Assembly (NCBI RefSeq): GCF_009296185.1
Contig: NZ_WBJR01000003.1
Location: 186,001 to 250,000 of the forward strand
Source of the DNA: Hydrogenovibrio sp. JE_KL2
Lineage (GTDB): Bacteria > Pseudomonadota > Gammaproteobacteria > Thiomicrospirales > Thiomicrospiraceae
Direction of reading: 5' to 3'
Length of the DNA: 64,000 bases
Every line of letters starts with the position of its first letter. Within the stretch, counting starts at the first letter, position 1. A program made the translations under genes and the position numbers. Positions 1 to 64,000 of the stretch are shown here, piece by piece. The notes beneath the pieces were generated by a model. It was not told the DNA's origin, did no database searches, and saw only the letters and a program-made list of their open reading frames with translations.

Positions 1-885
1 GTAAATGTTCTTTTGTTGTTCTAGGTCCTCGAGGGTTTGGATTAAGTTTTTATTCACATGGAACAGTCTGTACAAGGATAAGGAAATAAAAGTCAGGAAC
101 AACAAGCTGATGATGACTAATGTCAGGTTGTACCAGAAGCTCAGTTCAACATCTTGGCTGGTTTTAGTCTGGTAAAGTGCATGAATATTTAAAATATTTT
201 CTTTAAGTGGCAGGTTAATAATCTGATGGTAAACGCCAGACAGTCTTTGCTGTAGATCAATGAGTTGTCTGCTTTGGAAGATTAAAGGTTTGCAGGCATC
301 GATGGTAACCGTATTTTCAAATCTGTTTGTAATGTTTTCAAAATGATCAATAGTGCCTGTTTTGACAGACAATAAGGATAACTGGTTGGCATGAATTAGA
401 TCCGACAAGGCAATACGCTGAGCATTGGTGCTTAAATGACTCTGGCATTGCTCAAGCTCTTTTTGGAATTGAATGCGGCTTTGAGAAATTTGATGGAATA
501 AAGGATTGAACTCTGACATCAAGCTTTTGAGTGTGCTGACAGTTTGTTCCAGTTTAAAAAGTGAATTGTTGAGTTGTGGGGTGTCATGGTCGTATGACTG
601 AATTTCTGTGAGAAGCCTTTGAATGTTTTGCGCGTGCTTTGTGAGAGCCTGTGAGTTAAGTCTATGATCTTCAGAAAAGAAAATAACCGACTTTGAGAAA
701 TCGATTTCTTCGCCAATTAGTTCAATAGCGTTGTTAAGGATTAAATCTCTGTGTTTGATTTGGTTTGTTTTGTGAAAAAGGAAAGTTGCCAGCGTCAATA
801 ATGAAATGGCAAAAATCAGAATAAAGTATTTTCCATATTTGATAAAACGGTCGTTATAGAGTTTTTTCTTTTGGCTTAGTATCAT
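1..885 (-). CDS. Membrane sensor protein, N-terminal part (cut by window edge)
   Basis: Reading the minus strand from an ATG at 885 gives 295 open codons that run off the left edge. The visible part has a short basic N-terminus, a first membrane helix near residues 15-33, about 210 residues of mostly helical extracytoplasmic sequence, a second membrane helix near residues 253-277, and the start of a charged linker (LIQTLEDLEQQ). This two-helix layout is the usual sensory half of a histidine kinase, chemoreceptor or GGDEF/EAL protein. The output domain is outside the window, so the function cannot be assigned. No HAMP signature is evident in the short visible linker. It is divergent from the ModE-like gene at 1263, separated by about 380 bp. 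Confidence 0.75.
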   Translation of the reverse strand, partial: MILSQKKKLYNDRFIKYGKYFILIFAISLLTLATFLFHKTNQIKHRDLILNNAIELIGEEIDFSKSVIFFSEDHRLNSQALTKHAQNIQRLLTEIQSYDHDTPQLNNSLFKLEQTVSTLKSLMSEFNPLFHQISQSRIQFQKELEQCQSHLSTNAQRIALSDLIHANQLSLLSVKTGTIDHFENITNRFENTVTIDACKPLIFQSRQLIDLQQRLSGVYHQIINLPLKENILNIHALYQTKTSQDVELSFWYNLTLVIISLLFLTFISLSLYRLFHVNKNLIQTLEDLEQQKNIY

Positions 886-1172
886 GCACTACTCGGTGTT
901 GACGATAATGTCGCGGTATGGAAATCGACGGTGTCTCTTTGTTTACGTAATGTGGCTCACATTTTCATTAATTTTTAGTGGAATTGCAAATTCCTTTCTT
1001 TTTAAAAGGTAATTGAATTGTGCCTTTACCTTGGAATAGTGAAAATATTGTGACCTGATAGCTATGTTAAGCATAAATCCGAGCGATGCAAGTATCCTTT
1101 TATATTTGCAACAATAATTTAATTGGCATTCAAAAGACAACTCAAGAGCAGCAACCGAAGAGATTGCTGTGT

Positions 1173-1198
1173 GAGGTTTGAAAAGTTTTTCAAACCTC
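1173..1198. promoter_or_regulatory. Perfect palindrome next to a promoter
   Basis: The arms GAGGTTTGAAAA and TTTTCAAACCTC form an inverted repeat with 12-bp arms and a 2-base centre. It abuts a candidate promoter for the regulator at 1263: -35 CTGACG at 1198-1203, 17-bp spacer, -10 TATAAT at 1221-1226. It lacks a following T-run suited to a terminator and no plus-strand gene ends nearby, so an operator, perhaps for the adjacent regulator itself, is more likely. I see nothing else convincing in the 886-1262 gap. Confidence 0.45.
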
Positions 1199-1262
1199 TG
1201 ACGAGTTTTTATTTAGTCTTTATAATAGTTGTGTACTGATCTTGAATAAAAAAGGAAAGGTT

Positions 1263-1613
1263 ATGCCGGGAGAACGTTATTCGAATAACATTTCAGCAAG
1301 GTTTTGGTTGACTGGAAAGGATGACGCCTATGTGGGAATTGGAAGAATAACCTTACTGGAAAAAATTCAGCAACTGGGTTCAATTAATGCCGCGGCTAAA
1401 GATATGCAGATGTCATATAAAAAAGCATGGCGGCTTATTGAGGAGATGAATCAATTTTTTGATGAGCCATTAGTCGTTAAAGAGCAAGGCGGTAAGTCTG
1501 GTGGTGGTACGCAGTTGACTGAAAAAGGCAAGAATTTAGTCAAAGAATTTCGAAGAATCGAAAAAGGCTTGGTCGCGTTTTTGCAGAAAGAATCTTCACA
1601 ATGTTCATTTTAG
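1263..1613 (+). CDS. ModE-like winged helix-turn-helix regulator (DNA-binding domain only)
   Basis: This is a 116-residue protein resembling the N-terminal domain of ModE and LysR-type regulators. It shows the pattern ITLLEKIQQLGSINAAAKDM followed by SYKKAWRLIEEMN (helix-turn-helix) and a wing-like GGKSGGGTQLTEKG segment. ModE represses or activates molybdate-transport and molybdoenzyme genes, but full-length ModE has a C-terminal molybdate-binding (MOP) pair that is absent here. It therefore belongs to the stand-alone ModE-N class, whose ligand is unclear. I chose the ATG at 1263 because AAGGA lies at 1252-1256, six bases upstream; an in-frame TTG at 1242 would add seven residues. It stands alone, with rplM downstream under its own promoter. 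Confidence 0.8.
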   Translation: MPGERYSNNISARFWLTGKDDAYVGIGRITLLEKIQQLGSINAAAKDMQMSYKKAWRLIEEMNQFFDEPLVVKEQGGKSGGGTQLTEKGKNLVKEFRRIEKGLVAFLQKESSQCSF

Positions 1614-1657
1614 ATTTAAAAAACTTAAATCTTTAATGAAATCAAACGAATTACAGC

Positions 1658-1685
1658 TTGACATTGTCTCAATAATCCATAAAAT
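1658..1685 (+). promoter_or_regulatory. Candidate sigma-70 promoter of rplM-rpsI
   Basis: TTGACA at 1658-1663 is followed after 16 bases by TAAAAT at 1680-1685. This leaves a leader of about 100 nt before rplM. In E. coli this leader carries the L13 autoregulation site; I cannot verify the structure here. Confidence 0.45.
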
Positions 1686-1793
1686 TCCACTTCTTTAATC
1701 CTTACCCTTATTGCCCGTTAAACAGTAAGTGTCTCGTTGAGGTGAAAACCTTGACGGTTAATTTGGATTACAATCATATTTTAGGACAAAGTT

Positions 1794-2222
1794 ATGAAAA
1801 CATTTGTTGCAAAACCAGCAGAAGTAAAACGTGACTGGTACGTTATTGATGCAGAAGGTAAGACCCTAGGTCGTATGGCTTCTGAAATTGCTGCGCGTTT
1901 GCGTGGGAAGCACAAGCCAGAATATACACCTCATGTTGATTGTGGTGACTATATCGTTGTTATCAATGCGGACAAAGTTGCTGTTACTGGTAACAAGCGT
2001 ACAGATAAAATGTATCACCACGTGACTGGTTATGTTGGTAACCTAAAATCAACTAACTTCCAGAAGTTGGTGACTGAAAAGCCTGCTCGTCCAATTGAAT
2101 TGGCAGTAAAAGGTATGTTGCCTCGTGGTCCTTTGGGTCGTGCGATGATGAAAAAATTGAAAGTTTATGCGGGTGTTGATCATCCTCATACTGCTCAACA
2201 ACCTACAGCACTAGATATCTAA
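1794..2222 (+). CDS. rplM: 50S ribosomal protein L13
   Basis: A 142-residue full-length L13, an early-assembly protein of the large ribosomal subunit that binds 23S rRNA. Family signatures are visible: [19 protein letters not shown] near the N-terminus, [17 protein letters not shown] in the middle, and [20 protein letters not shown] near the C-terminus. The start ATG has AGGACA a few bases upstream. It lies 13 bp before rpsI, the almost universal bacterial pairing, and both are probably transcribed from the TTGACA promoter near 1658 and ended by the hairpin at 2650. Confidence 0.98.
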
Positions 2223-2235
2223 GAAGGAAAACATA

Positions 2236-2628
2236 ATGGCAACAGAACAATATTACGGAACAGGTCGTCGTAAAAGCTCAGTCGCTCGTGTATTCTTGCG
2301 TGCTGGTTCAGGAAAAATGACTGTTAACGGTCGTGATATCAATGAGTACTTTGCTCGTGATACAGATCTTATGGTAATTAATCAACCATTTGCTGCAACT
2401 GAAAACATGGATAAGTTTGATGTTTATGTGACAGTGACTGGTGGTGGTACAACAGGACAAGCCGGTGCAGTTCGTCATGGTATTGCACGTGCATTGGTTA
2501 GCTATGAAGAAGCTAATCGTTCTGCGTTGCGTCAACGTGGTTTGTTGACTCGTGATGCCCGTCGTGTTGAGCGTAAGAAAGTTGGTTTGCGCAAAGCTCG
2601 TCGTCGTCCACAGTTCTCAAAACGTTAA
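2236..2628 (+). CDS. rpsI: 30S ribosomal protein S9
   Basis: A 130-residue full-length S9. The N-terminal [17 protein letters not shown] motif, the central [19 protein letters not shown] segment and the basic C-terminal tail ending [11 protein letters not shown] are diagnostic. The tail reaches the ribosomal P site and contacts tRNA. It is second in the rplM-rpsI operon, with an AAGGAAA Shine-Dalgarno in the 13-bp gap. Confidence 0.98.
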
Positions 2629-2649
2629 TATCTATTTTCGTTTTACAAG

Positions 2650-2674
2650 AAACCCGCCTAGTGCGGGTTTTTTT
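2650..2674 (+). terminator. Rho-independent terminator after rpsI
   Basis: The hairpin AACCCGC-CTAGT-GCGGGTT is followed by a run of seven T, about 20 bp past the rpsI stop codon. Confidence 0.9.
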
Positions 2675-2878
2675 GTGTCTGCAATAATGGAGAAAGGATT
2701 GCACCAATATGGAGGTTGTTTTGTCCAAGTTGGAATTTATCGCTGTCTCAAAAAGGGTTGTGTTAAGTGTTGTTTGTATCTAAGTTATTGAAATTTAAGT
2801 TTATTATGATAATTGGCATCTTGATTTCTATGTGGTGTGTGAGTTTATGATTAACTTATCAAAAAATAAGGAAGCAAA

Positions 2879-3634
2879 ATGAAAAAAACAGCACAATTAA
2901 AATCATTGGTTATGGCAATGGCTGTAGCAGGTTCAACAGTTGCAGCTCTAGCACCAGCTACTTCACAAGCAGGGGCTTCTGCAAATATCGGTGCAGTAAC
3001 TAAGTATTACTTCCGCGGGTTGGCTCAAACTGATAGTGCAGCAGCTCAAGGTGGTCTAGATTATGACTTTGGTGATAGTGGCTTTTCAGTTGGGACTTGG
3101 GAGTCAAGCTTGTCTAATGGCGGTACAAACCAAGGCTTAGAGTATGATTTGTATGGTGGTTGGTCTGGATCTTTCTCTGGTCTTGATGTTGGTGTTAACT
3201 TAACTAGATATGGTTATACAAAAGACTTTAAAAAAGATGCAAATGCATTTGATTCATCATACTTAGAAGCTTCAGCGTCATTGGGTTACAAGTTTTTGTC
3301 TCTAGATGTTGCTACTGGTAGCCATGAAGGTGCGAGTCACAAAACTTCTGGAAGCGATTATAAAGATCAAACATATATGACGTATGCATTGACAGCAACT
3401 TATGCTGGTATTTCTGCAACTTATGGTGTGGGTGATAAATTCCTAGGAACAACAGATGGAAATGGAAGTCAAAACCATAACTGGATTGATGTATCTTATA
3501 GTACAGAAATTGCTAAAGGCACAGATGTAAGCATTAGTTATATTTCTATGCACAAAGATAAAAACAACTATGGCGCATCAAAAGGCTCTGATGAATCAAT
3601 GATTGTTGGTATTACCAAGTCATTTGATCTATAA
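2879..3634 (+). CDS. TorF-family putative outer-membrane porin
   Basis: A 251-residue protein with a classic Sec signal peptide (MKKTAQLKSLVMAMAVAGST to about ATSQA) and a mature part rich in alternating aromatic and small residues that ends in a short hydrophobic tail (KSFDL), as in beta-barrels. The segment NIGAVTKYYFRGLAQTD, near the mature N-terminus, and the later LEYDLYGGWSG match what I remember of the TorF (Gcw_chp) family of putative porins, which lack an assigned substrate. It is a single-gene unit with an AAGGAAG Shine-Dalgarno and its own terminator at 3663. Confidence 0.8.
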   Translation: MKKTAQLKSLVMAMAVAGSTVAALAPATSQAGASANIGAVTKYYFRGLAQTDSAAAQGGLDYDFGDSGFSVGTWESSLSNGGTNQGLEYDLYGGWSGSFSGLDVGVNLTRYGYTKDFKKDANAFDSSYLEASASLGYKFLSLDVATGSHEGASHKTSGSDYKDQTYMTYALTATYAGISATYGVGDKFLGTTDGNGSQNHNWIDVSYSTEIAKGTDVSISYISMHKDKNNYGASKGSDESMIVGITKSFDL

Positions 3635-3662
3635 GTCTTAAGCTTAATAGTTAGTTAGTTAA

Positions 3663-3687
3663 AAGCGGGCATAGCCCGCTTTTTTTA
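3663..3687 (+). terminator. Terminator after the TorF-like gene
   Basis: The hairpin AAGCGGGC-ATA-GCCCGCTT is followed by a T-run, about 30 bp after the stop codon. Confidence 0.9.
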
Positions 3688-3691
3688 TGTC

Positions 3692-3711
3692 AAAAATCTA
3701 CCAGGTTGGGG
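3692..3711 (+). repeat. Single copy of the AAAATCTGCCAGGTTGGG repeat
   Basis: AAAATCTACCAGGTTGGGG is a one-mismatch copy of the dispersed 18-bp palindromic-repeat unit described at 18220. It sits just past the terminator of the TorF-like gene. The rest of the 3688-4004 gap shows no gene I can support. Confidence 0.7.
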
Positions 3712-4004
3712 TGCTATTCTTTTTAATGTCTTGGTTGGGAAAGTTATTCTGGAAATAAATTATGCCAGAGTTGAATAGCGAAGATATGCTGTGCGATAAA
3801 AAAATAGGTGACAAAACAGCAAGGATAATAGTTTTAGAAGGTTCATTGAATGAGTTTTGAGTGAAAGCTTGGCGTATTAATGGAATTAAGCAGAAGTTTG
3901 TCTGAGAGGCGAGTTTTAGAGGTGGGTGAGGACTTCGTTTAATCGCACAGTAGGGTTGATGCTGAGTTGTACGAGGTTGAGGGGTAAATAATAGGTAATA
4001 AAAA

Positions 4005-4020
4005 AGGGCGATATCGCCCT
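4005..4020. terminator. nrdA: Bidirectional terminator downstream of nrdA
   Basis: AGGGCGATATCGCCCT is a perfect palindrome with an A-run on the left and a T-run on the right, so it can end transcription from either strand. It lies 20 bp beyond the nrdA stop codon. Confidence 0.85.
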
Positions 4021-4039
4021 TTTTTATTATGAGTAAACT

Positions 4040-6322
4040 TTAGAGTTTACATGCGCCGCCTGCGCATCCGTCATCTTCCTCGGCGTCTTTGGCGCCGTCA
4101 CGGGTGTTGTGGTAGTAAAGCGTTTTAAGTCCCATTTTGTAAGCGTATAAAATGTCTTGTAATACGACTTTGATTGGAACTTTATCTTCGTCAAATTTTG
4201 CAGGATCATAGTTAGTGTTAGCCGAAATGGCTTGGTCAACAAACTTCTGCATAATCCCAACTAGCTGCAAATAGCCTTTGTTATCGGGAATTTGCCATAA
4301 AAGCTCATAGTCATTTTTATGTTCCTTAAAGCCCGGGACAACTTGTTTTAAGATGCCGTCTTTTGATGCTTTGACTGAAACATAACCTCGTGGCGGCTCA
4401 ATACCATTGGTTGAGTTGGTAATTTGTGAAGAGGTTTCACAAGGCATAAGTGCAGTCAGGGTTGAGTTGCGCAAGCCGTGGGTTTTGATTTCTTCGCGAA
4501 GGGCTTCCCAGTCGTAATGAAGCTTTTCGTTACAGATTTCATCTAGGTCTGACTTGTAAGTGTCAATTGGTAAGATGCCTTGAGCATATTTGGTGTCATC
4601 AAACTGGCTACATTTTCCGACTTCTTTTGCTAACCCTAGAGAGGCTTTCAATAAATAGTACTGAATGGCTTCAAAAGTTTTGTGGACCAATGGATTTGCG
4701 GAACCATTAGAATATTTAACATGATTTTTTGCCAGATAGTAGGCAAGGTTTGTTACCCCTACCCCAAGCGTTCTGCGGCCAAGGCTAGCATGTTCTGCGG
4801 CAACCACTGGGTAGTCTTGATAATCCAGCAGGCTGTCTAATGCACGAACAATCAGATCCGATAGCTCTTCGAGCTCATCCAGATTTTCAATTGCCCCTAG
4901 GTTGAAGGCAGATAGCGTACATAGCGCGATTTCACCATTAGGGTCGTCGGCGGAATTTAGTGGTTTAGTTGGAAGAGTGATTTCCAGGCATAAGTTCGAT
5001 TGATGAATTGGCGCTTTTTTGGCATCAAAGGAACTGTGTGTGTTGGAGTGGTCAACATTCTGAATGTAGATTCGGCCTGTTTGAGCTCGCTCTTGCGCGA
5101 CTGTAGTTAACAGGTCTAGTGCTTTCACTTTTTTCTTGCGAATCTTTTCATCTGCTTCATAGATTTTATACAGGCGTTCAAATTCATCTTGATCGTTAAA
5201 GAAGGCATCGTATAGACCTGGAGCATCTGATGGGCTGAATAAGGTGATCTCGCCGCCTTCAATCATGCGCTGGTACATCAGCTTATTCATTTGTACGCCA
5301 TAATCCAAGTGGCGAGCTCTATTTTCCTCAACCCCACGGTTGTTTTTCAGTACAACAAGAGATTCGATTTCAAGATGCCAGATTGGGAAGAATAGGGTTG
5401 CTGCACCGCCGCGCACGCCACCTTGCGAACAGGATTTAACGGCTGTCTGGAAGTGCTTGATGAACGGTATCATTCCCGTATGGTAGGCTTCACCACCACG
5501 AATTTCTGAACCAATGGCTCGTATGCGACCAACATTGACCCCGATACCGGCACGTTGAGAAACATATTTAACAATGGATGAAGACGTTGCGTTAATTGAG
5601 TCAAGCGAGTCTCCACACTCGATTAATACACAAGAGCTGAATTGTCGTGTTGGGGTGCGCACGCCTGACATGATAGGTGTCGGTAACGATAGCTTAAAGG
5701 TGGAGGCTGCGTCATAGAAGCGCTTGATGTAATCCAGTCGGGTTTTGCCTTCTTCCGCATCATTTGAATAATGAGCAAATAAACTCATAGGGATGAGCAT
5801 ATAAATAAATTGCGGGCTCTCAAATATTTGTCCTGTTACGCGGTTTTGAACTAGGTATTTTCCTTCTAGTTGTTTAACGGCTGCGTAACTGAAATCCATG
5901 TCGCGTTCGTGCTTGATGTAGGCATCAAGTTCGTCAAACTCGGCCTTTGTATAATCTTCAAGTAACTGTACGTCATACATGCCGCGTCGTATCATCTTAT
6001 TGACGTGCTCAAACAGTGTTGGTGGTGTGAAGCGTTCAAATGCCTTCTTGCGTAAATGGAAGATTGCCAGTCTTGCTGCTAGGTGTTGGTAGTCTGGTGA
6101 GCTTTCTGAAATAAGATCGGCGGCAGATTTGATAATGGTTTCATGAATATCTGAGCTGCTGATGCCATCATAAAATTGTATATGAGACTTTAATTCAACT
6201 TCCGAAACGGAAACGTTTTCTAATCCTTCGGCTGCCCAAGTAATTACACGGTGAATTTTTTCTAAGTCAATCGGTTCTTTTGAACCGTCGCGCTTGGTGA
6301 CAAGTAAATTTTCGTTCGACAT
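4040..6322 (-). CDS. nrdA: Class Ia ribonucleoside-diphosphate reductase, large subunit
   Basis: A 760-residue protein of the size and type of E. coli NrdA. It reduces ribonucleoside diphosphates to deoxyribonucleotides together with the radical-carrying NrdB subunit. An N-terminal ATP-cone region (VTKRDGSKEPIDLEKIHRVI) is followed by the ten-stranded barrel with SSCVLIECGDSLDSI, NLCLEITLPT and the ALMPCETSSQ region. The C-terminal redox shuttle DDGCAGGACKL carries the CxxxxC pair. The ATG at 6322 gives the standard N-terminus. No nrdB gene is adjacent: the next gene downstream is the TorF-like porin, so the small subunit must be encoded elsewhere. Two candidate NrdR boxes lie about 100-140 bp upstream. 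Confidence 0.97.
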   Translation of the reverse strand: MSNENLLVTKRDGSKEPIDLEKIHRVITWAAEGLENVSVSEVELKSHIQFYDGISSSDIHETIIKSAADLISESSPDYQHLAARLAIFHLRKKAFERFTPPTLFEHVNKMIRRGMYDVQLLEDYTKAEFDELDAYIKHERDMDFSYAAVKQLEGKYLVQNRVTGQIFESPQFIYMLIPMSLFAHYSNDAEEGKTRLDYIKRFYDAASTFKLSLPTPIMSGVRTPTRQFSSCVLIECGDSLDSINATSSSIVKYVSQRAGIGVNVGRIRAIGSEIRGGEAYHTGMIPFIKHFQTAVKSCSQGGVRGGAATLFFPIWHLEIESLVVLKNNRGVEENRARHLDYGVQMNKLMYQRMIEGGEITLFSPSDAPGLYDAFFNDQDEFERLYKIYEADEKIRKKKVKALDLLTTVAQERAQTGRIYIQNVDHSNTHSSFDAKKAPIHQSNLCLEITLPTKPLNSADDPNGEIALCTLSAFNLGAIENLDELEELSDLIVRALDSLLDYQDYPVVAAEHASLGRRTLGVGVTNLAYYLAKNHVKYSNGSANPLVHKTFEAIQYYLLKASLGLAKEVGKCSQFDDTKYAQGILPIDTYKSDLDEICNEKLHYDWEALREEIKTHGLRNSTLTALMPCETSSQITNSTNGIEPPRGYVSVKASKDGILKQVVPGFKEHKNDYELLWQIPDNKGYLQLVGIMQKFVDQAISANTNYDPAKFDEDKVPIKVVLQDILYAYKMGLKTLYYHNTRDGAKDAEEDDGCAGGACKL

Positions 6323-6417
6323 GGCTACAATCTTTAATAAATTCAGAAGGTTAATAAAATGAGTGAGTTTTCTTGTTAAGAGAGTGCTTTATTTTATTGT
6401 GTGTAGAATGAGCATTT

Positions 6418-6433
6418 CTACTATATATAGTTT
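6418..6433. promoter_or_regulatory. NrdR box 1 upstream of nrdA
   Basis: The core CTATATATAG is a perfect match to the centre of the NrdR consensus (acaCwAtATaTwGtgt); I count 12 of 16 positions for the whole site. Its centre is 31 bp from the second box, the whole-helical-turn spacing known for tandem NrdR boxes. NrdR represses nrd genes when dATP is high. Confidence 0.75.
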
Positions 6434-6448
6434 TTTTTGCACTGCTAA

Positions 6449-6464
6449 GCTCAAAATATAGTGG
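6449..6464. promoter_or_regulatory. NrdR box 2 upstream of nrdA
   Basis: GCTCAAAATATAGTGG matches about 12 of 16 positions of the NrdR consensus, with a better right half than left half. Paired with the box at 6418. The rest of the 6323-6787 gap is very AT-rich and holds the divergent nrdA and porin promoters; I see no gene. Confidence 0.7.
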
Positions 6465-6787
6465 AAATGAAAAATGAATGCAACTGATAGAAATCAATTT
6501 ATGGATAAAAATTTTTGTGTGTAAAAATGAAAAAAATTAATACAAAAAAAGCTTGAAAAAAAAGCATTTAAGGGGGTGCTTATTTGTTGTTAAGGTGTGT
6601 ATAAATTAATAATACATAGGAGTCTTTTATAGAGGGGGTTGATGTTTGTGTTGTTGTAAAAAAACTACACTTTCAAATTTTGTTGTTTTTTTCTTAAAAA
6701 AAGTTGCATGACCATATAAAACTAAATATAGTTGCTCTCAAGTTCACGGTGACGTGGGCATACTAACTAACTATTTATAGGGTATAA

Positions 6788-7864
6788 ATGATGAAAAAGA
6801 ACATTATCGCTCTAGCAGTTGCTTCTGCTATCGCTGCGCCAGTTGCTATGGCTGACGCTCCTACAGTTTATGGTCAAATCAACCAAGCTTTCCAAGTAAG
6901 TAAAGAAGTTAAAAATCAAGGAACTAAGTCTAAAAAAGATTCTGGTATGTTCCTAAAGTCTTATGCTTCACGTTTGGGTGTAAAAGGTTCTGAAGATCTA
7001 GGTAACGGCTTGAAAGCAGTTTATGGTATTGAGTTCGGTGTAGGTATGGTTGATGGTTCTACTATCTCTAACCGTAACCAATTTGCTGGTATTGCTGGTG
7101 GGTTCGGTACTGTTATCATCGGTCGTCATGACACGCCTTTCAAAATGGCTCAAGGTTATGATGCATTTAACGATAAAGAATTCGATAACAACTGGTCTAA
7201 GCTAGGCGTTACTAAAAACTCTGGTGAACTTCGTACAAACAATGCTTTAGCATATGTTTCACCTTCTTTTAGTGGTGTTAAAGTTATTGCTGCATTTGTT
7301 CCAAAAGAAACTGGTGGTGACACTTCTAAAGAATCTTCAATTACTGATGTAATTTCTGCAGCAGTAACTTATGGTTCTAAAAAGAAAGGTTTGTACCTAT
7401 CTGGTGCAATGAACTCTTTCTCTAAAGCGTTCAATGGTTCATCTACTTCTACAGGTGAAGCTGCAACTGAAATGCGTTTGGTTGCACAGTATGCTGTTGC
7501 TGGGTTGACTGCAAACGTAACTTACTCTGACTTCTCTGGTAAAGCTATAAAAGATACTTCTCAGGAAGGTAGTGAGATTGCTATTAATGCGGCGTACAAA
7601 ATGGGTGCGTTCACACCTCGTTTGAAGTACTCAATGGTTGATCGTAAGGCTAAGAACTTTAACGGAACTGAAAAAGACTCAGCTGGTAACGTAATTGCAG
7701 CTTCAACTGCAATGAAAGATGGTACTGGTATGGGTGTAGGTGTTGATTATGCTCTAGCTAAATCTACTAAAGTTTACGCTGACTATATGTCATTGTCTAA
7801 CATTCAAGGGCTTAAGAAAACTGACACTTCTGTAGTTAACGTTGGTTTCCAAGTTAAGTTCTAA
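6788..7864 (+). CDS. Gram-negative general porin
   Basis: A 358-residue trimeric-porin type protein of the outer membrane. It has a Sec signal peptide (MKKNIIALAVASAIAAPVAMA, cleavage after AMA), a mature start APTVYGQINQAF, the conserved SRLGVKGSEDLGNGLKAVYG block, GGFGTVIIGRHDTP leading into loop 3, and a terminal strand ending VGFQVKF with the C-terminal Phe needed for BAM recognition. Length and motifs fit the porin_4/OmpC-like family, which allows passive diffusion of small solutes. Codons look highly biased, as expected for an abundant protein. It is monocistronic, between a long AT-rich upstream region and a strong terminator. Confidence 0.93.
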   Translation: MMKKNIIALAVASAIAAPVAMADAPTVYGQINQAFQVSKEVKNQGTKSKKDSGMFLKSYASRLGVKGSEDLGNGLKAVYGIEFGVGMVDGSTISNRNQFAGIAGGFGTVIIGRHDTPFKMAQGYDAFNDKEFDNNWSKLGVTKNSGELRTNNALAYVSPSFSGVKVIAAFVPKETGGDTSKESSITDVISAAVTYGSKKKGLYLSGAMNSFSKAFNGSSTSTGEAATEMRLVAQYAVAGLTANVTYSDFSGKAIKDTSQEGSEIAINAAYKMGAFTPRLKYSMVDRKAKNFNGTEKDSAGNVIAASTAMKDGTGMGVGVDYALAKSTKVYADYMSLSNIQGLKKTDTSVVNVGFQVKF

Positions 7865-7900
7865 TTTAATGCTGTCTTAGGGCAGTTTAGTTAGAATAAG

Positions 7901-7925
7901 AAAACCCCGCTTCGGCGGGGTTTTT
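7901..7925 (+). terminator. Terminator after the porin gene
   Basis: AAAACCCCGC-TTCG-GCGGGGTTTT forms a strong stem with a UUCG tetraloop followed by more T. Confidence 0.93.
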
Positions 7926-8005
7926 GTTATCTAGAATTCTGTTTTGTTAAGGGTATACTGAAACGTATCTTTGACAAAGCGGAATGCGTAAAACAGGTAT
8001 TTGAA

Positions 8006-8488
8006 ATGAAAAACAGAAGTTGCCAACCTTGTACAGCCTGTTGTGATGGTTGGGTGCAAATAGAAGTGAAAGGCTGTGAGGCTTACCCAGGTCATCCATG
8101 TCCACATAGCACAGGAAAAGGCTGTGATGACTATGAGAATAGGCCGGTGAATCCGTGTCAAAATTTTGAGTGTGCCTGGGTAAAATCTGGTAGCTTTTTA
8201 CCAGATGATTTTCGCCCTAATGAGTGTGGTGCATTGGTAATTGATAATGTGCTGGTTTGGCAAGGGCTAAAAGTGGATTTGGCGGTTCCTGTTGGTAGGG
8301 AGATTCCTCAGGACACGTTAGCTTGGTTAATGCAAAATGCCGAGCGAACCATGCGGCCATTGATTTATCAAATGCAAGATCCTGAAGATGAGGAAACACA
8401 GAAGGATCCGCTTACCTTGGCATATGGTCCGCCTGCTTTCCAGCAGTGGGTTGTTGAGCAACAGCAGGCTGGTAACAAGCTGTGGTAG
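8006..8488 (+). CDS. Cysteine-cluster protein, YkgJ-like
   Basis: A 160-residue soluble protein with nine Cys, eight of them in the first 57 residues: CQPCTACC near the start, then C at positions around GCEAYPGHPCPH, GKGCDDY, NPCQNF and ECAW. The CxxCxxCC opening and spaced single cysteines resemble the YkgJ-type Fe/Zn-chelating cysteine cluster family, whose function is unknown. The C-terminal half, ending QQWVVEQQQAGNKLW, has no motif I recognise. It is preceded by the porin terminator and followed, 74 bp later, by the pilin-like operon; whether they share transcription is unclear. Confidence 0.6.
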   Translation: MKNRSCQPCTACCDGWVQIEVKGCEAYPGHPCPHSTGKGCDDYENRPVNPCQNFECAWVKSGSFLPDDFRPNECGALVIDNVLVWQGLKVDLAVPVGREIPQDTLAWLMQNAERTMRPLIYQMQDPEDEETQKDPLTLAYGPPAFQQWVVEQQQAGNKLW

Positions 8489-8562
8489 CAAAATCCATAT
8501 TATTTGCGTAAACTGACGTATAATTCATCATATTTCTGTCGGGTTGGAGAAGACAGTTCTTT

Positions 8563-9645
8563 ATGATGTTTAAAAGGTTTGAGTCACTATCGAGTCAGTC
8601 GTTATCCTGTTTGGAGAAGCGCTTTCCATCAATTCGAAACCATTCAAAACAATCCGGTTTTATTTTGATGGTGATGCTGATTTTGATGTTGCTCGGTGCC
8701 GCGGCCTATTTTGGTAATTATGCAAAAAACTATGGGTTTACTCATCGCCAGCATGATGTTCAAAAGAGCCTTCAAGAGCTTAATTTTATTAAGCAACAAC
8801 TTTTGACTTACGCTGTTTTTCAACCTGAGCTTTTCCAAAGTAATCTGGTCTCTAATACTGTAACAAATACTGAAATTTCAGCTATTCCCTCTCCTGGTTA
8901 TTTTCCTTGTCCTGACATGGATGGAGATGGTGCTTTGTCTGGAGCGGAAAGTCCATGTAGTAATCCCAGGGTGACTGGGAATGATGCCACAGGTTTTGAC
9001 TATGGCTTTTTACCTGTGCAGTTCAAGACACGTAATTTCTTTTTAAAAGACATCTCCCCTAAGGAATTCTATTACGTCGTCGCAGATCGTTTTGTAAATG
9101 CATCTGGCGACTACAACAATACCACAACACATCGCTATGCGCCTCTGAACGCAGCTCTAACACCATCCAGTGGCCCTGATTTAGGAAGCCCTACAGCATT
9201 GCCCGACAATACTTTGCCTTGGTTACAGGTAAATGGTTCTGGTAACTATGTTGTGCTGATTATTGCGCCGGGTGTACCGCAAACATTTCCAGATGGAACG
9301 TCTCAAGATAGAACCTTGTCAGGCGATGCAAAAACAGTTGTTAGGCAGTATTTGGATATGCGTTTTGATGCTTCAGGCAACAAAATAGATAATGGGAACG
9401 CAGCCGGCGCTCGGTTTTTCTACTCTGGACAGCAATCAAGTCCTACGGTCAATGATATGGTTGTAGGCATTACGTTTGATGAATGGAAAGCAGCGATGGA
9501 GGCCAGAATTAAGGTGCAAAAATCTGCTTTGTGCAGCTTGTCTCCAAGCATTGCACACTGGTTTAATGATTACAGTGCGGTGAGTAACCCGGCGGGAAGC
9601 AATTGGCGAGACCAATTTATTGATGGTCAGGCGGTATGTCCATGA
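8563..9645 (+). CDS. Pilus-associated protein with PilX-like N-terminus
   Basis: A 360-residue protein with a basic N-terminal stretch of about 32 residues, then KQSGFILMVMLILMLLGAAA, a type IV pilin-like hydrophobic helix that lacks the usual Glu at mature position 5. That resembles PilX-type minor pilin-like proteins. The following segment contains PGYFPCPDMDGDG, a variant of the PCPD-x-DxDG motif also found in the next two genes. The C-terminal two thirds is a globular extracytoplasmic domain with a few Cys. It overlaps the next gene by an ATGA junction at 9642-9645. Neighbouring assembly genes (ATPase, platform, secretin) are not in the window, so the system it serves is unknown. Confidence 0.65.
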   Translation: MMFKRFESLSSQSLSCLEKRFPSIRNHSKQSGFILMVMLILMLLGAAAYFGNYAKNYGFTHRQHDVQKSLQELNFIKQQLLTYAVFQPELFQSNLVSNTVTNTEISAIPSPGYFPCPDMDGDGALSGAESPCSNPRVTGNDATGFDYGFLPVQFKTRNFFLKDISPKEFYYVVADRFVNASGDYNNTTTHRYAPLNAALTPSSGPDLGSPTALPDNTLPWLQVNGSGNYVVLIIAPGVPQTFPDGTSQDRTLSGDAKTVVRQYLDMRFDASGNKIDNGNAAGARFFYSGQQSSPTVNDMVVGITFDEWKAAMEARIKVQKSALCSLSPSIAHWFNDYSAVSNPAGSNWRDQFIDGQAVCP

Positions 9646-10517
9646 GGAAGGCGCGCTATTCCTGCATGAAAGGCTTTTCATTGATTGAAATTGCTTTGGC
9701 GTTGCTTTTGGTAGGGATTTTCTTTACCAGTATGTTTGCCTCTACTTCTGCTCTTACGCTGGTTGAAAAACAACAGAAACAAGAGAATGAGATGTCTGAT
9801 ATTCATCAGGCAATGTTGACCTATTTAAAGGTGAATCATCATTTGCCTTGCCCAGATACCGATGGTGATGGAAAAGAGAATAGAAAGATTACTTCTGGCG
9901 TGGCAGTTTGTAAAAGTCGTTCAGGCACGTTGCCTTATCTTGATCTTTCTGTTGGTGGAAAGGATGTTTGGGGAAGTGCCTATTATTACCAAGTGAATGC
10001 AAGGGCTGAAAATAAGAAATATGTGAACGATATGTGCCAAACATCCAGTGTATTTGGTTCTGAGGGGGCGGTAACGGTATCCAATAAACTGGCGTATTGT
10101 TCGAGTGCCCATGTTTATTACTGTCAGGGCTGTGATAGCGTTTGCAGTTCGGCGTGTAAAACAGGTGGTAGTATTGACGTGTCCAGCTTTAATGCACCAC
10201 CTTATATGCAATTAGGGACACCTCCTATTGGGTCTGATAAAGCTGGGAGTGGTACAAACTCTCACAAAAACCTATGGCTAGAAGATGCCTCTGGAAATGA
10301 AATAGAAAACGCCTTGGTTTACGTGGTCGCGTCGTTTGGTGCCGATGGGTTGGTGACTTGGGATAATTGTCAAAAAGCGAGTAGCGCACGCCAAAAAGAG
10401 AATTGCGATGGTGATGAAGTGTTTAGTGAGACCAAAGGCGATAATCAAGATTTTTTGGATGCTATGACGGTGCTTGATGCCAAACGAGCCTTGCTAGAAG
10501 TGGGGGCAATAAAGTGA
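9642..10517 (+). CDS. Type IV pilin-like/pseudopilin protein with PCPD motif
   Basis: About 291 residues. A short leader is followed by MKGFSLIEIALALLLVGIFF, a textbook prepilin peptidase site (G|F with Glu at +5) and N-terminal helix. Then YLKVNHHLPCPDTDGDGKEN, where PCPDTDGDG looks like a calcium-binding-type loop stabilised by a Cys. The rest is Cys-rich (CSSAHVYYCQGCDSVCSSAC), implying several extracytoplasmic disulfides. I chose the ATG at 9642 because it overlaps the preceding stop codon (ATGA); ATG 9636 and 9666 are alternatives. Middle gene of the three-gene pilin-like operon. Confidence 0.7.
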   Translation: MRKARYSCMKGFSLIEIALALLLVGIFFTSMFASTSALTLVEKQQKQENEMSDIHQAMLTYLKVNHHLPCPDTDGDGKENRKITSGVAVCKSRSGTLPYLDLSVGGKDVWGSAYYYQVNARAENKKYVNDMCQTSSVFGSEGAVTVSNKLAYCSSAHVYYCQGCDSVCSSACKTGGSIDVSSFNAPPYMQLGTPPIGSDKAGSGTNSHKNLWLEDASGNEIENALVYVVASFGADGLVTWDNCQKASSARQKENCDGDEVFSETKGDNQDFLDAMTVLDAKRALLEVGAIK

Positions 10518-11326
10518 ATCGAAAAAGTGTGGATTACAGTCAATCATATCGCAAGCAATCTGGTTTTAACTTGGTTGAGTTGGCATTGGTGCTGGTGATT
10601 ATCGGTATTTTGAGTGTCGGTGGGTTTCAAATGATACAATCGCAGCGCGACAGCGCAAAATACAGTAGCTCAAAGCAAAGCTTGCAGCAGGTTAAACAAG
10701 CTTTGTTAGCGTATGCATTGGTGAATCAATATTTGCCTTGTCCAGACACTAATCAAGACGGTAGAGAGAATCGTAACGGTTCAAGGTGTACGGCAGCTAC
10801 CGGGCGACTACCCTATATTGATTTAGGGTTGAATAAAGCCAATGTATCTGATGGCTGGGGGAATCCTATTCGGTATGCAGTCAATCAAGAAGCGGCATCG
10901 GGTAATATTTGCGCGCAAAGTGCATCGCCGCCAGCAGGAAGAGCAGCAAACTATTTCTGCAATACGCCAACGGCGCCCCAAACCGCATTACCGCAGTTTG
11001 ATCTAAACACTTTACCTACTCAGGTGGTGCCAAGTACGGGGGACTATTCCGTTTGTGATGCCTCTGTCAATAATTGTACGGCAGCATCCAGCATGGCTGC
11101 GGATAATCAATCGGTTGTATTGGTTGCTTTCAACAAAGATGGCTATATCTCTAACTGTAATTCGCTGAGTACTCAAGAGCGTGAGAATTGTGATACAGAT
11201 ACGCTTTACTGGGCAGCAAGGTTTAATAACAGTAGCACAGCATTTTTTGATGACACGATTGAAACCATTTCTGGTTACGATATTAAAAAAGCTTTTCTGG
11301 AAAACAATCCGATGGCATTGCAGTGA
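10514..11326 (+). CDS. Type IV pilin-like/pseudopilin protein with PCPD motif
   Basis: A 270-residue protein starting at a GTG that overlaps the preceding TGA (GTGA). It has the prepilin signature KQSGFNLVELALVLVIIGIL with G|F cleavage and Glu+5, then LPCPDTNQDGRENR, aligned with the motif in the gene before it. The C-terminal domain has several Cys (CNTP, CDASVNNC, NCNSLS, NCDTD). The parallel end motifs (ENCDGDE and ENCDTDT in the two genes) suggest duplication. It is the last gene of the overlapping operon; a gap of 119 bp separates it from the next pilin gene. Confidence 0.72.
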   Translation: MNRKSVDYSQSYRKQSGFNLVELALVLVIIGILSVGGFQMIQSQRDSAKYSSSKQSLQQVKQALLAYALVNQYLPCPDTNQDGRENRNGSRCTAATGRLPYIDLGLNKANVSDGWGNPIRYAVNQEAASGNICAQSASPPAGRAANYFCNTPTAPQTALPQFDLNTLPTQVVPSTGDYSVCDASVNNCTAASSMAADNQSVVLVAFNKDGYISNCNSLSTQERENCDTDTLYWAARFNNSSTAFFDDTIETISGYDIKKAFLENNPMALQ

Positions 11327-11445
11327 TAGGGGGGAGTCTGGGCAAAATATTTATATTTAAAGGCGTTATTATTTATTAAAATACAGTATTATTTACGTAA
11401 ATTGCCTTAAAGATATAAGTTTGTAGAATAAGTGAGGAGAGATAC

Positions 11446-12000
11446 ATGTCGCAAACAAATAAAATGCAGTCGCAAAAAGGTTTTACACTGGTTGAGATTG
11501 CAATCGTATTGGTAATCATCGGATTATTGCTGGGTGGTGTTTTGAAAGGACAAGAGTTGATTCAGAATGCCAGAATCAAGGCAACGCAATCTGAAGTGCA
11601 GCAATGGGGCGCAGCTGTCGCTTCCTATCAGGAAAGGCATGAAAATAGATTGCCAGGGGATGATAATACTGCGACAACCAATGCTGGTAACGGTAACGGG
11701 CAAATCACCGGTGGTGAGCGCACCGTGGTGTTTCAACATTTGGCGCTTGATGGGTTGATTAAAGGGAACTATACCGGAACAAATTACCCATCCAATAAAT
11801 GGGGTGGTGAAGTTCAGATTTTGACTAATACTCCAAATGGAGTCTTTGCCTTGGCGGTTTGTTATACAGGCTTAGATCAAGAGACAGCGACAGAATTGGA
11901 CACCAAAATGGATGACGGTAACGGTGCAACTGGTGATGTGCGTCGCAACAACTCTGCTGCCTATACAGCAACCAACAACACAGTTTGTTTCAGAATGTAA
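11446..12000 (+). CDS. Type IV pilin-like/pseudopilin protein, short form
   Basis: A 184-residue protein with the canonical signature QKGFTLVEIAIVLVIIGLLL, including prepilin cleavage site and Glu+5, followed by KGQELIQNARIKATQSEVQQ. The pattern matches small prepilins annotated as type II secretion/pilin proteins. Two Cys (AVCYTG and near the end TVCFRM) could make the C-terminal disulfide loop of pilins. It has its own AT-rich upstream region, a GAGGAGA Shine-Dalgarno and a terminator directly after, so it is probably transcribed separately and may be the more abundant subunit. Confidence 0.75.
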   Translation: MSQTNKMQSQKGFTLVEIAIVLVIIGLLLGGVLKGQELIQNARIKATQSEVQQWGAAVASYQERHENRLPGDDNTATTNAGNGNGQITGGERTVVFQHLALDGLIKGNYTGTNYPSNKWGGEVQILTNTPNGVFALAVCYTGLDQETATELDTKMDDGNGATGDVRRNNSAAYTATNNTVCFRM

Positions 12001-12020
12001 TCAAAGCTATTGTTGTGATG

Positions 12021-12045
12021 AAACCCGGCTTAGTCCGGGTTTTTT
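12021..12045 (+). terminator. Terminator after the short pilin gene
   Basis: AAACCCGG-CTTAGT-CCGGGTTT hairpin followed by a T-run. Confidence 0.88.
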
Positions 12046-12088
12046 GTTTTATGGGGTTTGTTTTATTGTGTGGTAAGGCGTTTAAACA

Positions 12089-12118
12089 TTGACCCAACCT
12101 GGCAGATTTTGCTAGAAT
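12089..12118 (+). promoter_or_regulatory. Candidate miaB promoter embedded in a dispersed repeat
   Basis: TTGACC at 12089-12094 and TAGAAT at 12113-12118 are separated by 18 bp. Bases 12092-12110 (CCCAACCTGGCAGATTTT) are one inverted-orientation copy of the dispersed 18-bp repeat, so the repeat supplies the -35 end and most of the spacer. Inferred from sequence match only. Confidence 0.4.
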
Positions 12119-12242
12119 ACGCGCCCTAAAAATGGATATTTATCAATAACTTCTGTTTGCTTTGAACGGCATTTATCCATGCATTTTTTAGGGTTTCTTG
12201 TTACGTTTTTGCTGTTTTCCTTTACTTGGACTTAGGTTTTTT

Positions 12243-13709
12243 ATGTCAGACACTTCACACGAAGAACTCGCCGCCCGAAGGGGTAAGGCGAGAAATGCTT
12301 CTCCATTCACTGGCGGTTTGTTTATCAAGACTTACGGATGTCAGATGAATGAATACGACTCTGATCGTATGGCGAAATTGCTGGAAAAAACCTACGGGCT
12401 TGGAGCGGTTGAAATGCCTGAGCAAGCGGATATGCTGATTCTCAATACTTGTTCGGTGCGTGAAAAAGCACAAGAAAAAGTGTTTGACGAATTGGGGCGC
12501 TGGAAAAAATGGAAAGCCGAAAAGCCTAATCGTATTATTGCGGTAGGGGGCTGTGTTGCTTCACAGGAAGGGGAGGAGATTCGTAAGCGCTCACCCTTGG
12601 TGGATGTGATTTTTGGCCCTCAGACTTTGCACCGTTTACCGGCAATGATCGACGAGGCCTTATCGATGCGCGATGAAGCTGCACAGGATAAGAAGTTCAA
12701 AAAACGCGCCGTTATCGACATTTCCTTCCCAGAAATCGAGAAGTTCGATAACTTGGCTGCACCAGAGTCTAACGGCGTGTCCGCCTTCGTTTCTGTGATG
12801 GAAGGGTGTTCTAAATATTGTACTTTCTGCGTGGTGCCTTACACCCGTGGAGAAGAGTTCAGTCGTCCATTTGCTGATGTGATGGCAGAAATTGAAACGT
12901 TGGCAGAGCAAGGTGTGCGCGAAGTCAATCTTCTTGGGCAAAACGTTAACGCCTATCGTGGTGTCATGCCGGATGGAGAGATTGCTGACCTAGCGGTGTT
13001 GATTCATGCCGTAAGAGCCGTAGAAGGCATTGATCGTATTCGTTACACCACATCGCACCCAAATGAAATGACGCAAAGTCTGATTGATTGTTATGCGGAA
13101 GTGCCAGAGCTGGTGTCACATTTACACTTGCCGATTCAGTCTGGCGCGGACCGCGTGCTGGCGATGATGAAGCGTAATCATATGGCAATCGAATATAAAG
13201 CAACTATTCGCAAGATTCGCAAATTGCGTCCTAATCTGAGCTTGTCCGGTGACTTTATCATTGGTTTCCCGGGAGAAACTTGTGATGACTTTAAAGAGAC
13301 CTTAGCGCTGGTTAAAGAGTTGAACTATGACCGTTCTTTCAGCTTCATCTATAGCCCACGTCCAGGAACCCCTGCGGCAAGTTTGCCGGATGATGTTGAA
13401 ATGCATACCAAAAAACGACGTCTTCAAGCCTTGCAAGATATGCTGAATGAACAAACGGCAGCAATCAGTAAGTCGATGGAAGGAAGTGTTCAGCGCGTAT
13501 TGGTTGAAAGTCTGTCGCGCAATTCAACAACGGAAGTTTCTGGTCGCACGGAAAATAACCGTGTCGTGAATTTTGAAGGTTCGCCGGAACTCATTGGACA
13601 ATTTGTCGACGTAGAAATCCTTGAGGCTTATGCCAATTCGCTTAAAGGCAAGCTTATTGCCACGCCAGAAGCTGAGAAGTTTGCGCAGCGCCAATACTAC
13701 GCAGTGTGA
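12243..13709 (+). CDS. miaB: tRNA-2-methylthio-N6-dimethylallyladenosine synthase
   Basis: A 488-residue radical-SAM methylthiotransferase that converts i6A37 of tRNAs reading U-starting codons to ms2i6A37. The N-terminal UPF0004 domain carries [20 protein letters not shown] and the NTCSVREKA cysteine, with a third Cys in [10 protein letters not shown]; these hold the auxiliary 4Fe-4S cluster. The radical-SAM motif is [17 protein letters not shown] (CxxxCxxC). A C-terminal TRAM domain follows. I prefer the ATG at 12243 over an in-frame TTG at 12198. It heads the conserved miaB-ybeZ-ybeY-corC-lnt order, though a repeat element separates it from ybeZ. Confidence 0.97.
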
Positions 13710-13741
13710 GTTTTAGCGAGCACTCATAGACGATCGGTTAA

Positions 13742-14006
13742 AGGGCACCTCGAATAACCCCCGATGGATTCTGGCAACGCCAAATTTGACAGGACAAGGC
13801 GAGAAGTTGAAGCAATGTCTAGACCTTGTGAGACTTCGCAACGCAGGGCTGTCGAACTTGGCTAAGCCCCTTCGGGCGAGATTTAAAGGTCACTTCTTCG
13901 TTGTTGTGCGCTTTGACCTTAGAATGACTAAACTCGGCAACGCTCGTCTAGAAGAAGTGGCCTTTAAGTCTCGCAGAATCTCATTGGTGTTTTTTCGAGA
14001 TGCCCT
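13742..14006. repeat. MITE-like element with imperfect terminal inverted repeats
   Basis: The ends 13743-13773 (GGGCACCTCGAATAACC...) and 13974-14005 (...TTTTTTCGAGATGCCC) are imperfect inverted repeats of about 31 bp. Inside, GCGAGATTTAAAGGTCACTT at 13876 is the near-perfect inverse of the sequence at 13951-13974. The transcript would fold into a long double hairpin. An open frame across it (13786-14034) has no protein-like features. It fills most of the miaB-ybeZ gap. Confidence 0.7.
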
Positions 14007-14081
14007 AAATTCTTCATTGTATTTATATCAGTAATTCATTAAGATTTTGTAATCGATTTCAAATAAGGCAATATCAGGCTT

Positions 14082-15059
14082 TTGACAACCCTTCATACCA
14101 TACAGTTCCAACTCTCTCCCGAACAGAATGATGCTTTGGTGAATCTTTGCGGCTGGCAAAGTGAGCACATCGCTCAAGTTGAGTTACGCCTAGGGGTTGA
14201 GATCAACCATCTTGGCTTTAAATTCAGTGTCACCGGGCTTCCTGAAAGATTGGTGAAAACGGAAAGCTTTCTGCGTGATTTGTACGCGCAAGCTTTAAAA
14301 GAGCCGCTTGATCCTGAAAAAATACACATGGCGTTGCAGTCCGTTGGTTATGACGAAGCCAAAACGGTGGATGACTCTGAAGTCCTCATCAAAACCCGTA
14401 AGAAAACCATCAAGACCCGTAACCCGAATCAATCGAACTATCTCAAATCCATCCAGCAGTATGATGTGAACTTCGGTATTGGTCCTGCAGGAACGGGTAA
14501 GACTTATCTGGCGGTTGCAGCGGCAGTTGAAGCGCTGGAAAGGGAAGATGTTCGTCGTATTATCCTGACGCGTCCAGCGGTTGAAGCGGGTGAGAAGCTT
14601 GGTTTTCTTCCTGGAGATTTGAATCAAAAGGTGGATCCTTATTTGCGCCCACTATTTGATGCACTGTTTGAGATGCTCGGTTTTGAACAGGTTGAGCGTA
14701 TGATCGAACGCCATATTATAGAAATTGCCCCTCTGGCGTTTATGCGTGGACGCACCTTGAATGAAGCCTTCATTATTCTGGATGAGGCGCAAAACACCAC
14801 CACCGAGCAAATGAAAATGTTTTTGACGCGTATCGGTTTTGGCTCGAAAGCGGTTATCACCGGAGATATTACCCAGTGTGATTTGCCGAAAAGTCAAAAA
14901 TCAGGGTTACGTCATGTCATAGAAGTATTAGAAGGCGTGCCGGAGATTGGCTTTACCTTTTATCAATCCAAAGACGTTGTTCGCCATACCCTTGTACAAA
15001 AGATTGTTCAGGCTTACGATGTCTTCGATAGAAGGCAGTCTGAAGGAGCGGCAGGATGA
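14082..15059 (+). CDS. ybeZ: PhoH-family ATPase YbeZ
   Basis: A 325-residue cytoplasmic P-loop ATPase. Walker A is [11 protein letters not shown], Walker B is [10 protein letters not shown], and [18 protein letters not shown] is the typical PhoH block. The family is linked to RNA metabolism and works next to the YbeY endoribonuclease. The only plausible start upstream of the conserved region is the TTG at 14082, which has a weak ribosome site. The stop overlaps the ybeY start by ATGA, indicating coupling. Confidence 0.93.
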
Positions 15060-15544
15060 TTCATATAGATTATCAAGTCGAATTGGTTTCCGGCGAATCC
15101 ATTGAACTACCGACACTGGAGCAATGTGAGTCTTGGGTGGCCGCCTCATTGATGCAGGATTGGGCTTCCGGTGAAGTTGAGATGGTGATTCGTATTGTCG
15201 AAGAAAACGAAAGCCAGACTTTGAACCGAGATTATCGCGGGAAAGATTGCCCGACGAATGTACTGTCTTTTCCGTTTGAAAACCCACCGGGATTGTTGGA
15301 GCTGGAAGAAGAGTTGCCTTATTTGGGTGATTTGATCATTTGCGCACCAGTTGTAGCGCGCGAAGCGGCGGAACAACATAAGCCGATTATTGCCCATTGG
15401 GCACACATGATTGTGCATGGTTGCTTGCATTTGCAAGGGTATGACCATATGAATGATGCTGAGGCCGAGGAAATGGAAGCGCTGGAAACGGAGATTTTGA
15501 CGGGACTGGGCTTTGACTCGCCGTATCAACCAATTGAAGAATAG
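15056..15544 (+). CDS. ybeY: Endoribonuclease YbeY
   Basis: A 162-residue single-strand-specific zinc endoribonuclease involved in 16S rRNA 3'-end maturation and 70S quality control. The metal-binding H-x3-H-x5-H motif is seen in [15 protein letters not shown], and the earlier TNVLSFPFE segment is also conserved. The start overlaps the ybeZ stop codon. Full length and intact. Confidence 0.96.
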
Positions 15545-15601
15545 GTTTTAAACACTTGCCATTAAAATGTCATTTTTAGTGGCTAAGATAAATTGCAGAT
15601 T

Positions 15602-15684
15602 GAGAGCTTTGCATGAGTAGGGCGCGAGGGAAAAATGAGATTTCAGTCATTTTTATTCGTGAACCCATCTCGTGCAAAGCTCTC
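15602..15684. repeat. Short copy of the GAGAGCTTTGCATGAG palindromic element
   Basis: Terminal inverted repeats GAGAGCTTTGCATGAG (15602-15617) and CTCGTGCAAAGCTCTC (15669-15684) enclose about 51 bp. It is an 83-bp version of the 160-bp elements at 25077 and 39277, probably an internal deletion. Its right end lies 24 bp before the corC start. Confidence 0.85.
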
Positions 15685-15707
15685 ATATTAAGGAGAAAAC
15701 AGCTCGC

Positions 15708-16568
15708 ATGAGTAGTGACACTAGTAGCGGCTCTTCGTGGCTTGAAAGATTTGCAAAGATTTTTTCAGGCGAACCGGAGAGTCGGGAAGATTTAGAAACC
15801 CTTTTGGAAGAAGCAGAAGCTCAAGATCTGATTGAGCACGATGCCTTGATGATGATTAAGGGGGTGTTAAATGTGTTCGAAACCCGTGTGCGGGATGTCA
15901 TGGTGCCCAAGGTTCAGCTGAGCTTTGTCGATGAGGCTGACCCAATCGAAGTGATTTTGGATAAGATTCTGGAGTCTGCCCATTCCCGTTATCCCGTTTT
16001 TTCTGCGGATACCGATGAAGTCGTTGGTATCTTGCTGGCAAAAGATGTATTGCAAGCTGTGACCAAACATAGTTTGACAGAATTGTCTCAGTTGAGAGAG
16101 TTGTATCGTGCGCCGGTCATGGTGTCGGAAAGTAAACGATTGAATATACTGTTGAAGGAATTCAAGAAAAGCCGTAACCACATGGCGCTCGTCGTTGACG
16201 AGTATGGTGAGCTTGCAGGTCTGGTAACGATTGAAGATGTGTTGGAAGAAATCGTTGGTGACATCGAAGATGAACACGACGAAAGTGAAGATAACATTCA
16301 AAAGCACATCTCAGGCGGTTACTTAGTGGAGGCGATTACGTCCCTTGAAGACTTTAACAAGTTTTTCAAAACTGATTTGGAAGATGAGCAGTTGGAAACG
16401 ATAGGTGGTTTGATTTCAAAAGACCTGGGGCGCATTCCTTCCGAAGAGGAAGAGTTTGAGTTTGCAGGCCTGATGTTTAAGGTTTTGAAAGCCGACGGAC
16501 GTCGTGTTGATTGCTTTATCGTTTCACCATTGGAAACCGGTGAAGGCGTCTCGCAACCGGCGGATTAA
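15708..16568 (+). CDS. corC: CorC/YbeX-type CBS-domain protein
   Basis: A 286-residue cytoplasmic protein with two CBS domains (around [20 protein letters not shown] and [18 protein letters not shown], with [20 protein letters not shown]) and a C-terminal CorC/HlyC transporter-associated domain ending in [11 protein letters not shown]. The family is tied to magnesium and cobalt homeostasis and ribosome maintenance. I use the ATG at 15708 ([11 protein letters not shown]), which matches the usual CorC N-terminus. An in-frame GTG at 15672 lies inside the repeat and is unlikely. AGGAG lies at 15691-15695, a rather long 12 bases upstream. Confidence 0.92.
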
Positions 16569-16657
16569 TTTGTTTATCACACTCTTGCGGTGTTAATAAT
16601 GATAAAAATGGAAGGAGCAGTGTTGCTCCTTTTTTATGTTAACTTGAAGAACTGTTC

Positions 16658-18211
16658 ATGAAATTTTTTAAAGCGATTGCAAAGCCTTTTACTGTTTTTA
16701 ATCCTGACCGTTCTGCCCTCTATGCATTGGTATTGGGAGCGGCAAGTGTCCTGGGGTTTGCGCCCTTTAATATTTCGCCGGCCATGTTGGCAGCTTTGAT
16801 GGGGTTGTTTTTCTTATGGCAAAAAGCTGAAACCAGTTTTGAAGCCATGCGTATCGGCTTATGGTTCGGGTTGGGTATGTTCGGTTTAGGGACTAGCTGG
16901 CTATTTTCCAGTATGTACTTCTACTCTGGCATGAACATCATAACTTCCGCTTTGGCGACCTTTGTTTTTGTTCTGTTCCTGTCGCTTTATCTCTTAATCG
17001 CCGGGTTAATCGTTGCGAAACTCAAGCAAACCAATCCAGACAGACAATGGATCGATCTGGCGATAATGATGCCGTTGGTTTGGGTGTTGATGGAATGGAT
17101 TCGTGGTTCTTGGTTTACCGGTTTTCCTTTTCTCTTGGCGGGTAACACGCACCTAGGTACTTGGTTAGATGGTTATGCGCCGGTGTTTGGTGTGTTGGGT
17201 GTTAGTTGGGCGATAGCGACTTCCGCAGGGTTGTTTGTGTTGTTGCTCAAGTCGAGACTATGGCTACCCATCAGTGCAGCATTTGCTTGTATTTGGTTGT
17301 TGGGTGCTGGCCTGAAACAAATCACTTGGGTGCATCCAGAAGGAAAACCTATCAAGGTGGCGTTGGTTCAAGGCAATATTCCGCAAGATAAAAAATGGCT
17401 TGCATCCGAGTTCATGCCTTCGATGAAAACCTATGTCAGTTTGACGAAAAAGAGCATGGATGCGGATGTCATTGTCTGGCCAGAAACCGCGATTCCTGCC
17501 TACTTCGATTTGGTACAAGAGGGTGTTTTAAATTCCTTTATTCGTGATGCTAAATTACTTGAGAAAGATATTTTGCTCGGTGTGATTGCCCGAACAGACG
17601 ACCATGAAAAATATTACAACGCGCTGGTGAACGCTCGTAATCCTCAAGAGTTTTATTACAAAAAACACTTGGTGCCATTCAGCGAATATTTCCCATTTTC
17701 CAATTTCTTCAAGGCATTGAGCTTGTTGTTCAATATTCCATTCTCCGAGTTTAGCGAAGGCGATGTGGTGAATAAGCCCATGAAGTTGGGGGGGCAAATG
17801 GCAGGTGTGACCATTTGCTATGAAATTGCGTTTGGCGATGAGATGGCAAAAACCGTCGCGAAGACGCGTTACCTGATTACGGTGAGTAACGATGCGTGGT
17901 TTGCCCATACTTTCGAGCCTGCACAACAGGTGCAGGACGTACAAATGCGCGCGCTGGAGTTGGGGCGTGAAATTGCTCGTAGTACCAATACCGGCTATAC
18001 CATGATTGTCGGTGTGGATGGTCAAATCAAAGCCAAAATTCCTGCCTATAAAGCCGGCGTATTGAAAGGCGATGTACAGCCTTATGTTGGCGAAACTTTC
18101 TTTGCTAAGTGGAAACTGCTACCGATTCAGATATTGATGGCGATTGGGTTGGTGTTTGTACTAGGGGCAAGACTTTATAAGTCACGGAAAAAGGCTGTTT
18201 CCGCTGAGTGA
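16658..18211 (+). CDS. lnt: Apolipoprotein N-acyltransferase
   Basis: A 517-residue inner-membrane enzyme that adds the third acyl chain to lipoproteins. Several N-terminal membrane helices (residues about 15-225) are followed by the periplasmic nitrilase-like domain starting at IKVALVQGNIPQDKKW. The catalytic Glu is in VWPETAIPAYF, the Lys in YYKKHLVPFSEYFPF and the Cys in GVTICYEIAFGDE. A last membrane helix is followed by a basic tail. It follows corC by about 90 bp, as in the E. coli order. Confidence 0.96.
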   Translation: MKFFKAIAKPFTVFNPDRSALYALVLGAASVLGFAPFNISPAMLAALMGLFFLWQKAETSFEAMRIGLWFGLGMFGLGTSWLFSSMYFYSGMNIITSALATFVFVLFLSLYLLIAGLIVAKLKQTNPDRQWIDLAIMMPLVWVLMEWIRGSWFTGFPFLLAGNTHLGTWLDGYAPVFGVLGVSWAIATSAGLFVLLLKSRLWLPISAAFACIWLLGAGLKQITWVHPEGKPIKVALVQGNIPQDKKWLASEFMPSMKTYVSLTKKSMDADVIVWPETAIPAYFDLVQEGVLNSFIRDAKLLEKDILLGVIARTDDHEKYYNALVNARNPQEFYYKKHLVPFSEYFPFSNFFKALSLLFNIPFSEFSEGDVVNKPMKLGGQMAGVTICYEIAFGDEMAKTVAKTRYLITVSNDAWFAHTFEPAQQVQDVQMRALELGREIARSTNTGYTMIVGVDGQIKAKIPAYKAGVLKGDVQPYVGETFFAKWKLLPIQILMAIGLVFVLGARLYKSRKKAVSAE

Positions 18212-18219
18212 GACGTTCT

Positions 18220-18261
18220 ACCCAACCTGGTAGATTTTCACTAAAATCTGCCAGGTTGGGT
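18220..18261. repeat. Inverted pair of the 18-bp repeat, convergent-gene position
   Basis: CCCAACCTGGTAGATTTT (18221-18238) and AAAATCTGCCAGGTTGGG (18243-18260) form a near-perfect hairpin with a 4-base loop. It lies between the convergent lnt and YbeL-like genes, where it may act as a terminator for both. Similar pairs are at 24376, 37610 and 60494, with single units at 3692, 12092, 21358, 24734 and 44660. Confidence 0.85.
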
Positions 18262-18276
18262 ATTGAGCGTTTTGGC

Positions 18277-21337
<3,061 letters not shown>

Positions 21338-21340
21338 AAA

Positions 21341-21925
21341 ATGACAAGAGTCGCAACAAAAATCTGCCAGGTTGGGGGTATCAAGCCTATTGCCTTCGCG
21401 GGATTGCTTGCGGCGACTTTGTTGTTGTCTGCCTGTGGTTTCCATTTGAAAGGCATGGGTGATGCAGCCACGGCGACTTATCAAAGCATCAAGATTGTAC
21501 AAAATCCTGGCGTAAGAAGTGATGTCGCACAGGTGCTGAGTCAGCAATTGCAGGCCATGGGTATTAAGGTTGTCGATAACTTGGCCGATGCCGAGCTGGT
21601 GCTGAATTTGCAGGCGACTCAAATGAGCACTTCCGTTACCGCTAGAGATGGTAAAGGGGATGTGTCCGGTGAGTTGCTGAAAATGATTCAGCCGTTCAAC
21701 GCCCAAGTTGTGGCGACTGAAGAAAGTGTTATCCAGGCACAAGCCGTGGCTTATCGTGATCGCAGTGTGAATGCCGCACAAGCACAGGCTTCCAGCCGTG
21801 AATTACAATCGATTCAACGCCAAATGGCGTCTGAAGTTGCTTTGCAAGTATTGGATCGGTTGAACCGTGCTTATGCCTTGATGCATCCTGCTAAACAACA
21901 AGAGAAGAAAGCGACAGATTCGTGA
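21341..21925 (+). CDS. lptE: LPS-assembly lipoprotein LptE
   Basis: A 194-residue outer-membrane lipoprotein that plugs the LptD barrel and is needed for LPS export. The lipobox LLLSAC ends the signal peptide, followed by GFHLKG, the hallmark LptE mature start. Position between leuS and holA is the conserved one. Oddly, the signal peptide has a long 14-to-17-residue n-region, of which KICQVGG is encoded by a copy of the dispersed 18-bp repeat (21358-21377). A later start would need another codon; none is obvious, so the repeat appears to be translated. Confidence 0.93.
   Translation: MTRVATKICQVGGIKPIAFAGLLAATLLLSACGFHLKGMGDAATATYQSIKIVQNPGVRSDVAQVLSQQLQAMGIKVVDNLADAELVLNLQATQMSTSVTARDGKGDVSGELLKMIQPFNAQVVATEESVIQAQAVAYRDRSVNAAQAQASSRELQSIQRQMASEVALQVLDRLNRAYALMHPAKQQEKKATDS
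21358..21377 (+). repeat. 18-bp repeat unit inside the lptE signal-peptide region
   Basis: AAAAATCTGCCAGGTTGGGG, a perfect unit, lies 17 bases into the lptE frame and is read as KICQVGG before the hydrophobic core of the signal peptide. Confidence 0.85.
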
Positions 21926-22941
21926 TTACCGCACCGGCATTTATCAGGCAGGCTCAACAACCGGGTTTTCAGATAAAGCCTCTGGTGTTGATCTATGGTG
22001 AAGAGCCGCTTTATGTTCGCTTATCTCTGGATGCGTTGCGAGAAGCACTGAAAGCGCAAGGCTTTATGCAGCGCGATCGTTATGATGTTGAAGGCCAGTT
22101 TAACTGGCAGGATTTGCAAATGGATACTCAGGCAATGAGTCTGTTTGCGGACAAACGCATTATCGAGCTGGATATGCCAAAAGGCACGCCCGGAAAGGAA
22201 GGCGGTGAGTTTATCCGTAACTGGCTGAATCAACAGCAGCAAGTGATGGATTTGGAAACCGTTGTGGTGATTACCTGTGAAAAACTGGATAGCCGCCAAA
22301 CCAAAGCCAAGTGGTATCAAGCAATTGAAGCCCAGGGGCTGGTGGTGCAATCCAAGCCGATAGAAGGCAATGCATTGATTCAATGGTGCCAGAAGCGTGC
22401 AGCTGACATCGGTTTACAGTTGGATGGCGAAGCGGCCGCGGAGTTGGCGCAACGCGTGGAAGGGAACTTGCTGGCGGCAGATCAAGAGTTGGAGAAGCTT
22501 GGGCTGTTGTTTCCACAGGGCGCACAGTTGACGGTTGATAATATTCGTCAATCGGTCGCTGACCAAGCGCATTATCAATTGTTTGCACTGAGCACGGCGA
22601 TGTTGTTGGGTAAAACGCAATATGCCTTGCAGATATTGCATCGGTTGCAGCAAGAGGGCTTGGAAGCGCCGATTGTTTTGTGGTTGTTGTCCAAAGAATT
22701 GCGCTCGTTGATTGCCGTCAGTCAAAAGCAACAAACGATGAATTTGGCGCAAGCCTACAAGCAATTGAATATTTGGTCTTCAAAGCAAAATGAATTCAAT
22801 GCCGCTTTGAGAAGGCATAATTTAAGTTATTGGCAATCGTTGTTGGGGTTGGCAATGCAGATAGATTTTCAGATAAAGGGATTGAGCCAAGGGGATGAGT
22901 GGGTGAACCTGTCGAACTTGGTGTTTAAAATCTCGCAATAA
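21922..22941 (+). CDS. holA: DNA polymerase III subunit delta
   Basis: A 339-residue clamp-loader subunit that opens the beta clamp. The N-terminal PLVLIYGEEPLYVRLSLDAL matches the family start (LxxGxEPLL), and the middle AAAELAQRVEGNLLAADQELEKL block is typical of delta. The GTG start overlaps the lptE stop (GTGA), giving translational coupling. Length is as in E. coli HolA. Confidence 0.95.
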   Translation: MITAPAFIRQAQQPGFQIKPLVLIYGEEPLYVRLSLDALREALKAQGFMQRDRYDVEGQFNWQDLQMDTQAMSLFADKRIIELDMPKGTPGKEGGEFIRNWLNQQQQVMDLETVVVITCEKLDSRQTKAKWYQAIEAQGLVVQSKPIEGNALIQWCQKRAADIGLQLDGEAAAELAQRVEGNLLAADQELEKLGLLFPQGAQLTVDNIRQSVADQAHYQLFALSTAMLLGKTQYALQILHRLQQEGLEAPIVLWLLSKELRSLIAVSQKQQTMNLAQAYKQLNIWSSKQNEFNAALRRHNLSYWQSLLGLAMQIDFQIKGLSQGDEWVNLSNLVFKISQ

Positions 22942-23102
22942 AGCCTATTGCGAAACCTAAATTCTGCGTTGCATCCTCGAAAATTTTTTGCCTATCTTTA
23001 TGATATGTCTTCAAAATTTTCTCCGGAGCGCCTTGACTTTAGATTTCTCATGACGGCTTTAGTTCTGTGTGAAACTATTAAGAAAACAAAGAGATAAAAG
23101 AA
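22942..23102. repeat. Possible degenerate palindromic element between holA and proA
   Basis: The gap has paired tracts (for example TCGAAAATTTTTTGCC against TTCAAAATTTTCTCCGG) and, read on the minus strand, words resembling the MITE-like element at 13742 (CAAGGCG, then GCAACGCAG). The relationship is weak by eye. Confidence 0.3.
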
Positions 23103-24362
23103 ATGAGCAATGATATTCAGCAAATGATGCAAACCCTCGGGCAAAAGGCGCGCAAGGCTTCCCGTGAGTTGGCGGTGGCGACCACTGAGCAGAAAAACCG
23201 TGCATTATTGAGTATTGCTGACGCTTTGCTGGCGCAAGCGGAAACGCTGAAAGCGGAAAACAAAAAAGATTTGGAAGCCGGTAAAGCGAAAGGGCTGGAT
23301 GACGCCATGCTTGATCGCCTGACCATGACAGACAAAACGATTGCAGGCATGGCCGAAGGGCTACGCCAGATTGCAGGTTTGAAAGATCCAATCGGCGAAA
23401 TTGAGCACATGACTTATTTGCCTTCGGGCATTCAGGTCGGCAAGATGCGCGTGCCTTTAGGGGTGGTGGGTATCATTTATGAGTCGCGTCCGAATGTGAC
23501 CATTGATGCAGCGGCTTTGTGCTTGAAGTCGGGTAATGCCACTGTTTTGCGAGGCGGTTCAGAAGCCTATTTCTCGAACCATGCTTTGGCGGCATGTATT
23601 CAACAGGCGTTGAAACAGGCAAGTTTGCCGGAAGCGGCGGTGCAAGTGGTGGAAACCACTGATCGTGAAGCGGTGGGCGAGATGATTGCCATGCCTGACT
23701 ATATTGATGTCATTATCCCTCGTGGCGGCAAAAGTCTGATTGAACGTATCAGCCAAGGTGCCCGTGTACCGGTTATCAAACATTTGGATGGTATCTGTCA
23801 TGTCTATATTGATGATGATGCTAATACCGACAAAGCGGTAAAAATCGCCATTAATGCAAAAACGCATCGTTACGGCGTGTGTAATGCAATGGAAACCCTG
23901 TTGGTTGCCGAAAGTCGCGCTCAGGAAATACTACCGATTCTGGCTAAAGCTTATGCCGAGAAAGGGGTTGAGCTTCGTGGGTGTGAAAAGTCTCGTGCGA
24001 TTGTCGAGATGAAAGCGGCAACCGACGAAGATTGGGCAACCGAATATCTGGCGCCTATTTTATCGATCAAAGTGGTTGCGGACGTGGATGAGGCGATGGA
24101 TCACATTGCTCAATACAGTTCCGGTCATACCGAATCGATTATTACAGAAAACATCACCACGTCACGCCGCTTCTTGGCGCAAGTGGATTCCAGCTCGGTA
24201 ATGGTGAATGCTTCAACGCGCTTTGCTGACGGATTTGAGTATGGCTTGGGCGCGGAAATCGGCATTAGTACCGATAAGTTCCATGCAAGAGGGCCTGTTG
24301 GGTTGGAGGGACTGACTTCTCAAAAATATATCGTATTGGGTGACGGGCACATTCGTCAGTAA
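23103..24362 (+). CDS. proA: Gamma-glutamyl phosphate reductase
   Basis: A 419-residue NADPH-dependent aldehyde dehydrogenase-fold enzyme of proline synthesis that reduces gamma-glutamyl phosphate to glutamate semialdehyde. Visible motifs are [30 protein letters not shown], and [14 protein letters not shown] with the catalytic Cys; the C-terminal [19 protein letters not shown] and [12 protein letters not shown] are also typical. proB is not adjacent. It ends at an inverted repeat pair shared with the convergent J-domain gene. Confidence 0.97.
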
Positions 24363-24375
24363 TCCACATTTCTAT

Positions 24376-24417
24376 CCCAACCTGGCAGATTTTCAATACA
24401 AAATCTACCAGGTTGGG
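24376..24417. repeat. Inverted pair of the 18-bp repeat between proA and the J-domain gene
   Basis: CCCAACCTGGCAGATTTT (24376-24393) and AAAATCTACCAGGTTGGG (24400-24417) can form a hairpin between two convergent genes; probable bidirectional terminator. Confidence 0.85.
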
Positions 24418-24422
24418 TCTTT

Positions 24423-25055
24423 CTAAATTTCCCTTTTCAATCTATCACGCGCTTCGCATAATTTTCTAAAGTCTTCCGGCTGGCCGCCTTTATCCGGGTG
24501 GTGGATTTGCGACAGTTTTCTGAATTGTCGGTTGATCGTCTCGGCGCTCAAGTCGTCATTGATTTGCAGGATGGTGATAGATTCCTCAATGCTGATATGG
24601 GTAGAGGGCATGGATGGTAATTTGCCAAAACTTTGCCAGAAGCTATCCAATAGTTCGATGACTTCCTTTTCTTGCGTCTTGATAAATGTTTCATAGTCTA
24701 AGTAATAGTCTTTCACTTCTTCTGGTGTCTCACCAAAATCTGCCAGGTTTGCTAGATCGTTATTGGAAGCGTTATCCATAGAAAGTAAACGGATTTCCAA
24801 GCTGTGAATGGCAAGCGTGCCTTTTTCTTCTTGAATCCATTTGTCCTGCAAGCGATAGAGTAGGTGGAAGAGTAGGAAATGGGCGCGGAAAAGTTCCAGT
24901 GGTTCGAGCGAAGGCGTGAATTGCGCAAAGCCCTGTTCAACCAGTATGCGCATCAAGTCATATTCTTTATAGCGAGCGCCGCTGGAAAGGCGTTGCCACA
25001 GAGCTTGTTCTAAAGCGTCTGGTATGGTGGGATTAGCGTTATGATTTTGGGTCAT
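24423..25055 (-). CDS. DnaJ-related protein with C-terminal J domain
   Basis: A 210-residue protein. The N-terminal about 140 residues form a helical DNAJ-related domain, beginning near ALEQALWQRLSSGARYKEYD. The J domain is at the C-terminus: LSAETINRQFRKLSQIHHPD and KGGQPEDFRKLCEARDRL, with the HPD tripeptide that stimulates Hsp70. Substrate is unknown. I use the ATG at 25055 (MTQNHNANPT); longer in-frame starts run into the repeat at 25077. The segment NLADFG (24734-24750) is encoded by a copy of the dispersed 18-bp repeat, so this gene, like lptE, has absorbed a repeat unit. Confidence 0.82.
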   Translation of the reverse strand: MTQNHNANPTIPDALEQALWQRLSSGARYKEYDLMRILVEQGFAQFTPSLEPLELFRAHFLLFHLLYRLQDKWIQEEKGTLAIHSLEIRLLSMDNASNNDLANLADFGETPEEVKDYYLDYETFIKTQEKEVIELLDSFWQSFGKLPSMPSTHISIEESITILQINDDLSAETINRQFRKLSQIHHPDKGGQPEDFRKLCEARDRLKREI

Positions 25056-25076
25056 AATTGTTATAATAACAACAAA

Positions 25077-25236
25077 GAGAGCTTTGCATGAGGTGGATGC
25101 ACTGCTAAAAATGGCTAAAATTCTCCTGAATGTCGTTGAAAACTTCGCCAATAGCTAGCTATTAGCTTCCCTTTTCGCCTAATTCAGAAAAATTTTATCT
25201 CTTTTTTAACATGTGCCCCACTCGTGCAAAGCTCTC
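25077..25236. repeat. 160-bp palindromic element with GAGAGCTTTGCATGAG ends
   Basis: Terminal inverted repeats GAGAGCTTTGCATGAG (25077-25092) and CTCGTGCAAAGCTCTC (25221-25236). The interior includes a smaller palindrome near AATAGCTAGCTATT. It is the same length (160 bp) as the copy at 39277 and related to the 83-bp copy at 15602. No coding capacity. It lies between the J-domain gene and nadD. Confidence 0.88.
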
Positions 25237-25259
25237 AAAGCCAAAAAAGAGATGGTTAT

Positions 25260-25889
25260 TTGCAACTTAAACGTTTAATCGGCATTAACGGCGGCACTTT
25301 TGACCCGATTCATTTTGGTCATCTTCGCCCTGCGCTCGAAGCTTTGAATGCACTTCATTTAGACGAGGTGCGGTTTATTCCTGCTTATCGTCCTGTCCAT
25401 AGAGATACGCCTCAAGTTTCTGCCGAGCAACGGTGCGAAATGATTGAGTTGGCGATTCACAATCAACCCAAGTTCAAACTGGATCGAATAGAAATCGAGC
25501 TGGGTGGGCCGTCTTATACGGTGAATACTCTGCGTGCGCTCAAAGCCCGCGAACCGGATGCAACTTTTGTGCTGATGATGGGGTCGGATGCCTTTTCGAA
25601 ATTTGACACTTGGCATGACTGGCAAGGTATTTTGGCGCTGGCAAACTTGGTGGTGACGCACCGTCCGGGAGAGCCGATGCCGTCCGAAGGTGAAATCGGT
25701 CGATTGTTTCATCAGCGGTGGGTACCGAATTTAACGCAGGACGCAGGGCAAATATTGGATTTGCCGATTACACAACTGGATTTAAGTGCAACCGCCTTAC
25801 GCTCCTACTTGAGTCATGGCGATTCGGTGGACTATCTGATGCCGGAATCTGTTGCGCACTATATTAAAGAACACCAACTTTACCAATAA
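25260..25889 (+). CDS. nadD: Nicotinate-nucleotide adenylyltransferase
   Basis: About 209 residues; makes deamido-NAD from nicotinate mononucleotide and ATP. The nucleotidyltransferase signature is GINGGTFDPIHFGHLRPALE, and the C-terminal LDLSATALRSYL is the ISSTxxR-like block. The longest frame starts within the repeat at 25224. I prefer the TTG at 25260, giving MQLKRLIGINGG, the usual distance to the GGTFDP motif. It is followed 18 bp later by rsfS, the common nadD-rsfS-rlmH order. Confidence 0.93.
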   Translation: MQLKRLIGINGGTFDPIHFGHLRPALEALNALHLDEVRFIPAYRPVHRDTPQVSAEQRCEMIELAIHNQPKFKLDRIEIELGGPSYTVNTLRALKAREPDATFVLMMGSDAFSKFDTWHDWQGILALANLVVTHRPGEPMPSEGEIGRLFHQRWVPNLTQDAGQILDLPITQLDLSATALRSYLSHGDSVDYLMPESVAHYIKEHQLYQ

Positions 25890-25907
25890 GAGGGACTACG
25901 CAAAAAA

Positions 25908-26264
25908 ATGGATATCAAAAACGTTGAAGACTTGGTTGTCAAAACCTTAGAAGACAGCAAAGCCAGAGACATTCAGGTTTTGGATGTGACAGAGCTTTGT
26001 TCTTTTACTGACCGAATGATTGTAGCGACAGGAACTTCCTCCACGCATGTGCGTTCAACGGGTGATGCTGTTGCTCAAGCTTTTAAGGACATCAACGAAG
26101 CGCCGTTAGGTGTGGAAGCGGGTCCTGAACCTGATTGGGTGCTGGTTGACCTCGGAAATGCCGTGGTTCATGTGATGACGGAATCTGCCCGTGCGCATTA
26201 CCAGCTTGAAAAGTTGTGGCAAGCGCCTTCAGCCCAGGAAATGGTCAGCTCAGCAAAAGCTTGA
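25908..26264 (+). CDS. rsfS: Ribosomal silencing factor RsfS
   Basis: A 118-residue protein that binds L14 and blocks subunit joining during starvation. Typical sequence: KARDIQVLDVTELCSFTDRM, IVATGTSSTHVRS, and LVDLGNAVVHVMTESARAHYQLEKLW. It lies between nadD and rlmH. Confidence 0.96.
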   Translation: MDIKNVEDLVVKTLEDSKARDIQVLDVTELCSFTDRMIVATGTSSTHVRSTGDAVAQAFKDINEAPLGVEAGPEPDWVLVDLGNAVVHVMTESARAHYQLEKLWQAPSAQEMVSSAKA

Positions 26265-26343
26265 TGCGGTAAAGTTTTGCTCAGGTTAGCCTAAAAGGTT
26301 GTTTTGGGTTTTCAGGAGTGTGTCCGCTGAAAATTGATTGTTT

Positions 26344-26814
26344 ATGATTATTCATTTTATTGTGGTTGGGCAAAAAATGCCCAAGTGGGTTCAGGAAGGC
26401 TACCAAGAATACGTGAAACGCCTGCCGAAGTCCTGTTCTTTGAAGTTGGTGGAACTGCCGATGGCGACTCGTGGCAAAACGGGTAGTGTCGATGGTTACA
26501 AAGAAGACGAGGCAAAACGTATCTTGGCAGCCGTGCCTAAAAATGCTCAACTGGTCGTATTGGATGAGCATGGTGAGCAGCCGACGACTTTAAAACTGTC
26601 ACAAAAACTGGATGAGTGGTTGAGTTCCGGTCAGGATGTAGCGTTGATTGTGGGCGGGCCAGATGGTTTACAGGCAGATTTGATTGCGAGTGCCAGATGG
26701 AAGTGGAGCCTGTCGAAACTCACGCTGCCGCATCCGTTGGTCAGGGTAGTGGTGGCTGAGCAGATTTACCGAGCTTGGTCGGTATTGCAAAACCATCCAT
26801 ATCACCGAGAGTAG
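26344..26814 (+). CDS. rlmH: 23S rRNA pseudouridine(1915)-N3-methyltransferase
   Basis: A 156-residue SPOUT-class methyltransferase for position 1915 in helix 69. Signatures are VVLDEHGEQPTTLKLSQKL, ALIVGGPDGL, and the C-terminal KLTLPHPLVRVVVAEQIYRAW, with HPYHRE ending the protein. I chose ATG 26344 over TTG 26338. Last gene of the nadD-rsfS-rlmH group; it converges on the Amt-GGDEF gene. Confidence 0.96.
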   Translation: MIIHFIVVGQKMPKWVQEGYQEYVKRLPKSCSLKLVELPMATRGKTGSVDGYKEDEAKRILAAVPKNAQLVVLDEHGEQPTTLKLSQKLDEWLSSGQDVALIVGGPDGLQADLIASARWKWSLSKLTLPHPLVRVVVAEQIYRAWSVLQNHPYHRE

Positions 26815-26837
26815 TGCATAGACACCTTCTTTTTTGA

Positions 26838-28673
26838 CTAAGCGACGACCCATTGTCCTTTTCCTCTTCGTTTTGCTTCATACATGGCGTTGTCCGCATC
26901 CTTTAAAATGGAGTCAACAGACACATTTGATTTTTCATCGAATATTTTCAATCCAATAGAAGCACTGACATGGCCGGAAATCTCATCCGTCAATGTCATA
27001 GGTTCTTGCAATACCTCAATAATTTTTTCAGCGACCTGCGCAGCAAAACTATCGTTCTGAATGTTTTCCAGCAAAATCACGAATTCGTCGCCGCCAAACC
27101 TTGAAGCAAGATCGGACTTTCTAATGGACGACAGAATTCTCTCGGCAGCGGTTTTTAGCACAATGTCTCCCGCATCATGTCCATATTGGTCGTTGATATT
27201 TTTAAAACCATCGAGGTCGACGAAGAGTAACGCGTTGGCTTGTGACTGGCGCTCCATTCTTAATAGTGTTCGGCTCAATGTGTCTGATAATACATTGCGC
27301 TTCGCGAGGCCAGTCAGCAGGTCGTAATGAGCCATTTTGTAGGTTTCTTCAAGCAAGGCTTCCTTCTCGGAGCTAAGCTGGTTGAAGGCCTGGGTTACGT
27401 GGTTGTAATAGGTCGCAATTAAATAGGCATCTGATTGAGGCTCCACCAAAATCTTTTTAGAGAAGTCCTGTTCTTTAGCCTGAATGTTCATGGCGCTTGC
27501 CAAGTCATACATGGAAGTTGAAGCTTTGTGTTCGGTGACATTGAGGCCGAGGATTTCATCCGTTTCCGATACCCGTAGTTTGAAAAAGTGGTTGATGGTA
27601 CTCAATAGAAGGTAAGTGACACCAAACGATAGGGCGCCAATCGCGATAATGCCGGTTAACTGATATTCCAGTTGTTGAAGCATTTGTTCCGGCGGGACAA
27701 GAAAGGCCACGGCGAGTGTTCCGGTGATGCCGGCAAACAGATGTACCGGAACGGCATCAATGGCATCGTCGATACGCAGTTTAATCAATACGGCCTTACC
27801 GATTAAATAGGCAATGCTACCGAGTGCGCCAATAATCATTGCCGAAGAGCTAGTGGCAATATGAGCGCAGGCAGTGATGGCAACCAATCCCGATAAGACG
27901 CCGTTCATAATATCGTTGACCTGGTAATATCGGGTAGACAGCCTGCCCAATACTAAACCAACCAGTCCGCCAGAACACCCTGCGATTAGCGTATTGAGTA
28001 TGACTAAACCAGTTACGGCATTCAGCGCCAAAACACTACCACCATTGAATCCAATCCAACCCAGCCAGATTAGGAACACACCCAGTGCGCTAAAAGCGAG
28101 ATTGGATTGGTCAAAGCTATGCACTCCATCATCAAAACGGCCAATGCGTGGACCGATGATTAAGATTGCTGCCAGGGCCGCCCAGCCACCAACCGAGTGC
28201 ACAACGGTGGAACCGGCAAAGTCAATGAAGCCGAGTTGCGCTAACCAGCCTTCGGCGTTCCATGCCCAATGCGCTTGAATCGGGTAAATAAACAAGGAAA
28301 CGATCACGGCAATCACTAAGTATGACGAGTATTTAGTCCTTTCAGCAATGGCACCTGAAATAATGGTGACAGCAGTCGAGGCAAACATGGCGTGAAATAA
28401 CATTAGAGTGGTATTGGATAGGCTGCTCTCGTAAAAGAAAGCAGGGCTCCAGCCGAACCAACCATCATGACTTTTGCCGAGCATAATGCTAGCACCGACG
28501 ATGGCAAAAATCATGAAAGCGATTAGAAAATCACTAAAGTTCTTGATGGCGGTTGAGATGGAGTTTTTCGTTCGGGTGGCGCCAGCTTCAAGCGCAGTGA
28601 AGCCTGGTTGCATGATTGCGACCAGAACTGCACTGAATAGAACCCATAGAATGTCGACAGGTTGTTCACTCAT
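26838..28673 (-). CDS. Ammonium transporter fused to a diguanylate cyclase (Amt-GGDEF)
   Basis: A 611-residue fusion. Residues about 5-385 form an Amt/Rh-type channel domain; the pore His pair is conserved in STVVHSVGGWAA and VPVHLFAGITG. A cytoplasmic linker (about 390-445) leads into a GGDEF domain with LLFVDLDGFKNINDQYGHDAGD and an intact RFGGDEFVILL active site. The inhibitory I-site RxxD is present as RKSD, five residues before GGDEF. No EAL domain follows. The protein is therefore likely to couple ammonium sensing or transport at the inner membrane to cyclic-di-GMP synthesis. It stands alone, away from glnK-amtB at 50-51.6 kb. Confidence 0.93.
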   Translation of the reverse strand: MSEQPVDILWVLFSAVLVAIMQPGFTALEAGATRTKNSISTAIKNFSDFLIAFMIFAIVGASIMLGKSHDGWFGWSPAFFYESSLSNTTLMLFHAMFASTAVTIISGAIAERTKYSSYLVIAVIVSLFIYPIQAHWAWNAEGWLAQLGFIDFAGSTVVHSVGGWAALAAILIIGPRIGRFDDGVHSFDQSNLAFSALGVFLIWLGWIGFNGGSVLALNAVTGLVILNTLIAGCSGGLVGLVLGRLSTRYYQVNDIMNGVLSGLVAITACAHIATSSSAMIIGALGSIAYLIGKAVLIKLRIDDAIDAVPVHLFAGITGTLAVAFLVPPEQMLQQLEYQLTGIIAIGALSFGVTYLLLSTINHFFKLRVSETDEILGLNVTEHKASTSMYDLASAMNIQAKEQDFSKKILVEPQSDAYLIATYYNHVTQAFNQLSSEKEALLEETYKMAHYDLLTGLAKRNVLSDTLSRTLLRMERQSQANALLFVDLDGFKNINDQYGHDAGDIVLKTAAERILSSIRKSDLASRFGGDEFVILLENIQNDSFAAQVAEKIIEVLQEPMTLTDEISGHVSASIGLKIFDEKSNVSVDSILKDADNAMYEAKRRGKGQWVVA

Positions 28674-28905
28674 TTGCCTTGCGCCTATCTTGGAATAGCT
28701 TGTAGAGGAAAATACAACGACTGAGTTGCGCCCTTTATGAAATAGTAAGCAAGATTAACACCATAATTATTAATGTTTTATTTTCAAAATAGTTGGTGTA
28801 TTTAAGTGTGCTGAGGAGAAGGTTTTTTTGCAATGTGTTAAGAGAATGGTCAGTTTTGTTTGTTAATGGTGCATTACAACCTCCATGTCGTAATGCAATT
28901 CTTTA

Positions 28906-29319
28906 TCATTTGAAGCCGGGTGGTGGTGGAAGATGTTCAAGTTCTTCCACCAACTGTTGCCTTTTTTCTAGAGACAGTTTAGATGCTGTTTGAAAAAGGG
29001 CTTCAGTTATGTTCTTAAATTTCTGGTTGTGTAGGTTGGTTAACTCGGTTGTCAGCTTCTCAAATTGAGCATGGTCGATTTCTTTAGCGGATAAAAGCGT
29101 ATTTATCTTATGCCTTGTTTCCATGATCTGAAGATCAATAGGGCGGTTTTCATGCATGCTCTTTTCCATAATTACTCTCAGTTCCGAGTCTTTATTAAAT
29201 ATGCTAGGTGGTGGAAATCTGGGAAAAGCTGGTGAGGTTGCTTTTCCTATCAAAACGCCAATTAGAAGCACGTTCAGTAAAACAGAAAAGCCAATGATGT
29301 ATTTCCAACGTTGTGTCAT
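28906..29319 (-). CDS. Periplasmic metal-sensor/Spy-like protein (Metal_resist type)
   Basis: A 137-residue protein with an N-terminal membrane anchor (YIIGFSVLLNVLLIGVLIG) and a periplasmic helical hairpin: LRVIMEKSMHENRPIDLQIM, TRHKINTLLSAKEIDHAQFE, and KLSLEKRQQLVEEL, ending LPPPPGFK. This layout is typical of the CnrR/ZraP/Spy superfamily. Such proteins commonly act as sensors or co-anti-sigma factors for metal or envelope stress. Its ATG overlaps the stop of the anti-sigma-like gene, so it is the third gene of the sigma-factor operon. Confidence 0.78.
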   Translation of the reverse strand: MTQRWKYIIGFSVLLNVLLIGVLIGKATSPAFPRFPPPSIFNKDSELRVIMEKSMHENRPIDLQIMETRHKINTLLSAKEIDHAQFEKLTTELTNLHNQKFKNITEALFQTASKLSLEKRQQLVEELEHLPPPPGFK

Positions 29320-29639
29320 GGTGTATATCCGTATTGGTATGCTTGGTTAAAGTAGCTGCTTATAGTTTGTGGCGTGGTATCTTGTGCACCCAAGCCGCCA
29401 ATTAATATGCCCACCACAAAAACAGGCAGAGCGATTTTTGCTGGAGACAATGAAAAACAAGACTGCCAGATAAAAGTAATCTCAGACCATATGGTCAACC
29501 ATGTTGGTTCGGATTGAGGGACGGTTTCTGCTTTTTCAATGATGCGTTTCGAGAAGCTTTCTGAAACATTGGGAAGTTTTCGATCCTGTAAAATCGCATC
29601 AATATGAGCATCGGTAAAAGGTGTTTGTTCTGGTTTCAT
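29316..29639 (-). CDS. Small membrane protein, probable anti-sigma factor
   Basis: A 107-residue protein with a cytoplasmic N-terminal part, one membrane helix (KIALPVFVVGILIGGLGA) and a short periplasmic tail. No zinc-type HxxxCxxC anti-sigma motif is present. The assignment rests on position directly after an ECF sigma gene and on the one-helix topology. I chose the ATG at 29639, preceded by GAGGA; a TTG at 29654 overlapping the sigma stop is also possible. It overlaps the following metal-sensor-like gene by 4 bp. Confidence 0.6.
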   Translation of the reverse strand: MKPEQTPFTDAHIDAILQDRKLPNVSESFSKRIIEKAETVPQSEPTWLTIWSEITFIWQSCFSLSPAKIALPVFVVGILIGGLGAQDTTPQTISSYFNQAYQYGYTP

Positions 29640-29650
29640 TTCTATTGTCC

Positions 29651-30205
29651 TCAATTTGAAATATTGCTATTGAGTCTATTTTTTATATTGTTTTTACCTC
29701 GCATGATAAGTGATTGCAAGGCTTTAAGGCTTAAATTCATAATATCCGCGGCTTCTTGGTTGCTCATGTCTTCAAAAAAACATAGGTTGAGCGCAACTCT
29801 TTGCCGAGAGGGTAATTCATTAATAAGGGTTTCCAATTGGACTTGCATTTCGAGATGCACCAATTGCTCTTCGTGAGAAGAGTGGTTGGCGGGCAAGTTT
29901 ATCTCATTAATGGATTCGATTTGAAAGTGTGGTTTTTTTCTTTTCAAATCCAAGCATCGGTTAATGATGACTTGATAGAACCAAGTTGTAAATTGTGTCT
30001 GTTTATTTTCGTTCCATAGTTTCGGGCGTTCCCATAGTTTTATGAATGCATCCTGCACAATATCTTCGGCCTGCTGGTTGTCATTGGTAAAACGAAACGC
30101 AAGTCTGTAGTAACTCTCGGAATGGCGTTCCACCAATTCGGCGAAGGCCAGATGGCTTCCTTGCTGTATGAGTGAGAGGAGTTCTTTATCGGTTAGTTTG
30201 TGCAT
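29651..30205 (-). CDS. ECF-type RNA polymerase sigma factor
   Basis: A 184-residue sigma-70 family protein of ECF type. Region 2 is seen as AFAELVERHSESYYRLAFRF and DNQQAEDIVQDAFIKLWERP. Region 4 is LINELPSRQRVALNLCFFED and MSNQEAADIMNLSLKALQSL, with the helix-turn-helix near its end. It is the first clear regulator of an operon with an anti-sigma-like and a Spy-like gene, suggesting an envelope or metal response. An inverted repeat with 10-bp arms lies directly upstream. Confidence 0.92.
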   Translation of the reverse strand: MHKLTDKELLSLIQQGSHLAFAELVERHSESYYRLAFRFTNDNQQAEDIVQDAFIKLWERPKLWNENKQTQFTTWFYQVIINRCLDLKRKKPHFQIESINEINLPANHSSHEEQLVHLEMQVQLETLINELPSRQRVALNLCFFEDMSNQEAADIMNLSLKALQSLIMRGKNNIKNRLNSNISN

Positions 30206-30214
30206 AGTTTTATA

Positions 30215-30244
30215 TTAAGTGTACCTTGGAAAAAGTACACTTAA
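30215..30244. promoter_or_regulatory. Inverted repeat just upstream of the ECF sigma gene
   Basis: TTAAGTGTAC and GTACACTTAA are perfect 10-bp inverted arms with a 10-base centre, starting 10 bp before the sigma start codon. It could be an operator, an mRNA hairpin controlling translation, or an attenuator after the gene at 30280. There is no clear T-run on the minus strand. Confidence 0.5.
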
Positions 30245-30279
30245 AATCAGTGCTATCCTGAAGGCCATTTAGCAGCCGT

Positions 30280-30780
30280 TTAGGCGGTTGTTGAAAAAAT
30301 ATTGCCAGTAGTGCTACTGGAGTTGGCTTTGATCGAGTTGATGAAAGCTTCAAAGTCACTTTGTGTTGCCGTGCCGTTTTCATAAGAGGTCAGCAAATCG
30401 CTTAGTTGTTGGCTATAAGAATCATCGGAATCTGAATCGGAACTTGATGATTGTTGTGGCGGAGGAGGAGGCATTCTGCCGCCAGGAGGTTGCATGCCGT
30501 TAGCTTGCATTTCTGCTTGAATGTTGGATGAGAAATCAAATCCCTCAGATTCAACCGTGCTTTTTAGACTGTCTCCCATTGGGATGCCTGCTTGTTGGAA
30601 CTGTTGGAAGATGGACTCGAAGTCACTTTGTGTGATGTTGCTGGAGTCGTAGTTGGATAGGGTGTCTTTGACCTGCTGTTTTTGGTCATCCGTCAAGGTT
30701 TGTTGGTTTTGTTGTCCATTTTGTGTCGCTTGGCTGACTGTCGCAGACATCATTTGACTCACGGTGCTAGAGATATTCAT
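30280..30780 (-). CDS. Repeat-containing low-complexity protein with EF-hand-like halves
   Basis: A 166-residue acidic protein rich in Gln, Ser and Asp. Two halves share a motif: TLSNYDSSNITQSDFESIFQ and LTSYENGTATQSDFEAFINS, which resembles a degenerate EF-hand helix-loop-helix. The middle has a GGRMPPPPPQQ proline tract and a run of Ser and Asp. There is no signal peptide. It is upstream of, and in line with, the ECF sigma gene. Similar PPPPP-containing proteins accompany such sigma operons in other bacteria as I recall, but no function is established. A possible calcium- or metal-responsive target or sensor. Confidence 0.6.
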   Translation of the reverse strand: MNISSTVSQMMSATVSQATQNGQQNQQTLTDDQKQQVKDTLSNYDSSNITQSDFESIFQQFQQAGIPMGDSLKSTVESEGFDFSSNIQAEMQANGMQPPGGRMPPPPPQQSSSSDSDSDDSYSQQLSDLLTSYENGTATQSDFEAFINSIKANSSSTTGNIFSTTA

Positions 30781-31074
30781 TGTCGTATTCTCCTTAGGGT
30801 TTTCTGTGTGTGGTTTTAAAGTGATTAGAGAAGGGCTCTATCAACTTTATTACGCTTTAGCAGCAAAAAGTCTTCGCACAAAAAATTAATTGTTTATATA
30901 TAGGGGTTTTCAGCAAAATAAGTTTGACAGAGGGTGGTTCGGTGTGGATAATTTCGCAATCCTTTCAAACATTTATAGTTGTTGCAGAAAGATTTAGCCC
31001 TTTCAAAGCAATGACTTGTCGATGCGTATCGATATTAAACGATTGAAATAACCAAATTTTGGAGACAAATTTAA

Positions 31075-31338
31075 ATGGCAAACTCAGTACAAGCTAGAAA
31101 AAGAGCGCGTCAAGCCGAAGCGCATCGTCAACATAACGCTAGCATGCGTTCTGCAATGCGTACAACTGTAAAGAAAGTTCTTCACGCAGTTGAAGCTGGT
31201 GACAAGGAAGCTGCAACTGCTGCATTCCGTGTTGCTCAATCAAGCTTAGATGGTATGGCTCGTAAAGGCATTATCGCTAAGAATAAAGCTTCTCGTAGCA
31301 AGAGCCGTCTAAACGCTCGTATCAAAGCTATGGCGTAA
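31075..31338 (+). CDS. rpsT: 30S ribosomal protein S20
   Basis: An 87-residue basic, all-helical protein of the small subunit that binds 16S r[23 protein letters not shown] at the start and [20 protein letters not shown] near the end are characteristic. The start is ATG preceded by TGGAGA, unlike the UUG start of E. coli rpsT. Monocistronic, with a terminator 20 bp downstream, and next to murJ as often in Gammaproteobacteria. Confidence 0.97.
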
Positions 31339-31358
31339 TTGCTAACGCAATTATAAAG

Positions 31359-31383
31359 AAACCGGGTATATCCCGGTTTTTTT
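31359..31383 (+). terminator. Terminator after rpsT
   Basis: AAACCGGG-TATA-TCCCGGTTT-type hairpin followed by a T-run. Confidence 0.9.
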
Positions 31384-31526
31384 GTGCCTGAAATTCGTCA
31401 AAATCGAAATTCCAAAGATATGTACGCTTTTATTGGGTTTTCGGTTTATCACTTAGCGAACTACTGCTATGATTTTGCAAAGCATCTTTTAAGGATGTTG
31501 TTTCGTTTTCATAACAAAGGAATTTT

Positions 31527-33062
31527 GTGAAAAGGTTGATAAAAGCCACTGCTACCGTGGGTAGCATGACCATGATTTCCCGTGTACTTGGCTTTGTCCG
31601 AGATATGGTGATTGCTCGCTATTTTGGGGCGTCCACCGGCGCGGACGCATTTTTTGTGGCCTTTAAGATCCCTAATTTCTTTCGACGACTATTTGCAGAG
31701 GGTGCATTTTCGCAGGCGTTTGTGCCGGTTCTCGCAGAGGCAAAAGAAAAAAAAGGACTGGATGCTGTTAGGCATTTGGTGAATGCAATCAGTTTCCGAC
31801 TAGGTAGTATATTGCTGGCACTGACGGTGTTGGGTGTTTTCGGTTCCGGCATCTGGATGATGGTGTTTGCCCCTGGGTTTATTGATGATCCAGTTAAATT
31901 CAAGCTAGCGTCCGATATGCTTTCCATTACTTTTCCTTACTTACTGTTGATTTCGTTTGTAGCACTCTCCTCTGCGATACTTAACACTTATAACCAGTTT
32001 GCCGTTCCGGCGTTCACGCCAGTGTTTTTGAATCTGGTGCTGATTTCTTTCGCTATATGGGTGGCACCTTTGTTGTCGGTGCCTGTTATGGCGTTGGCTT
32101 GGGGGGTGTTGGTTGCAGGTGTCGTTCAACTCTTGTTCCATGTACCTTTTTTGATGAAGCTCGGTTTGTTACCAAAACCGAGACGATATGACGACCCGGG
32201 TGTACATGAAGTGAAGCGCTTGATGTTGCCGGCGCTGTTTGGGGTATCGGTTGCGCAGATCAATTTATTGATCGACACCGTACTGGCATCTTTTCTGGTC
32301 ACCGGCTCAGTCTCATGGCTTTATTATTCCGACCGCTTGATGGAATTTCCCTTGGGGGTATTTGGGGTTGCACTGGCGACAGTTGTGTTGCCGGGGTTAT
32401 CTAAAAAAGCGGCGAATGATGATTGGGAAGGATTTAGAGAGGATCTGGATGGCGCACTTAGATTGGTCTTTATTTTAGGGGTGCCAGCGACCTTAGGGTT
32501 GGTCATGCTGGCGCAGCCATTGTTGGTGAGTTTATTCAACTATGGTGCCTTTAGTGATCATGATGTCATGATGGCAAGTAAGAGTTTGGTTGCCTATGGT
32601 TTTGGATTGCTTGGTTTTATTTTGGTGAAAATTTTAGCCCCGGCGTTCTACGCGAGAAAAGAGATGAAAATCCCTGTCAAAATCGCCGTCATTGCATTGG
32701 TTGTGAATACTACCTTGAATCTGATTTTAATTGGTCCCTTTGCACACGTCGGTTTGGCTGCGGCCACTTCTATTGCTGCTTTCGTCAATGCTGGGTTGCT
32801 TTATTACCATTTGAGAAAGTCCGGCGTGTTTTTTCATCAACCGGGCTGGTCTAAGTTTGGGGTTCAGGTGTTGGTCGCTAATCTATTGCTGATTTTATTT
32901 TTATATGGTTTGACGCCTGCTGATAATGTTTGGTTGGCGTTTGATGCTTGGGATCGTTTGGGGTGGCTGGCTGCGCTGGTAGTGGGCGCTGTAGCAGTGT
33001 ATTTTTTGACCTTGCTAATACTGGGTCTGCGCCCGTCACAATGGAAAAGAAATTCAGCGTAA
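31527..33062 (+). CDS. murJ: Lipid II flippase MurJ
   Basis: A 511-residue inner-membrane protein with about 14 hydrophobic helices (MATE/MOP superfamily), which moves lipid II across the membrane for peptidoglycan synthesis. The N-terminal ATVGSMTMISRVLGFVRDMV, RYFGASTGADAFFVAFKIPN, and FFRRLFAEGAFSQAFVPVL are MurJ signatures. The start is GTG at 31527 with AAAGGAA upstream. It sits between rpsT and ribF, the common order. Confidence 0.96.
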   Translation: MKRLIKATATVGSMTMISRVLGFVRDMVIARYFGASTGADAFFVAFKIPNFFRRLFAEGAFSQAFVPVLAEAKEKKGLDAVRHLVNAISFRLGSILLALTVLGVFGSGIWMMVFAPGFIDDPVKFKLASDMLSITFPYLLLISFVALSSAILNTYNQFAVPAFTPVFLNLVLISFAIWVAPLLSVPVMALAWGVLVAGVVQLLFHVPFLMKLGLLPKPRRYDDPGVHEVKRLMLPALFGVSVAQINLLIDTVLASFLVTGSVSWLYYSDRLMEFPLGVFGVALATVVLPGLSKKAANDDWEGFREDLDGALRLVFILGVPATLGLVMLAQPLLVSLFNYGAFSDHDVMMASKSLVAYGFGLLGFILVKILAPAFYARKEMKIPVKIAVIALVVNTTLNLILIGPFAHVGLAAATSIAAFVNAGLLYYHLRKSGVFFHQPGWSKFGVQVLVANLLLILFLYGLTPADNVWLAFDAWDRLGWLAALVVGAVAVYFLTLLILGLRPSQWKRNSA

Positions 33063-33200
33063 TTGTCATAGTTTGAAACACTCGTAAAAGTATAAATTCC
33101 TTGAATATTAGCAAAATCATGTTAGATGGAATGAGCTATAATTTCAGGCTTACAGTTTGATTTAGTGATTGATGAAAACAAGGTTGAAAACACTGCTGCT

Positions 33201-34142
33201 ATGCAATTGATTCGCGGCTTGCATAATTTGGATCGAGTAAGTCATGCCTTCCAAAAAGGCTGCGTGCTGACGATTGGAAATTTCGATGGTGTTCATCTTG
33301 GACATCAGCAGATTTTAGATCAGGTTGCGGCTGATGCTGCAGCGGCTGGTCTGCCTAGTATCGTGATGTTGTTTGAACCCTTGCCAATCGAGTTTTTTGC
33401 GCCGGAAAAAGCGCCGGTAAGATTGATGAATCTTCGTGAAAAACTGGATGCTTTTGGCAATACCCACGTTGATTATGTTCTGGTGTGCCGGTTCGACGAA
33501 CGTTTTGCTCAGATGAGTGCCAATGCATTTGTCGAGGAGCTGTTGCTGGAGAGGCTGAATGTAAAGCAACTGGTGGTTGGAGACGACTTTCGTTTTGCCA
33601 AGAACCGTGAAGGCTCATTCCAAACTTTGGTGGACAGCGGGAAAAAGCATGGCTTTGTGGTCGACGATATGTCTACGCTGCTGCATCAGGGAGAGAGAGT
33701 CAGCAGCACTCGTATTCGACAAGCACTGGCCGCACATGACTTGGACTTGGTTCAGCATTTGTTGAACAAGCCTTTTTACTTTAAGGGCCGAGTGATCCAC
33801 GGCAAACAACTGGGACGACAGCTGGGCTTTAGAACGCTGAACTTGAACCCTAAGCGGTTGCAAATGCCTGTAGAGGGCGTTTATACCGTTTATGTTTCAG
33901 GCTTGGCAGATGAAGATTGGCCGGGTATTGCTAATATTGGCGTGCGTCCAACAGTTGATGGGCTTCGCCCTTCGATAGAAGTGCATTTGTTTAACTGGAC
34001 AAAAGACATCTACGGCTGTCACGTTGGCGTGAAGTTGCATCAGTTCATTCGTTCTGAAATGAAGTTTGATTCGCTGGATGCGTTGAAAGACCAGATATCG
34101 AAAGATGTGCAACAAGCCAAACAGATTTTAAACCTAAATTAA
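33201..34142 (+). CDS. ribF: Bifunctional riboflavin kinase/FAD synthetase
   Basis: A 313-residue enzyme that makes FMN and then FAD. The N-terminal FAD synthetase half carries TIGNFDGVHLGHQQIL and the SSTRIRQAL motif; the C-terminal riboflavin kinase half has GRVIHGKQLGRQLGFRTLNL and GVYTVYVSG. I prefer the ATG at 33201 (MQLIRGLHNL), the usual family start, over a GTG at 33165 that would add 12 residues. It leads the conserved ribF-ileS-lspA run. Confidence 0.95.
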   Translation: MQLIRGLHNLDRVSHAFQKGCVLTIGNFDGVHLGHQQILDQVAADAAAAGLPSIVMLFEPLPIEFFAPEKAPVRLMNLREKLDAFGNTHVDYVLVCRFDERFAQMSANAFVEELLLERLNVKQLVVGDDFRFAKNREGSFQTLVDSGKKHGFVVDDMSTLLHQGERVSSTRIRQALAAHDLDLVQHLLNKPFYFKGRVIHGKQLGRQLGFRTLNLNPKRLQMPVEGVYTVYVSGLADEDWPGIANIGVRPTVDGLRPSIEVHLFNWTKDIYGCHVGVKLHQFIRSEMKFDSLDALKDQISKDVQQAKQILNLN

Positions 34143-34219
34143 ACGCTTAGAAATTAACCGAAACGAAACCGAATTTTCAAAATTTGATTTAACGACTTAA
34201 CGAAACTTAGAAGCAGATT

Positions 34220-37066
34220 ATGGCCAAAGACTATAAACCGACTTTAAACCTTCCTGAAACGGATTTTCCGATGCGCGGTAACCTACCGAATCGTGAGCCG
34301 AATCAAGTGGAACAATGGGAAACTCAAGCACTCTATCAAACCGTGCGTGATGCTATGAAAGGGCGTCCGAAGTTTATCCTGCATGATGGCCCTCCATACG
34401 CAAATGGCGATATTCACACTGGGCATGCGATCAATAAAGTTTTGAAGGACATCATTGTTAAGTCAAAAGGCTTAAGCGGTTTTGATGCGCCTTATGTTCC
34501 GGGTTGGGACTGTCATGGTTTGCCGATTGAGCTGAATGTCGAGAAGAAAAAGGGCAAAGTTGGTCAGAAGATCAACGCTACAGAATTCCGTCAAGCGTGC
34601 CGCGACTACGCTCAGAAACAAGTTGAAGGGCAAATGAAGGATTTCAAGCGTTTGGGGATTATGGCAGATTGGCAAAATCCTTATCTGACGAAAGATTTCA
34701 AGTACGAAGCGGATGAGATTCGTGCCCTCGCGAAAATGATTGAAAACGGTCATTTGGTTAAGGGTACCAAGCCTGTTTACTGGAGTGTTGGTGGGCATTC
34801 TGCATTGGCGGAAGCTGAAGTAGAGTACGAAAATAAGCGTTCACATGCGATTGATGTGCGCTTCAAAGTGCTAGATGAAGAAGCATTCTTTAAACGTTGC
34901 CATCATGTCGAAGATCATTTGGGTGAAGGGCCATTATCGGTTGTTATCTGGACAACCACGCCTTGGACACTGCCTGCTAACCAAGCGGTCTCTATTAACC
35001 CAGAGTTGGAATATGTTGTCGTACAAGTGACCGGTGAGCACGGACCAGAAAGATTGTTTGTGGCCGAAGCCTTATTGAAAGACGTGATGGACAAATGGGA
35101 CTTCGAAACTTATCGTGTGATTGCTTACGGTCGTGGTGACCAGTTTGACCTTATTCGTCTACAGCATCCATTTTATGACAGAGTTGTGCCAATTATTTTG
35201 GGTGACCACGTCACGACTGATGCGGGTACCGGGTGTGTACACACCGCACCTGGTCACGGTCAGGAAGACTATGCCGTTGGTTTGAAGTATGACCTGGAAG
35301 TCGATTGTCCGGTTGATGGCAATGGTAATTTCGTTGCCGGAACTCCTTTGTTTGAAGGTGAGAACGTTCTTAAAGTTGATGATCATGTCATTGAAGTGTT
35401 GCAAGAACATAAGACGTTGGTTCATCACGAAGTGATTACTCACAGTTATCCGCATTGCTGGCGAACTAAGACACCATTGATTTTCCGTGCAACGCCTCAG
35501 TGGTTTATCAGTATGACCCAAGCAGGTTTGCGTGACGATGCTTTGAAGGAAATCAAACAAGTTCAATGGATGCCAGATTGGGGGCAAAATCGAATCGAAG
35601 GCATGGTTGAAGACCGTCCAGATTGGTGTATTTCCAGACAACGTTTCTGGGGTGTGCCTATCACTATTTTCGTACACAAAGTCACGGGAGAAATGCACCC
35701 GGACACCTTAGCGTTGATGGAAAAAGTCGCTCAAATGGTTGAAGAAAACTCTATCGATGCTTGGTATGACCTAGACGTTACCACTTTGCTAGGGGATGAA
35801 GCCGATGATTATGAGCAAGTCACCGATATTCTGGATGTTTGGTTTGACTCTGGTGTTTCCCACTATGCAGTACTGGATCAACGAGACGGATTGCACTCGC
35901 CAGCAGACTTGTATCTGGAAGGGTCGGATCAACATAGAGGTTGGTTCCAGTCTTCGATGCTGACCTCCTTAGCGATTCACGGTCGTGCGCCATACAAGCA
36001 AGTATTGACTCATGGTTTCACTGTCGACAAAGATGGTAAGAAAATGTCTAAGTCTATGGGGAATGGTATTGCGCCACAGGATATTTCTAATCAATATGGT
36101 GCGGACATCTTGCGCTTATGGATTTCTGCGGTGGACTATCGTTATGAAATGACGGTAACAGGTGAAGTCTTTAGCCGTACGGCAGATGCATATCGCCGTA
36201 TTCGTAATACCTCAAGATTCCTGTTGGCGAACATCAATGGCTTCAATCCAGAGACGGACCAAGTAGCTTATGCTGACTTATTGCCATTGGATCAATGGGT
36301 TATTGGTCGTGCGTACAACTTGCAGCAAGAAATTATCGCGGCTTATGAAGCTTATAATTTCCATGCAATTTATCAGGCGGTAACCCACTTCTGTTCTATG
36401 GACTTGGGGGCGTTCTATCTGGATGTCATCAAAGATAGACAATACACCTGTAAGCCAGATGGCTTGCCAAGACGTTCAGCACAAACAGCGCTGTACCATA
36501 TTGTGGAAGCACTGACGCGTTGGATTGCACCGATTTTGAGCTTTACCGCAGAAGAAATCTGGGCAACCTTGCCGGGAGATCGCAGTAAGACAATTTTTGT
36601 CGAGCAGTGGTATGAAGGTTTGACGGCTCTGGACGAAAGTCAGACGATGAATTCAGAGTTCTGGAATACAGTAATGTTGGTGCGTTCAGATGTAGCAAGA
36701 GAACTGGAAAAACTTCGCAATAAAGGTGAAATAAAAGGATCTTTAACAGCAAAGGTGACTTTAGCATGTAATGATGTTTTGCATGAGAAGCTAGCCTTGC
36801 TGAGGGATGAATTGCGTTTTGTTTTAATTACATCGGAAGCAACTCTTAAAAACTATGGTGATGATGACATTATTGCGGTGCCTGGATTTGTGCAAGGGAC
36901 TGACTGTGATGATGTGTTTGTTAAAGTAGAACCAACAAATGCACCGAAGTGTGGTCGCTGCTGGCATCACCGAGAAGATGTCGGTACGCATTCTGAAGAT
37001 GAAGAGCTTTGCCAGCGTTGTATTGATAACGTTCATGGTGACGGCGAAACGCGCCATTTTGCATAG
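34220..37066 (+). CDS. ileS: Isoleucine--tRNA ligase
   Basis: A 948-residue class I synthetase. The HIGH-type motif is in [23 protein letters not shown] in [18 protein letters not shown], and the editing domain starts around [19 protein letters not shown]. The C-terminal zinc finger [12 protein letters not shown]...CQRC is intact. Full length for a bacterial type 1 enzyme. lspA starts 9 bp downstream. Confidence 0.98.
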
Positions 37067-37075
37067 GGTTTAGAT

Positions 37076-37582
37076 TTGACAAACTCAATGAATGGATGGC
37101 GCTCAACCGGACTAGTCACTTTGTGGCTAGCGCTGTTGGTAATTGTGTTGGATCAGCTCACTAAGTACTGGGCGAATAGCGCGCTGGAGTTTGGTGTGCC
37201 GGTTGCGGTATTGCCACATTTAAACTTTACGTTGGTGTATAACGAAGGTGCGGCATTCAGCTTCTTGGCAGATATGGGCGGCTGGCAACGCTGGTTGTTT
37301 TCTGCTTTAGCGGTGGCAGTGAGTTTGGTGCTTATCTTCTGGTTAAAACGTTTGCCAAGCAAATGGACCTTGGAAGTCGTGGGTATCAATTTGGTGCTAA
37401 GCGGTGCGTTGGGCAATGTGATTGACCGCTTGATTGAAGGCAGAGTGACAGACTTTGTCGATTTCTATATCGGGCTGTGGCACTATGCGACCTTTAATGT
37501 CGCGGATATCGCTATTTCGATTGGCGCGGTTATTCTTCTCTGGTCAGAGTTCTTTTCTAAGAAGTCAAAAGAAACCGAATAA
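37076..37582 (+). CDS. lspA: Prolipoprotein signal peptidase
   Basis: A 168-residue inner-membrane aspartic peptidase with four membrane helices that cleaves lipoprotein signal peptides. Conserved blocks include LVIVLDQLTKYWA, FTLVYNEGAAFSFLAD, GALGNVIDRLIEGRVTDFVDF and FNVADIAISIGAV; the catalytic Asp pair is in the last two. The TTG at 37076 is the annotated start; an ATG at 37088 would shorten it by four residues. A REP-like inverted pair follows. Confidence 0.95.
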   Translation: MTNSMNGWRSTGLVTLWLALLVIVLDQLTKYWANSALEFGVPVAVLPHLNFTLVYNEGAAFSFLADMGGWQRWLFSALAVAVSLVLIFWLKRLPSKWTLEVVGINLVLSGALGNVIDRLIEGRVTDFVDFYIGLWHYATFNVADIAISIGAVILLWSEFFSKKSKETE

Positions 37583-37609
37583 CAAGGTTCTTTGATGTTT
37601 TTCATCGTG

Positions 37610-37659
37610 AAAATCTGCCAGGTTGGGGGTATGAAACTATCCCCAACCTGGCAGATTTT
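37610..37659. repeat. Inverted pair of the 18-bp repeat after lspA
   Basis: AAAATCTGCCAGGTTGGGG (37610-37628) and CCCCAACCTGGCAGATTTTT (37640-37659) form a perfect stem of about 19 bp with a loop of about 11 bases, followed by more T. It very probably works as a terminator for lspA. Confidence 0.88.
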
Positions 37660-37665
37660 TTTGTT

Positions 37666-37854
37666 TTAAGGCTGAGTATCTGAGGCTTTGAGGGCGAAAG
37701 AACGCTTTTGCTTCACTTCCTCATTATTGAGTTTGGTGAGCTTGCACATCAACTTCCAAAACTGATAGGCGCTGGGATAGGCCGCAGACGATTGGTTCGT
37801 TGACCGAATGTCTGTATCAATAGTGGATGTGTCGAAAGATGGCATGGATGTCAT
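37666..37854 (-). CDS. Small hypothetical protein (uncertain)
   Basis: A possible 62-residue protein containing SAAYPSAYQFWKLMCKLTKL and a basic stretch. No family recognised, no signal or membrane helix, and only a weak ribosome site. It fits neatly between the repeat hairpin (which could terminate it) and an AT-rich upstream region. It may be an unused open frame. Confidence 0.35.
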   Translation of the reverse strand: MTSMPSFDTSTIDTDIRSTNQSSAAYPSAYQFWKLMCKLTKLNNEEVKQKRSFALKASDTQP

Positions 37855-37986
37855 TTGTGACCAATTCTTATTATTTATCGTTAAAGCATTAAATCTCGTT
37901 AATGCCTATTTTAACCTTTTTAATTCAATAGGTTAAATTCGAAAATAAGCTTATAAAAAGCGTTATCCCGGTAAAGGGAAAGACGC

Positions 37987-39252
37987 TTAATTATCTCCCT
38001 GATTTTTTCTCAGGATTTCCAGCATTCGATAGGAAGGGTAGCCGTCCGGCGGTAGGTTGTGGTCGATTTGATAATTGCGAACCGCTTGGCGAGTTTTTCC
38101 ACCAATAATGCCGTCCAAAACCTGAATGTCATAGTGATCCCGTTTGAGGCGATCTTGTAGTTCGATGATTTGTTGATGCGAAAGCGAGCGATCATCTTTA
38201 GGTTGTGTTTTGGTCAGCTCCGGGCGGCCAACAAGGCGGTCAGCCAAATGTGCAACGGCGAGGGCGTAGCTATCCGAACGGTTCCAGCGCTTGATGACGA
38301 AGTAGTTGTCATACACTAGGAATGCAGGGCCACGGTAGTCGTAAGGCAAGACAAGGGCTGCATCCATGACTTCGTTCGGTAAAGGTCGACCATCTGCTAG
38401 CTTGATTCCAAGCTTTTGCCAGTAGGCAAGAGGATGTTTGGTTTTGCCATCCGCAAGGGTTAGATCAAAGCCTTTCGGTAGTTCAACTTCTCTTCCCCAG
38501 TTTTCACCGCGTTGCCAGCCCAGTTGCTCAAGGAAGTTGCCCATGGAGTTGAAGACATCAGGCAAGCTGTTCCATAGATCTTTGGTACCTGAGTTGTCAC
38601 CGTCCACGGCGTATTTCAGGTAGTTGCTTGGCATGAACTGGCATTGCCCCATGGCACCTGCCCAAGAGCCTTTCATTTCATCGACCGTTACATTGCCTTG
38701 GTCGAGGATTTCTAAAGCGCTAATTAACTCCTTGGTGAAAAAGCTGGAGCGGCGGTCGTCGTAGGATAGTGTCGCTAACGACTCGATAATAGGCGTGTTG
38801 CCGGTATAACCACCAAAGTTGGTTTCCATACCCCAGAAGGCGACCAGAAAACGCTCCGGTACGCCATATTTCTTTGTGACTTCAGAGAGCTCTGCTTGGT
38901 ATTTTTTTAGGAAGAATTTTCCTTTCACGATACGCCAGTTAGTGACGGCACGATTGAAGTATTGCCAAAAAGTTTGGGCGAACTCAGGCTGTCTTCTATC
39001 TAACTCCAATACACGTAAATTCAAATGGACGTCTTTGAAAGCAATATTTAATGTTTTCTGCGAAATACCCTGCTTGAGTGCTTGCTTTTTAAAGTCAGTC
39101 ACCCACTTCTGGAAGTCAGCTTCATTTTGCGTTGGTGGTGGCGTGTAAGTGCTGGCAGTAGCAGGTTGTAGTATGAATAGTACCGCAAAAAAACTGAGTA
39201 GGGTTCTCAGTGCCAGCGATGTCAGTCGAGAGTGTTTTGTGCCCAAAGTCAT
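37987..39252 (-). CDS. Lytic murein transglycosylase, MltB family, with peptidoglycan-binding domain
   Basis: A 421-residue periplasmic enzyme. A signal peptide (LALRTLLSFFAVLFILQPAT to about ATA) is followed by the SLT_2/MltB catalytic domain with FWGMETNFGGYTGN (catalytic Glu), LATLSYDDRRSSFF and GSWAGAMGQCQFMPSNYLKY. The C-terminal about 60 residues are a PG_binding_1 domain (IIELQDRLKRDHYDIQVLDG, IGGKTRQAVRNYQIDHNLP). No lipobox Cys is seen, so it is a soluble periplasmic form rather than a lipoprotein like MltB. It cuts the glycan backbone to form anhydro-muropeptides. Confidence 0.93.
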   Translation of the reverse strand: MTLGTKHSRLTSLALRTLLSFFAVLFILQPATASTYTPPPTQNEADFQKWVTDFKKQALKQGISQKTLNIAFKDVHLNLRVLELDRRQPEFAQTFWQYFNRAVTNWRIVKGKFFLKKYQAELSEVTKKYGVPERFLVAFWGMETNFGGYTGNTPIIESLATLSYDDRRSSFFTKELISALEILDQGNVTVDEMKGSWAGAMGQCQFMPSNYLKYAVDGDNSGTKDLWNSLPDVFNSMGNFLEQLGWQRGENWGREVELPKGFDLTLADGKTKHPLAYWQKLGIKLADGRPLPNEVMDAALVLPYDYRGPAFLVYDNYFVIKRWNRSDSYALAVAHLADRLVGRPELTKTQPKDDRSLSHQQIIELQDRLKRDHYDIQVLDGIIGGKTRQAVRNYQIDHNLPPDGYPSYRMLEILRKNQGDN

Positions 39253-39276
39253 GCGTCCAAAGTGGTGAGTGTTATA

Positions 39277-39436
39277 GAGAGATTTGCACGAGATGGGTTC
39301 ACGAATAAAAATGGTTAAAATTCGCCTGATTTGCGTTGCAAAACTTGCTGATAGCCAGCTATTAGCTGCGTTTCGCGCCTTAATCAGAAAAATTTTTCCT
39401 CACTTTTCTTTCGCACCCCACTCGGGCAAAGCTCTC
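39277..39436. repeat. 160-bp palindromic element with GAGAGATTTGCACGAG ends
   Basis: Terminal inverted repeats GAGAGATTTGCACGAG (39277-39292) and CTCGGGCAAAGCTCTC (39421-39436). Same length as the copy at 25077. The interior holds shared words such as AGCTATTAGCT and AATCAGAAAAATTTT. It occupies most of the gap between divergent mltB-like and rlmKL genes. Confidence 0.88.
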
Positions 39437-39525
39437 TAGGTTTTATTCTTTGTATGAACGTTTTATTTTACTAAGAGGACAGTCCGAATGCAGTAAAATA
39501 ACGCTTATTTCCCGAGAATATTTTC

Positions 39526-41730
39526 ATGTGTCGTTTTTTTGCTACCTCCCCTAAAGGCCTTTCCGAACTACTAAGAGAAGAGTTGTTGTCTTTTGGGGCA
39601 GACAGTCCAAAAGTTCAACCGACGGGCGTAACCTTTGAAGGGAGCCTAGAAGTCGGTTATCGCACGTGTTTGTGGTCTCGTTTGGCGAACCGCGTATATA
39701 AAGTCATTTTGCAAACCAAGCTGGATAATCAGGATGATTTAACTGAGCAGGTTGCAACAATCGATTGGCGTAAGCACTTAGTGGCAAATGGAACCTTCGC
39801 CGTTTCTTTTTCCGGGCAAGGCATGGGGGTTACCCATAGCCATTACGGTGCGCTAAAAGTCAAAGATGGCATTGTCGATTTTTTCCAAAATCGTGGGCAT
39901 CAGCGCCCAGTGGTAGATACCGAAAACCCCGATTTACGCATTCACGCCCACTTAAATCGTAATGAGTTGACGCTAAGTATCGATTTGATTGGTTATTCAT
40001 TGCACCAGCGCGGTTATCGTGAAGGGCAGCAAGTCAAAGCGCCCCTAAAAGAGAACGTTGCTGCGGCAATATTGATGCGTAGCCAATGGCCGGAAATCGC
40101 CAAGTCTGGTGGTTGTTTATATGATCCTATGTGCGGTTCAGGAACCTTTTTGATCGAAGCCGCGATGATGGCTTCCGATTGCGCGCCGGGATTATTCAAA
40201 GCAGAACATATGTTGTTGACCCGTTGGAAGGGACATGATGCGTCTTTATGGCAGACGCTGGTTGCCGAGGCCGAAACACGAGAAGCAGATGGCTTACAAA
40301 ACCTGCCGAACATCTATGGCTCTGATGTCTCTCATCGTTCTTTGGATATTGCACGTGAAGCGGTGATGGCTGCGGGCTATGACGATGTGATTGAAATCAA
40401 GCAAATGTCTGTTGAACAAGGTAGACGATGGGGCGACTGGACGCCGGGCTTGGTGGTTAGTAATCCGCCTTATGGTGAGCGTTTGGGAGATGAAGAAACC
40501 GTTAAACAGATCTATCAGGCACTGGGTCAATACCTGAAAGCAGAATTTGTTGGTTGGCAGGCTTCTGTTTTGACGTGTCATTCCGAACTTGGTTTGTATA
40601 TCGGTATCAAAGCCAAGCGGTCGCATGATTTCTTCAACGGCGCTATGCCTTGCCGCTTGTTCCGTTTTGATGTTGAAGAAACCTGGTTCCGTGAACCGGC
40701 ACTGGAAATCAGCACAGATTTAGCCACACAAGTTCAAAGACACTTTCCTGAGTTGTCGACTTCTGAAAACGCTGTGATGATTGCCAACCGTATTAAGAAA
40801 AACCTTAAAGGATTGAAGTCTTGGTTAAAGAAAGAAGAGGTGCAAGCCTACCGTGTTTATGATGCGGATATTCCTGAGTATGCATTGGCAATAGACGTTT
40901 ATGAAACCGAAGAGGCAGGACGGCATTTGGTGGTGGCGGAATATGCGCCACCGAAAACAGTGAATCCTGCAAAGGCCAAAAAACGTCTTTATGAAGCCAT
41001 GTCGGTGCTACCGGAAGTTTTTGAGATTGATTCAAGCGACATCCACTTCAAAGTTCGTGAACGTCAAAAAGGCAGTGCTCAGTACGAACGTATGGATGAG
41101 CAAAAGCGCTACTATACCATTACCGAAAATCAGGCAAAAATCCGTGTTAATTTTACCGATTATCTTGATACGGGTTTGTTTTTGGATCACCGTTATGTAC
41201 GTCAGAAAGTGGCTGAACTGAGTCACGGCAAAAGTCTGTTGAATCTATTTTGCTATACTGCAACCGCTACTGCTGAAGCGGCAGTAGTCGGGTGTAAATC
41301 CAGCCTGAGTATTGATATGTCTAAAACCTATCTCTATTGGGCAACGCACAACTTCATGTGCAATGGCATTGATGAGAAGCGTCATGTGTTGTTGCAGGAA
41401 AACGTCCTTGAGTGGCTGGATAAAGAAGCCGAAAAGCCGAGCCAAGTTTATGATGTTATTTTTATCGATCCGCCCTCTTTTTCGACTTCAAAACGCATGG
41501 AAGGTACGCTCGACATTCAACGTGATCATGTTGATATATTAGAAAAAACCTTGAAATTGTTGAGCCAAAGTGGCAAGCTGATTTTCTCGAACAATTTGCG
41601 TAAATTTAAATTGGAACGATCCGCTTTTGATGCAATGTGGCATATTGAAGACATTACGCAATCAACCATGCCTCAGGACTTTAAGCGTAACCCTAAAATA
41701 CATCAAGCTTGGATTTTTTCACGGCGATAG
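39526..41730 (+). CDS. rlmL: Bifunctional 23S rRNA methyltransferase (m2G2445/m7G2069)
   Basis: A 734-residue fusion of two Rossmann methyltransferases (RlmKL). An N-terminal THUMP domain is followed by the RlmL domain with YDPMCGSGTFLIEAA and VVSNPPYGERLGD (NPPY motif). The C-terminal RlmK domain has LLNLFCYTATATAEAAVVG and FIDPPSFSTSKRM. Length matches the E. coli fusion. The gene after it follows in 14 bp and is probably co-transcribed. Confidence 0.95.
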   Translation: MCRFFATSPKGLSELLREELLSFGADSPKVQPTGVTFEGSLEVGYRTCLWSRLANRVYKVILQTKLDNQDDLTEQVATIDWRKHLVANGTFAVSFSGQGMGVTHSHYGALKVKDGIVDFFQNRGHQRPVVDTENPDLRIHAHLNRNELTLSIDLIGYSLHQRGYREGQQVKAPLKENVAAAILMRSQWPEIAKSGGCLYDPMCGSGTFLIEAAMMASDCAPGLFKAEHMLLTRWKGHDASLWQTLVAEAETREADGLQNLPNIYGSDVSHRSLDIAREAVMAAGYDDVIEIKQMSVEQGRRWGDWTPGLVVSNPPYGERLGDEETVKQIYQALGQYLKAEFVGWQASVLTCHSELGLYIGIKAKRSHDFFNGAMPCRLFRFDVEETWFREPALEISTDLATQVQRHFPELSTSENAVMIANRIKKNLKGLKSWLKKEEVQAYRVYDADIPEYALAIDVYETEEAGRHLVVAEYAPPKTVNPAKAKKRLYEAMSVLPEVFEIDSSDIHFKVRERQKGSAQYERMDEQKRYYTITENQAKIRVNFTDYLDTGLFLDHRYVRQKVAELSHGKSLLNLFCYTATATAEAAVVGCKSSLSIDMSKTYLYWATHNFMCNGIDEKRHVLLQENVLEWLDKEAEKPSQVYDVIFIDPPSFSTSKRMEGTLDIQRDHVDILEKTLKLLSQSGKLIFSNNLRKFKLERSAFDAMWHIEDITQSTMPQDFKRNPKIHQAWIFSRR

Positions 41731-41744
41731 GGCGGTAAAAAGTC

Positions 41745-43154
41745 ATGTTTCAGCTATTTCATGAAAACCCAGAGCAGTATTTGTCTTTTTTGGATAAGCT
41801 GGAAATTGAAGTCTTCAAGACGCAATTATCCGAGAGGGAATCGGACTTCAATGCGGCCTTGCCAGGATGGAAAAAACAACTGGAAATAACGCATGCAGAT
41901 GATGCGTTGTTGATGGAGGGCTTTTATCCTAATATCTTTGCTGACGTCCTTTATGATGGCTTTTATACCGTGTTTTATCGCCAAGCTATTTTTTGGTTAG
42001 ATAGCGGTCTCAGCCAAAATAAAGCACTGAGGCTTTTGGACTTCATTCGTTCCGAGCTTCTAAAATATGCCGATGACATGGATAGCCCGGCGTTGGCTTC
42101 CGCCTTGTCGAACTTTTGCCAAATCGGCGCATTGATGGTGCGTCTAGTCTATGACCTCTCTTCTTCATTGGAACAAATCAAGCAACGTTCAACCAATGAA
42201 ATTCGACGTTTGAGAAATTTCTACGAGATCTTGGCGCACCCAATGGCTGAAGATATTTTTGATGTGTGTCTCCAGCATCAAACATGGAAGGAACTGGCAT
42301 TTGAATTGGCGCTGGGCAGAAATGCTGACCTTCAAGCGTTTGAACCCAGCCACTTGAAATGCAGAGTGGCGGAGTGGCTTGAAGCCGATGGGAAAAAGAA
42401 AATTCCAGAAAGGGAAATTCGCCAATTCATTCAAGCTCATGAAAAAGTCCATTTGCTCGGCATTATGGCAGTGGATGCCTCCAGGAATAACCGCTCCAGG
42501 GACATTATCGCGCTGTTGTATGAAATGGAGCGTAACTCTCAAATTGTTATGGATACGCTACTGGACATCCTGGAGAGAGAACTGGTCAGTAACGTCAATG
42601 ACGATGCGCTTAAAGGGTTCTTGAACGGCAATTTGCTGGAAATTGAGATGGAAAGAACCAGTGCCTTCGCAAAAAGGCACGACTTCTGGCTGGACTTGAT
42701 TGTTGTCGGACTTGGAAATTATAAAGCGTCTCGTGTTGCGCTGGATCATATCGCTCAAGCCATTAAGTTGCTGGCAAGAACCGAAGACATGTTGTTCTAT
42801 GTTGAAGAACAGCAGATTTTCGTGATTTTATCGCTGGGTAAAGAAACCGAAGGTGCTCACACCTTTGCCAACAGGGTGTTTAATTCCATTGAGCATGATC
42901 AGGTGATTTTAGAAGATGGTCGTGGGGTGAAAATCGATATTCCCTGCGGTGCACTGAGCTATTGGGCGGGCTTGAACTTACCGATAGAAGATGTCATGGA
43001 AGCACTTATGCACCAACTGCACTTGGCAGAGAGTTCTCCAAAAGCATCAGTTAAATATACGGTGTTGGATGTCATTAAGCATCCCCTTCAAGAGAATAAG
43101 TCTGGGAGCCAAAGTCAGGATCCTGAAGAGGATGCGGATGACGTCTGGTGCTAG
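41745..43154 (+). CDS. CZB-like zinc-sensor protein with degenerate GGDEF domain
   Basis: A 469-residue cytoplasmic protein I do not know by name. Residues about 1-160 are helical and have a faint globin-sensor look (GFYPNIFADVLYDGFYTVFY). Residues about 170-245 fit the chemoreceptor zinc-binding (CZB) pattern: HQTWKELAFEL, then HLKCRVAEWLEADG, then IQAHEKVHLLG. The four ligands would be H178, C206, H232 and H236. Residues about 310-445 have the GGDEF fold outline, but the active-site loop reads FYVEEQQIFVIL instead of GGDEF, so no cyclase activity is expected. E. coli DgcZ has CZB plus active GGDEF; here the output is probably c-di-GMP- or protein-binding. It lies 14 bp after rlmL. Confidence 0.65.
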   Translation: MFQLFHENPEQYLSFLDKLEIEVFKTQLSERESDFNAALPGWKKQLEITHADDALLMEGFYPNIFADVLYDGFYTVFYRQAIFWLDSGLSQNKALRLLDFIRSELLKYADDMDSPALASALSNFCQIGALMVRLVYDLSSSLEQIKQRSTNEIRRLRNFYEILAHPMAEDIFDVCLQHQTWKELAFELALGRNADLQAFEPSHLKCRVAEWLEADGKKKIPEREIRQFIQAHEKVHLLGIMAVDASRNNRSRDIIALLYEMERNSQIVMDTLLDILERELVSNVNDDALKGFLNGNLLEIEMERTSAFAKRHDFWLDLIVVGLGNYKASRVALDHIAQAIKLLARTEDMLFYVEEQQIFVILSLGKETEGAHTFANRVFNSIEHDQVILEDGRGVKIDIPCGALSYWAGLNLPIEDVMEALMHQLHLAESSPKASVKYTVLDVIKHPLQENKSGSQSQDPEEDADDVWC

Positions 43155-43158
43155 TTTA

Positions 43159-43172
43159 TTGACCTAGATCAT
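43159..43172 (+). promoter_or_regulatory. FNR/ANR-like box upstream of hemN
   Basis: TTGACCTAGATCAT matches the FNR consensus TTGAT-N4-ATCAA at 8 of 10 fixed positions, about 90 bp before hemN. Control of the oxygen-independent heme enzyme by FNR-type regulators is well established in related bacteria. Confidence 0.6.
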
Positions 43173-43261
43173 TTTAAAGAAATTAATGATTTCTTCTGCG
43201 CTCGGGTGAGCGATAATGTGCGCCAATCCTGTGTCTGAAGAAATAAATCAAGGGAAATGTT

Positions 43262-44644
43262 GTGGAACAAACTATCCGATTTGATGAAGAATTAATAAAA
43301 CGTTACAACCAAACTGGACCAAGATACACGTCCTACCCAACGGCACTTCAGTTTGAAAGCGATTTCGGTATTGCCGACTATGAAGCTGCCGCTGAGCGTA
43401 GCAATGCTTCCGGTCGAAACCTGTCTTTGTATTTCCACATACCATTCTGCGACACTGTTTGTTTCTTCTGCGCCTGTAATAAGGTCTGGACACGAGATCG
43501 TTCAAAAACCACACCTTACCTACAACGTTTGTATAAAGAAATCGAGATGCAATCAAAGCTGTTCGACCCAAGCAGAAAAGTTGATCAACTGCATTGGGGT
43601 GGTGGAACGCCTACTTTTATCAATATGGATGAAATGTCTGAGTTGATGGAAACCACACGACGTTTCTTTAATCTGCATGACGATGACACCGGCGAATACT
43701 CAATAGAAATTGATCCGCGTGAAGCCAGTAAAGAGTCAGTAAAACTATTGCGCCAGTTGGGCTTCAATCGTATGAGTCTTGGGGTGCAGGACTTTGATGA
43801 AAAGGTTCAGAAGGCGGTCAATCGTATCCAAACGCAGGAACAAACGTTTGCTGTGTTGGAAGGTGCTCGCGAGTCTGGCTTTATGTCGGTGAACGTCGAT
43901 TTGATTTACGGTCTGCCTTTCCAGACAGAAGCTGGGTTTATGCGTACGTTGGATCGTGTGTTGGAAGCAGAGCCAGACCGTTTTTCCATCTTTAACTATG
44001 CGCATATGCCGAGCCTTTTCCCAACGCAGAAAAAAATGAACGAAGCGGATATGCCGTCTCCAGATGAGAAGTTGGCGATTCTTCATGCCACTACTAGCCG
44101 TCTGTTGGAAGCAGGGTATGTTTATATCGGTATGGATCACTTTGCTAAGCCGGATGATGAATTGGCGATTGCCCAACGAAATGAAACGCTATACCGTAAC
44201 TTCCAAGGCTATTCGACGCATGCGGAATGTGACTTGATTGGGATGGGCGCAACTTCCATCTCTTTGATAGATAATACCTATGCACAAAATTACAAAGGTT
44301 TGGAAGAGTATTATCAGGCGATAGATGCAGGCCATTTGGCAACTTTCAGAGGGGTGCACCTAACAGAAGATGACGAGTTGCGTCGTGATGTGATTACCCG
44401 TTTGATTAGTCACTTCCACTTGAACTTCGATAAGCTTGATCAGCACTGGGGCATTCATTTCGGGGAATATTTCGCCAAAGAATTGCAGGCATTGAAACCG
44501 ATGGTAGAAGATGGTTTGATTCAGTTAACGGATAAAGACATTTTCGTGACGCCAGCAGGGCGCTTGTTGATTCGCAACATCTGTATGGTGTTTGATGCTT
44601 ACATGAAGCCGGAAGTGCAAAATCGTTTTTCTAAGGTGATTTAA
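43262..44644 (+). CDS. hemN: Oxygen-independent coproporphyrinogen III oxidase
   Basis: A 460-residue radical-SAM enzyme that makes protoporphyrinogen IX without oxygen. The cluster motif is HIPFCDTVCFFCACNKV (CxxxCxxC plus the extra CxC Cys specific to HemN). GGGTPTF, NVDLIYGLPFQT and the C-terminal HemN domain (GMDHFAKPDDELAIAQ; RNFQGYSTH) are intact, so this is a true HemN and not the HemW relative. The GTG start at 43262 has AGGGAAA upstream. Confidence 0.96.
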   Translation: MEQTIRFDEELIKRYNQTGPRYTSYPTALQFESDFGIADYEAAAERSNASGRNLSLYFHIPFCDTVCFFCACNKVWTRDRSKTTPYLQRLYKEIEMQSKLFDPSRKVDQLHWGGGTPTFINMDEMSELMETTRRFFNLHDDDTGEYSIEIDPREASKESVKLLRQLGFNRMSLGVQDFDEKVQKAVNRIQTQEQTFAVLEGARESGFMSVNVDLIYGLPFQTEAGFMRTLDRVLEAEPDRFSIFNYAHMPSLFPTQKKMNEADMPSPDEKLAILHATTSRLLEAGYVYIGMDHFAKPDDELAIAQRNETLYRNFQGYSTHAECDLIGMGATSISLIDNTYAQNYKGLEEYYQAIDAGHLATFRGVHLTEDDELRRDVITRLISHFHLNFDKLDQHWGIHFGEYFAKELQALKPMVEDGLIQLTDKDIFVTPAGRLLIRNICMVFDAYMKPEVQNRFSKVI

Positions 44645-44659
44645 GAGCCTTCACAAGAC

Positions 44660-44679
44660 AAAAATCTGCCAGGTTGGGG
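44660..44679 (+). repeat. Single 18-bp repeat unit between hemN and waaA
   Basis: AAAAATCTGCCAGGTTGGGG is a perfect unit in the 45-bp gap between convergent hemN and waaA. No inverted partner is present, so it cannot form the usual hairpin alone. Confidence 0.8.
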
Positions 44680-44689
44680 TTGCTCGTTT

Positions 44690-45979
44690 TTAGTGTAGAA
44701 CTTGGTGGATTTCATCCATTAATCGCTGTAACGCGCCGGTCTGTTTTTTGAAACATTGATAAGCTTTTTCGGCGGCTTCACTTCTCTGCTCGCCATTTTC
44801 CGCCAGTGCAATAAGCTGTTGTCCAAGTTCTTCTGCATCGTTTGAAATGATGACCGCATCATCTTGTTTGAAAGAGTCATATAGTGCTTGAAGGTTTTTG
44901 TGATATTGGCCGGATAGCACAGGCTTTTTAAGCGCAGCAGGTTCCAATATATTATGCCCGCCAAAGTCGACAAGACTCCCGCCAACGAACGAAACATCCG
45001 ACACTTGAAACCACAGCATTAATTCACCAATAGTATCAGCCAAATACACTTGCGTGCTTTCGGTAATCGTTTCATTCTTGGAGCGTATGGCTGTGGTGGT
45101 TGGGTCAAGAAGTTGTGCGACTTCCGCAAAACGGTCGGTGTGACGTGGTACCAGAATCAGTAAAGCATCCGGTTGATGTTTTAGCAGAGCTTGATGTGCT
45201 TGTAGCATCAGCTCTTCTTCATGTTTGTGCGTGCTGGCCGCGACCCAAATGAAGCGTTGCTCAGCTTGGTTTTCCTCGCGCCAGAATTGAGCTTTTTCTG
45301 CCAAATCATTCGGCACTTCAATATCAAATTTGAGGTTGCCTAGCACTTTGATTTTAGCCGAATCCGTGCCTAATGCTTTAAGGTTGTTTTTGTCCTGCTC
45401 GAACTGCGCTGCGATGAGGTGGGTTTGATTCAAGGCATTTTTGACCAGTGATCCGCCATATTTTTGATAGGCTAGAAAGGACTTGTCTTTGAGACGGGCA
45501 TTAGCCAGAATTAAAGGGATGTGTTTGTCGGCACAAGCCTGGTAGAGGTTTGGCCAGATTTCCGTTTCAATCATAATGACCAGCTTTGGCTGAATCTGAT
45601 TTAAAAATCGGTTAACGGCAAAAGGATAGTCGTAAGGAATCATTTGGTGCTGTAGCTCAACAGGCGCAAATTTCAATGCCTGAATGGCTCCCTGTGTTGA
45701 ACCACTGGTCAGGGTGATTGGTAGTTCAGGGTAAGTTTCCTTAAGAGATTTTAGCAGCGGAAAAATTGAGCGGGTTTCGCCTACCGATACTGCATGAATC
45801 CAAATGCCGTTTTGTTTGAATGTGGTTGGGTTGAACCCAAAGCGTGCTGAAAGGCAGTGAGGAATACTTGGGGTTTGTTCGTCTCGAGTTCGTTCGGCTT
45901 TCCTGCATCGCTTGGCGGCCTTATAAAGTACCAGTGGAAAGGCCAACCAAAGTAACAAGCGATAAAGCAGAGCGTTCAT
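44690..45979 (-). CDS. waaA: 3-deoxy-D-manno-octulosonic acid (Kdo) transferase
   Basis: A 429-residue inner-membrane-anchored glycosyltransferase that adds Kdo to lipid A precursor. The N-terminal membrane anchor (LLYRLLLWLAFPLVLYK) is followed by IWIHAVSVGETRSIFPLL, IETEIWPNLYQAC, and PILSGQYHKN-like and FGGHNILEPAALKKPVL blocks in the C-terminal half. It lies 16 bp after kdsD, in a minus-strand run pagL-like, kdsD, waaA. Confidence 0.95.
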   Translation of the reverse strand: MNALLYRLLLWLAFPLVLYKAAKRCRKAERTRDEQTPSIPHCLSARFGFNPTTFKQNGIWIHAVSVGETRSIFPLLKSLKETYPELPITLTSGSTQGAIQALKFAPVELQHQMIPYDYPFAVNRFLNQIQPKLVIMIETEIWPNLYQACADKHIPLILANARLKDKSFLAYQKYGGSLVKNALNQTHLIAAQFEQDKNNLKALGTDSAKIKVLGNLKFDIEVPNDLAEKAQFWREENQAEQRFIWVAASTHKHEEELMLQAHQALLKHQPDALLILVPRHTDRFAEVAQLLDPTTTAIRSKNETITESTQVYLADTIGELMLWFQVSDVSFVGGSLVDFGGHNILEPAALKKPVLSGQYHKNLQALYDSFKQDDAVIISNDAEELGQQLIALAENGEQRSEAAEKAYQCFKKQTGALQRLMDEIHQVLH

Positions 45980-45994
45980 AATCGACAGAGAGCT

Positions 45995-46933
45995 TTAATG
46001 AGGATTTAGGTCGTAAATTTGAATGACGCCTGCAACCTGATCGTTTTCTTTGACCAGCAGAGATGTGATCTTTTTTTGATTCATCATGTCTTCAGCATCG
46101 GATAGACGGGCATCGGCATCAATGTTTTTCGGGTTCAGGTTCATGATGTCGGCAGCCGTTTTTTCCATCAAGCCAATCAAGTCAGCTTCCATATGACGTC
46201 GCAAATCACCATCAGTGATAATGCCTTTGCCATTATCCACAATACATAATCCCAAACGACCTTCTGTCATGGTGTGAATGACGGTTTTAATATTATCGGA
46301 ACCTTTTACGAAAGGTAGGTTTTCCGATTTCATTTCATGGCGAACACGGGTTAAAAGCTTGCGGCCTAGACTGCCACCCGGATGGAAGCGGGCGAAGTCA
46401 TGTGGTTGGAAGTTTCTAGACTCCATTAGTGCCACGGCAAGTGCATCGCCCATCACTAAAGTCGCGGTGGTCGATGAAGTCGGCGCTAATTGAAGAGGGC
46501 AGGCTTCCTGTGGTACAGCGATATTAAGGTGAAAATGGGAGTTTTGTGCCAGTGTTGATTCAGGCTTACCGGTAATTGAGATAATGACATTGCCATTGTC
46601 TTTCAGGAAAGGCAACAGCTTGATAACTTCCTCTGTTTCGCCTGAGTTTGAAAGCGCAATAAAGACATCATTTGGCGTCACCATCCCCAAGTCGCCATGA
46701 AAGGCTTCACCTGGGTGCATGAAAAAGCATGGCGTTCCGGTACTGGCAAGCGTAGCCATGATTTTCTTACCGACCAAGCCGGATTTTCCCATGCCGCAAA
46801 TCACGACACGACCTTTGGCAGCAAGAATGGCCTTTACGGAACCATCAAATTGGTCGTCTAATAAGGATTCGAGATGTTTGATGGCGTCCGCTTCGATTTG
46901 GAATACGCGTTTGGCAGTTGAAATCGTGTCCAT
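45995..46933 (-). CDS. kdsD: D-arabinose 5-phosphate isomerase (KpsF/GutQ family)
   Basis: A 312-residue SIS-plus-CBS protein that converts ribulose 5-phosphate to arabinose 5-phosphate, the first step to Kdo. The SIS domain shows VVICGMGKSGLVGKKIMATL, FFMHPGEAFHGDLGM and ALSNSGETEEVIKLLP. Two CBS domains occupy the C-terminal third (GRLGLCIVDNGKGIITDGDL, ITSLLVKENDQVAGVIQIYD). Its neighbour waaA uses the Kdo product, so the two steps of Kdo supply and transfer are clustered. Confidence 0.94.
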   Translation of the reverse strand: MDTISTAKRVFQIEADAIKHLESLLDDQFDGSVKAILAAKGRVVICGMGKSGLVGKKIMATLASTGTPCFFMHPGEAFHGDLGMVTPNDVFIALSNSGETEEVIKLLPFLKDNGNVIISITGKPESTLAQNSHFHLNIAVPQEACPLQLAPTSSTTATLVMGDALAVALMESRNFQPHDFARFHPGGSLGRKLLTRVRHEMKSENLPFVKGSDNIKTVIHTMTEGRLGLCIVDNGKGIITDGDLRRHMEADLIGLMEKTAADIMNLNPKNIDADARLSDAEDMMNQKKITSLLVKENDQVAGVIQIYDLNPH

Positions 46934-46960
46934 AGTATTTGTCCAATGACTCCTGATTGA

Positions 46961-47629
46961 CTAGAACTTGTAACCTATGTGGAGGTTATGGAAATCAAGT
47001 CCCGGGTTAGGGACTTCAATGTTTGCGTTTGAAATATGTAAATAGCGGTAACCCACTTCAAAATGTTTTGTGGTAAAACCAATCCCCAGAATATCACCAA
47101 ATTGGAACTGAGTTGATTTGTATTCGTCTTCAACGTTGATGTCAGATATAAAATGTGGTCCCGCACCGGTTTCAATGTATGGGGTAAAACCATCTAATTT
47201 CCAGTTGTAATGGAAAATAGGGGTAAGCCCAATAATCCAACCACTTTTGTTTTTGGGATGTTTACGCGTTGAATGCCATTCATTGGCGCTGACTTCCCAG
47301 CGACCATTAATGCTGAATCGATCACTATCGTATAGCGCATTGTTCCAATCTGCTCCTAACCCAATGCGGGTTTGCTTGAGCGTATCGTCAGCGCCAGAGT
47401 CTAGAGAGAGTGTTGTGCGAGAAGTGTCAATATCTGGATGCAATGAGCAAGGTGCTTGACCTTCGTAGCAGGCAAATCCTATGGATGCAATCGCAGACAC
47501 GATCGTTAAGTTCATGAGAGCACTATTGGTCGAATCAGCCTTAGCGTAGGGTGATGAAAATACTACGCAGATCGTTAAAAGTGCTGAGAAAACTGTATTT
47601 TTTGGATGTTTTATTGGGGAATTGGTCAT
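46961..47629 (-). CDS. pagL: PagL-like lipid A 3-O-deacylase
   Basis: A 222-residue outer-membrane beta-barrel with a signal peptide (AVFSALLTICVVFSSPYAKA). The C-terminal GYRYLHISNANIEVPNPGLD carries the PagL active-site His-Ser pair (HISNA) and ends in KF-type OM terminus (HIGYKF). PagL removes the 3-O acyl chain of lipid A and so remodels LPS. Two Cys near the mature N-terminus (CYEGQAPCS) are unusual. It is the first gene of the minus-strand Kdo cluster, 28 bp before kdsD. Confidence 0.85.
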   Translation of the reverse strand: MTNSPIKHPKNTVFSALLTICVVFSSPYAKADSTNSALMNLTIVSAIASIGFACYEGQAPCSLHPDIDTSRTTLSLDSGADDTLKQTRIGLGADWNNALYDSDRFSINGRWEVSANEWHSTRKHPKNKSGWIIGLTPIFHYNWKLDGFTPYIETGAGPHFISDINVEDEYKSTQFQFGDILGIGFTTKHFEVGYRYLHISNANIEVPNPGLDFHNLHIGYKF

Positions 47630-47774
47630 ATTTTTAAAATTACGGGTTTGCTAACGATTGCGCCGGCCTGTGATAGAATAGGCAGTCGTTAAAATTTGAA
47701 ATTACCGTATTCTAATCCAATCACGGAATGAATGAAAATCGAATTCAATTAAATCCATTGTTCTAGAGCTTTTT

Positions 47775-49187
47775 ATGCACGATTTTTCTAATGCCAAAAT
47801 TCTAGTCGTCGGGGATGTGATGTTAGACCAATATTGGTCTGGTTCTGCTCGACGCATCTCTCCAGAAGCCCCTGTTCCAGTTGTAAAAGTCAATAAAGAT
47901 GAAGTCCGCGCCGGTGGTGCAGCGAACGTTGCGATGAATATTGCGGCACTGGGTGCTCAAGTGACTTTGATTGGAACCATTGGTAATGATGCGTTTGGCG
48001 ATCAGTTAACACAAGTGGTTTCTGATGCTGGCGTTCGACCAGTGTGGGTAAATTCCGAGAGTGGTACGATTTGTAAGTTGAGAGTGCTGAGCCATCATCA
48101 ACAGTTGATTCGTATGGACTTTGAAAACGCCATTCCTGAAGCTACAGCTCAGGGCGTAGTGGAAAAGGTTGCTGCCGAGGTTGCTAATTTTGATGTTTTG
48201 GTGATTTCCGACTACGCCAAAGGTACGCTGCAATTTGTTGAGCAGATCATTGCAAAAGCAAAACAAGGCAAAGTTCCCGTTTTGGTTGATCCTAAAGGAT
48301 TGGACTTTTCACGCTATCATGGCGCGACTTTAATTAAACCCAATCAACATGAGTTCGAGCAGATTGTTGGCGAGTGTGCCGATACGACGGATTTGATTAC
48401 CAAAGCGGAAGAACTGATTAAAGCACTAGGATTGGACGCGCTATTGGTGACACGTAGTGAAAATGGGATGGCATTGGTTGAGACCGATAGCAAGCCTTTC
48501 CTGTTAAAGTCAAAAGCCCAAGAAGTGTTTGATGTTACTGGTGCAGGTGATACTGTTATGGCGGCACTCGCAACAGCGTTCGCCAGTGGGTTAGGGCTAA
48601 AAAAAGCCATGCAATTGGCGAATGAAGCGGCCAGTATTGTTGTGAGAAAGGTTGGCACTTCAACCGTCACCAAGGCGGAATTGGATGAGCAATTGAATGC
48701 TGCAATGCGCCACCAGGGCTATGTCGCCATGAGTGCCGAAGAAGTTAAATCCTTGGTTGAGCTTTCTCAAGAGAAGGGAGAGCGCGTTGTTATGACTAAT
48801 GGCTGTTTTGATATATTGCATAGTGGGCATGTCCGTTATTTGAATGAAGCCGCAAAACAAGGTAACCGCCTCATTGTCGCCGTTAACTCAGATGATTCTG
48901 TCAAACGTCTTAAGGGTGCGTCGCGTCCGATTGTTCCATTGGATAGCCGTATGGAGCTTTTGTCTGCGTTGAGCTGCGTGGACTGGGTGGTGCCATTTGA
49001 TGAAGACACGCCGGAAAACCTTATTTGTTTCCTGAAGCCCGATGTTCTAGTGAAAGGGGGCGATTATCGCCCTGAAGATATTGCAGGTTCAAAGTGCGTT
49101 TGGGAAAATGGTGGGGAGGTTGCGGTGCTTTCTTTTTGGGAAGGGTATTCAACCACAAAGCTTGTCGAAAAAATTCAAGAAGATTAA
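47775..49187 (+). CDS. hldE: Bifunctional heptose-7-phosphate kinase/heptose-1-phosphate adenylyltransferase
   Basis: A 470-residue fusion for ADP-heptose synthesis. The N-terminal ribokinase-like kinase has VGDVMLDQYWSGSARRISPE, GGAANVAMNIAALGAQV and DVTGAGDTVMA. The C-terminal nucleotidyltransferase half has MTNGCFDILHSGHVRYLNEA. It is divergent from the Kdo cluster and followed 19 bp later by gmhA, giving heptose synthesis steps side by side. Confidence 0.97.
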   Translation: MHDFSNAKILVVGDVMLDQYWSGSARRISPEAPVPVVKVNKDEVRAGGAANVAMNIAALGAQVTLIGTIGNDAFGDQLTQVVSDAGVRPVWVNSESGTICKLRVLSHHQQLIRMDFENAIPEATAQGVVEKVAAEVANFDVLVISDYAKGTLQFVEQIIAKAKQGKVPVLVDPKGLDFSRYHGATLIKPNQHEFEQIVGECADTTDLITKAEELIKALGLDALLVTRSENGMALVETDSKPFLLKSKAQEVFDVTGAGDTVMAALATAFASGLGLKKAMQLANEAASIVVRKVGTSTVTKAELDEQLNAAMRHQGYVAMSAEEVKSLVELSQEKGERVVMTNGCFDILHSGHVRYLNEAAKQGNRLIVAVNSDDSVKRLKGASRPIVPLDSRMELLSALSCVDWVVPFDEDTPENLICFLKPDVLVKGGDYRPEDIAGSKCVWENGGEVAVLSFWEGYSTTKLVEKIQED

Positions 49188-49206
49188 CGTCTCAAAAAGG
49201 AATTGC

Positions 49207-49767
49207 ATGGATATCGAAGCCGCCTATCACGAGCATCAAAAAGCGATTGAATCAGTACTGAAGTCCGGTGACCTATTGAAAGAAGTGGTAGAAAAGATGG
49301 TCGCAGCGCTGGAATCGGGCGCTAAAGTCTTGTGGATGGGGAATGGCGGTAGTGCGGCAGAAGCACAACATATGGCTGCGGAACTGATGGTACGTTATGT
49401 CATCAATCGCCAGCCGTTGGCATCCATCGCTTTGACAACAGATACTTCCCTATTGACCGCGCACTCCAATGACTTTGAATTTGAAACAATCTTTTCCCGC
49501 CAAGTTGAAGCGCTTGCTCAACCGGGTGATGTGGTGATTGGTATGAGTACTTCCGGTACCAGTGCCAATGTGCTAAAGGCTATGGAAGTGGCGCAACAAA
49601 AGGGCTGTTTGACGATTGCTTTGATCGGAAGCAGGCCTTCACCATTGTCGCAAACGGCAGACTATTGTTTCCCTATTCATTCTCAACAAACTGCGCGTAT
49701 TCAAGAAGCGCATACTTTCTTAAATCATTTAATCTGTGAAGGCTTGGATGCCCATTTCGCGGGCTAA
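49207..49767 (+). CDS. gmhA: D-sedoheptulose 7-phosphate isomerase
   Basis: A 186-residue SIS-domain enzyme that starts the ADP-heptose pathway. MGNGGSAAEAQHMAAELMVR and GMSTSGTSANVLKAMEVAQQ are the characteristic loops, and IQEAHTFLNHLICEGLD contains the conserved C-terminal active-site region. I start at the ATG at 49207, just after hldE, rather than at upstream in-frame codons that overlap hldE. Confidence 0.96.
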   Translation: MDIEAAYHEHQKAIESVLKSGDLLKEVVEKMVAALESGAKVLWMGNGGSAAEAQHMAAELMVRYVINRQPLASIALTTDTSLLTAHSNDFEFETIFSRQVEALAQPGDVVIGMSTSGTSANVLKAMEVAQQKGCLTIALIGSRPSPLSQTADYCFPIHSQQTARIQEAHTFLNHLICEGLDAHFAG

Positions 49768-49953
49768 ATATCAGCTCACAGAACATTTTTTAGGAAAATA
49801 TAAATCAGTGAGACTGTCGCTGACGATAATTTTTTAGATGTAAGTTGTGATGATTACTTAATAGAGAGTATAGCGTTATTATATTCAGCTGCGTCTTCCA
49901 AGCGTGTAGAGATACACACGAGAGCTTCAATTTCTAGGTTAAATTAAATAAAA

Positions 49954-49971
49954 GGCCGCTGAAAAGCGGCC
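49954..49971 (-). terminator. amtB: Terminator after amtB
   Basis: GGCCGCTGAAAAGCGGCC has 7-bp GC-rich arms, and on the minus strand it is followed by TTTTATTTAATTT. It lies 26 bp beyond the amtB stop. The rest of the gmhA-amtB gap shows no gene. Confidence 0.85.
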
Positions 49972-49997
49972 ATTTTACGACCTTCCAGAAATTTAAA

Positions 49998-51251
49998 TTA
50001 TTGTTTGTGGTCAAACTCCGGATAAGCTTCCATGCCACATTCTTGAACATCCATTCCTTCGATCTCTTCTTCTTCAGAAGGACGCAAGCCCATTACTTTG
50101 TCAATGATGAATAAAACAATCAGCGAAGCAACGAACATCCAGATAAAGATTGCCGCCGAACCAATTAACTGTCCCATGAAGGTTGCATCATTGTTACTGA
50201 ATAATACGGCGAAAATCCCCCAGATACCAGCGGTACCGTGGACAGAGACGGCTCCGACCGGGTCATCCAGTTTTACTTTATCCATCAAAACAACTGATAG
50301 AACAACAATGACACCACCAACAGCACCGATAAATAGGGCTAAGCCAGCTGAAGGTGCTAGTGGTTCCGCTGTGATAGAAACTAGGCCGGCTAAAGCGCCG
50401 TTAATGACCATTGTCAAATCAGTTTTTCCAAACATAAATTTGCTTAACAATGCGGCAGCAATCATACCGGCAGCGGCAGCGGCATTGGTGTTAACAAAAA
50501 TCTTGGAAACCGAATTGGCTTCACTGACGTTTGAGACCATGAGTTCTGAACCGCCGTTAAATCCAAACCAGCCCATCCACAAGATAAACATTCCCAAGGT
50601 TGCCATTGGCAAATTTGCTCCAGGTATGGCGCGGATTTCACCATTTAAACCATATCTACCGATGCGCGGTCCAACCATGATGACTGCTGCAAGAGCGGCA
50701 GCTGCACCAGCCATATGAACGACAACCGAACCGGCGAAGTCTTGAAAACCAAGCTGATCTAACCAGCCTCCACCCCATTTCCAGTAACCTTCCATAGGAT
50801 AAATGAATGCAGTTGTAACAACAGCAAAAACCAAGAATGGCCATAGCTTCATTCGTTCAGCAATCGCCCCTGAAACAATAGACATAGTTGCCGCCGCAAA
50901 AACAGCCTGGAAAAAAAAGTCAGACATTCCTGAATAGTAAGGGGCATTATCGCCACCAGCAGTAACAGCTGCTACCGTGTTGTCAGCGCCTAAAAAGAAA
51001 CTTAAGTTAGGTAAATAAGCGTTAATTGGGTCGCCAGGGTACATAATGTTGTAGCCAACAATTAGGTACATTGTGCAAGCGATACTGTATAAAAGTGCAT
51101 TTTTAGTTAAGATTTCGACCGTGTTTTTGCTTCTGACAAGACCTGCCTCGAGCATTGCGAAACCAGCAGCCATCCACATCACAAGTACCGCGCTGACTAG
51201 AAAATAAAAAGTATCTAGAGCGTAAGATAATTGTAGTAAGTTACCTTCCAT
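49998..51251 (-). CDS. amtB: Ammonium transporter
   Basis: A 417-residue inner-membrane channel of the Amt/MEP family with 11 helices. AGFAMLEAGLVRSKNTVEIL, the pore His residues in SVVVHMAGAAAALA and GAVSVHGTAGIWG, and WMGWFGFNGGSE are present. It transports ammonium under nitrogen limitation. It is preceded by glnK (41 bp gap), the classic glnK-amtB pair in which GlnK blocks the channel. Confidence 0.96.
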   Translation of the reverse strand: MEGNLLQLSYALDTFYFLVSAVLVMWMAAGFAMLEAGLVRSKNTVEILTKNALLYSIACTMYLIVGYNIMYPGDPINAYLPNLSFFLGADNTVAAVTAGGDNAPYYSGMSDFFFQAVFAAATMSIVSGAIAERMKLWPFLVFAVVTTAFIYPMEGYWKWGGGWLDQLGFQDFAGSVVVHMAGAAAALAAVIMVGPRIGRYGLNGEIRAIPGANLPMATLGMFILWMGWFGFNGGSELMVSNVSEANSVSKIFVNTNAAAAAGMIAAALLSKFMFGKTDLTMVINGALAGLVSITAEPLAPSAGLALFIGAVGGVIVVLSVVLMDKVKLDDPVGAVSVHGTAGIWGIFAVLFSNNDATFMGQLIGSAAIFIWMFVASLIVLFIIDKVMGLRPSEEEEIEGMDVQECGMEAYPEFDHKQ

Positions 51252-51291
51252 AAAATTTTCCTCAAATGATTGTTTTCGTCGTGTTCATTTT

Positions 51292-51630
51292 TTAGAGAGC
51301 TGTATCGTCCTCCTCAGCTGTTCTAATACGAATAGCCTGTTCAACTGTTGAAATAAAGATTTTCCCATCTCCAATTTTGCCAGTACGAACAGTATCAGAG
51401 ATGCAGCTGACTACCTCTTCTAACTTGTCATCAGCGATAACGAGTTCCAAAGATAATTTAGGAACGAAGCTAATCTGGTATTCTGCGCCGCGATAAATTT
51501 CTTTGTGACCTTTTTGACGACCATAACCTTTAACTTCAGTGACTGTTAAACCGTAATCACCTAAGTTAGATAGGGCTTCTCTCAAATCAGTTAGCCTGTA
51601 TGGGTTGATGATCGCATTGACTAATTTCAT
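51292..51630 (-). CDS. glnK: Nitrogen regulatory protein P-II (GlnK)
   Basis: A 112-residue P-II signal protein. The T-loop KGHKEIYRGAEYQISFVPK has the uridylylation Tyr at position 51. The C-loop IGDGKIFISTVEQAIRIRT is intact. It binds ATP/2-oxoglutarate and regulates AmtB. It is the first gene of glnK-amtB, so GlnK is the better name than GlnB. Confidence 0.96.
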   Translation of the reverse strand: MKLVNAIINPYRLTDLREALSNLGDYGLTVTEVKGYGRQKGHKEIYRGAEYQISFVPKLSLELVIADDKLEEVVSCISDTVRTGKIGDGKIFISTVEQAIRIRTAEEDDTAL

Positions 51631-52218
51631 AAGCGATTTCCTTGAATTATTTGAAAGAACAAACTGCCAACTAAAAATTGACAGTTTGAAGGGTGGAATG
51701 GAACAAATTCCGGATAAACAAAAGAATGTTTAATGCCAGGAAAAAAAGATTCTTATAAAACAGTGATATAGCTAACTTATTTCAATTTAGTTTCTTTTAA
51801 AGAACTAAAGTCGCACCAAGATAAAATAAATAGATTTTTATTATGGTGCATTTTTTCATCAATCATGAAGTTCGGAATTTGGTAGGTACTTGTTGTAGCG
51901 TTTCGATATTTGAGTGAGGTAGATAAAGGCGCCTCCAAGCTTCATAAAGTATTTGGGTTTGCCGTAGCGATAAACCATTGCATCTCCATTAGTTTACTAA
52001 GAGTGTTCAGTGTTATTAATGATGATAAAAAGGGCTAGATGAGAAACTGGTACCACAAATGGAAGTCAGTCTTTTAGAGGATTTAGGCAAAATATTTCCC
52101 CATTTTTAAGAAGATACACTTTGTATTATTTTGTTTGCGGGAAGAATGATAATTAAATTGAGGGTTGTGGATGCGCATTTTGCCGATGGCAACGCGTGAT
52201 GGATAAGCTTTAGAAAAG
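51631..52218. other. Gene-poor AT-rich interval upstream of glnK
   Basis: It carries the glnK promoter region. The only open frame I can point to is a minus-strand 39-codon frame (51978 to 51859) starting MVYRYGKPKYFMKLGG with GGAGA upstream; it is too short to trust. No tRNA or RNA gene is recognised. Confidence 0.4.
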
Positions 52219-52275
52219 ATTCAATTGGTCGGGACAGTAGGATTTGAACCTACGACCCCCGCCACCCCATGACGG
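52219..52275. repeat. Left attachment repeat (partial tRNA-Pro copy)
   Basis: This 57-bp sequence is identical to 58650-58706. It covers the tRNA 3' end, T arm, variable loop and anticodon region but lacks the 5' half, so it is not a functional tRNA. Typical of an att site left by site-specific integration into a tRNA 3' end. Confidence 0.93.
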
Positions 52276-52338
52276 ATTTTTGGATTTAAGATCTAGTTTT
52301 TTACTTAAAAAACAAATAGTTACATATTATGTTTTTTC

Positions 52339-52400
52339 TTGTCAGCTATTTGTCAGCAAGAATTTGTACGTATATATACTAAAATAAACAAGAATAAACC
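52339..52400 (+). repeat. Left copy of the island end repeat (candidate integrase arm sites)
   Basis: TTGTCAGCTATTTGTCAGCA and, about 24 bp further, AATAAACAAGAATAAACC are matched in the same order and spacing at 58500-58563. Each half contains two direct TTGTCAGC words. This resembles arm-type binding sites of a tyrosine recombinase. The role is inferred. Confidence 0.55.
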
Positions 52401-52424
52401 GAATTCTATAGGTTAAATTTAGTC

Positions 52425-52589
52425 ATGACTGATCATGCTTGGAGCAAAGAGGTAGCGGTATTTCTCATTCCCACCCCATCGCTGAGTAAAGAAGAAAAAA
52501 TTGTGGCAATGGATTTCAATATGAAAGACGGGATATTAAATATTTGGAGCAATCAAGCATTGCTACTTTATACACTTTATTTTTGGTGA
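52425..52589 (+). CDS. Short open frame at the island's left end (uncertain)
   Basis: A 54-codon frame, MTDHAWSKEVAVFLIPTPSL onward, ending LLYTLYFW. It matches nothing I recognise and has no clear ribosome site. It may be a remnant. The surrounding 52276-52760 gap is otherwise empty by eye. Confidence 0.2.
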   Translation: MTDHAWSKEVAVFLIPTPSLSKEEKIVAMDFNMKDGILNIWSNQALLLYTLYFW

Positions 52590-52760
52590 CAAATTTCTCT
52601 AAAACCCCTCCAAGAAACCAGCTTTTAGCAATTGAAAATACAGATTCAGTGGCGAAGTTTTTACCTCAAAATTTATGAAGATTAGATTACTTCTGTCGTT
52701 TAGAAGGAGTTTTTTTGGTAGGATTGCTTGTGGCGCATTATGTATAGTTAGAAGTTAAGT

Positions 52761-53126
52761 GTGGGTATTGGAATGCTAGGATTATTGGGGTTAATCTTTT
52801 CTGTAGGTGGTCTAGCATTTGCGGTTTATGACCATTGGCCCGCGTCATATAATGAACTAATGCATAAAGACTTTTGGTTGGCCGTATCCGGTTGGTTGGC
52901 AGCACTTTTCTATTGCGCTTATTCATGTTATTTAAAATACTGTATTGAGAAAAAAAATATGACGATCAATTCTCTCAATAATCAAGGCCTAGAGATTGAA
53001 AGAAAATTAGCTTCAAAGCAAGAAGAATTGCATAGGTCAAATGGAACTATAGATTATTTGCATAGTTGCTTGAAGAAAGAGCTGAAGACAGAGTCCCCAA
53101 AACCTAGAACACCAAGTGGAGAATAA
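52761..53126 (+). CDS. Small two-helix membrane protein with coiled coil
   Basis: A 121-residue protein. Two membrane helices (about residues 3-22 and 39-60) are followed by a charged coiled-coil tail (SLNNQGLEIERKLASKQEEL). No family recognised. The start is GTG at 52761, with an in-frame ATG at 52773. It ends 1 bp before the beta-family gene's ATG at 53128, so the two are co-transcribed and probably co-functional, perhaps as a membrane partner. Confidence 0.65.
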   Translation: MGIGMLGLLGLIFSVGGLAFAVYDHWPASYNELMHKDFWLAVSGWLAALFYCAYSCYLKYCIEKKNMTINSLNNQGLEIERKLASKQEELHRSNGTIDYLHSCLKKELKTESPKPRTPSGE

Positions 53127-53127
53127 G

Positions 53128-54255
53128 ATGAAATATGAAGATTATTGTTATTTCCCAAAAATTAGAACACGTCAGGCGGAATTACTAGGTTTTGAGCAGT
53201 TAGAAGAGGGGACGAGAGCATCGATTTTACCATTGTTTTCTGTAACAACTTTGGGGCAGAGAAAAACAGTTTCTTCAGTTTTGGATGGGGTTAAAGAAAA
53301 ATTTTTTGAACGACTAGATTATTTTTTACTCGAATTTGAAAGTAATAAACACGTTAAGTGTGAAGATCTTGATTATTACTTATCTGAAGAAAATAATTTT
53401 GAAAAGTGGGTTTCTTTGCATAAGGAAATTGATGCGAAATCGAATCTTATTCCTGGATTAATTCCTGCAAGCTTTATCAATAATAGACGCCAGTATGTAA
53501 AACACATTCAAACGATGGAAGAGAATTTTGATCATTTTTTCATAAAAATTGATCCAATGAGAAAAAGAGATGTAACTGCAGCCGTTACAGTAGCTAGTAT
53601 TTGTAACAAGCTTGAAAACAAGCTTTTTATTATAGATGTTGGTCAGATAGATAAGTCAAGAATAAGTGTTATTGAGCAAGCTATTATTTTTGTTATTAAT
53701 GAAATAAGAGAAATAGATTCGTCAATTAATATTGTGGTTCAGGGGAGTAGTTTTCCAAGAAGTTTTGCTGATTATGGAAGAGAAGCAGGAACTATCCCTA
53801 TGTTAGAGTGGGACTTGTTTTCTCGACTTGGTGGAACAGAAGTTTGTTTTTATGGTGATTATGCTTCAATTCATGGGGAGTTTTATGAGGGAAGCTATGC
53901 TTCTTTTGTGGCGAGAGTGGATTTGCCTGCCGAGAAGATGTGGGTTTTTGAAAGAAGAACAGCTCCTGATCAAGAAAACATAAATAGAGAGCAGTTGTAC
54001 ATTTCAGCGGCTAAGGCAATAAAAGAAAACGATTTTTGGGATCCAGAATTGGATTGCTGGGGGAAAAAGATTGTTGATGTTGTGGCCTCTGGAAGAGTTG
54101 AAGGATTTAAATCCCCTGCAAAGTGGATTAGTGTCAGGTTAAACCTTCATATAGAAAGAATGCGGCAGTATATAGAGGCCGGTTTGCTGGATGGAGGTTC
54201 TTCTATAAATACTGACGATGAATTCTTAGATGAAGTTGATGATGATGCTTGGTAA
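53128..54255 (+). CDS. Beta-family protein (T4 beta-like)
   Basis: A 375-residue soluble protein. The N-terminal YCYFPKIRTRQAELLGFEQL followed by SILPLFSVTTLG is the recognisable opening of the beta protein family (phage T4 beta-like; PF14350 as I recall). Its biochemical role is unknown, but members occur next to sce7726-type genes in mobile regions, consistent with this locus. The ATG at 53128 has GGAG upstream. The C-terminus is acidic (DDEFLDEVDDDAW). It converges with the sce7726-like gene, with only a 3-bp gap. Confidence 0.7.
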   Translation: MKYEDYCYFPKIRTRQAELLGFEQLEEGTRASILPLFSVTTLGQRKTVSSVLDGVKEKFFERLDYFLLEFESNKHVKCEDLDYYLSEENNFEKWVSLHKEIDAKSNLIPGLIPASFINNRRQYVKHIQTMEENFDHFFIKIDPMRKRDVTAAVTVASICNKLENKLFIIDVGQIDKSRISVIEQAIIFVINEIREIDSSINIVVQGSSFPRSFADYGREAGTIPMLEWDLFSRLGGTEVCFYGDYASIHGEFYEGSYASFVARVDLPAEKMWVFERRTAPDQENINREQLYISAAKAIKENDFWDPELDCWGKKIVDVVASGRVEGFKSPAKWISVRLNLHIERMRQYIEAGLLDGGSSINTDDEFLDEVDDDAW

Positions 54256-54258
54256 TAC

Positions 54259-55053
54259 TTACTTAAAGTTAGGGGTACGCTTAATTGGTCGCATTTTGTT
54301 TTGTGTTGACTGAGCTAGTATATTCGCTATAAACATATCATCTTCTTTTTTTGCATTTGTTAGTGTGTTGTCTTGCGTTTTACTAGAAGATGCGGATAAG
54401 TGGTGAAGGCAACTAGGTTTGTAACCATTATTCTTGATGCTTTTCATAAAAGCATTATGGCGAGAACGATAGTTTTGCTTTAATGTTTCTATGGACAAGG
54501 TTCTGATGTCCTTGATAGATAGCACATTACTACAGAGCTCATAAAGCTCAGATCTAGATAAACTGTTTTTTACATTTACTTTTTTTTGTTTAAGTTTACT
54601 TAATATTTCTTTTTGGTTCACAAAAGAAAGTAAGTCGTTAGCACTCTTTTTGAGGGTTATTTTCCCTTTTTGAGCAACTTTGAATCGTAATTTCTGGCCA
54701 TCATTTTCGAACTCAATTACAGACGTGCTCGGTGAGGCAATCTCTAAGACTTTACTTGTGAATTTGGGTGCGCAAACTACGAAGACTTTATCAAAACGTT
54801 TATGGTAAAGTTTTAGTTGGCCTTCTAAGCGATCTAGAGAGTCATATTCACTTTTAATTTCAAATCCTAATAATTTTCCATTAGCGACAGCAATATCAAT
54901 TCTTCGTGCGAAAGAAGTTCTGCTTCGGTCTGCAACGGGTAGCTCATTAATAACTACAGCATCATTTAAATAACCGTTTTCTTCAAGCCATTCAATTAAA
55001 TGCAGTTTTATTGTTGATTCTGTATGTCGCATAGAATTTAGTTGGATTTTCAT
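54259..55053 (-). CDS. sce7726-like protein with PD-(D/E)XK nuclease motif
   Basis: A 264-residue protein. The N-terminal half resembles the sce7726 family: TIKLHLIEWLEENGY, FARRIDIAVANGKLLGFEIK, and SLDRLEGQLKLYHKRFDKVF. D53 and E65-x-K67 fit the catalytic triad of the PD-(D/E)XK nuclease fold. The C-terminal half is basic with Ser/Lys-rich segments and could bind nucleic acid. It is convergent with the beta-family gene, so the pair is tail to tail rather than an operon. A host-defence or DNA-processing role is a guess. Confidence 0.7.
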   Translation of the reverse strand: MKIQLNSMRHTESTIKLHLIEWLEENGYLNDAVVINELPVADRSRTSFARRIDIAVANGKLLGFEIKSEYDSLDRLEGQLKLYHKRFDKVFVVCAPKFTSKVLEIASPSTSVIEFENDGQKLRFKVAQKGKITLKKSANDLLSFVNQKEILSKLKQKKVNVKNSLSRSELYELCSNVLSIKDIRTLSIETLKQNYRSRHNAFMKSIKNNGYKPSCLHHLSASSSKTQDNTLTNAKKEDDMFIANILAQSTQNKMRPIKRTPNFK

Positions 55054-55133
55054 TTTTAAATTATAAAAAAAAAATTGGTTATTTTCTTCTATTTTAGAAA
55101 ATTAAAATTAATACAGGGCGGATTTCAAGTTGA

Positions 55134-55440
<307 letters not shown>

Positions 55441-55465
55441 CCACTACACAAATTAAAAGGAGTGT

Positions 55466-55573
55466 GTGTCTTTTTCAACAAAGGAGAGAGCAGCCGCAAA
55501 AAAATTACTAGAAATGAAATTTAAAAGAAAAATAAAAGATTACGAAATTAGCAAACTTCTTTCAAAAATCTAA
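55466..55573 (+). CDS. Very short basic open frame (uncertain)
   Basis: A 35-codon frame from a GTG, SFSTKERAAAKKLLEMKFK onward, with AAGGAG at 55457-55462. It is highly basic and helical. Nothing recognised; it could be a remnant of the mobile element. The 55574-55715 stretch is AT-rich and holds the likely promoter of the HD operon. Confidence 0.2.
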   Translation: MSFSTKERAAAKKLLEMKFKRKIKDYEISKLLSKI

Positions 55574-55715
55574 GGCTGTTTACTTTTTTCTCGTAAGCTT
55601 ATATCCTGAACATATTGGTATAGTTTTTTTAATTTAAAAAACTTACAATACGGAAAAATAAATTTCCAAGCAAAAGAAGTAAGCTTAATGTTACAGAATA
55701 AAACAGTGCTATAGA

Positions 55716-56765
55716 ATGGTTAATAACTCGTTCAAGATATTTCCTGAAAAACCGTCTTCTATAGAAGATTGGATGGGATTCAAATCAGATGGTACTTATC
55801 AAAGAGTAATAAGTAGTGTTCCGTTTTCTCGTTTAAACGACATCTCATTTCTTGGGGCGCTTGACTATACACAACAAACACAAATAAGCAAAAATGAACG
55901 AAATCGAGCAGTTCATTCTTTGTATGTTGCTGCATTAGCAAACTATATCTCAACAAAAAGAAACTACTCTGAAGACCTAAAAAAACATTTAATTATTGCT
56001 GCACTACTGCATGATATTGGTCACCCTCCTTTGTCGCACAGTGTCGAACCATACACAAAGCAATTTTTAGGTCTTGGACATCACGAATTAAGTGAAAACA
56101 TAATTCGAGGTCTTGCGCCAAAAAGCAAACCTTTAAATAGTTACTTGAACAAAATTGTAGATATTAATTTTGTACTGGACTTAATTAACCAAAATTCAAC
56201 TGAAGAAGGCTCTGACTTATTTAACAGTCCAATAAATATTGACACAATTGATGGTATTACAAGAGCTTACGCATATCTGAAAAACACCCAAAAAGTCGAT
56301 ATGGCAGAGAGTCGTTTAAAAATCGCAGAAGCATCTTTTTTGCATAATAGTTCATGTAATAATCAAAATATCCTTGATGAATTTTGGAGCAAAAAAGATC
56401 AGGTCTACAGGCTTTTAATTAATAGCAATGAAGGTTTACTATCAGATAAGGCAAGTGAACTATTTTTCCATACCCTCTCTTGCTCAGAGACGATTTCTGA
56501 AGGTGATCTTTATTCTTCTGAGCATTCATGGAGAAAGCAATATAAGAAGCTATTTTCTTCATTATTTGAAATAAGAGCTCGTGGTAGAAATGAAATCCCG
56601 TCTTGGCTAGAAAATAAAACAATTGATTACAAAGCACGTGTTTATAAAGTTGAAAATGTTCAGGAACAATTTAATCGTTACTCTTGTGTTAAACAAACCA
56701 AAGAACATAATTTTGGAAGAAAGAATATTTCTAAAAAGCTAACTGCAACTCCATTATTTCAGTGA
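55716..56765 (+). CDS. HD-domain hydrolase, dGTPase/SAMHD1-like
   Basis: A 349-residue HD-superfamily metalloenzyme. H67 in NRAVHSLYVAALA, H99-D100 in ALLHDIGHPPLSHS, and the later INIDTIDGITRAYAYL (the family's DxxDYxxRD-like block) match the dNTP triphosphohydrolase/SAMHD1-type pattern. Such enzymes cleave dNTPs or related nucleotides. Substrate cannot be told from sequence. It is the first gene of a three-gene operon: the nucleotidyltransferase starts 7 bp downstream. Low G+C and IS remnants on both sides suggest transfer. Confidence 0.82.
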   Translation: MVNNSFKIFPEKPSSIEDWMGFKSDGTYQRVISSVPFSRLNDISFLGALDYTQQTQISKNERNRAVHSLYVAALANYISTKRNYSEDLKKHLIIAALLHDIGHPPLSHSVEPYTKQFLGLGHHELSENIIRGLAPKSKPLNSYLNKIVDINFVLDLINQNSTEEGSDLFNSPINIDTIDGITRAYAYLKNTQKVDMAESRLKIAEASFLHNSSCNNQNILDEFWSKKDQVYRLLINSNEGLLSDKASELFFHTLSCSETISEGDLYSSEHSWRKQYKKLFSSLFEIRARGRNEIPSWLENKTIDYKARVYKVENVQEQFNRYSCVKQTKEHNFGRKNISKKLTATPLFQ

Positions 56766-56772
56766 GTAAAAC

Positions 56773-57771
56773 ATGGATTTTTTACAATTCACAAAGCCAT
56801 TTGAAATTATACACGCACACAATAATTTCACTATTGAAAAACTAAGCGAGATTAGAGATGCTTTAGCTGTCGCACTAAACAGCAGCGCCTATAAAGATAA
56901 TTTCACGATAGTCACTACTGGTTCATATGGAAGAGGAGAAGCGTCTCAGGAATCAGACATTGATTTAATTATTCTTGTTAATGACGAAAATATAGTTGAA
57001 GACAATTCAATCATCCAATCAGAGCTAAAACAAATAGCGGACATAATTTCGACTCTTGTCCCTGCTCCTACAGGATCAACAGGAACATTTGGAACTGATG
57101 AAATCCATTCGTATGATGAATTGACTAAAAATATTGGCGGAAACAAAGATACCAATATCACCATGACTCACCGTGTTTTATTACTGCTAGAAGGAACATG
57201 GCTTTTTAATGAAAATGGCTTCAAAGAGCTTCGAGCAAACTTATTATCAAAATATATTGCAGATGAGCAACCTGCAGGACAAATAACTAGCTTTCTGCTG
57301 AATGACATTATTAGATTTTATAGAACGATGACAACCGACTTTGCAAACAAAGTGTTTGAACGTGGTCAGTCATGGGGCTTAAGAAGCGTCAAACTGAGTT
57401 ATTCAAGAAAGCTACTATATTTTGGTGGCATAATAGCTGTCGCCGAAGCAGTGAATCATGAAAAACGCTCAGAAAAAATAGCCGCCATATCAGATCTTCT
57501 AGATGTATCTCCACTTGAAAGGATATGTCGAATCAATAATTCCAATGAACATACGAAAGAAGTATTTGAGGCATATGAGTATTTTCTAAAAATAATTTCT
57601 GATGCCGAAAAGAGAAAGCAGTTAAGTGAATTAAAAAAAATTGACAGAAATGAATCACCCGCATATCTAGAAATACGTGAAACTAGAAAAGAGTTTTCAC
57701 AAAAGCTCTCTTCATGGTTGTGCAATCATTATCAGGACGACCACCCGATTCACAATGCACTACTTTTCTGA
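56773..57771 (+). CDS. Nucleotidyltransferase-fold protein
   Basis: A 332-residue protein of the polymerase-beta-like nucleotidyltransferase superfamily. The signature TGSYGRGEASQESDIDL (GS...D-x-D, with D62 and D64) is complete; a third acidic residue is likely in the DEIHSYDELTK region. The C-terminal 200 residues are helical. It could transfer NMP to a protein, nucleotide or small molecule. It is operonic with the HD hydrolase before it and the phosphatase 5 bp after it. Confidence 0.82.
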   Translation: MDFLQFTKPFEIIHAHNNFTIEKLSEIRDALAVALNSSAYKDNFTIVTTGSYGRGEASQESDIDLIILVNDENIVEDNSIIQSELKQIADIISTLVPAPTGSTGTFGTDEIHSYDELTKNIGGNKDTNITMTHRVLLLLEGTWLFNENGFKELRANLLSKYIADEQPAGQITSFLLNDIIRFYRTMTTDFANKVFERGQSWGLRSVKLSYSRKLLYFGGIIAVAEAVNHEKRSEKIAAISDLLDVSPLERICRINNSNEHTKEVFEAYEYFLKIISDAEKRKQLSELKKIDRNESPAYLEIRETRKEFSQKLSSWLCNHYQDDHPIHNALLF

Positions 57772-57776
57772 TTTTG

Positions 57777-58292
57777 ATGAACAAACTACTGTTTATAAGA
57801 CACGCAGAAACAGACTTTAATAAACAAAATCTCTGGATGGGCTGCACAGACCACCCTCTCAATCAAACAGGAATGCTCCAAGCTCAATACACTGCGCTTG
57901 AACTTTCATCTACTAGATTAGATGCAATATACTCTAGCCCTCTTTCAAGAGCAGTTACCTCTGCAGAAACAATACAAAAGCACAACCTATCAAACCCTCC
58001 AATTTTCATACTGGATGGTCTAAAAGAACGCAACTTCGGTAAATTTGAAGGAAGAAAAAAGAGCGAGAAGAATAGAGAATTGCTGGAACTTTCAGATAGT
58101 GTAGAAACCGTCGATAATGTCAAAAAACGTGTAAAAGAAGCTCTTGCACAAATACCAAGACATGGTAATTACCTTATTGTCTCACACTCTGCCATATACA
58201 GAATTATACGTTCTGAGCTTGGCTTTCAATCTGCTCCAGACGTCCACAGTTTGCTGAATATGCAGTGCGTAGAGATTGTAGCGGTAAAATGA
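57777..58292 (+). CDS. Histidine phosphatase family protein
   Basis: A 171-residue phosphoglycerate-mutase-like phosphatase. LLFIRHAETDFN carries the catalytic RH(A/G) motif; SSPLSRAVTSAETI, LKERNFGKFEGR and VSHSAIYRII carry the other active-site residues. These enzymes often act on small phosphorylated metabolites such as alpha-ribazole phosphate or nucleotides. I use the ATG at 57777; upstream in-frame starts overlap the nucleotidyltransferase gene. The stop overlaps the start of the next IS3 remnant. Confidence 0.8.
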   Translation: MNKLLFIRHAETDFNKQNLWMGCTDHPLNQTGMLQAQYTALELSSTRLDAIYSSPLSRAVTSAETIQKHNLSNPPIFILDGLKERNFGKFEGRKKSEKNRELLELSDSVETVDNVKKRVKEALAQIPRHGNYLIVSHSAIYRIIRSELGFQSAPDVHSLLNMQCVEIVAVK

Positions 58293-58419
58293 AGCACGCC
58301 AAGACATTTTTGATTACATCGAAATGTTTTACAATCCTAAACGACGTCATTCTTCTAACAATCAACTCTCACCGGTTGAATACGAGAAGCAGTACGAAAT
58401 GAGGCTAAAAAGTCTCTAG
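58291..58419 (+). pseudogene. Second IS3-family transposase remnant (extreme C-terminus)
   Basis: A 42-codon frame, EARQDIFDYIEMFYNPKRRH and SSNNQLSPVEYEKQYEMRL, is the usual end of an IS3-family orfB (DYIExFYNxxRxHSxLxxLSPxxYE). Its type differs from the remnant at 55143, so it comes from another element. It starts exactly where the phosphatase gene ends, so the joint is probably an old recombination point. Confidence 0.85.
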
Positions 58420-58499
58420 GTTTTTAGTGGCGATTCATCATATAGTTTTAGAAGCCAATCTAAAACGCCTTTATCCTTTATCTGTTAGTTTCTTCATGT

Positions 58500-58563
58500 T
58501 TGTCAGCAACTTTGTCAGCAAATGAGTGAAACAGAATTATCTTACAATAAACACGAATAAACA
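58500..58563 (+). repeat. Right copy of the island end repeat (candidate integrase arm sites)
   Basis: TTGTCAGCAACTTTGTCAGC, then AATAAACACGAATAAAC about 25 bp later, mirror in order and spacing the sequence at 52339-52400. It lies 86 bp inside the right attachment repeat, in direct orientation with the left copy. Confidence 0.55.
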
Positions 58564-58649
58564 AAAGGACAGAATGGGAAATGGACGGGTTTAGTGTAAA
58601 GTGTTGAAAAACAAGATATTTTGTTGTTTTTTATTGTTTATATTGATTT

Positions 58650-58706
58650 ATTCAATTGGTCGGGACAGTAGGATTTGAACCTACGACCCCCGCCACCCCA
58701 TGACGG
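58650..58706. repeat. Right attachment repeat, within the tRNA-Pro gene
   Basis: Identical over 57 bp to 52219-52275. It begins 7 bp past the tRNA 3' end and runs into the anticodon stem. Confidence 0.93.
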
Positions 58707-58733
58707 TGCTCTACCAGGCTGAGCCATGCCCCG
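58657..58733 (-). tRNA. tRNA-Pro (anticodon GGG)
   Basis: The minus strand reads CGGGGCATGGCTCAGCC at the 5' end and TGTCCCGACCA at the 3' end, 77 nt with encoded CCA. The acceptor stem pairs CGGGGCA with TGTCCCG. The anticodon loop ATGGGGT gives GGG. The T arm GTAGG-TTCGAAT-CCTAC is canonical. It is the integration target of the island. Confidence 0.95.
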
Positions 58734-58801
58734 AGAATTGAAGACTGTATTATAGGGTTCGGCTGGAAATTATCAAGTTTTTGTCTGCTACCGACGGCGA
58801 A

Positions 58802-59797
58802 TTAATTGCTGCCGCGAAGATGGCTTGGTGGTTTACCTGTCCAACGTTTGTAGGCGCGGGAAAAAGAGCTGATATTTCCAAACCCAAGTAAGAATGAAAT
58901 CTCACTCAAAGACAGGTTGCTGTCCTTGATATAGGTTGCCGCTAAATCTTCCCGCACTTCGTTCATTAACGTTTTAAAAGTGGTGTTTTGCTCTTTTAAA
59001 CGTCTCTGTAGGGTTCTGTCGTTGATATGTAATGCTTGTCCAACCGTTGTATCGGTGACATTACCATTAGGCAGTTGTTTGATGATCTCGGACTTCACTT
59101 GCTCGACAATGTTCTTGCGATCCATTTTCGCTAGGTATTCAATCATCACTTGGTCATGAAGTTTTGCCAGTTGTGGCTGTGCACCTTCAGACATTTCCAG
59201 CGCATCCTTCATGTGGATGACGAAACGATTGTCTTTAGCGCCAAAGAAAACTGGGCATTTGAAAAGTGTTTCAAACGCGGAAGTATCTTCTGGTGCACTA
59301 TGCTTAAGGTGAATTTCCGCAGGTTGAAAATGTTTGCCAAAGTTCGCGCGACACATGGCGAGCATAATCGCCATGAAACCATCCGTGCGATAGGGCAACT
59401 GTCTCGCAACACTTCGATAGTGCAAAACCAAACTTAAGTATTTTGGCGTTTCTTCAAGCTCAAAATATGCGCCTTCAGTGACAACACGGGAGTAACGTTG
59501 AAAACGTCCGACGGCATTTTTAAGATTTTCGCTCGAAAGCCATGCATAGCCTAACGCACCCATTTGAGAAGGGTGCCAGCATTCTACAGCTTTTAAACCA
59601 AATGCAGGGTCTTGGATTTGCGTTGCGGCTTCCGCCCAGATATCGTCCAGCGTCGAATAAGGCAATCGGGCATTGGGGTCATTCAATCTTTTGGGATCAA
59701 TCTGTAACTTCTTCAAAATCTCTACGGGGTTAATGCCATAGGATTCGATCAGTTTTAGAGAAAGCTTGGATGTTTGAGCGGAAAAGGTTAGCGCCAT
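58802..59797 (-). CDS. AraC-family transcriptional regulator
   Basis: A 331-residue regulator. The N-terminal about 210 residues look like the arabinose-binding-like domain of the OruR/ArgR-type subgroup (PSQMGALGYAWLSSENLKNA). The C-terminal AraC DNA-binding domain has a double helix-turn-helix: TTVGQALHINDRTLQRRLKE and SLSEISFLLGFGNISSFSRA, ending YKRWTGKPPSHLR. The ligand and targets are unknown; no clear partner operon is adjacent. Confidence 0.9.
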   Translation of the reverse strand: MALTFSAQTSKLSLKLIESYGINPVEILKKLQIDPKRLNDPNARLPYSTLDDIWAEAATQIQDPAFGLKAVECWHPSQMGALGYAWLSSENLKNAVGRFQRYSRVVTEGAYFELEETPKYLSLVLHYRSVARQLPYRTDGFMAIMLAMCRANFGKHFQPAEIHLKHSAPEDTSAFETLFKCPVFFGAKDNRFVIHMKDALEMSEGAQPQLAKLHDQVMIEYLAKMDRKNIVEQVKSEIIKQLPNGNVTDTTVGQALHINDRTLQRRLKEQNTTFKTLMNEVREDLAATYIKDSNLSLSEISFLLGFGNISSFSRAYKRWTGKPPSHLRGSN

Positions 59798-59886
59798 GTT
59801 GGACTCATTTTTAATGCATAGATTTTATTTTAGAGTTTTTTACCCAAAAAGAAAAGAGAGGTGTCGCGTTTTGTTTAGCAGCTGAA

Positions 59887-60426
59887 CTAAGAGTGGGTGT
59901 GACGGACGGAAAATGCCCAAACCAGAAAGCGTTTGATATAGGGAAAGTAGCCAATCAAAACATAAAAGATTGAGCCGAAAACAACACCCAGCATTACGTT
60001 CCCAAGAAAGAAGGGCTGCCAGATAGTTGGGAAGACGTCACTAAACCATTGTGATGAGGCGATAGGAATGTTCTGAGCATGACCTGCCAATTCCGCTGAT
60101 GAAGGTGTGTTCAGCACCCAGCTACCAAAGCGATAGCCGCCATACCAAATGGGTCCCATGGTAAGTGGATTGGTAATCCAAGCCAAAGCGGTCGCCAGTG
60201 GAATGTTGGCGCGAGCATAATAGGCAATGATTGAACCCAGCAGCATTTGGAAGGGAATCGGCAGCATCATACAAAACGCGCCGACAAAGCCTGCCCGTGC
60301 AAAAGACATACGGTCACCTGCCCAATAGACGGGGTCTTTAAACTTCGGGAAGTACTTGTTGAGGAAAGGCGAGCGTTTGACTTTGCGTCCGATTTGCACG
60401 ACTTTTAAATGCAGGTAACGTTTCAT
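59887..60426 (-). CDS. DUF2062 membrane protein
   Basis: A 179-residue inner-membrane protein of the DUF2062 family. Characteristic text: FARAGFVGAFCMMLPIPFQM, YYARANIPLATALAWITNPL and TMGPIWYGGYRFG. About three membrane helices. Function unknown. It starts with MKRYLHLKVVQIGRKVKR, a basic cytoplasmic N-terminus. Confidence 0.85.
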   Translation of the reverse strand: MKRYLHLKVVQIGRKVKRSPFLNKYFPKFKDPVYWAGDRMSFARAGFVGAFCMMLPIPFQMLLGSIIAYYARANIPLATALAWITNPLTMGPIWYGGYRFGSWVLNTPSSAELAGHAQNIPIASSQWFSDVFPTIWQPFFLGNVMLGVVFGSIFYVLIGYFPYIKRFLVWAFSVRHTHS

Positions 60427-60493
60427 GATTTCATTATATCGCAGGCGGTGGATTCAAACCGTGAAGTAAAGAGTAAGTTAGGAAATGTTGCAG

Positions 60494-60537
60494 ACCCCAA
60501 CCTGGCAGATTTTTAACAAAATCTACCAGGTTGGGGG
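60494..60537. repeat. Inverted pair of the 18-bp repeat between hslO and the DUF2062 gene
   Basis: CCCCAACCTGGCAGATTTTT (60495-60514) and AAAATCTACCAGGTTGGGG (60518-60536) form a long hairpin downstream of hslO on the minus strand; likely terminator. Confidence 0.85.
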
Positions 60538-60544
60538 GCGTGGT

Positions 60545-61405
60545 TTAGTGGGCTGTGGTGCCGAAGATACGATCAATATCTTCTTTGGTGAGTCGTAGGT
60601 GGAAGTTGCACATTTCGTTGTGCACGACGATTTCACCTTGTTCTTCCAGAAGCTTTCTGGCATCAGCTTCGCCAAGAGAGCGAATCATCATTTCAATGCG
60701 CTCAGGGTCTTGGGGACAGTTGTACTCGACCGTGTTAGGTTTAAATAGCTCAATGACTTCTTCATGGAACAGTCGGTGGAGTAAGGTTTCGGAATCAAGC
60801 GAAACCAACTCTTCGGTGGTCAGGGTTTCGGTCAGGGTGCTGATACGATTCCAGCCATCGCCATCTATATCTTCTTCGGTTTTGCCCGATGAAGGAGGCA
60901 TTTGCTGGATGAGAACGCCGCCAATCCCTTTTTCGTTAGCGGCCAGCCAAAGCTTGGAAGGAAGCTGTTCAGACTGTGTCAGGAAGGCTTCAAACGCTTC
61001 GGTCACCGTGCTACCTTCACGATCAACATAGGATTGGAAAAGGGAGTCGGTGAGCGTGTTCTCCATTGTCATCAGGATTTGACCATCACCCAGCAACTCA
61101 TCCAATGTGCTTTCATTCGTCAATACTGCGTTAGTTTTGGCAACGCCTCGGATCTGCAGTTCATGAGTGGCTTCAACCACCAACAGGTTGACTGGACCTT
61201 GACCTTGGATTTGAATAATGACTTTTCCGGGGTGTTTGAGACCGTTTGCCATCATGATTGTCATGGCGGTCAACTCGCCCAGCACTTCAATTAAAGCTGG
61301 GGTGTAGTGGCGGTCTTCAATCATCTTTTGCCAAACATCGTCTAATTGCAGGTGTTGACCACGAATGTCCAAGTCTTTAAACAAAAAACGTTTAATGGTG
61401 TTCAT
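60545..61405 (-). CDS. hslO: Hsp33-family chaperone with incomplete redox-switch cysteines
   Basis: A 286-residue Hsp33-type redox chaperone. The N-terminal domain matches the family (RFLFKDLDIRGQHLQLDDVW, IIQIQGQGPVNLLVVEATHE, QIRGVAKTNAVL). The C-terminal zinc switch should be CxC-x27-CxxC; here it reads EYNCPQDPERI and VHNEMCNFHLRL, so only one Cys of each pair remains. Zinc binding and oxidative activation are therefore probably lost or altered. I use the ATG at 61405, the usual family start; in-frame upstream ATGs exist at 61453 and 61516. The gene start lies at the edge of the Tn7-like element. Confidence 0.87.
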   Translation of the reverse strand: MNTIKRFLFKDLDIRGQHLQLDDVWQKMIEDRHYTPALIEVLGELTAMTIMMANGLKHPGKVIIQIQGQGPVNLLVVEATHELQIRGVAKTNAVLTNESTLDELLGDGQILMTMENTLTDSLFQSYVDREGSTVTEAFEAFLTQSEQLPSKLWLAANEKGIGGVLIQQMPPSSGKTEEDIDGDGWNRISTLTETLTTEELVSLDSETLLHRLFHEEVIELFKPNTVEYNCPQDPERIEMMIRSLGEADARKLLEEQGEIVVHNEMCNFHLRLTKEDIDRIFGTTAH

Positions 61406-61424
61406 TGTGGATAATATTGCTCTG

Positions 61425-61529
61425 TTGTACTGGGTTGCATTATTTTCTCTCATTTCTGACAACGCTATTTTGTACTGTGGTTTAATGTTTATGGTTGAGT
61501 CAGAACTTTCACACAATTATTTTGTACTG
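61425..61529 (+). repeat. Three spaced TTGTACTG motifs, candidate TnsB binding sites
   Basis: TTGTACTG occurs at 61425-61432, 61470-61477 and 61522-61529, with starts 45 and 52 bp apart, all in the same orientation, in the region between hslO and tnsA. Tn7-type ends carry several repeated transposase sites of this kind. Assignment is inference. Confidence 0.6.
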
Positions 61530-61542
61530 GATGAAAAGTTAT

Positions 61543-62196
61543 ATGCCTGCTAGAACTATTCCTAAAAACTATCGAAATGTGACGGGAATTCATGCATCCG
61601 TCAAATCTGAAGAGCAGGCGATGTTTGAGTCAACTCTTGAGAGAGATTTTATCACACTACTCGAATTCGATAATTCCATAATTAGCTTTAAGGTTCAGCC
61701 TGTCGAAGTTAAGTGGACAGACCAAAACGGTAAAAACCGCTCCTATTTTCCAGATATGTTGTTTAAGCGAAAGACCAAAGCTGGTGTTGAAGAAGTACTG
61801 GTCGAGGTGAAATATCGTTCAGACCTCAAAGAAGACTGGAACGAACTTAAACCAAAGTTGAAAGCTGGTTTGCGGTATGCCAAACAACATGGCTGGAAAT
61901 TCAAAATTATGACGGAGGTTGAAATTCGAACCACTCTGCTAAAAAACGCTAAGTTTTTAAGGTCGTTTATTAGACGAGGCGCAGATCGCGAAGGTGATAT
62001 GGAACTGATAGATTCAAAGTTACATGAACTGAAGAGAACCACGCCAAAAGCACTGTTGGAAAAGTTGGCTTATAGCGATTGGGATAAAGCGGCGTTGCTT
62101 CCGACGCTATGGTATTTGGTCGGCACACGACAAATCGGTTGTGACCTTCAGGGTGAACAACTCAATATGAATACTCCTATATATTGGAAACCTTAA
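61543..62196 (+). CDS. tnsA: TnsA-type transposon endonuclease
   Basis: About 217 residues. The PD-(D/E)XK endonuclease that makes the 5' cuts in Tn7-type transposition, allowing cut-and-paste. The catalytic residues fit E29 (AMFESTLERDF), D71 (RSYFPDMLFKR) and E88-x-K90 (VLVEVKYRSDL). A C-terminal TnsA domain follows (LEKLAYSDWDKAALLPTLWY). The ATG at 61543 is chosen; an ATG at 61531 and a TTG at 61495 are upstream. tnsB starts 11 bp after the stop. Confidence 0.9.
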   Translation: MPARTIPKNYRNVTGIHASVKSEEQAMFESTLERDFITLLEFDNSIISFKVQPVEVKWTDQNGKNRSYFPDMLFKRKTKAGVEEVLVEVKYRSDLKEDWNELKPKLKAGLRYAKQHGWKFKIMTEVEIRTTLLKNAKFLRSFIRRGADREGDMELIDSKLHELKRTTPKALLEKLAYSDWDKAALLPTLWYLVGTRQIGCDLQGEQLNMNTPIYWKP

Positions 62197-62207
62197 AGGA
62201 AATTGCT

Positions 62208-64000
62208 GTGGCTGATGCTGGAATGCTGAAATTAACTCCTGGAGAATCCGTTACATACGAAGGTGAAGAGTACTTCATAAAACAAGTTGCGGATCTGACT
62301 CATATTGTGTTGATTCATCCGACTACCAAAAAACTAAAGGAAGTCGCTATTTCAGATCTTGGTATCGTCAATAGTGGAGATGCAAAGAAGACACCTGATT
62401 TAGCCTTAATTGCTGATGCAAAATGGGATGAAGCGATTAAGCGATTTAACATCATTAAGCCTTTGCTGGTGAACGGTCGAACGCGAGCAATGGTAACAGC
62501 TAGAGCGAATGAATACGGTTTTTCGACGAATAGTCTATATGGTTGGATCCGAAAGTATGAAGCAACCGGCAAGGTAACAGACCTATTAACGGATCAAAGA
62601 GCGGATAAAGGTGAATCTAAGTTAACTCAAGAGCTTCAAGACCTTATTAATGATGTCATTAAAACCGAATATAAAACCAAGCAAAAAAAGTCACTTACCA
62701 AAGTGCATAGGGAATTAAGAATCAGGTGCAAAGATTTAGGTTTAAAGGCACCTCATTACAATACGCTAAGAGCTTGGATTAAAAAAGAGCACCCAAAAGA
62801 TATAGAAAGACTACGCGAAGGCAATAAAAAAGCAGCCGAGAAATACAGTCCTATTCGAGGAGCGTTTCCCGGTGCCGACTGGCCGTTTTCATACGTTCAG
62901 GTGGATCATACGAGAATGGATATCCAGTTATGTGACGATTATTGGCGTAAGCCTGTCGGTAGGCCTTGGATTACGGTGGTTTTTGATGTCTTCTCCAGAA
63001 TGGTGCTGGGTTTTAGGGTTGGCTTTGATGATCCTTCCGGGCTAGTGACAGGGTTGGCGATTACTCATGCTGCACTTCCGAAAGAAGACTGGCTGGCAAA
63101 GTATAACGTCAATGGAGAGTGGCCTTGTTGGGGAATTTCTTGGGGGGCCGTCCATATGGACAATGCTCGTGAATTTCGCGGGAAACTGATTCAAAGAGCT
63201 TGTGATCAATACGGTATTAATGTCGAATGGCGCCCGGTTGCCAGGCCTCAATATGGCGCACATATAGAACGTTATTTGGGAACTTTAGCGGAAGAGCTTA
63301 AAGGTGTTTCCGGTGCGACGTTTTCCAATATTCAAGAAAAAGGTACATACGACAGCGAAGGTAATGCGGTATTTACTCTGTCTGATTTGGAAGAGTGGCT
63401 AACGGTACAGATTGTCGGCATGTATCACAATAGCATTCACTCAGCGTTAGGCATGTCTCCGTTAGATAGGTTTCGACAAGGAATACTGGGTGATGACCAA
63501 CAGCCTGGTATAGGACTGCCGGCAAGAATTCATGACGTAAGGCGCTTTCGTTTGGATTTTTTGCCTTTTATGGAAAGAACCGTTCAAAGGGTAGGCGTTT
63601 CAATAGACGAAATCGTTTATTTTGCCGATGTTCTACGCCGTTGGGTTAATGCACCTGATCCGGAGTCACCGAAGCATAAGCGTAAATTCATTTTCAGACG
63701 CGACCCGAGAGACATCAGTACTATATGGTTTTTTGACCCGGAAGATAATGAGTACTATCCAATACCTTATCGTAATACCTCCCATCCGGCAGTGAGTATT
63801 TGGGAGTGGAAAGCTGCTCAATCCAGGTTGAAGGAAGAGAGAGAAGGCCGACAAAACGAAGATGAAATCTTTGCTACGGTTAAGCGGATGCGAGAGATTG
63901 AAGAAAGAGCGGCTAGAGATACCAAAAAAGCTAGGCGTACTTTTGAGCGTAAAAAAGTTGTTTCCATGCCGCCAGTTAAATCGAAAGAGAAAAAGGTTGA
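62208..64000 (+). CDS. tnsB: TnsB/TniA-like DDE transposase, N-terminal part (cut by window edge)
   Basis: An open frame from a GTG at 62208 (AAGGA at 62196-62200) to the window edge, 597 codons visible. A helix-turn-helix region is near the N-terminus. The Mu/retroviral-integrase core has D233 (YVQVDHTRMD), D318 (VHMDNAREFRGK) and E354 (YGAHIERYLGTLAEE), with exactly 35 residues between the last two. The text GRPWITVVFDVFSRMVLGF and ISWGAVHMDNAREF resembles TniA of Tn5053/Tn6022 more than classical Tn7 TnsB. It is followed by a Mu-type C-terminal beta-barrel and a basic tail (ARDTKKARRTFERKK) where TnsC-contact usually lies. Confidence 0.92.
   Translation, partial: MADAGMLKLTPGESVTYEGEEYFIKQVADLTHIVLIHPTTKKLKEVAISDLGIVNSGDAKKTPDLALIADAKWDEAIKRFNIIKPLLVNGRTRAMVTARANEYGFSTNSLYGWIRKYEATGKVTDLLTDQRADKGESKLTQELQDLINDVIKTEYKTKQKKSLTKVHRELRIRCKDLGLKAPHYNTLRAWIKKEHPKDIERLREGNKKAAEKYSPIRGAFPGADWPFSYVQVDHTRMDIQLCDDYWRKPVGRPWITVVFDVFSRMVLGFRVGFDDPSGLVTGLAITHAALPKEDWLAKYNVNGEWPCWGISWGAVHMDNAREFRGKLIQRACDQYGINVEWRPVARPQYGAHIERYLGTLAEELKGVSGATFSNIQEKGTYDSEGNAVFTLSDLEEWLTVQIVGMYHNSIHSALGMSPLDRFRQGILGDDQQPGIGLPARIHDVRRFRLDFLPFMERTVQRVGVSIDEIVYFADVLRRWVNAPDPESPKHKRKFIFRRDPRDISTIWFFDPEDNEYYPIPYRNTSHPAVSIWEWKAAQSRLKEEREGRQNEDEIFATVKRMREIEERAARDTKKARRTFERKKVVSMPPVKSKEKKV

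What the first reader, a model, noticed from the sequence alone, without database searches (positions are those of the whole stretch)
55716..58292. HD hydrolase - nucleotidyltransferase - histidine phosphatase operon, candidate undescribed system
Three genes with 5-7-bp spacings encode an SAMHD1-like HD hydrolase, a GS...DxD nucleotidyltransferase and a phosphoglycerate-mutase-like phosphatase. All three act on nucleotides or phosphate esters, and the block lies on an island between IS3 remnants. A nucleotide-depletion or nucleotide-modification defence, or a metabolic cassette, is possible. I know of no named system with exactly this trio.
Basis: partly seen in the sequence, partly recalled or inferred. 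Interest (0 to 1): 0.75.

Follow-up and report, generated by a model that had tools for sequence, protein, structure and literature searches.

The report
Guarded nucleotide-destroying operon, likely phage defence
A mobile bacterial gene set pairs an enzyme that probably destroys DNA building blocks with a partner enzyme that probably keeps it switched off until a virus attacks; it looks like a recently described defence called Clover but is built from different parts.

Summary
The three genes are there and intact, 7 and 5 bp apart. The core across genomes is HD plus NTase: 60 of the 80 best NTase relatives in GTDB contigs have the HD gene beside them (56 same strand with HD first, 3 fused, 1 convergent); the phosphatase follows in 17 of those 60. 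The HD protein is a SAMHD1/EF1143-type dNTPase by sequence, active site and predicted fold. The NTase matches PADLOC's candidate PDC-M70A, but the PDC-M70B model is a TIM barrel, so HD-NTase is a different pair. Its predicted fold is nearest protein AMPylases, GlnE and DrrA. In layout it matches Clover (PMC12265719), but a strain named in that paper carries Clover-like genes besides this pair, and the two NTases are not detectably related. The block lies with beta and cll on a 6.4-kb low-GC island between 57-bp tRNA-Pro repeats. Most likely: an anti-phage dNTPase restrained by its NTase. New variant of a known kind; function untested.

The parts
52219..52275 (.). 57-bp direct repeat, left copy (3' end of tRNA-Pro plus 7 bp)
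   Evidence: 100% identical to 58650-58706, the only two copies in the window
52761..53126 (+). 121-aa ORF, possible divergent gop-like gene
   Evidence: only a weak PADLOC gop match, E=0.034; inconclusive
53116..54255 (+). beta gene of a gop-beta-cll type anti-phage system
   Evidence: Pfam Beta_protein 1.2e-39; PADLOC beta 3e-71
54259..55053 (-). cll gene (sce7726 family)
   Evidence: PADLOC cll 3e-77; NCBIfam NF033832 3.6e-36
55200..55440 (+). decayed IS3-type transposase remnant, left (approximate, shifts between frames)
   Evidence: six-frame reading; IS3 label by eye, no profile run
55716..56765 (+). SAMHD1/EF1143-type HD dNTP triphosphohydrolase, proposed effector
   Evidence: R64 H67 H99 D100 H103 H108 E111 H123 D176 invariant in the 44 aligned proteins
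56773..57771 (+). Pol-beta-superfamily nucleotidyltransferase with GlnE/DrrA-like predicted fold, proposed restraint
   Evidence: G50 S51 D62 D64 invariant in the 46 aligned proteins
57777..58292 (+). histidine phosphatase (branch 1), optional accessory
   Evidence: Pfam 4.1e-31; R8 H9 R58 E84 H137 invariant in the 15 aligned proteins
58288..58419 (+). IS3-type transposase C-terminal remnant, right (overlaps the last codons of the phosphatase in another frame)
   Evidence: reading by eye; 58287-58437 matches three places of G281 at 95-97%
58650..58706 (.). 57-bp direct repeat, right copy, reaching into the intact tRNA-Pro
58657..58733 (-). tRNA-Pro(ggg), insertion site of the island
   Evidence: further repeat copies near the same tRNA in relatives G283 and G276

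Best explanation
A mobile anti-phage module. The HD protein is a SAMHD1-type enzyme that strips triphosphate from dNTPs and starves phage replication when switched on (inferred from homology and active site). It would harm the cell if always active, so the partner NTase, made from the same operon and sometimes on the same polypeptide, keeps it off until infection changes the nucleotide pool or disables the NTase (inferred from Clover). Because the NTase fold is nearest GlnE and DrrA, I think it slightly more likely that it adenylylates the HD protein directly than that it makes a diffusible inhibitor; the sequence does not settle this. The phosphatase is an optional tuning gene acting on a nucleotide or phosphate ester of the cycle (inferred). 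Shown here: the gene set, its conservation, intact catalytic residues, folds by prediction, the mobile and partly defensive context. Not shown: any activity, toxicity or protection. The stated confidence covers the restrained-dNTPase defence whatever the chemistry of the restraint.
For: HD-NTase adjacency in 60 of 80 relatives, incl. 3 fusions and 56 same-strand HD-first pairs with gaps of at most 40 bp. HD-linked NTases fall on one side of one branch (SH-aLRT 90; 1 change against 22.8 in shuffles). HD profile: EF1143 5e-23, SAMHD1 2e-15; HD model pLDDT 90, Z 23.1 over 300 residues to 2o6i and 22.1 over 304 to SAMHD1 4bzc. NTase model pLDDT 93, Z 14.6/259 DrrA, 13.9/263 and 12.8/271 GlnE, 8.8/116 MNT, 6.1/84 HalB. 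Same gene order as the Clover-like pair. tRNA-flanked low-GC island with beta-cll. PADLOC defence genes within 6 kb: 18 hand-picked neighbours in 14 of the 60 loci were scanned, 16 matched, in 12 loci; 5 further loci carry genes of the same clusters. HD gene in no other of 11 congeneric genomes; pair on a 4.5-kb E. coli plasmid.
Against: No functional data. Neighbours scanned with PADLOC were picked by eye, 46 of 60 loci had none scanned, and no background rate was measured; two scanned neighbours (L045 ATPase, L048 HipA-like by eye) had no match. L021 and L023 lie in sugar-nucleotide clusters, L029 beside citrate synthase. Residues after the last metal aspartate differ from known dNTPases (DTxxG here, DRMDY in EF1143, DDIAY in the Clover-like protein), so the substrate may not be a common dNTP. 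The NTase is in large part a helical bundle, where Z values near 13 can be a common arrangement (note). Matches to the dGTPase, MntA and HalB family models are all below their cut-offs.
Confidence: 0.6

Rival explanations
1. Clover-like chemistry (a rival only to the adenylylation step, inside the same restrained-dNTPase idea): the NTase makes a small (deoxy)nucleotide that binds the HD enzyme and blocks it; the phosphatase, where present, trims its 5' phosphates and so lowers the threshold.
For: Clover works so with the same two enzyme classes and gene order; p3diT without its 5' phosphates had no detectable inhibitory effect (PMC12265719). A phosphomonoesterase fits a phosphorylated nucleotide better than a protein-AMP bond (general knowledge).
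Against: NTase not detectably related by sequence to the Clover-like NTase (BLAST E 0.73, hhalign probability 1.4%); predicted fold nearer AMPylases than HalB; no phosphatase directly downstream in 43 of 60 loci.
Confidence: 0.25
2. Toxin-antitoxin / plasmid-maintenance pair without a dedicated anti-phage role: HD toxin, NTase antitoxin that modifies it, as in type VII HEPN-MNT.
For: NTase matches the MntA antitoxin model (2.2e-5, below its cut-off) and MNT structures (Z 8.8); found on a 4.5-kb E. coli plasmid; AbiE genes near four of the loci.
Against: Siting beside diverse defence systems and a dNTPase effector type with defence precedents.
Confidence: 0.17
3. Metabolic cassette: nucleotide or sugar-phosphate modification, e.g. 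in surface polysaccharide synthesis.
For: L021 and L023 lie among sugar-nucleotide genes; L017, L019, L024 similar by eye and cluster; a distant NTase plus phosphatase without HD sits in a glycosyltransferase cluster in Rhizobium.
Against: Flanking genes are largely unshared between loci; dNTPase active site; tRNA-flanked island here.
Confidence: 0.12

Closest known systems
Clover (CloA dNTPase + CloB NTase; PMC12265719)
   Same: two-gene dNTPase-NTase operon; HD motif and HE dyad with the same spacing (H99 D100 ... H108 E111 here; H117 D118 ... H126 E129 there)
   Different: HD is SAMHD1/EF1143-like, 349 aa, no HD_assoc domain; NTase 332 aa of another family; a phosphatase in 17 of 60 loci; M. 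symbioticum SB0023/3 carries both kinds
PADLOC PDC-M70 (candidate)
   Same: NTase matches PDC-M70A, 5.1e-55
   Different: the PDC-M70B model hits a xylose-isomerase-like TIM barrel, not an HD enzyme; HD-linked and TIM-linked NTases separate on the tree
SAMHD1 / EF1143 dNTPases
   Same: whole-length predicted fold and metal-site residues
   Different: shorter, NTase partner, different residues after the last metal aspartate
Stand-alone anti-phage dGTPase
   Same: HD dNTPase effector
   Different: 24.3 bits against a 400-bit cut-off for NF041026; described as a single gene (recalled)
Type VII toxin-antitoxin HEPN-MNT
   Same: NTase that may silence a toxic partner by NMP transfer (abstract starts of PMC11586414 and PMC7641770 seen)
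   Different: HD dNTPase instead of HEPN RNase; MNT structures align with only about 98-120 of the 332 residues
Hailong (HalA/HalB)
   Same: NTase as negative regulator (as told in PMC12265719)
   Different: 16.1 bits against a 190-bit cut-off for HalB; effector differs (recalled)

Membership tests
Clover | dNTPase with HD motif and HE dyad next to an NTase with a DxD motif | tested here: met
Clover | NTase homologous to CloB (the paper used BLAST E 0.005) | tested here: not met
   against the Clover-like NTase of M. symbioticum (L100; identified by inference, not by the paper's accession): E 0.73, hhalign 1.4%. The Salmonella CloB itself was not available
Clover | CloA-type dGTPase with C-terminal regulatory region holding the dTTP site (residues up to Y452) | tested here: not met
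   349 aa; Pfam HD only, whereas L100 has HD + HD_assoc; TIGR01353 36.8 bits against cut-off 152
Clover | p3diT made by NTase, dTTP activates, phage protection | not testable with these tools
   needs bench work
PADLOC PDC-M70 | NTase PDC-M70A | tested here: met
   5.1e-55
PADLOC PDC-M70 | partner PDC-M70B | tested here: not met
   no PDC-M70B match in HD or phosphatase; that model hits the TIM barrels of L004 and L080
SAMHD1/EF1143-like dNTPase | metal ligands H, HD, D and catalytic His/acid dyad, whole-length fold | tested here: met
   (fold by prediction)
Anti-phage dGTPase NF041026 | curated cut-off | tested here: not met
   24.3 of 400 bits
Type VII TA (MntA) | MntA cut-off and HEPN partner | tested here: not met
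   24.3 of 60 bits; partner is HD
Hailong | HalB cut-off | tested here: not met
   16.1 of 190 bits
gop-beta-cll (neighbour) | beta and cll | tested here: met
   3e-71, 3e-77
gop-beta-cll (neighbour) | gop | tested here: inconclusive
   E=0.034

The most novel reading that the evidence does not exclude
A second, independently assembled dNTPase-NTase immune system, in which a SAMHD1-type effector is silenced by direct adenylylation from a GlnE/DrrA-like protein AMPylase (a guard by covalent modification rather than by a nucleotide signal), with an NTase family that elsewhere partners a TIM-barrel protein.
Probability: 0.3. Interest if true: 0.78.

Novelty: new variant of a known kind. Interest (0 to 1): 0.62.

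Why it matters
It would show that pairing a dNTPase effector with a restraining nucleotidyltransferase arose more than once, here from a SAMHD1-like enzyme and an AMPylase-like one. It gives a concrete, cheap test of whether immune effectors of the SAMHD1 class can be controlled by covalent NMP transfer, and it gives an HD partner and a likely function to a branch of a PADLOC candidate NTase family.

Tried and rejected
Trio as an obligate unit: rejected, phosphatase in 17 of 60 loci. Direct membership in PDC-M70: rejected. Phage carriage: no NTase match in 50,697 phage records, two weak HD-only matches there, no relative in the viral-contig scan (single-sequence query, close relatives only). 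Integrase enrichment (50 of 60 genomes): matches listed only in part and contigs not mapped to my loci, so no conclusion. Island integrase: none recognised among the ORFs and six-frame readings. One or several origins of the phosphatase: 5 changes on the NTase tree, phosphatase tree weakly resolved between the two clades; undecided. In the VIA list for the HD model no entry labelled CloA was among the 50 rows shown; this says nothing either way. A class-wide search gave 3 distant NTases in 274 genomes besides the window's own; their fetched stretches (3.6-3.8 kb) show no HD match.

Full report
Observation. The window holds three complete, co-directional genes: HD 55716-56765, NTase 56773-57771, histidine phosphatase 57777-58292, with gaps of 7 and 5 bp. 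Pfam gives HD (4.7e-10), NTP_transf_2 (7.4e-9) and His_Phos_1 (4.1e-31).

Island. A 57-bp perfect direct repeat lies at 52219-52275 and 58650-58706, the second reaching into an intact tRNA-Pro(ggg) at 58657-58733. The 6.4 kb between them has 34.6% GC against 44.2% for the rest of the window, lower than any of 92 overlapping windows of equal size in the left flank (minimum 39.5%). It holds beta (PADLOC 3e-71) and cll (3e-77); the 121-aa ORF before them matches gop only weakly (0.034). Rousset et al. 2022 (PMC9122126; passages seen) report that gop-beta-cII of satellite P4 protects against lambda and P1. In the related genome G283 the same tRNA-Pro has a further repeat copy (52 bp) about 18 kb away, and the DNA between holds a PDC-M30 pair and another HD-domain protein; G276 has three repeat copies. 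So this tRNA is a recurrent insertion site. No integrase was recognised in the window's island.

Distribution. Of 11 genomes of the genus only the window's own has the HD protein; of 28 relatives only the own genome has beta. The NTase has no match in 50,697 phage records and 4 in 72,556 plasmid records; one is a 4.5-kb E. coli plasmid with an HD gene (39% and 65% identity in its two pieces) and NTase (40%) and no phosphatase ORF seen; its NTase gene is found by DNA search in 1 of 5,426 E. coli genomes. A profile of five NTases (two from HD pairs) against GTDB contigs gave 144 relatives, of which the best 80 were kept. In 60 of these 80 the HD gene is adjacent: 56 same strand with HD first and at most 40 bp apart or overlapping (overlaps are overstated by open-frame starts), 3 fused into one frame (three Pseudomonas), 1 convergent (L033); the phosphatase directly follows in 17 of the 60. 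The other 20 show no HD match in the stretch held; 15 of them have the TIM-barrel gene. On a tree of 88 NTases the 62 HD-linked ones (60 plus window and E. coli plasmid) are on one side of one branch (SH-aLRT 90; 1 change, shuffled mean 22.8); long branches make details unsure. The 64 relatives beyond the best 80 were not seen.

Neighbourhoods. Neighbours were read by eye; 18 hand-picked ones in 14 of the 60 loci were scanned with PADLOC. Sixteen matched, in 12 loci: AbiEii in L017, L041, L055; AbiEi in L019; PD-Lambda-5 A and B in L031; PDC-M30 proteins in L049 and L053; AbiLi (and weakly AbiLii) in L058; HsdS in L062; a SIR2 Argonaute-associated type protein in L064; a Pycsar cyclase and an E2 protein in L069; PtuA in L078. 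Five more loci (L060, L061, L070, L073, L074) carry genes of the same clusters. L045 and L048 candidates were negative. Against this, L021 and L023 lie among sugar-nucleotide genes and L029 beside citrate synthase. There is no background rate and 46 loci were not scanned, so this is an association, not a measured enrichment.

HD protein. In 44 aligned proteins (of 62 HD-linked loci; fused, partial, overlong and some near-identical ones left out) R64, H67, H99, D100, H103, H108, E111, H123 and D176 never vary. The profile finds EF1143 (2o6i, 5e-23; the name EF1143 is recalled) and SAMHD1 (2e-15) ahead of the anti-phage dGTPase 9p8w (1.3e-6) (that 9P8W is this enzyme). The model (pLDDT 90, pTM 0.89) matches 2o6i with Z 23.1, rmsd 3.7, 300 aligned, and SAMHD1 4bzc with Z 22.1, 3.8, 304. 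After the metal aspartate the family reads DTxxG where 2o6i reads DRMDY, so substrate choice may differ.

NTase. G50, S51, D62 and D64 never vary in 46 aligned proteins (of 62). PADLOC names it PDC-M70A (5.1e-55); the PDC-M70B model hits the TIM-barrel protein of L004 and L080 (2.2e-105 and 1.4e-86). The model (pLDDT 93) matches over most of its length the AMPylase DrrA (Z 14.6, rmsd 4.6, 259) and both GlnE domains (13.9, 5.1, 263; 12.8, 5.8, 271), then MNT (8.8, 3.8, 116) and HalB (6.1, 3.7, 84). That DrrA and GlnE adenylylate proteins is recalled knowledge.

Phosphatase. R8, H9, R58, E84 and H137 are invariant in 15 aligned proteins (window and 14 of 17 loci), a complete histidine-phosphatase site (motif recalled).

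Clover. PMC12265719 (preprint 2025; abstract, first eighth of the text, sections 4, 5, 7, 9, 23, 26, 28 and search passages seen) describes a dGTPase CloA and an NTase CloB that makes p3diT to restrain it; loss of CloB activity is toxic. Its Figure 1 legend names Methylobacterium symbioticum SB0023/3, the organism of L041. That genome has three dGTPase-family genes over the cut-off; two (L098, L100) are followed by an NTase of 281 and 266 aa, and L100 shows an HD...HQGE stretch and a DDIAY stretch with the spacing of the residues that the paper numbers 117-129 and 242-246. I infer that these are Clover operons. The HD-NTase pair of L041 is additional. The window NTase and the L100 NTase are not detectably related (E 0.73; hhalign 1.4%), the HD proteins only across the HD core (3e-5 over 107 residues; 59%). 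Hence it resembles Clover in layout and enzyme classes but is not a member by the tests made.

Judgement. A dNTPase effector with an NTase restraint, on mobile DNA, for phage defence: 0.6. For the restraint I lean to adenylylation of the HD protein on the fold evidence, with a nucleotide inhibitor as the main rival.

Print status. PDC-M70, and combinations of nucleotidyltransferase or adenylyltransferase with histidine phosphatase, HD domain, dGTPase, SAMHD1 or dNTPase in a defence setting, were searched in the PMC library; judged by titles and abstract starts in the listings, only the Clover preprint was relevant. Most subscription papers are absent from that library.

Noticed in passing
window 61495-62196 and 62184 to the window end (+): TnsA-like endonuclease (PF08722 1.9e-21) followed by a long open frame that reads by eye like a TnsB-type transposase: a possible Tn7-like element next to an Hsp33-like gene (by eye).
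   Followed up: partly
L103 1590-3020 (-) and 4023-6062 (+): The same tRNA-Pro site in related genome G283 holds a PDC-M30A/B pair (three-Cys-motif type, by eye) and a separate 476-aa HD-domain protein, so the site collects candidate defence genes.
   Followed up: partly
L049, L053, L060, L061, L070, L074: Genes of the PDC-M30 clusters recur beside HD-NTase in six loci (two confirmed by PADLOC).
   Followed up: partly
15 loci among L065-L094, and L004, L005: The sister NTases stand beside a xylose-isomerase-like TIM barrel (PADLOC PDC-M70); function unknown, the pairing spans several phyla.
   Followed up: partly
L003 6920-8615: A distant NTase plus a histidine phosphatase, without HD, in a glycosyltransferase cluster of a Rhizobium plasmid.
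   Followed up: no
L033 5570-7617: Convergent NTase and HD genes 2 bp apart, the only non-operon arrangement among 60.
   Followed up: no
L069 2319-7512: Pycsar cyclase, prokaryotic E2 protein, HD, NTase and phosphatase stand in one same-strand block.
   Followed up: partly
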